From a bacterium (GTDB lineage: Bacteria > JAHJDO01): 22,140 bases of DNA. Where the stretch lies: contig JAUSPT010000086.1 of assembly GCA_030652805.1 (NCBI GenBank), positions 1-22,140 of the forward strand, given 5' to 3'. A program made the translations under genes and the position numbers. The notes beneath the pieces were generated by a model. That model saw nothing but the letters and a program-made list of their open reading frames with translations. It had not been told where the DNA came from and did not search any database. Positions 1-22,140 of this stretch are shown piece after piece (position 1 is the stretch's first letter; the number at the start of each line of letters is the position of its first letter).

Positions 1-7
1 CAAGGAG

Positions 8-16
8 TTATCCACA
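8..16 (+). promoter_or_regulatory. Single DnaA-box-like 9-mer
   Basis: The nonamer TTATCCACA matches the strict bacterial DnaA box exactly and lies in an AT-rich stretch at the left edge of the window. Only one copy is visible, and no dnaA, dnaN or box cluster is seen. It could be an isolated regulatory box, the edge of a larger cluster outside the window, or chance. Confidence 0.25.
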
Positions 17-90
17 ATATGCACATAATTAACAAAAAGAAAAAGTTTGATCAAAAAGAAAAATTTACTACTACTAATCTTAACAAAATA

Positions 91-131
91 GGACATTTCT
101 AAATGTTTTAAAAGCGGACATTTCTAAATGT
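91..131. repeat. Two tandem 16-bp palindromic motifs upstream of a promoter
   Basis: The motif GGACATTTCTAAATGT occurs at 91-106 and again at 116-131, a period of 25 bp. Each copy holds a perfect 6-bp inverted repeat (ACATTT, 2-bp spacer, AAATGT). The second copy ends just before a -35 hexamer at 134. Paired palindromes next to a promoter suggest a dimeric regulator binding two sites. The alternative is a remnant of an insertion-sequence end with repeated subterminal motifs, as in some IS21-type elements. No transposase is in the window to support that. Confidence 0.55.
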
Positions 132-146
132 GGTTGACACAATGAC

Positions 147-175
147 TTGACAAACCTAAAGTTTACTGATATATT
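147..175 (+). promoter_or_regulatory. Strong extended -10 sigma-A type promoter
   Basis: A perfect -35 hexamer TTGACA (147-152) is separated by 17 bp from TATATT (170-175). A TG lies one base upstream of the -10 element (167-168), making it an extended -10. A second TTGACA at 134-139 is too far from this -10 to pair with it. The predicted start lies near 182, inside the left arm of the inverted repeat at 180-221. It would drive the gene starting at 263. Confidence 0.7.
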
Positions 176-179
176 TCTT

Positions 180-221
180 TATAGGTAATATTGGTTTTAA
201 TAAAAATCGATATTACCTATA
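180..221. promoter_or_regulatory. 42-bp interrupted inverted repeat, operator or 5'-UTR hairpin
   Basis: The arms TATAGGTAATAT (180-191) and ATATTACCTATA (210-221) are perfect 12-bp complements around an 18-nt spacer. The element begins at the predicted transcription start of the upstream promoter, so it could be an operator blocking initiation or a hairpin at the very 5' end of the mRNA. The GntR/LacI hybrid regulator at 1755 is an obvious candidate ligand for the operator reading. That link is inference. Confidence 0.55.
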
Positions 222-262
222 GATGATAATACTAAACTATAACGAAAGAGGGAGGGATAGAC

Positions 263-1495
263 ATGCATCATGTAAACAAAAGATTGCTGAATCACGACAT
301 GGTCGCAGAGGGACTGATTCGACTGACGAATTGGTTCGGTTGCCATGAAATCTGGGACTGCTGCATGGCGTTCATCGTTGGCCCCATCTTTGAGGAGTCC
401 TACGCGATCCGATCTGCGCTCATTGCGGAACGCGTGTTGAGCATCGGCCAGGCGCGCAAGGTCGCTCATGCCTTTTGCAAGCGCGCAATGAAGACGCAGG
501 GCGTTGTTGAAGAGAATATGTACTACATGGGCTATGCGAATCAGCGGAATGAGGAAGGTATTCCCGCCTGCTCCTGCGTAGCCGACGCCAGTTCCACCGC
601 CCAGGCTATTGTTGATACGATTCAGGCGCACCCGGAATCGCCCGGGAACGGGGTCTATATTAAAAGTCTCCGTTCTTTTGTTGATTATGTTCTTGACCGG
701 TATACGACAAAGAACGGTGTAATTGGCGTCGGGATTCTTTCGCACAAGATTAATCCTTGGCCTGAATACTGGTGTGCGAATGCGTTGTTTGCGCCCATCC
801 TTATCGGATTCGGCGAAATCACCGGCGAGGGAAAGTATCTTGACGCTGCAGTTGCTCCATTGGAGTATCTTTCCCGCTTCAACTATGCGAATGACAATTC
901 AACGTGGAAAACATCTCCCACTGAGTTAATTGCCTACGCGAGCGAAGGATTGTTGGCCGGATTGCTTTCGGACAAGATGCAAAGCCGGCTCGACCAGCCT
1001 CCGAAAGGGCTGACTACAGCTTCACCGGACGGTGCAAAGAAGAAATCAGCGCCGATTGACGCGCCCAATCGAGTAAGAGATACTGCGCACACTGCAATAC
1101 CGACCGAGAAGCAGCCGCGAACCTTGAGAGCCTTGTTGAAAAGCCGCTGGAACGAGTTTGCCGAATGGCTGTATCAAAACCAGGACGTGAACGGAGTGTG
1201 GCAGGACCCGAAGGACTATCGGGCTTACCAACTTGCTCTCTCGTGGACAATACTGAGAGCCAGCAGTGGACTGGGCACAAATCCCCGGCTGGAACGATGC
1301 GCGGAACGACAATTGGCGTACCTTCTTACCCAGGAGGCAAAAAGCTTCTTCGGACTGTTCTGCCGGCCGTTTGCCACTGCGAACGCGCACCTCTCGTTTG
1401 CCTATGCCGCGGAAATCTGCATGAAGCAGGATTCGGAGCGGTTCGCCAAAGCATTGTCGGAAGCGGAAATGAGAATCGGAGATCATTTATGGTAA
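263..1495 (+). CDS. Unrecognised 410-residue protein, GC-rich, possibly alpha/alpha-toroid
   Basis: I do not recognise this protein. A good ribosome-binding site (GGAGGG, 250-255) sits 7 nt before ATG 263, so the start is firm. There is no signal peptide. The first ~240 residues look largely helical and contain repeated aromatic/acidic patches. Residues about 245-295 form a Pro/Ala/Lys-rich, probably disordered linker. The remainder resumes helical pattern with a QNQDVNGVWQD segment reminiscent of the GxW turns of alpha/alpha-toroid enzymes (terpene cyclases, epimerases, glycosidases). That resemblance is weak. By eye the gene is clearly richer in G+C than everything around it, suggesting acquisition from a different source. 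Its stop overlaps the start of the next small reading frame. The downstream sialidase-like gene hints at a carbohydrate role, nothing more. Confidence 0.75.
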   Translation: MHHVNKRLLNHDMVAEGLIRLTNWFGCHEIWDCCMAFIVGPIFEESYAIRSALIAERVLSIGQARKVAHAFCKRAMKTQGVVEENMYYMGYANQRNEEGIPACSCVADASSTAQAIVDTIQAHPESPGNGVYIKSLRSFVDYVLDRYTTKNGVIGVGILSHKINPWPEYWCANALFAPILIGFGEITGEGKYLDAAVAPLEYLSRFNYANDNSTWKTSPTELIAYASEGLLAGLLSDKMQSRLDQPPKGLTTASPDGAKKKSAPIDAPNRVRDTAHTAIPTEKQPRTLRALLKSRWNEFAEWLYQNQDVNGVWQDPKDYRAYQLALSWTILRASSGLGTNPRLERCAERQLAYLLTQEAKSFFGLFCRPFATANAHLSFAYAAEICMKQDSERFAKALSEAEMRIGDHLW

Positions 1496-1596
1496 GCTTA
1501 GTCATTATTGGGTTTTCAGTACTATGCCTTTTATCAGCTATTACGTTTAGTTCTTCAGCCCAAACAGAGGAAGGATTAGTAGGATACTGGAAGTGA
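1489..1596 (+). pseudogene. Signal peptide plus start of a LamG-like domain, truncated
   Basis: An ATG at 1489 lies 8 nt after GGAG and overlaps the stop codon of the preceding gene. It opens a 35-residue frame with a typical secretion signal: a hydrophobic core (VSLVIIGFSVLCLLSA), then an Ser/Ala/Gln cleavage region. It is followed by GLVGYWK, the usual opening of a LamG/concanavalin-like domain. A TGA at 1594 ends it there. A full LamG protein would run for hundreds of residues, so I read this as the 5' stub of a secreted carbohydrate-binding protein whose remainder has been deleted. It could still be translated, because its signals are intact. Confidence 0.55.
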
Positions 1597-1754
1597 AGTT
1601 ATTGGTTATCGCGATGGCATCGAAAAAAAGAGGTTTGATTGGACTTATGGTATGGGTAAGTGCCGGTCATTCCGTTCGTATTGGTCTATTTTGGGCAGGC
1701 TGGTACAAGGGCATATTTGATAGCTAAACTATAAATTATATTGTAAGAGAAGCT
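1597..1754 (+). other. Degenerate stretch between the LamG stub and the regulator
   Basis: No convincing gene is present. A 44-codon frame opens at GTG 1593 and closes at 1727, but it has no ribosome-binding site and no recognisable family, and the other frames are broken. A weak promoter-like pair, TTGATA (1717-1722) and TATTGT (1739-1744) with 16-bp spacing, precedes the regulator gene. The stretch probably holds the scar of the deletion that removed the rest of the LamG gene. Confidence 0.4.
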
Positions 1755-2771
1755 ATGAAACCAAATTTTATTCCTCTGAAAGAACAGATTTATCTATATC
1801 TTAAAAAACAAATTTCTTGTGGTAAATTCATGGATAAATTACCTCCGGAAAGGAAACTTGCCGTAGAGTTAGCTGTGGGTCGTCCGGCGTTGAGAAGCGC
1901 GATTCAGACACTCGTAAGAGATGGTTCTTTAATTAGCATTCAAGGAAAAGGGAATATTATAAGGTCCAATTTAGCTTGTCTTTCTTCAGTGGGAATGACT
2001 ATGCCTACTGAGGGAATGAGGGTTTGGGAGGAGTATATCGATTCCTTATCATCTGGATTGAAAGAGAAAGGATGCTCTTTCCAGACTTATCCCTTTGACT
2101 GGAGAGATGCGGCCTCGAGCCTGGAAGCAGCATATAGGTGCCGTTCTGAAAACATTGCTGCCATTTTTCACCTGCCTTCAAAAATATATCCGGATTATAA
2201 TAAAAAGATAGTAGAAACCAATAAAAAGGAAGGCTTTAAATGTATATATTTCTCCTCTCCTATATCCGGGTTGAATACTATTGATTTTGATATTTCTGCC
2301 TGTCTAAGTAAACTTTTTAAAAGATTTCAACACATAGGAATTTCAAGAATTTGTGCTGTAGCTAATGATTTGCCTCATCATCTACCTGAAAAACTTATTA
2401 AAAGAGAGGTAAAAGTAACTGCAAAAAAATCGCGAGTTAAGGTTCTTGCTTCCTTTGATATTTTAAGAACAGGTACTAATATAAAATCAGTAGCTTTGAA
2501 GTGCAAACAACTCAGCCCGGATATTATTCTTTCCTTCAACCATGAATTCACTCTCTTTGCAGTACAAAATCATCTTAAAGTTACAGGTGATAGCGATATG
2601 ATTTTTGAGACCCATCCTGCTTATCTCACAGGAATTCCCTATATTAGTTATAACAGGAGCGAGTTAGGGGAAAAAACTATTGGGGAATTGTTTAAAATAA
2701 TCTCAAATCCAAAAAGAAAGAGTTCTCACTTTTCAGTAGGGTCTTGTGTTAGAACAATTGGAAAAGACTAA
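1755..2771 (+). CDS. GntR-type winged-helix regulator with LacI-like sensor domain
   Basis: A probable DNA-binding transcription factor of the AraR-like hybrid architecture. Residues about 5-72 form a GntR-family winged helix. The diagnostic LPPERKLAVELAVGRPALRSA helix-turn-helix is split here as LPPERKLAVELAV then GRPALRSAIQTLVRDG, and the wing is ISIQGKGNII. Residues about 80-338 look like a periplasmic-binding-protein/LacI-type effector domain, with segments such as HIGISRICAVAND and PDIILSFN in the expected order. Total length 338 residues is normal for such hybrids. The family usually senses a sugar or related small molecule and represses its own cluster. The sialidase-like gene follows 29 nt after the stop, so the two are likely co-transcribed. 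The ribosome-binding site is weak. The effector is unknown. Confidence 0.85.
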   Translation: MKPNFIPLKEQIYLYLKKQISCGKFMDKLPPERKLAVELAVGRPALRSAIQTLVRDGSLISIQGKGNIIRSNLACLSSVGMTMPTEGMRVWEEYIDSLSSGLKEKGCSFQTYPFDWRDAASSLEAAYRCRSENIAAIFHLPSKIYPDYNKKIVETNKKEGFKCIYFSSPISGLNTIDFDISACLSKLFKRFQHIGISRICAVANDLPHHLPEKLIKREVKVTAKKSRVKVLASFDILRTGTNIKSVALKCKQLSPDIILSFNHEFTLFAVQNHLKVTGDSDMIFETHPAYLTGIPYISYNRSELGEKTIGELFKIISNPKRKSSHFSVGSCVRTIGKD

Positions 2772-2800
2772 TTTTGAAAGATAAAAGGAGAAGACAAAAC

Positions 2801-4639
2801 ATGATAAAAGAGAAACTTGAAGCTTCCCAAAAACGTAGTGAAGCATGGCGAGTAGAGGTTTTAAATGATGAAACAGCAGGGAAAGGGTTGGTTCCTGCAT
2901 ACAAATGCCTTTTTACGATTAAAAATTACTGGCCATATGGGAATTTTTATCCGCAAGAATGCTGTGAGTTACCAGGAAAACTATTTGTTGCCAGGGCATC
3001 AGGTAAAGAAGGCCGTAGAGATGTTTTTCTAACAGCTTGTTTCCCAGATATGGGAAACAAAAATCTATATAACATTAAAGATGGAAATTTGTTTGTAGCA
3101 TGGCGAGTTCGGAGTCCCGAGGAAAAAGTTGAAGGAGGAAAGTTCTCCTTCGTCCATCCCCACGAGGGTTCCTGGCAGGTCTGGTGTAATATTGATGAAG
3201 ATGGAGGGGTAATCTGGACTATTCGTATATTGAAGGAAGGAAATTGGCAAAACCACCAACTAAAATCAGGAGTCTTGAAAGAAAAAAAAGAGCCGTCGTT
3301 CGATCCACGTGTACAAGTCGATACCAAGATTCTCGAGAATTGGATTGACATCCAACTAATGCTAGAACACCGAAAATTAACTATAAAAATAAACCATAAA
3401 ACAGAAGCCTGCTTTGAACATGATCCCTATCCAAAAAAATTTTATATACAATTTGGGAGTGTGCAGGAAAATCCAGGAGGAGAAGAAGTAGCATCGGAAT
3501 ACAGATATATATATGTAGATGATGTTCCATATCTTTACAGTCCTGAAGGCGTAGAGGATGGGCCAGAAGATATACGGCAGGAAGACGATGTGTTAAACTA
3601 TGAGGTGTGTCCCGCAACGCTTCAAAATCCACGTCAAGGAGAAGGGGATTTAATCCAGCTCAAAGATGGCAATTTGTTACTTGTCTGGTCCGACTTTTAC
3701 ATGGGCAGAGCAAGAGACTGGTCACCTGCAAGAGTTAGCGCAAAAATCTCAAAGGATGGGGGAAGAACATGGGGGAAACCATGGGTAGCTGTACACCGAG
3801 ATGAGAAGGTCCCTCTTCCCACACCCAGCGTAAAACTTATTTATGCCAGAAATGGCGATTTGCTGATGGCATATAACGATAAAATAGGAGACGGGGATAC
3901 TACTTCTGGTTCGGTTCTGCGACGTTCGAAGGATAATGGAAGGACATGGGAAGAATCTGTTCCAATGACGAAAGAGACTAAAATACTTTTTGGTGCTCAA
4001 AATGCACGTTTTCGCATATTGCGTTCGGGTCGAATTATACTCTCTGGCAAGTATAGTGAGAATAAAGTGCGCTGGCCTTGTGCGATTTACTCAGATGATG
4101 ATGGATTTACCTGGAAAGTAGGTACTCATGTACCTGATCCAGGCTTATCCCCAAGACTTAAGGCCTTACAGAATCTAAATGAACCAAGCATTGCTGAACT
4201 TGCAGATGGGCGTTTACTTATGACTATGCGTTCTATAGCAGGAGGACAATTCTTTTCCTACTCAAGTGATGGTGGAGAGTCCTGGACAAAACCGTATTTA
4301 TCTCCTTTGAAAGGATGCTGTGGACCAGCGCAAATTCGAAGGATACCAGGAACGAAGGACATCCTGGCGGTTTGGAACTATGGTACAGGAGATAGAACGC
4401 CTTTGACTTCGGCTATTTCCAGCGATGGCGGGAAAACCTGGAAGCATCTGAAATTAGTCGAGAAGAGCAAGTATTATAGCCATGATTATCCAACGATAAC
4501 CTTTGTTGATGATAAAGCCTATTTAACGTATTTTATTATTCCTCTTCTCCCATCTCTGGAAAAATTTGAATTAGATGCGAGTACACACGGGTTAAAACTA
4601 ACGGTATTGCCTATTAGCTGGTTTTATCGCAACCTTTGA
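2801..4639 (+). CDS. Cytoplasmic sialidase/BNR-repeat (Asp-box) protein with N-terminal beta domain
   Basis: A six-bladed beta-propeller exo-sialidase-like protein of 612 residues. Five Asp boxes (S-x-D-x-G-x-T/S-W) are visible at residues 317-324, 376-383, 431-438, 488-495 and 540-547. Between them, NEPSIAELADGRLLMTMRS (460-478) is the conserved Glu/Arg-bearing segment of the family. RQGEGDLIQLKDG (278-290) opens the propeller. Residues 1-250 form a separate beta-rich module with no clear assignment. There is no signal peptide, so the enzyme should act in the cytoplasm on an imported substrate. I chose ATG 2801 over an upstream TTG at 2774 because GGAGAAG (2787-2793) sits 7 nt before it. True sialidase specificity cannot be claimed, since many BNR proteins cleave other glycosides. 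The gene ends directly against a broken methyltransferase remnant. Confidence 0.85.
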   Translation: MIKEKLEASQKRSEAWRVEVLNDETAGKGLVPAYKCLFTIKNYWPYGNFYPQECCELPGKLFVARASGKEGRRDVFLTACFPDMGNKNLYNIKDGNLFVAWRVRSPEEKVEGGKFSFVHPHEGSWQVWCNIDEDGGVIWTIRILKEGNWQNHQLKSGVLKEKKEPSFDPRVQVDTKILENWIDIQLMLEHRKLTIKINHKTEACFEHDPYPKKFYIQFGSVQENPGGEEVASEYRYIYVDDVPYLYSPEGVEDGPEDIRQEDDVLNYEVCPATLQNPRQGEGDLIQLKDGNLLLVWSDFYMGRARDWSPARVSAKISKDGGRTWGKPWVAVHRDEKVPLPTPSVKLIYARNGDLLMAYNDKIGDGDTTSGSVLRRSKDNGRTWEESVPMTKETKILFGAQNARFRILRSGRIILSGKYSENKVRWPCAIYSDDDGFTWKVGTHVPDPGLSPRLKALQNLNEPSIAELADGRLLMTMRSIAGGQFFSYSSDGGESWTKPYLSPLKGCCGPAQIRRIPGTKDILAVWNYGTGDRTPLTSAISSDGGKTWKHLKLVEKSKYYSHDYPTITFVDDKAYLTYFIIPLLPSLEKFELDASTHGLKLTVLPISWFYRNL

Positions 4640-4891
4640 GCAAAATGAAGGCGATATTACCCTTGGAGAGGCAAAAAAGAAAGCAGGCAATAAGATCTGT
4701 CTTATTGGTAACTTTGATCCTCTTATTCTTCAAGAAGGTAGCCTGGAAGATGCGCGAAAGGAAGCAAAACGTTGTCTTGATGAAGGAATGGAAGGTGGTG
4801 GCTATGTTCTGGTGATGAAGTTCCACCTACAGCCAAAATTGATAATCTTAAAGCTATGGTAGAAATCGCTAACAAGTATGGACGTTATTGA
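4626..4891 (+). pseudogene. 3' remnant of a URO-D/MtaA-type methyltransferase, frameshifted
   Basis: This stretch between two genes translates as the last ~90 residues of a uroporphyrinogen decarboxylase-family methyltransferase. The first frame reads EGDITLGEAKKKAGNK, then ICLIGNFDPLIL, then CLDEGMEGGGYVL up to about 4811. The sequence continues one frame over as SGDEVPPTAKIDNLKAMVE to a TGA at 4889. The join gives the family's usual GGYVL-SGDEVPP-NL-AMVE ending, so one base (net) was lost near 4811. The N-terminal three-quarters of the gene are missing, and the remnant abuts the sialidase stop. The equivalent C-terminus of the intact homologue at 7565-8692 (GGFMLGVGDSIGPKANIDN) supports the assignment. 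Confidence 0.8.
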
Positions 4892-4919
4892 TGTCCTTTA
4901 ATAATAGAGAGAATGAGTT

Positions 4920-6026
4920 ATGAGTATTACTAAGCCATTACCTGTAAATATTTATTTTGTCTGGCAGTGGTGGGAAAAGTATTATCAAAGATTCCATGAA
5001 CGACCTAGTGCTATTAACATGAATTGGTTAGATGAAACATATAAAGGCCGTCAGCGTTTCTTATATGATGAATTCGGCCAATTTGGCATTGGCCAGGAAA
5101 ACCCTGTTTTAGATGGTAATTTTGTCTCGAAAGTTATGCCATTTCATACAATGATTATAGCGGTTGCGTTGGGAATGAAGGTAGAGCTTCAGAATGTCGG
5201 AGGGTATACTTGGAAGAGCATGTCAAAAAAACAATTAAAAAAGCTTAAACCTGTGAACATCGCCGATACAATTGCTGGCGAATTGATTCTAAGACAACGA
5301 CAGGAGCGAGTGGTCCGTTATGGTGTAGCAACCCAGATGGTAGATTTGGCAAGTGTAAGCAATAACGCTTTTATGCTTCGTGGGCAGGAGTTTTATTCTG
5401 ACCTTATGATCAATAAGGCTTTTGCTCATCATTATCTTGAGGTGATAACAGAAACTATGTGTATGGCATATAAGTTCATCACAGATATTTTTGGTCCTAT
5501 AGAAGGGTTTCCGCTAGGCAATTGTAATGTCACTATGATGTCACCAGAGCTTTACATAGAGATGATCCGACCGTATGACATACGGTGCGTTGAATATGCA
5601 AGTCAATTAACAAAAAAAGAGCCGTCATGTAATCTCCACCATTGTAATGTTAAGGCAGAACCTTTTGCAGAAGCTTATAGTAGGATTCCAGGATTACACT
5701 GTCTCCAAGGTTCCCATCTGTCTGATATTAATAAGATTCAGCAGATGATACCTGGTGTTTCTTTCTCTGCTATGCTCAATCCGCAGGATTTATTGTCTAA
5801 ACCAACTGGACAGATAGAGACTGAGCTGAATCGTTGTCTTGCAGCAGGGGCAGACGATCTGGCAATATGGGATATCGATCCGAATTATAATCTCAAAAGA
5901 ATGGGAGATCTGTTATATAGAATTGGAAAAATAGCAGTCAACAATGATCGCAAAGCTGAATTTACTATTATTCCTATTACATGGGAGGAATTAGACTGGG
6001 AATTCCCAATATATCGTAAAAGATAA
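4920..6026 (+). CDS. URO-D fold methyltransferase-like protein
   Basis: A 368-residue protein of the uroporphyrinogen decarboxylase/MtaA-MtbA superfamily, a TIM-barrel fold. In corrinoid methyltransfer it moves methyl groups between a corrinoid protein and a thiol or tetrahydrofolate. The signature half is C-terminal: MSPELYIEMIRPYDIRCVEYA, shown here in pieces as MSPELYIEMIRPYD and CVEYASQL. It is followed by LHHCNVKAEPFAEAY, where His-x-Cys-type residues occupy the zinc-ligand position of the family (commonly HxCG). GADDLAIWDIDPN comes near the end. The N-terminal half is divergent from typical MtaA. It begins 29 nt after the frameshifted homologue, so the two may have been a tandem pair. 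It is likely co-transcribed with the MttB-like gene downstream. True uroporphyrinogen decarboxylase is unlikely, given the context and the divergent N-terminus. Confidence 0.75.
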   Translation: MSITKPLPVNIYFVWQWWEKYYQRFHERPSAINMNWLDETYKGRQRFLYDEFGQFGIGQENPVLDGNFVSKVMPFHTMIIAVALGMKVELQNVGGYTWKSMSKKQLKKLKPVNIADTIAGELILRQRQERVVRYGVATQMVDLASVSNNAFMLRGQEFYSDLMINKAFAHHYLEVITETMCMAYKFITDIFGPIEGFPLGNCNVTMMSPELYIEMIRPYDIRCVEYASQLTKKEPSCNLHHCNVKAEPFAEAYSRIPGLHCLQGSHLSDINKIQQMIPGVSFSAMLNPQDLLSKPTGQIETELNRCLAAGADDLAIWDIDPNYNLKRMGDLLYRIGKIAVNNDRKAEFTIIPITWEELDWEFPIYRKR

Positions 6027-6036
6027 AAAAATCAAC

Positions 6037-6051
6037 GAGGAGAAAAGAATA
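6037..6051 (+). promoter_or_regulatory. Strong Shine-Dalgarno without a normal start codon
   Basis: GAGGAG at 6037-6042 is the best ribosome-binding site in this part of the cluster, yet the codon at the right distance (6051) is ATA. That frame runs about 27 codons and then stops. It is out of register with the MttB-like ATG at 6101, whose own upstream sequence (gaaagag) is a poor match. This may reflect an older start lost by mutation or a small indel. Confidence 0.35.
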
Positions 6052-6100
6052 TAAACAAGAGATACAGGGAATCAAATCGAATTTTTGAAAGAGTAGCAAA

Positions 6101-7555
6101 ATGGCATATAATTGGTTTACACAAAATCCATTAAAGGTATTTTCAGACGAATCAGTACAAAAGATTCATACCAGCGTTATATGTTTGCTTGAGAAAGTTG
6201 GAGTCTGCATTGATTCCGAAGAAGCGCTGATACTACTTAGGGAATACGGGATCCGCTGTGATTTAAAGAAGATGCGGGCATATCCAGATGAAAAGAGTAT
6301 CCAACGAGCGCTTAAAACTGTGCAAAAAGGTTATAAATTATATAGTCGAAAATTTAATGAACAACAGATGTTAAATATAGACTTAACTACAACTCATACC
6401 ATCAGCGGTGGAGCAGCATTAAAACTTTACTCTAGAGGAAAGTATACAGATGCAACCAAAAATGACCTGGTAGACATGATTGTTCTTCATGAAAAACTGG
6501 ATAATATTAATATGCTGATTAATGTGGTAGAACCAACAGATATGAAGGATGAAAATATTTATCCAAAGATTGCAGCAGAATTATTCTGTTATTCTTCAAA
6601 ACCATTACTTCTTCAGGTAAGTGGTGGAATAGACCTTAAAAAAATCATTCGCATGGCTTCCTTGCTTGTTGACGGAGAAGATAAATTGAAAAAACGACCA
6701 ATTTTTATGACAGGCATCAATTCTGAGCCGCCATTAAAGATAACTAAAGAAGGGGCAGAAGTATTAATATGTGCTGCTAAGGCAAGTATTCCTGTCTCAT
6801 TGGGCGCGTATCTTATGGCAGGCGCTACTGGACCGCTTGACGTGGTTGCGAGCATTATTCAAAGAACAGCGACTGTATTGACCGGGCTTGTATTAACCCA
6901 GGCTGCTCAGCCGGGAAGCATCTACGATTTTACCTGCCACAGCGGGTCTTGTGATCTTAAAACAGGGGATGTGATTACTATGTCTCCACAAGTCATGCAG
7001 ATTGTTGCAGGATCCATTCAGATAGGGAGGTATTACGGCCTGATAACTCATTCTTTGGCAGCTACTGAGGCTAATGCCCCTGATGCTCAGGCTTCAGGAG
7101 AACGTTTTTTCTCTCTAATTATATCAGTAATGGCAGGAGCTTCTGTTATTCATCATACAACCTCGTGTATGGCAGGTATGGAACTGGCTGATTTTGCTCA
7201 ATGTGTCATTGACAATGAGATAGCTGGATATGTTCTTGATTTTGCGAAAGGAATAAGCATGGATACTCTTGATGAGGCAGTTCGGGTTATAAAGGACGTT
7301 ATAGAAGATCCACAATACTCTGCTCTTTCCTTTCTTGGACATCCACATACAGTAAAGTACTGCCGCAAACAGACCTACAAACCAAAACTCTTTTCTATAG
7401 GTATGCTATCCAGATGGATGGCCGGAGAAAGGCAATCTCTCTATGAAAAGGCAGAAAAGAAGGTGGGAAAACTTCTTGCCGAAAGACAGGAATTTATTCC
7501 GCAGGATGTTAAACAGAAACTTTTTAAATTGGCGCTGGAAGAATCCAGTCATTGA
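6101..7555 (+). CDS. MttB-superfamily methylamine/betaine:corrinoid methyltransferase-like
   Basis: A 484-residue homologue of trimethylamine:corrinoid methyltransferase MttB, a TIM-barrel enzyme that demethylates a quaternary or tertiary amine onto a cobalamin protein. Length matches the family (about 480-495). Typical segments include SGGAALKLYSRGKYTDA in the N-terminal third, PLLLQVSGGIDLKKI, the Gly/Ala-rich SLGAYLMAGATGPLDVVA, and GERFFSLIISVMAGASVIHHT toward the C-terminus. The reading frame has no in-frame amber codon, so it belongs to the non-pyrrolysine branch, whose characterised members (for example MtgB on glycine betaine) use betaines or related N-methyl compounds. The substrate here is unknown. 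The stop overlaps the ribosome-binding site of the next URO-D gene, so the two are co-translated partners. The start is uncertain because of the stronger upstream Shine-Dalgarno. Confidence 0.85.
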   Translation: MAYNWFTQNPLKVFSDESVQKIHTSVICLLEKVGVCIDSEEALILLREYGIRCDLKKMRAYPDEKSIQRALKTVQKGYKLYSRKFNEQQMLNIDLTTTHTISGGAALKLYSRGKYTDATKNDLVDMIVLHEKLDNINMLINVVEPTDMKDENIYPKIAAELFCYSSKPLLLQVSGGIDLKKIIRMASLLVDGEDKLKKRPIFMTGINSEPPLKITKEGAEVLICAAKASIPVSLGAYLMAGATGPLDVVASIIQRTATVLTGLVLTQAAQPGSIYDFTCHSGSCDLKTGDVITMSPQVMQIVAGSIQIGRYYGLITHSLAATEANAPDAQASGERFFSLIISVMAGASVIHHTTSCMAGMELADFAQCVIDNEIAGYVLDFAKGISMDTLDEAVRVIKDVIEDPQYSALSFLGHPHTVKYCRKQTYKPKLFSIGMLSRWMAGERQSLYEKAEKKVGKLLAERQEFIPQDVKQKLFKLALEESSH

Positions 7556-7564
7556 GGAGCAAAA

Positions 7565-8692
7565 ATGACAGCAAAAGAGCGTATTAAGAAGGCATTTGCA
7601 AATAATGGCGAACCAGACCGTGTGCCGGTAGAACCGGGTCTTGATTTTGATACCTTGACTGACCTCTCCGGGCTCGATTACTGGGAATACAAAGAACAGG
7701 GTCACAACGAGTTCAGCAGTTTGATATCATGGTGCGACCGATTAGGTTTTGATCTCTACCACTATGCAGCTGAGATTCCCGAACCGAACCCTCCTGAGAA
7801 TGTTAAAGTGTCTACAAAAAGTTGGGAAGAGAAAGATATTCGCATTGCCGAGACAAGCGTTGTAACTTCTCTTGGACAAATATACGAATGTCGTCGCTAT
7901 CCCCGGAACAATCCCGAATACTCCAACAAAAAATTTATCAAGAATATACATGCTGATTGGCCTGTTTTTCGTGAGTATTTTGGCACTGGCTGGCGAGTTC
8001 ATCCTAGATATTTTGAAGAATATGCGAGTGTTGGAGATCGCGGGGTTGTCGGAGCTGTCGTTCACAGTCCAATTGACTGGTGGCAGGAATATCGTAATGG
8101 CGGAATTGAACAGGTAATTTATGATTTTTACGATACACCAAGAGAGATGGAAGAAATTATTGAGTATTACCAACACCAGAGCTGCGGATACCTTCAGGAG
8201 TTAGCGAAGCTGAATCCTAAGCCTGATTTTGTGATGATTCACGGCTCGAATTGTTCTGCGAGCGTGATATCACCGGATATCTTTAAAAAATACGCGCTTC
8301 CATATATTAAGGAAGCTGCAACTCTACTCAAAAATGTCGGGATATTGAGTCTATTCCATGTATGCGGCAAGTCCAGAGAATGGCTTGACCTTGTGGCTGA
8401 TACCGATTTAAACGTGATCGATGCCCTGGAGGTTCCTCCTGCAGGCAATGTTGATTTAGCAGAGGTAAAAAGACTTTATGGTGGGCGGCTTTGCCTAAAG
8501 GGAAATGTTTCGGCAATGATAATGGTCTTTGGCACCAGACAGCAGGTTCGCGATGAGGTCAAGCGATGTATAGATTCCGCCGCCTGTGGAGGAGGCTTTA
8601 TGCTTGGTGTTGGCGATAGCATTGGACCCAAAGCGAATATCGATAATATTGAGGAAATGGTCAAGACAGCTATTGAATATGGGAAACTCTAA
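7565..8692 (+). CDS. URO-D/MtaA-type methyltransferase
   Basis: An intact 375-residue member of the uroporphyrinogen decarboxylase-like methyltransferase family. The N-terminus MTAKERIKKAFANNGEPDRV-PVEPG is the family opening (ERI-A-F-PDRVP). FHVCGKSREWL provides the His-x-Cys zinc-binding motif near residue 262. DALEVPPAGNVDLAEVKRLYG and then LKGNVS followed by GGGFMLGVGDSIGP give the conserved C-terminal strands. In characterised pathways such proteins transfer methyl from a corrinoid protein to coenzyme M or tetrahydrofolate. It starts 9 nt after the MttB-like stop with a clean GAGGAG site, which argues for a functional pair: MttB-like demethylase plus URO-D second methyltransferase. The corrinoid carrier expected between them is not in the window. 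Confidence 0.85.
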   Translation: MTAKERIKKAFANNGEPDRVPVEPGLDFDTLTDLSGLDYWEYKEQGHNEFSSLISWCDRLGFDLYHYAAEIPEPNPPENVKVSTKSWEEKDIRIAETSVVTSLGQIYECRRYPRNNPEYSNKKFIKNIHADWPVFREYFGTGWRVHPRYFEEYASVGDRGVVGAVVHSPIDWWQEYRNGGIEQVIYDFYDTPREMEEIIEYYQHQSCGYLQELAKLNPKPDFVMIHGSNCSASVISPDIFKKYALPYIKEAATLLKNVGILSLFHVCGKSREWLDLVADTDLNVIDALEVPPAGNVDLAEVKRLYGGRLCLKGNVSAMIMVFGTRQQVRDEVKRCIDSAACGGGFMLGVGDSIGPKANIDNIEEMVKTAIEYGKL

Positions 8693-8775
8693 ACAAACTC
8701 AAAAACAGTTTAGGATAATTGCACTCTATAATATCCATGCGTAAAGCAGAAATTATTATAAAAAAAGGGGAAAAA

Positions 8776-8961
8776 ATGATAAAATTTTCTTTTATGAGTT
8801 TTTCATGTCCTGAACTTGATCTGGATGAAATGATGGCAGTTGCAAAAAGGTATGGTTATGACGATTTCCTGAGTGGTGAATGGATTAATTGGGAGCCTTA
8901 CGAAACACATCTGCCTCGTGAACTATCAACAATGAAACGCTACGAACAGGAAGCTTCATAA
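8776..8961 (+). pseudogene. Sugar phosphate isomerase/epimerase with internal deletion
   Basis: A 61-residue frame with an excellent site (AGGGG, ATG 8776) joins two ends of one protein. Residues 1-29 (KFSFMSFSCPELDLDEMM, then AVAKRYGYD) are the N-terminus of an AP-endonuclease-2/xylose isomerase-like TIM barrel. Residues 30-61 (SGEWINWEPYETHLPREL, then TMKRYEQE) match the C-terminal tail of the same family. About 200 residues of barrel between them are missing, and the join is in frame. The protein cannot fold as a barrel, so I call it a pseudogene left by one deletion. An ATG at 8719 in the same frame lacks a ribosome-binding site. Confidence 0.7.
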
Positions 8962-8974
8962 GGAGAAAAGTATT

Positions 8975-9802
8975 ATGATAGACATTCATATGCATATTGG
9001 AAAATTGTATTTTGATAAACCGCTGGAGCCAGCACAATTATTAGATTTTATGGATAAAAATGGTATTGAGAAGGCGGTGCTTCTACCCATTGAAAATCCG
9101 GAAGCCACAGTTTACTATGTAACGACTGAATATGTTCTTGATATTTGCGAGAAATACCCTGATAAATTTATTCCTTTCTGTAATGTAGACCCACGAAGAG
9201 TTCAAGTTGACAGAATAATAAAAGAGTATAAAGAAAGAGGCTGCAAAGGATTTGGAGAACTTCTGGCAGGGCTCTATGTGGATGACTTGCGGATGCAGAA
9301 GATATATAAGACATGCGGAGAGTTAGGATTACCGATTATTTTTGATCTTTACAGCATAACTTGTCTTGATGATATTGGGCTTCCCAGATATGAGAATATG
9401 ATAAAAAGGTTCCCTAAAACTATATTTATTGGTCATGGTCCGCATTTCTGGGCGGAGATTTCTTCAGACTTTGACTTGATAAAAATAAGTTATCCAAAGG
9501 GAAAAGTAAAAAGTCCTGGAGCAGTTGAAAGAATTCTTTCAAAATATCCCAATGCCTATGCTGATATATCCGCTGGCAGTGGATTTAATGCTTTAACGAG
9601 AGACCCTGAATTTGGCTATAGGTTTCTTGAAGAATTTCAGGATAAACTATTTTTTGGGTCGGATATCTGTAATATTAACCAGATCGATAAAGTTAATGAG
9701 AACAGTTTTTATTTAAACAATGCTTTAAAAGAAGGGAAAATATCTAAGCTGGCATACAAAAAAATAGCTGAGGGTAATACCAAAAGAATTCTGAAGCTAT
9801 AA
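8975..9802 (+). CDS. Amidohydrolase-family metal-dependent hydrolase
   Basis: A 275-residue TIM-barrel hydrolase of the amidohydrolase-2 type. The first metal-binding motif DIHMH is at residues 3-7. GHGPHFW near residue 153 supplies a further metal His, and FFGSDI near 229 the catalytic Asp at the end of the barrel. Family members hydrolyse C-N or C-O bonds or decarboxylate aromatic acids. Nothing visible selects among these. ATG 8975 follows AAGGAGAAA at a good distance, only 13 nt after the broken isomerase, so the two were in one operon. No signal peptide is present. Length is slightly short but all barrel ends are there, and the gene looks intact. Confidence 0.8.
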   Translation: MIDIHMHIGKLYFDKPLEPAQLLDFMDKNGIEKAVLLPIENPEATVYYVTTEYVLDICEKYPDKFIPFCNVDPRRVQVDRIIKEYKERGCKGFGELLAGLYVDDLRMQKIYKTCGELGLPIIFDLYSITCLDDIGLPRYENMIKRFPKTIFIGHGPHFWAEISSDFDLIKISYPKGKVKSPGAVERILSKYPNAYADISAGSGFNALTRDPEFGYRFLEEFQDKLFFGSDICNINQIDKVNENSFYLNNALKEGKISKLAYKKIAEGNTKRILKL

Positions 9803-9816
9803 AAAAGAAAAAAAGA

Positions 9817-10071
9817 ATGAGAAATAATACGTCAAAACTGGCTATTAACGGTGGGGAACCTGTGCGAACAAGACCGTTGCCATCTGCTTATTTAGGAACA
9901 CAAGTCATGGGCAAAGAAGAACTTAAACTGCTAACCGAAGTTATTGAAACACGGCTGCCTTTTCGCGATTATGGGGATGGCACACCACACATGGTAAATG
10001 ATTTTGAGAGACTTGCTCGTGAGTATTTCGACGTGCCTTATGCAGGAGAAAAGAAATTTGAATTGCCATAA
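9817..10071 (+). pseudogene. N-terminal fragment of a DegT/DnrJ/EryC1 aminotransferase
   Basis: The first ~76 residues match the start of a PLP-dependent sugar aminotransferase: LAINGGEPVRTRPLP, then MGKEELKLLTEVIETR, then DFERLAREYFDVPYA. In full-length members the next residues lead into the substrate- and PLP-binding core with a Schiff-base Lys far downstream. Here the sequence switches to GEKKFELP and stops at 10071. All catalytic residues are absent, so it cannot work as an aminotransferase. It is the last gene of the accessory cluster and its break marks the boundary with the housekeeping genes. Confidence 0.8.
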
Positions 10072-10110
10072 TTTTCTTGATGATAAAATAAAAACAAAAA
10101 AACCTTGCTT

Positions 10111-10138
10111 TTGCGAAAGAATTTACTAGAATTTTCAG
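10111..10138 (+). promoter_or_regulatory. Possible yicC-gmk promoter
   Basis: Within the 129-bp AT-rich gap before yicC, TTGCTT and TAGAAT are separated by 16 bp, a fair promoter match. A 7-bp inverted repeat (AGTATAT/ATATACT) follows it. A second TAGAAT nearer the gene lacks a well-placed -35. The assignment is tentative. Confidence 0.35.
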
Positions 10139-10200
10139 TATATTAGATATTTTGATATACTTAGTGATATGTTAAAGTAGAATTTTACTGAGGTAATGAA

Positions 10201-11094
10201 ATGCTACATAGCATGACAGGATTTGGAAGCGCAGAAGTGTGTTCTAAGTTTGGATACTTTTTAGTAGAGATTCAGAGTCTAAATTCCAGGTTTTGTGATA
10301 TTGTTGTAAAACTTCCCAGCGAGCTCTCAATGTTTGAGATAAGACTAAGGAAACTAATTGAAAAAAAACTTGCTCGCGGAAGGATTAGTTTTTTTCTCAA
10401 ATGGACTAAATCTGATGACTTCCAACTTCCTCACATTAATAAGACACTGGCGACAATCTACTCTGATAGGCTAAAGCTACTGAAAAAAGAACTTAAATTA
10501 ACAGGGGAGATAGACATTCAAACACTGGTGCGCTTTGACGGTGTTATATATACTGAAGACGCAAAAATACAAGGAGAAAAGGTATGGGCTGATTTAGAAA
10601 AGGACATTAATAAGGCTCTGAATAGCGTTAATCTGATGCGTATGAAAGAAGGCACACTACTTCAGAAAAACATAATAAAATATGTAAATAGCATAAAAAT
10701 AAGCATGAAAAAAATAGAAAACAGACAGCCAATTGTACTTAAAAAATCCAGAGAAAAACTAATCAAAAGCATGAAAGAAACATTGAAGAAGTTAAATATA
10801 GGTGACTCAGGAACAATAGACAAAGAGAAGTTTCTGCATGGACTACCAATATACACTAATTGTACGGACATTTCCGAAGAGATTACAAGAATAAGAAGCC
10901 ACATACACCAGTTTTTAAGTTTGGTTAATTCGTCTAAAATAACTGGAAGGAATCTTGATTTTATAGTTCAGGAACTCAACAGAGAAATAAATACACTAGG
11001 CTCAAAAGCGAATGACGTAATTATTGCTAGAGAGGCCATAACAGTAAAAAACAAACTGGAAAAAATAAAGGAGCAGATACAAAATGTCCTCTAA
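10201..11094 (+). CDS. yicC: YicC-family endoribonuclease
   Basis: A 297-residue YicC protein. The N-terminus MLHSMTGFGSAE is the family signature, and residues about 2-155 form the YicC N-terminal domain. The C-terminal DUF1732 part is well conserved: DISEEITRIRSHIHQFL, then GRNLDFIVQELNREINTLG, then SKANDVIIAREAI and the final KLEKIKEQIQN. Characterised homologues are RNA endonucleases with a role in stationary-phase fitness. The stop overlaps the start of gmk by 11 bp, the yicC-gmk pairing common in bacteria. This gene marks the return to housekeeping content after the eroded accessory cluster. Confidence 0.93.
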   Translation: MLHSMTGFGSAEVCSKFGYFLVEIQSLNSRFCDIVVKLPSELSMFEIRLRKLIEKKLARGRISFFLKWTKSDDFQLPHINKTLATIYSDRLKLLKKELKLTGEIDIQTLVRFDGVIYTEDAKIQGEKVWADLEKDINKALNSVNLMRMKEGTLLQKNIIKYVNSIKISMKKIENRQPIVLKKSREKLIKSMKETLKKLNIGDSGTIDKEKFLHGLPIYTNCTDISEEITRIRSHIHQFLSLVNSSKITGRNLDFIVQELNREINTLGSKANDVIIAREAITVKNKLEKIKEQIQNVL

Positions 11095-11686
11095 AAAGGG
11101 TCTATTAATCGTTATATCCGGCCCTTCTGGAGTAGGGAAAACCACTTTAAGGCAAAAGTTATTAACCCAATATCCTGAAATAAAATATTCAGTATCTGTT
11201 ACAACAAGAAGACCACGAAAATCGGAACTCAATGGACATGATTATGTGTTTGTGTCTATGAAAAAGTTTAAGAAGGATATTGAAAAAGGGTGCTTTGCAG
11301 AATGGGCTGAAGTAGGAGGCAACCTTTACGGTACTTCAAAGAACTTTATAGAAAATACTATTAATTCTGGATATGACGTTCTTTTGGATATAGATGTTCA
11401 AGGTGCATCTCAACTTAGAAAATTGTATTATGAAAATGGTGTTTTCATCTTCATAAGTCCACCTTCTATTGATACATTGAGAAACAGATTGAACTTGAGA
11501 AAAACTGATTCTGAGCAAGAAATAGATGCAAGAATTATGCTTGCAAAAAAGGAAATTAAAGAGCGCAATAATTATAATTATGTACTAGTAAATAAAGATC
11601 TAAACAAAACACTAGAAGATCTATCTCGCATAATCAGCTCTGAAAAGCACAACAAGATGAATAGAAAAAATGAAAATAGAAAATAG
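11084..11686 (+). CDS. gmk: Guanylate kinase
   Basis: ATP:GMP phosphotransferase that makes GDP for nucleotide synthesis; 200 residues, the normal length. The P-loop GPSGVGKTT is at residues 13-21. SVTTRRPRKSELNGHDYVFV is the GMP-binding region. It continues with FAEWAEVGGNLYGTS, VLLDIDVQGA and a late RIMLAKKEI helix, all as expected. It is translationally coupled to yicC by overlap. rpoZ, which often follows gmk, is absent, and the gene instead runs tail-to-tail into rplT with only 9 bp between stops. No intrinsic terminator is visible in that gap, so the convergent transcripts may overlap. Confidence 0.96.
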   Translation: MSSKKGLLIVISGPSGVGKTTLRQKLLTQYPEIKYSVSVTTRRPRKSELNGHDYVFVSMKKFKKDIEKGCFAEWAEVGGNLYGTSKNFIENTINSGYDVLLDIDVQGASQLRKLYYENGVFIFISPPSIDTLRNRLNLRKTDSEQEIDARIMLAKKEIKERNNYNYVLVNKDLNKTLEDLSRIISSEKHNKMNRKNENRK

Positions 11687-11695
11687 AATAAAGTG

Positions 11696-12058
11696 TTATT
11701 TTTTTGCCAAATGCTTTTTTGAAACTTCTACCAGGCGCTCAAATGCTATAGGATTTGTTATCGCTAAATCAGCAAGAATCTTCCTATTCAATTCTACTTT
11801 TGCTTTTGTAAGACCATTTATGAAAGCACTGTAGGACAATTTATACGGCCTCACTGCTGCGTTTATTCGCACAATCCATAAGCTTCTAAAATCTCTTTTC
11901 TTTACTTTGCGATCCCTGTACGAATAAACAAGCCCTCTTTCTACAGTTTCTCTCGCAGTCCTGTAATTCTTGCCGCGTCTTCCCCAGTAGCCCTTTGCCA
12001 TTTTAAGAAATTTTTTGTGTCTTCTTTTGGAAGCAACAGCCCCCTTTACTCTACTCAT
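11696..12058 (-). CDS. rplT: 50S ribosomal protein L20
   Basis: Assembly-initiating large-subunit protein of 120 residues, the usual length. The N-terminus [20 protein letters not shown] is shown here as [12 protein letters not shown] and [14 protein letters not shown], followed by [23 protein letters not shown], all diagnostic. AGGAG lies before the ATG, and only 1 nt separates it from the rpmI stop. It is the last gene of the rpsO-infC-rpmI-rplT operon and converges on gmk. Confidence 0.97.
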
Positions 12059-12059
12059 A

Positions 12060-12254
12060 CTATACTCCTAAAAGCTTCCTTATTCTTTTGTGATCCCCTT
12101 TAACTAGAATGGCAGGACTTCGTAAATGCCTCTTTCTTTTTGTGGTTTTCTTGGTCAAGATATGACTGGTATATGCTTTTCTTCGTTTTATTTTCCCTTT
12201 TCCAGTCAGCTTAAATCTCTTAGCTGCTCCACGATGTGTCTTTAACTTTGGCAT
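12060..12254 (-). CDS. rpmI: 50S ribosomal protein L35
   Basis: A 64-residue, highly basic large-subunit protein. [20 protein letters not shown] is the invariant N-terminus, and [15 protein letters not shown] the usual C-terminus. GAGGA precedes the ATG. It sits between infC and rplT in the conserved infC-rpmI-rplT order. Confidence 0.97.
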
Positions 12255-12270
12255 ATAATCCTCATCACAC

Positions 12271-12801
12271 CTACTGCTTTTTTTCTGTACTCCCTTTTGG
12301 GCTTAATACCATAACCATAATTCTCTTACCAAGCGAAGAAATAGGCTGATCTATCTCTCCTTGCTCAGACACATCCCCGGTAAGCCTTTCGAGTATCCGT
12401 CTGCCGATCTCTTTATGAGACATTTCTCTGCCGCGGAACATAAGTGTTATTTTAACCTTGTTCCTGTCTGCAAGGAATTCCTTAACATGTCTTAACTTTA
12501 CCTGATAATCGTTTTCTTCTATATTCGGTTTAAATTTAATTTCTTTTAATTCTACGGTCTTCTGTTTTTTGCGGGCTTCCTTTCCCCGTTTTATTTGCTC
12601 ATACCTATACTTATCATAATCCATTACCCGGCAAACCGGGGGAGAAGACTCCGAGGAAACCTGAACCAGGTCAAGACCTTTTTCTTCTGCAATTCTTAAG
12701 GCATCTTCAATAGCCAAAATTCCGAGCTGTTCCTTATCCAACCCAACCAATCTTACTTGTTTTGCCCGTATCCCCCGATTTACTTCAGCAAACTTCTTTA
12801 T
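12271..12801 (-). CDS. infC: Translation initiation factor IF-3, probable AUA start
   Basis: IF-3 binds the 30S subunit and rejects non-canonical start codons. The assigned protein is 176 residues, normal for the family, with the N-terminal domain to about residue 85 and the C-terminal domain ([20 protein letters not shown], then [13 protein letters not shown]) after it. The start matters. The conserved N-terminus [14 protein letters not shown] extends well upstream of the first ATG/GTG/TTG candidate (TTG 12750). In that frame the first codon is ATA 12801, preceded immediately by an in-frame TAA. AGGAG sits 7 nt before the ATA. So AUA is the only start that yields a complete IF-3. infC is known for rare starts (AUU in E. 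coli), which allow IF-3 to repress its own translation. It follows rpsO by 26 nt. Confidence 0.93.
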
Positions 12802-12827
12802 TTACTAACTCCTTTTTCTCTGTTATA

Positions 12828-13097
12828 TTATTTACGAAGCTTCAATTTATCAATAACTGTTAAGTATCTTTTGGCATCTTTCTTTTTAAGATAATCCAGC
12901 AAGCGTCTCCTGTTTCCTACAAGTTTCAACAACCCACGCCTTGAATTATGGTCTTTTTTAAAACTCGAAAAATGCCTTGTTAAATTATTAATTCTCCCTG
13001 TTATCAAAGCAATCTGAACCTCTGGAGATCCGGTATCGCCTTCATGTGCCATAAACTTTACTATGACTTCTTTTTTCTCATCCGTGGATATTGCCAC
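12828..13097 (-). CDS. rpsO: 30S ribosomal protein S15
   Basis: Small-subunit protein S15. Conserved landmarks are [20 protein letters not shown] and [19 protein letters not shown] place the start at GTG 13097, giving 89 residues, exactly the usual length. AAAGGA lies about 6 nt upstream of it, whereas the TTG two codons earlier directly touches that site and could not use it. It has its own promoter (13135-13163) and heads the infC-rpmI-rplT operon. Confidence 0.95.
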
Positions 13098-13134
13098 TTT
13101 CAATCCTTTCTATAGACTTGCATTCATTCGCTAG

Positions 13135-13163
13135 ATTGTACCATAGCAGTGTTCGTATGTAAA
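13135..13163 (-). promoter_or_regulatory. Promoter of the rpsO-infC-rpmI-rplT operon
   Basis: Read on the minus strand, TTTACA (13163-13158) and TACAAT (13140-13135) are 17 bp apart. TG one base before the -10 makes it extended. It lies in the gap between ribF and rpsO with a predicted start about 30 nt before the S15 start codon. The leader is too short for a large S15 autoregulatory structure. Confidence 0.75.
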
Positions 13164-13181
13164 GCTCAAAAAACCAAAAGC

Positions 13182-14117
13182 TTAACCCTGAAAATCATAT
13201 TTTTCTAAAATCTTCCTTGCTTGAGCCGCATCACAAATTATCTGCTTTTTTGCATACTCCCTGCACTGAAATTTGAATCTATCCCGCAATTTTTTAATAA
13301 AAAAAACCTCTATAGTTTTTCCGTAAAGGTCTGCTTTAAGACCGAATATATATACTTCTAGAAAAAATTTGCTATTATGTTTTCTTGCATCTAGTACAGC
13401 TTTATAGACTGAACGTTTATTATTTATGTGTATTATGGCATATGCTGCATACACTCCTTCCGGCGGCGTTACTTCATTATCACAATATATATTAGCAGTA
13501 GGGAAATCTATATCCCTGGAAATTCCACAGCCTCTGGAGACGTTTCCCATTACCGAATATCTGCGCCCAAGCAATCTAGATGCCTTGTCTAAATTTCCTT
13601 CCCTGATACATTCCCGAACTTTGGTACTGCTAACAATTTCACCTGAAATTTTCACAGGCTTTATAATGCCAACACTAAAGTTATTTTTCTCACCCATTTG
13701 CTTTAGTAACTTCACATTTCCCTGTTGACCAACACCGAATCTATAGTTGAATCCTACATATATTTTCTGAACATGGAGATAATTACATAGAACTTCTAAT
13801 ACAAACTCCCGAGCTCCCATACCTGCAATTGAGGTAAAATCTATAGATACACAAACGTCTATCCCTGTTTTTTCAATAAGTTTTATCTTATGTTCTTCAG
13901 ACGTAAGCAGTAAATCCATTACTCCTGGCTTTAGTACTTTAATAGGATGCGGTGTAAATGTCAGAATAATACTTGTCCCATTAATTTTTTTAGCTTCCTC
14001 TATTACTCTGTCAATAATCCTCTTATGACCAACATGCATACCATCAAAATTACCCATTGCCAGCACTGCACGTGGATATCTATCTTTTAAGGGAACAAGT
14101 TTCTTTATAATATCCAT
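13182..14117 (-). CDS. ribF: Bifunctional riboflavin kinase/FAD synthetase
   Basis: Converts riboflavin to FMN and then FAD. The 311-residue length and two-domain layout are normal. The N-terminal nucleotidyltransferase domain carries GNFDGMHVGHKRII at residues 22-35. The C-terminal flavokinase domain begins near residue 185 with YSVMGNVSRGCGISRDIDFP and the key PTANIY motif, then PPEGVYAAYA. It overlaps truB by 13 bp, the common truB-ribF arrangement upstream of rpsO. Confidence 0.95.
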   Translation of the reverse strand: MDIIKKLVPLKDRYPRAVLAMGNFDGMHVGHKRIIDRVIEEAKKINGTSIILTFTPHPIKVLKPGVMDLLLTSEEHKIKLIEKTGIDVCVSIDFTSIAGMGAREFVLEVLCNYLHVQKIYVGFNYRFGVGQQGNVKLLKQMGEKNNFSVGIIKPVKISGEIVSSTKVRECIREGNLDKASRLLGRRYSVMGNVSRGCGISRDIDFPTANIYCDNEVTPPEGVYAAYAIIHINNKRSVYKAVLDARKHNSKFFLEVYIFGLKADLYGKTIEVFFIKKLRDRFKFQCREYAKKQIICDAAQARKILEKYDFQG

Positions 14118-14773
14118 ACATCTTTCAGATCTTTAGTATCCAGTACGTTATTCAGCGTCAGAGAATCCCTAACATGAAAACTCCCAATCTGAATTCTTCT
14201 CAGATCCTTAAGACACGCTCCATAGCCAAGCTTTTCTCCAATTGTATTAGCAAGAGTGCGGATATATGTTCCCTTAGAACATGCAACACGAATGGAAATT
14301 TCAGGGATATTGATACTTAACAATTCTATGCTATAAATATGTACCTTGCGTGGTTCAGGATTTACTTTTATCCCCTTTCTGGCCAGTTTATACAATCTCT
14401 CTCCTTTGTAATGAACAGCTGAATACATAGGCGGTATCTGAGAGATATCTCCGGTTAAGTCTTCTAAAATACTGGATAATAATTCAGTATCAACCTTCTC
14501 TACCTTAATTCTTCTTATTATTTCCCCTTTAATGTCCTGAGTATCGGTTGTAGTTCCCAGTAAAAGCGTTCCTTCATATGTTTTTTTTTGTTCTGTCAGA
14601 AAACTTGCTTTTTTAGTAGCTCTTCCGAGACAAATCAGTAAAACTCCTGTTGCGTTAGGATCCAGAGTTCCAGCGTGGCCGACCTTCTTTATTTTGAAGT
14701 GGCCTCTTATCTTAGCTACAACATCGTGCGATGTCCAGTCTTTTGGTTTATCTATATTTAAAATTCCGTCCAT
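14105..14773 (-). CDS. truB: tRNA pseudouridine(55) synthase
   Basis: Makes pseudouridine 55 in the T-loop of tRNAs. DGILNIDKPKDWTSHDVV opens the protein, and GHAGTLDPNATGVLL carries the catalytic Asp. The ACSKGTYIRTLANTIG segment follows near residue 175. I chose ATG 14773 because AGGAG lies 5 nt upstream and it gives the standard start, where an upstream ATG at 14809 would add a spurious 12 residues. The protein is 222 residues, shorter than E. coli TruB, and lacks much of the C-terminal RNA-binding extension, as in several bacterial lineages. It overlaps the fumarase beta gene by 26 bp. Confidence 0.95.
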   Translation of the reverse strand: MDGILNIDKPKDWTSHDVVAKIRGHFKIKKVGHAGTLDPNATGVLLICLGRATKKASFLTEQKKTYEGTLLLGTTTDTQDIKGEIIRRIKVEKVDTELLSSILEDLTGDISQIPPMYSAVHYKGERLYKLARKGIKVNPEPRKVHIYSIELLSINIPEISIRVACSKGTYIRTLANTIGEKLGYGACLKDLRRIQIGSFHVRDSLTLNNVLDTKDLKDVWIL

Positions 14774-15296
14774 AAATACTCCTGCCATAGGCATCAACTG
14801 CCACAACAACTGGAAACTCTTTCAGTTCCAGCTTATAAATCGCCTCACATCCTAGATCTTTATAAGCTACAAATTTCTTGCTTTTTACCTTTTGAGACAA
14901 AAGCGCTCCTGCACCACCTATTGCAGCAAAGTATACGGACTTATACTTGCGAAGCGCACTTATAACGTCTGCTGATCTCTGACCTTTACCAATTACTCCT
15001 CCAAGCCCAGCGCCAAGTAACATTGGAGTATATTTATCCATTCTGAGACTCGTAGTTGGCCCGCATGAGCCTATGATTTTCCCTTTTTTGGCAGGCGTAG
15101 GCCCTGTGTAGTAGATTATCTGATTATGCAGATCAAAGGGTAATTTCCTCTCTTTCTTGATTGCCTCTACTAACCTTTTGTGAGCCATGTCCCTCGCTGT
15201 ATAGATAGCACCACTTATAAGAACTCTATCGCCTGCTCGCAGACCACACCTGAGCTCTTTCGTTAAAGGGACATTCACTATTTGTGTTTTTTTCAT
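14748..15296 (-). CDS. Class I fumarate hydratase, beta subunit
   Basis: The C-terminal half of class I fumarase or L(+)-tartrate dehydratase as a separate subunit, 182 residues. RAGDRVLISGAIYTARDMAH opens the swivelling domain. IYYTGPTPAKKGKIIGSCGP binds substrate with TTSLRMDKYTP. AIGGAGALL and DLGCEAIYKLE follow. The start overlaps the alpha-subunit stop by 4 bp (ATGA), indicating stoichiometric coupled translation. Fumarase versus tartrate dehydratase cannot be settled from sequence alone. Its place in an operon with housekeeping genes favours fumarase. Confidence 0.92.
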   Translation of the reverse strand: MKKTQIVNVPLTKELRCGLRAGDRVLISGAIYTARDMAHKRLVEAIKKERKLPFDLHNQIIYYTGPTPAKKGKIIGSCGPTTSLRMDKYTPMLLGAGLGGVIGKGQRSADVISALRKYKSVYFAAIGGAGALLSQKVKSKKFVAYKDLGCEAIYKLELKEFPVVVAVDAYGRSIYGRNFKYR

Positions 15297-16144
15297 AGCA
15301 TCACACTTGCATGTCTTGACACATAACAGCCAATATTCACTGCAACAGGCAATCCTGCAATATGAGTAGGATATGTCTTTATATTTACACTTAAAGCAGT
15401 TATGCTGCCTCCAAAGCCTTGAGGCCCAATACCAAGCTTATTTATTTCTATAAGTATTTGTCTCTCTAATCTGGCTATTTTTGCATCCGGATTATGTACG
15501 TTGAGAGGCCTTATTAAAGCCTCTTTAGCAAGCATTGCTGCTTTTTCAATTGTTCCCCCGATACCAACACCCACTATGCTTGGTGGGCACGGGTTAGCGC
15601 CTGCCTGTTTTACTGTATCTACAACAAATTTCTTCACTCCTTCCGCCCCTTCCGTCGGTTTAAGCACAGTCAGTTTGCTCATATTCTCACTTCCAAATCC
15701 CTTGGGAACAACAGTAATCCTGATTTTGCTTCCAGAGGTGATGCTTGTATGTATAACAGCAGGCGTATTATCTCCTGTATTCTTGCGGACAAATATTGGA
15801 TCATCTACAATAGAACTACGCAGATATCCTCTTTTATACCCAACTCTTACCCCTTTATTTATTGCATCAGTAAGCCTGCCTCCTGTTATATGAACATCCT
15901 GCCCTATTTCCACAAAAACAACTACCATGCCTGTATCCTGACAAATAGGAACCTTCTTCATTTTAGCTATACGCAGGTTACGCATTATCTGGAGAAAACA
16001 ATACTTGCCAAGCTCAGACTTCTCTCTGATCTTTGCCTTTTTTATTTTATCCGTAACATCTTTGGGGAGTTCATAATTGGACTTAACACAAAGCTCAGCC
16101 ACTGCGTCTGTTATTGTTTTTATTTTAACAATTCTCATAATCAT
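15293..16144 (-). CDS. Class I fumarate hydratase, alpha subunit ([4Fe-4S])
   Basis: The iron-sulfur subunit that interconverts fumarate and malate; 283 residues. Three conserved Cys, the expected cluster ligands, are at residues 68 (PICQDTG), 186 (ANPCPPSIVGVGIGG) and 273 (NIGCYVSRHAS). The [4Fe-4S] enzyme is oxygen-sensitive and typical of anaerobes. The two-subunit form is the usual arrangement outside enterobacteria. The first ATG (16144) is 3-4 nt from AAGGA and the second (16138) about 9 nt, so the mature start may be two residues later. It follows queD by 9 nt. Confidence 0.93.
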   Translation of the reverse strand: MIMRIVKIKTITDAVAELCVKSNYELPKDVTDKIKKAKIREKSELGKYCFLQIMRNLRIAKMKKVPICQDTGMVVVFVEIGQDVHITGGRLTDAINKGVRVGYKRGYLRSSIVDDPIFVRKNTGDNTPAVIHTSITSGSKIRITVVPKGFGSENMSKLTVLKPTEGAEGVKKFVVDTVKQAGANPCPPSIVGVGIGGTIEKAAMLAKEALIRPLNVHNPDAKIARLERQILIEINKLGIGPQGFGGSITALSVNIKTYPTHIAGLPVAVNIGCYVSRHASVML

Positions 16145-16153
16145 AAATCCTTA

Positions 16154-16525
16154 CTACTTATCGCTGGTATAACTTGCACAGCTATCTGTGCTTTCCCATA
16201 CCCTTACCTCTTTTACTAAAAGCTTCTCAGGAATATTGGGAATCAGTTCTGAAAAAATATGCTCTGCAATTACTTCTGAGGAGGGGCTACGCCCCCTTAA
16301 AAACTGCAAGTCATCAAGGTTTTTATGATCCAGTCTACTTATAATTTCTCTTAATATCGCTTTTAGCTCGTCAAAATCCATCAACATGCCGCTTTTATCA
16401 AGACCTTTTCCACATACAAATACCTCAACTTTCCAGTTATGTCCATGAAGATTCTCGCATTTGCTTTGCGCAAACTTAAGGCTATGCGCCGCGGCAAAAG
16501 AATCAGTTACTCTCACTGTATACAT
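16154..16525 (-). CDS. queD: 6-carboxy-tetrahydropterin synthase (QueD/PTPS family)
   Basis: Second step of queuosine/preQ0 synthesis, converting dihydroneopterin triphosphate to 6-carboxytetrahydropterin. The 123-residue length is normal. Zinc-binding His residues lie in DSFAAAHSL and NLHGHNW, the catalytic Cys in SKCENLHGHN, and LDHKNLDD and WESTDSCASY supply the conserved Asp-His and Glu. ATG 16525 follows GGGAGAG and lies 1 nt beyond the amiC stop. No other queuosine genes are in the window, so the assignment to QueD rather than another PTPS rests on the family pattern. Confidence 0.92.
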   Translation of the reverse strand: MYTVRVTDSFAAAHSLKFAQSKCENLHGHNWKVEVFVCGKGLDKSGMLMDFDELKAILREIISRLDHKNLDDLQFLRGRSPSSEVIAEHIFSELIPNIPEKLLVKEVRVWESTDSCASYTSDK

Positions 16526-16526
16526 T

Positions 16527-17570
16527 TCACTCTCCCTTCTGTTTTTCAACCTCATTCTTGTATTCCAGAATACCCTGTGCAATCACCTGTGCCACTTTTT
16601 TCCTATATGAAGATTTTTTTAGTAATTTAGCTTCATAATAATTGGAAATAAACCCTACTTCAACAAGAACAGCCGGCATGTATGCTTTTCTAAGCACATA
16701 GAACATTGTATCTTTCACGCCCCTGTCCTTGGAACGCATGTGTCTGATAAGGCTCTCATGAATACTCCCTGCAAGCTTCATGCTCTCTTTTCTAAGAGAA
16801 CCACTCTTATTTCGCGCTTTGTCGGGATAATATGTTTCTATTCCCATCATTTTTTTGTCCCATGCTGCGTTTGCATGAATACTCACAAAAATATCGGCTT
16901 TGTACTTTTTGGCAAGTTCTACTCTATGCTTTAAAGAGATGAACTTGTCTCTTTCTCTGGTTAAAATTACCCTTGTATCAGTGCCCCTGAGATATTTTTT
17001 TACCTGTTTTGCGATATCCAGATTAATATCTTTTTCCTTGATCTTATATGCAAATATTAACCCTCTTCTATGTTTTCTAACCGCCCCCGAGTCATGTCCT
17101 CCGTGACCCGGGTCTATAACAATTATCTTAATTTTTTGCTTATCGCTTACTTTTATGAAGTCAAGAACAAGGCGGTCAGGATTCTTAAGATAGAATATAT
17201 TATATGAAGCATTTCTGGCATTAAGCTTGAAAACAGCGTCTATGGAATGATAAGCAGGCTTTAATTTTACTTTCTTAACAATGCGGTCATTAATCGTAAC
17301 ATGCGGATATATAGGGAAAAACAGGAAATGTCTTATTTGGCTGAACTTGTTTACAGGGGTTATATTATGAAGTCTGATATGAATTTCCCCTGAACCTGTT
17401 TTTTCAATTGTATATGTTATTGCCTTTTTTGAGTCAAGAACGATTCGCGTCTTGTTAGGATAAGAATGATACCTCGCATTCTTGAGTATGTTAGGCGCGC
17501 AATAGGCGCTATAACTTGCGCTCAGTATTAATGCACTGGACACAAAAATCCGAAACATTGCTTTGATCAT
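16527..17570 (-). CDS. N-acetylmuramoyl-L-alanine amidase with AMIN domain
   Basis: A secreted zinc amidase that cleaves the stem peptide from peptidoglycan, usually at cell separation (AmiA/B/C type). Residues 1-25 are a signal peptide ending near YSAYCA. Residues about 27-140 form a beta-rich AMIN localisation domain. The Amidase_3 domain starts at IIVIDPGHGGHDSGAV, whose His is a zinc ligand, and continues with ILTRERDKFISLKHRVELA, FVSIHANAAW and the catalytic Glu of VLVEVGFISNYYEA. Length 347 fits. It is the first gene of the queD-fumarase-truB-ribF run. No clear ribosome-binding site precedes the ATG. A tiny AUG-GAC-AAA-UGA frame overlaps its start codon. Confidence 0.93.
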   Translation of the reverse strand: MIKAMFRIFVSSALILSASYSAYCAPNILKNARYHSYPNKTRIVLDSKKAITYTIEKTGSGEIHIRLHNITPVNKFSQIRHFLFFPIYPHVTINDRIVKKVKLKPAYHSIDAVFKLNARNASYNIFYLKNPDRLVLDFIKVSDKQKIKIIVIDPGHGGHDSGAVRKHRRGLIFAYKIKEKDINLDIAKQVKKYLRGTDTRVILTRERDKFISLKHRVELAKKYKADIFVSIHANAAWDKKMMGIETYYPDKARNKSGSLRKESMKLAGSIHESLIRHMRSKDRGVKDTMFYVLRKAYMPAVLVEVGFISNYYEAKLLKKSSYRKKVAQVIAQGILEYKNEVEKQKGE

Positions 17571-17591
17571 TTGTCCATTATATATAAAAAA

Positions 17592-17622
17592 AGCACCCCA
17601 TACAACTTTAGTATGATGCGCT
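17592..17622 (-). terminator. Terminator-like hairpin in the amiC leader (possible attenuator)
   Basis: On the minus strand a 12-bp stem with one mismatch (AGCGCATCATAC against GTATGGGGTGCT, 7-nt loop) is followed at once by a run of seven U. It lies between a predicted promoter (17659-17687) and the amiC start at 17570. Upstream in the same leader, CACCCAU (17633-17627) can pair with AUGGGGUG of the right-hand stem arm with one bulge, which would dissolve the terminator. Either it ends the cassette transcript from 17,795 onward or it is an attenuator for the amiC operon. Confidence 0.6.
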
Positions 17623-17658
17623 CTTTATGGGTGGGTTTAGAATTGACTTGGTTTTCTC

Positions 17659-17687
17659 ATTATAAACAGATACTTGAATCCTCTCAA
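17659..17687 (-). promoter_or_regulatory. Predicted promoter of the amiC-queD-fumarase-truB-ribF operon
   Basis: On the minus strand TTGAGA (17687-17682) and a perfect TATAAT (17664-17659) are separated by 17 bp. The predicted start near 17652 gives an 80-nt leader that contains the terminator-like hairpin. The rest of the 224-bp gap (17,665-17,794) holds a TTGACA without a matching -10 and short AATCAAACATCAAACA-type repeats. Confidence 0.65.
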
Positions 17688-17794
17688 ATAGAAATTGAAT
17701 TGCCTTGCTCTGTTGTGCCAAACTCCTGTGTTTGATGTTTGATTGTGTCTTGTCAAACAAACAATGTCCATTGGTTCAAAATATTTTAACACAT

Positions 17795-18307
17795 TTATAT
17801 TTTCTTCGTTTTTTTAAGTTGCTTTTCAAATTCTTTCAATCCATCATAAATTTCATAGAAATAACGTTTGCTTTCTGATGGTATATGTATACGAGCAGTC
17901 GTGCCATTAATATAAGTATGTGCATGATTATGTCTCATTGGTTTTAAATTACCCAAAGAACCCTCGAAAATTTCTCTTTTACGATAATTAACTTTTTTTT
18001 CTATTTTTTCCACTCCAACAATCCCATCTACTTTTATAAGCATCTCTCTAAAATGCTTATGATATTCAAAACCATGATTTTGTTTAATTATTCTTTTGTT
18101 TAGATATTCAATATTTTTTTCTTCTTTTAATTTTATTTTAAAACTTATTAAGATATCATCCATGCTTTGTTCAATCCAGCCACACAATTCCATTAAAGCC
18201 AATTTAGAATAGAATTTTTCCAAATCACTGTTTCCTTCTTTTATTGCCTTACAATAAAGTTTATCTAGTTTTTTAAGCTCTTTTAAAATATAGGTTTTTT
18301 TCACCAT
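17795..18307 (-). CDS. HEPN-motif protein paired with DUF262
   Basis: A 170-residue helical, Lys-rich protein. The strongest clue is MRHNHAHT near residue 125: R-polar-x3-H is the active-site motif of HEPN ribonucleases. It sits after a long helical region, as in RiboL-PSP-HEPN or MAE_28990-like HEPN families. The subfamily is not certain. The ATG at 18307 lies 4 nt after the DUF262 stop, and a GTG at 18322 in the same frame would overlap that gene by 11 bp. Either way translation is coupled, implying a joint function. HEPN proteins in such pairs are typically RNA-cleaving toxins or defence effectors. That activity is inferred. It is the last gene of the cassette. Confidence 0.7.
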   Translation of the reverse strand: MVKKTYILKELKKLDKLYCKAIKEGNSDLEKFYSKLALMELCGWIEQSMDDILISFKIKLKEEKNIEYLNKRIIKQNHGFEYHKHFREMLIKVDGIVGVEKIEKKVNYRKREIFEGSLGNLKPMRHNHAHTYINGTTARIHIPSESKRYFYEIYDGLKEFEKQLKKTKKI

Positions 18308-18311
18308 ATTT

Positions 18312-19406
18312 TTATTTTTCACCAGAAAATTTTTTTTGTGCTGTATTTAATCGTTCAATTACTTTTACTTTACTTGAGATGCCTTCACGAATATTTTCTT
18401 CTAAAAATGGGGTGCTTTGTCTTAATTTATTATAATATCCTTTAACAGTCTTTTTGTTCTGCTCTTTTAAAATTTTAATATTTTTAGCAACACCAAACAT
18501 TAATGCTTCCATAACTACATTACTAATCTTTGGGAAAGATTCTTTGTTAGAAATTTTATAATAAATTAATTCTATAGTAGCGTCAAAAATTTCTTTCTTT
18601 TTTTCTATTTCTTGTTTTGCTAAATACCTATTTTCAAACATATAGTCATTCAAAAAAGAAGCTAGTCTTCCTTTATAATTATTGTGATTATCTATAAATG
18701 AAAAGAATCTTAATATTAATTCCACTTTTTTAAAACGATCTCTTTTATTATTTTTTGCACCAAAAAGTTCTTTCCATTTTTGGTTTTTATCACATTCTTT
18801 CAAAAAGTCATTAAGCGAACCACTATATATTGCATTTCTTATTTCTTGGTTACTAAGCTTAAGTCCTCCTGCATTCAACCGATGGAAAATCATGAATATA
18901 TATTCCTCATGATCTTTTTTAGTATAATCACATCTCAAGATAGTTATTGGAAGAGTAAAATTTTCTACAAGACTATATAATTCAGGGTACTTCGTTTTAA
19001 TTTCAGAAGCTTTTTTCCCGGCAATATTTTGATTTATATCCGATATTTTAGATAATATCCATTCATCTTCACTAAGAAAACGAATAATAGTATACATGCG
19101 CTGAAGCCCATCAATGATTTTCCATTTTTGGATTTTGTTGTCTAAACTAAAACACATACTCGGTATTGGTAATTGTTTCATAAGAGAATCAATAAAACGA
19201 GTTTGATCTGATTCTGTCCAAACTATATTCCTTTGATAATCTGGTTGGATCTCTAATCTTCCGCTCTTATGCATTCTATATAAATCTGCACATGAACGAA
19301 GTTCATTAAAGGCAAAAATATCTTCCGGAGGTATTTTTTCAGAATCAACTTGATATAACAAATCATCTTCTATTTTTTCTAATTTTTCCAATTGTTTACC
19401 CCCCAT
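18312..19406 (-). CDS. DUF262-family (GmrSD-N/ParB-like) protein
   Basis: A 364-residue protein with the DUF262 fold found in GmrS/GmrD-type modification-dependent restriction and other anti-phage proteins. Visible motifs are IQPDYQRNIVW (residues 53-63), KIIDGLQRMYTI (96-107, a variant of the usual DGQQR nucleotide-binding signature), FHRLNAGG (174-181) and LSNQEIRNAIY (185-194). The C-terminal third is helical and no DUF1524 HNH nuclease motif can be seen, so any nuclease activity would have to come from elsewhere. The HEPN gene is translationally coupled downstream. No clear ribosome-binding site precedes the ATG. It follows the 100-residue gene by 26 nt in the same cassette. Confidence 0.85.
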   Translation of the reverse strand: MGGKQLEKLEKIEDDLLYQVDSEKIPPEDIFAFNELRSCADLYRMHKSGRLEIQPDYQRNIVWTESDQTRFIDSLMKQLPIPSMCFSLDNKIQKWKIIDGLQRMYTIIRFLSEDEWILSKISDINQNIAGKKASEIKTKYPELYSLVENFTLPITILRCDYTKKDHEEYIFMIFHRLNAGGLKLSNQEIRNAIYSGSLNDFLKECDKNQKWKELFGAKNNKRDRFKKVELILRFFSFIDNHNNYKGRLASFLNDYMFENRYLAKQEIEKKKEIFDATIELIYYKISNKESFPKISNVVMEALMFGVAKNIKILKEQNKKTVKGYYNKLRQSTPFLEENIREGISSKVKVIERLNTAQKKFSGEK

Positions 19407-19432
19407 ATAATTTTATTTAATACTAAATTTAA

Positions 19433-19735
19433 TTAACAAAAATCAATCGCGTCTTCTTCCTCGTCAGTTAATCCGCATTTTTTAAGAGCATCTGTATAAC
19501 ATAAAAGCGCGCTTCTTTCTGGATGATAATCTTCTGGATGATAATTGACAATGCTCTCGCCCAAAGAATCAACTAATCTCTCTAAATCTTTTTTAGGCAT
19601 TTTTTCAATTTTTACGCTGGGACAATATTCTTCAATCGCTTCCATAATACTGCATAACGCTTCTTCTCTATCAAGCTGCAAAACCAACTTATTAGGATCA
19701 ATTCCTTTTCGTTTCAATAATTCTTTAGCATTCAT
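19433..19735 (-). CDS. Small acidic protein of unknown function
   Basis: I do not recognise this 100-residue, mostly helical protein. It is acidic at the C-terminus (LTDEEEDAIDFC) and has four Cys. A 15-bp tandem duplication in the gene (copies at 19517-19530 and 19532-19545) repeats the YHPED/YHPER pentapeptide. AAAGG lies about 10 nt before the ATG. It is 13 nt from the endonuclease gene and 26 nt from DUF262, so it belongs to the cassette. A role as specificity, immunity or antitoxin factor is possible but unsupported. Confidence 0.65.
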   Translation of the reverse strand: MNAKELLKRKGIDPNKLVLQLDREEALCSIMEAIEEYCPSVKIEKMPKKDLERLVDSLGESIVNYHPEDYHPERSALLCYTDALKKCGLTDEEEDAIDFC

Positions 19736-19748
19736 ATTTTGATGCCTT

Positions 19749-20273
19749 TTATTCAGGGACAGCTAGCCCTATTTTTTGCAACGGCAAATAGTTGAAATAA
19801 TAGGAACAGCCGTTTATTGAAATAATATAATCCAGAACATCTTTATATTCAGTCTTTTTAAACCAATCATTTAAAATATAGATATACTGCACCTCAACAT
19901 TTAATTGCGATAAAAGTTTTCTGTATTGTTTGATTTTAAAATCACATGTCTGCAATTTCTCATCCGTAGAACCAGCGATTTCTTGAAACTTTATCTCAAG
20001 AATAAAGAAAGTATTGTTGATTATAACAAATATTGCATCATCTGGTAAAAGTTTTCTAGAGATAAATTTTCTGTAATCTATCTTATTTTCTTTTAAATAG
20101 TTATATAATCCATGCTTTTTAAAAGCCAAAGCTACCTCTTCTCCGTTATAAAAAATTCTATTTTCTTTAACGCTATAATTCTGTTGAGTTTTTATAAAAG
20201 TTAGAAAATCAACTTTACCCTCAAAGTAAAGTCCTGTTTTTGTATTGGCTCCGCCTATTCCGCCTTTTTTCAT
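19749..20273 (-). CDS. PD-(D/E)XK restriction endonuclease
   Basis: A 174-residue probable type II endonuclease. The catalytic core reads LLPDDAIF (residues 75-82), then ILEIKFQ (91-97), giving PD-x14-E-x-K, the classical spacing. E18 in YFEGK may be the helix acidic residue. It opens with GGIGGANTKTGLYFE and contains DEKLQTCDFKIKQYRKLL after the core, conserved-looking segments in this group of endonucleases. It begins 4 nt after the methyltransferase stop, an ordinary M-then-R order that lets protection precede cutting. The recognition site cannot be read from the sequence. Confidence 0.8.
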   Translation of the reverse strand: MKKGGIGGANTKTGLYFEGKVDFLTFIKTQQNYSVKENRIFYNGEEVALAFKKHGLYNYLKENKIDYRKFISRKLLPDDAIFVIINNTFFILEIKFQEIAGSTDEKLQTCDFKIKQYRKLLSQLNVEVQYIYILNDWFKKTEYKDVLDYIISINGCSYYFNYLPLQKIGLAVPE

Positions 20274-20277
20274 AAAA

Positions 20278-21090
20278 TTATTTTCCCCTAAGTTTATTTT
20301 TTAAATTTTTATCTAATTCTTCAAATCTTTTAATTGATAAATCAAGATAGCTCTTTTCTGTATCAATACCAATAAAATTTCTTCCATAAAGATAAGCGGC
20401 CAATCCTGTTGTTGAGCTTCCTGTAAAAGGATCGAGAATTGTATCGCCTTTATTCGTGCTTGCTAAGACGATTCTTTTAAGTAAGTCGAAAGATTTCTGC
20501 GTTGGATGCTTGCCGAATTTTTTTTCAATAGATTTGGGCGTGTTGATTGACCAAACTGATCTCATTTGCAATCCTGGCTTTTTTAGCTGATCTTCAGGCC
20601 AATCTCCGTCTTTCATCAACTTATAATTAAAAGTGTGTTTTGCTTTTTTGTCTTTTCTTGCCCAAATTAGAGTTTCGTGACTGGCAGTAAAAAAGCGGCA
20701 GCTTAAATTAGGGGAAGCGTTCGGCTTAAACCATGCAACATCATTCAAAATATGGTAACCGGCCATTTGTAAAGCGAAACCGCATTGATAGATTGAGTGA
20801 TAGGTTCCACTAATCCAAATTGTTCCGTTTGGTCTTAAAATTTTTTGACATGCTTTTATCCATTCAACATGAAAATCAAAGTTCTTTTTCAAGCCATTGC
20901 TTAAATCCCAATCACCCTTTTTAACACTAACCATTTTGCCATTCTGGCAAGTAAAAGTACCGCTGGAGAGAAAATAGGGAGGATCGGCGAAAATCATATC
21001 AACTGGATTTTCCGGAACTTCTTTTAAAAATTTCAGAGAATCAGCTTGATAAAGCTTAAATCTTGGTTTTTCGTAGTATGGTTTAATCAT
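20278..21090 (-). CDS. Beta-class DNA N6-adenine/N4-cytosine methyltransferase
   Basis: A 270-residue S-adenosylmethionine-dependent DNA methyltransferase that would protect sites from the adjacent endonuclease. Motif IV, MIFADPPYFLS, is at residues 32-42, and motif I, LDPFTGSSTTG, at 219-229, the circularly ordered beta class. GTIWISGTYHSIYQCG, KPNASPNLSCRFFTASHET and GKHPTQKSFDLL lie between, resembling M2.DpnII-type enzymes. DPPY points to adenine methylation, although N4-cytosine enzymes cannot be excluded. The start is ATG 21090: an upstream in-frame start at 21132 would lie inside the tmRNA gene. Its GGA ribosome-binding site touches the tmRNA 3' CCA. Confidence 0.92.
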   Translation of the reverse strand: MIKPYYEKPRFKLYQADSLKFLKEVPENPVDMIFADPPYFLSSGTFTCQNGKMVSVKKGDWDLSNGLKKNFDFHVEWIKACQKILRPNGTIWISGTYHSIYQCGFALQMAGYHILNDVAWFKPNASPNLSCRFFTASHETLIWARKDKKAKHTFNYKLMKDGDWPEDQLKKPGLQMRSVWSINTPKSIEKKFGKHPTQKSFDLLKRIVLASTNKGDTILDPFTGSSTTGLAAYLYGRNFIGIDTEKSYLDLSIKRFEELDKNLKNKLRGK

Positions 21091-21098
21091 TATTTTCC

Positions 21099-21456
21099 TG
21101 GTGGAGGTGGCGGGAGTCGAACCCGCATCCAAAAGTACAGTTACAGCAGCATCTACATGTTTATTCCGCTATTTAGCTCTCGTCTCTTATAACCTCCAGC
21201 GAACAGGATGTTACAGAAACTAGTTTGATAAAATCTCAACAGACCGCCTCAAACAAAACAATCTGTCCAGCCTGTTAATCGGCGCCTATTCTCACTCTAC
21301 AGGCAAGAACAAGATAGACGTAACTGCTATTTAAGCAGCTAAAGCCAACTGTTCGTCGGCAATTAAGTTGTATTGCCAGGTTTTTTTCGAGGCCACCCAG
21401 CACCCTCGACATGCAACTTCCGCACCTTCTACTCCTGTCGAAGCCGTATCACCCCC
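21099..21456 (-). ncRNA. ssrA: Transfer-messenger RNA (one-piece)
   Basis: Rescues stalled ribosomes with SmpB. The 5' end GGGGGUGAUACGGCUUCGAC pairs over 7 bp with the 3' end. The 3' T-arm (GCGGGTTCGACTCCCGC) is followed by the acceptor strand and an encoded CCA ending at 21099. The tag frame at 21360-21331 reads GCC GAC GAA CAG TTG GCT TTA GCT GCT TAA, giving the tag ADEQLALAA (with the charged Ala first), whose LALAA end is a normal proteolysis signal. The gene is 358 nt, in one piece. It lies 23 nt downstream of smpB. The DNA methyltransferase begins 8 nt after its 3' end. Confidence 0.97.
21331..21360 (-). other. tmRNA proteolysis-tag reading frame
   Basis: Nine sense codons and UAA within ssrA encode ADEQLALAA. 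It is one codon shorter than the E. coli tag and has the usual hydrophobic ALAA terminus. Confidence 0.85.
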
Positions 21457-21479
21457 TACTTTTCAATGATCTATTGTTA

Positions 21480-21944
21480 TTATATTCTTTTTTGATGCTG
21501 TTTTAAAGCCTTTTCTGTTTCCCTGCTTATAACTTTCTTCTTTATCGCATCGCGTTTATCATACAGTTTCTTGCCTTTTGCAAGAGCAATTTCTATCTTT
21601 GCCCTGCCTCCTTTAAAATAAATCTGCAGAGGCACTAATGTAAGTCCCTTCTGGGAAGTCTGTCCAATAAGGCGTTTTATCTCCTGCTTATGAAGCAAAA
21701 GCTTGCGAATTCTAAGAGGATCGTGATTAAGGTTGCTTGCCTGCTCATAGGGATTTATATGCATGCTGTGTATGAAAACCTCTGCATTTTCAATCTTTGC
21801 AAACGCCTCCTTTATATTTACGCCTCCTGTACGCATTGATTTTACTTCGCTGCCATTAAGAGCAATCCCTGCCTCAAAAGTTTCCAATACATGATACTCG
21901 TGCCTTGCGCGCTTATTAACTGCTACAACTTTTATCTCTGTCAT
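21480..21944 (-). CDS. smpB: SsrA-binding protein SmpB
   Basis: Binds the tRNA-like part of tmRNA and brings it to stalled ribosomes. NKRARHEYHVLETFEAGIAL and GSEVKSMRTGGVNIKEAF are the conserved core, INPYEQASNLNHDPLRIRKLL follows, and the basic tail KKLYDKRDAIKK completes the 154-residue protein. It lies 23 nt upstream of ssrA on the same strand, a typical pairing. No Shine-Dalgarno sequence is present. Instead a TGATACAAT extended -10 ends only 7 nt before the ATG, so the mRNA may be leaderless. Confidence 0.97.
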   Translation of the reverse strand: MTEIKVVAVNKRARHEYHVLETFEAGIALNGSEVKSMRTGGVNIKEAFAKIENAEVFIHSMHINPYEQASNLNHDPLRIRKLLLHKQEIKRLIGQTSQKGLTLVPLQIYFKGGRAKIEIALAKGKKLYDKRDAIKKKVISRETEKALKQHQKRI

Positions 21945-22140
21945 AAGAGAAATTGTATCATTTTGACTGAGAAAATTCTATATGCTATATTAAATATCAA
22001 AGAGTTCTGCAAAATGGAGAATTAAAGGAAAAAGAAAAAGAGATAGAGAATAAAAAAAGGCAGAAACATACATCAAAGGTAGAAAAAAGAATGTTAAAGA
22101 GATTTTCAGAAGGAATTAGACGATTTAAGACATAGTTTAC
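21945..22140. other. AT-rich right edge with smpB promoter and a charged open frame
   Basis: On the minus strand TACAAT with an upstream TG (extended -10) lies at about 21,952-21,960, just before smpB. On the plus strand an open frame of about 50 codons, rich in Lys and Glu and ending TVEKRMLKRFSEG-like at a TAG near 22,135, has no credible start codon and no family resemblance. It may be the tail of a decayed gene or chance in A-rich DNA. Confidence 0.35.

Follow-up and report, generated by a model that had tools for sequence, protein, structure and literature searches.

We propose that infC, the gene for initiation factor IF-3, is very probably translated from an AUA codon in the 22,140-nt stretch of bacterial DNA analysed here (the window), and that this start lets IF-3 proofread its own initiation in a homeostatic loop of the kind found in E. 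coli. The predicted position of the start at ATA is based on conservation and on a lack of alternative starts, while discrimination by IF-3 and the ensuing feedback most likely operate here by analogy with other species. This infC is an ordinary member of a class already known, that of infC genes starting at AUU, AUC or AUA (AUH). With it, a phylum known only from metagenomes would join the lineages in which the initiation codon of infC is one that its product rejects, and this added lineage speaks for the feedback being both ancient and general.

The gene order on the minus strand is rpsO, infC, rpmI, rplT, with the following features:

12828..13097, minus strand: rpsO (S15), upstream neighbour of infC
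12809..12815, minus strand: putative infC Shine–Dalgarno sequence AAAGGAG, 7 nt before AUA; supported by AAGGAG in five of five species and by the 16S 3' end
12802..12807, minus strand: in-frame stops TAG TAA directly 5' of AUA; TAG in five of five species, TAA replaced by CAA in one
12799..12801, minus strand: predicted infC AUA initiation codon, the sole start candidate between the invariant in-frame TAG and IF3_N (five of five species)
12785..12808, minus strand: predicted small hairpin with AUA at the loop edge, suggestive only
12748..12750, minus strand: TTG, infC codon 18, the first usual start; TTA in three of five species
12274..12801, minus strand: infC CDS, 176 codons from the ATA start (translation, Pfam, TIGR00168)
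12273-12271, minus strand: infC stop codon TAG (translation)
12060..12254, minus strand: rpmI (L35), downstream neighbour of infC
11696..12058, minus strand: rplT (L20), downstream neighbour of infC

The start region reads GAGAAAAAGGAGTTAGTAAATAAAGAAGTTTGCTGAAGTAAATCGG from 5' to 3', in the frame ...AGG AGT TAG TAA ATA AAG AAG TTT..., and the gene begins in frame as ...AAAAAGGAGTTAG TAA ATA AAG AAG TTT GCT GAA GTA AAT CGG... The original prediction of a TAA codon before ATA and of a well-spaced AGGAG was borne out, as TAG and TAA stand in frame directly 5' of ATA and the AGGAG core of the Shine–Dalgarno sequence (12813-12809, minus strand) leaves a 7-nt gap to ATA at 12801-12799. A 16S rRNA 3' end, GGATCACCTCCT, was found in the source genome and the infC Shine–Dalgarno sequence is thus able to pair. 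In the translation of the window, ATG, GTG and TTG are absent from the infC frame between ATA and codon 18. The gene had initially been given a span of 12271-12827 with no strand named; the lower end stands and the upper end does not, as coding begins at 12801 and is preceded by a 26-nt leader (12802-12827). Because the rpsO stop lies 26 nt 5' of the AUA, coupling between rpsO and infC is possible. Searches with Rfam detected no leader RNA around infC at gathering scores, the only Rfam match being tmRNA. The rpsO gene itself was listed from a TTG (13103), but initiation at the GTG of 13097 yields the N-terminus typical of S15, (V/M)AISTDEKK, and this GTG is better spaced from an AAAGG (13095-13103 of the window, minus strand).

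Pairing of the Shine–Dalgarno sequence with ATA was not used as evidence, since the AAGGAG-N5-9-ATA pattern is not rare and is not significant alone (3 occurrences in the window versus 1.4 expected). The argument for the ATA start is instead built on the reading frame, the position of the domain and conservation. We also scanned 185 long ORFs from about 220 kb of the source genome and detected four AUH codons 5' of the first usual start with a Shine–Dalgarno match of at least 6. In three of these an ATG served by the same Shine–Dalgarno sequence follows within one or two codons, and the fourth is that of infC, which is the only ORF of the 185 with a strongly Shine–Dalgarno-linked AUH that is not simply beside an ATG.

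Profile searches identified the full product as IF-3, with scores above the curated cut-offs for Pfam IF3_N (103.2 bits, profile positions 1-70), Pfam IF3_C (108 bits) and the equivalog TIGR00168 (216.3 bits). Residue 5 of the product falls on position 5 of TIGR00168, which locates the ATA where known IF-3s begin. Alignments with solved IF-3 structures run from residue 6 or 7 in a nearly identical register.

In E. coli, IF-3 allows initiation at AUG, GUG and UUG and discriminates against all other codons, and the AUU start of infC makes the factor repress its own translation, a feedback that depends on AUU. AUA shares the third-base mismatch of AUU, and the simplest reading of the window is the same loop. 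The AAAGGAG sequence would place initiator tRNA on AUA, the third base of which mismatches the CAU anticodon, and IF-3 bound to the 30S subunit would reject this codon as it does other non-AUG starts. Initiation on infC mRNA would then be poor when IF-3 is plentiful, and translation would rise when IF-3 is scarce. Both genes have an AUH start with a Shine–Dalgarno sequence and are followed by rpmI-rplT, whereas the start is AUU in E. coli and AUA here, the upstream gene is thrS there and rpsO here, and the feedback is proven there and argued from analogy here.

Other infC genes have comparable starts. An AUA start has been mapped by ribosome profiling (Ribo-Ret) in S. aureus (PMC13009471), where, as in the window, the AUA is directed by a strong Shine–Dalgarno sequence; S. 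aureus belongs, however, to a distant phylum and an extended Shine–Dalgarno sequence is stressed there (PMC13009471), in comparison with AAAGGAG here. Streptomyces infC also has an AUH start, ATC rather than ATA, for which an IF-3 autoregulation loop serving IF-3 homeostasis has been described (PMC5472188), and Listeria infC starts at ATT (PMC13068326). The original prediction of AUA as a rarer codon than the AUU of E. coli thus holds for the identity of the start and fails for its status as an exotic departure, given its occurrence in several lineages including S. aureus (PMC13009471).

We surveyed infC starts across bacteria by taking the best Shine–Dalgarno-linked start upstream of the domain, a rule that correctly returned ATT for E. 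coli. The rule is an approximate one and individual calls are in some cases questionable; as called, the starts were ATT 13, ATA 4, ATC 3, CTG 2, TTG 2 and none 6 in the WOR-3 phylum sample (30), ATT 10, ATC 9, ATA 2, CTG 1 and none 7 in the Acidobacteria sample (29), and ATT 25, ATA 14, ATC 13 and none 25 among the remaining 77 matches. Shine–Dalgarno-linked AUU, AUC and AUA starts dominate infC in every group surveyed, with ATA called in Dialister, in a Poribacteria MAG and in several Acidobacteria, among others. As a control, rplT of the same loci had ATG in 22 of 22 Shine–Dalgarno-linked cases and AUH in none. A 2020 preprint on bacterial genes that prefer non-AUG starts, cited in PMC9845219, probably covers infC. 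At locus L020 and related Acidobacteria loci, the infC Shine–Dalgarno sequence lies within a partial palindrome, GACACCTGGAGGTGTC, directly 5' of ATA, which could hide it.

The AUA may alternatively have no regulatory role and act merely as a low-efficiency start that fixes IF-3 at a low constant level. This would fit the output of S. aureus reporters, in which AUH starts gave ~10% of AUG output in poor medium (PMC13009471). The wide recurrence of AUH starts in infC and not in rplT instead fits a gene-specific tie to IF-3. As the feedback on E. coli infC is moreover established to depend on AUU, we regard a purely inefficient start as improbable.

Translation from the TTG at codon 18 (12750), with the upstream similarity left untranslated, has even less to recommend it, despite being the start that automatic callers would choose as a usual start codon. 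The IF-3 domain requires residues upstream of this TTG: the 17 residues concerned contain the first 12 positions of IF3_N, and a TTG-started product loses positions 1-12 and drops to 82.5 bits. The claim that the IF-3 N-terminus reaches an ATA upstream of all usual starts is therefore upheld, as IF3_N is complete from ATA. The TTG also lacks a Shine–Dalgarno match of 5 bases or more, the best usual start being another TTG 11 codons downstream.

Comparison with relatives was made across five species, each represented by one genome; these independent MAGs all belong to one genus and constitute the sample for the whole phylum, as searches at family, order, class and phylum level returned the same five genomes only. 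The AAGGAG, the in-frame TAG and the ATA are retained in all five, the species of the window included, so that the conserved ATA for which the original prediction advised looking is present throughout. An ATG at the position of the downstream TTG, which would have spoken against an AUA start, occurs in none: codon 18 is TTG in two species (the window's among them) and TTA in three. The alternative TTG start is consequently nonexistent in three of the five species, where the first usual infC start comes only at codon 29 to 36. We rejected the codon 18 start on the basis of TTA in the relatives and loss of part of the domain, and consider it very improbable. The nine codons from ATA to CGG are unchanged at every base in all five species and thus carry no synonymous substitutions to mark them independently as coding. 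The first eight codons of rpsO are likewise invariant, in the four species compared.

The source of the window is a MAG, and an ATG could in principle have become ATA through a sequencing or assembly error, but the same ATA in five separately assembled species with 85-93% nucleotide identity excludes this explanation. A reassignment of AUA to Met, making the infC start ordinary, is hardly credible: no support for it was found; TilS, the maker of the AUA-reading Ile tRNA and lost in AUA-to-Met lineages, was detected (194.4 bits versus a cut-off of 93.6), indicating that AUA is Ile in elongation; and codon 11 of infC is an ATA that specifies the conserved Ile in the IRA motif of IF-3.

For genome annotation, an AUA start implies that start callers limited to ATG, GTG and TTG would remove 17 to about 35 residues of IF-3 in this lineage and that the start needs correction. 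The truncation of 17 residues expected at the outset applies to the window (TTG 12750), whereas the three relatives with TTA would lose about 28 residues or more.

A nine-pair hairpin, UUAGUAAAU-AAAGAA-GUUUGCUGA, is predicted at the start; in it, AUA would contribute its first two bases to the stem and its last to the loop. All five species are able to form this hairpin, and it is part of the lowest-energy fold in four and not in one; of the two changes within it, a U to C in G004 keeps its pair, while in G001 a U to C disrupts the outermost one. The z-score was -3.8 for a 26-nt segment selected once the fold was known and only -1.5 on 80 nt, and 6 of 143 Shine–Dalgarno-linked start-like sites of the source genome fold equally well. 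Because of these controls, the after-the-fact z-score and the invariance of the rpsO codons, the hairpin is a lead and not a finding. It is conceivable, though unlikely, that by holding AUA at the loop edge just after the Shine–Dalgarno sequence it reinforces IF-3 autocontrol in this phylum with a further, structural brake; such a brake would explain the invariance of the first nine infC codons.

Elsewhere in the window, a tmRNA gene (21099-21456, tag ADEQLALAA) lies (within 18312-21456, minus strand) next to an N6/N4 DNA methylase (20278-21132), a 174-aa protein without a Pfam match (19749-20273) and a GmrSD_N/DUF262 protein (18312-19406), the three of which are possibly a restriction or defence island. 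Two short plus-strand ORFs without Pfam matches resemble, by eye, N-terminal fragments of a TIM-barrel epimerase-like protein (8719-8961) and a DegT aminotransferase-like protein (9817-10071), and may be broken genes. At 4920-8692 (plus strand), two URO-D-type proteins flank an MttB-type methyltransferase, which suggests corrinoid-dependent methyl transfer.
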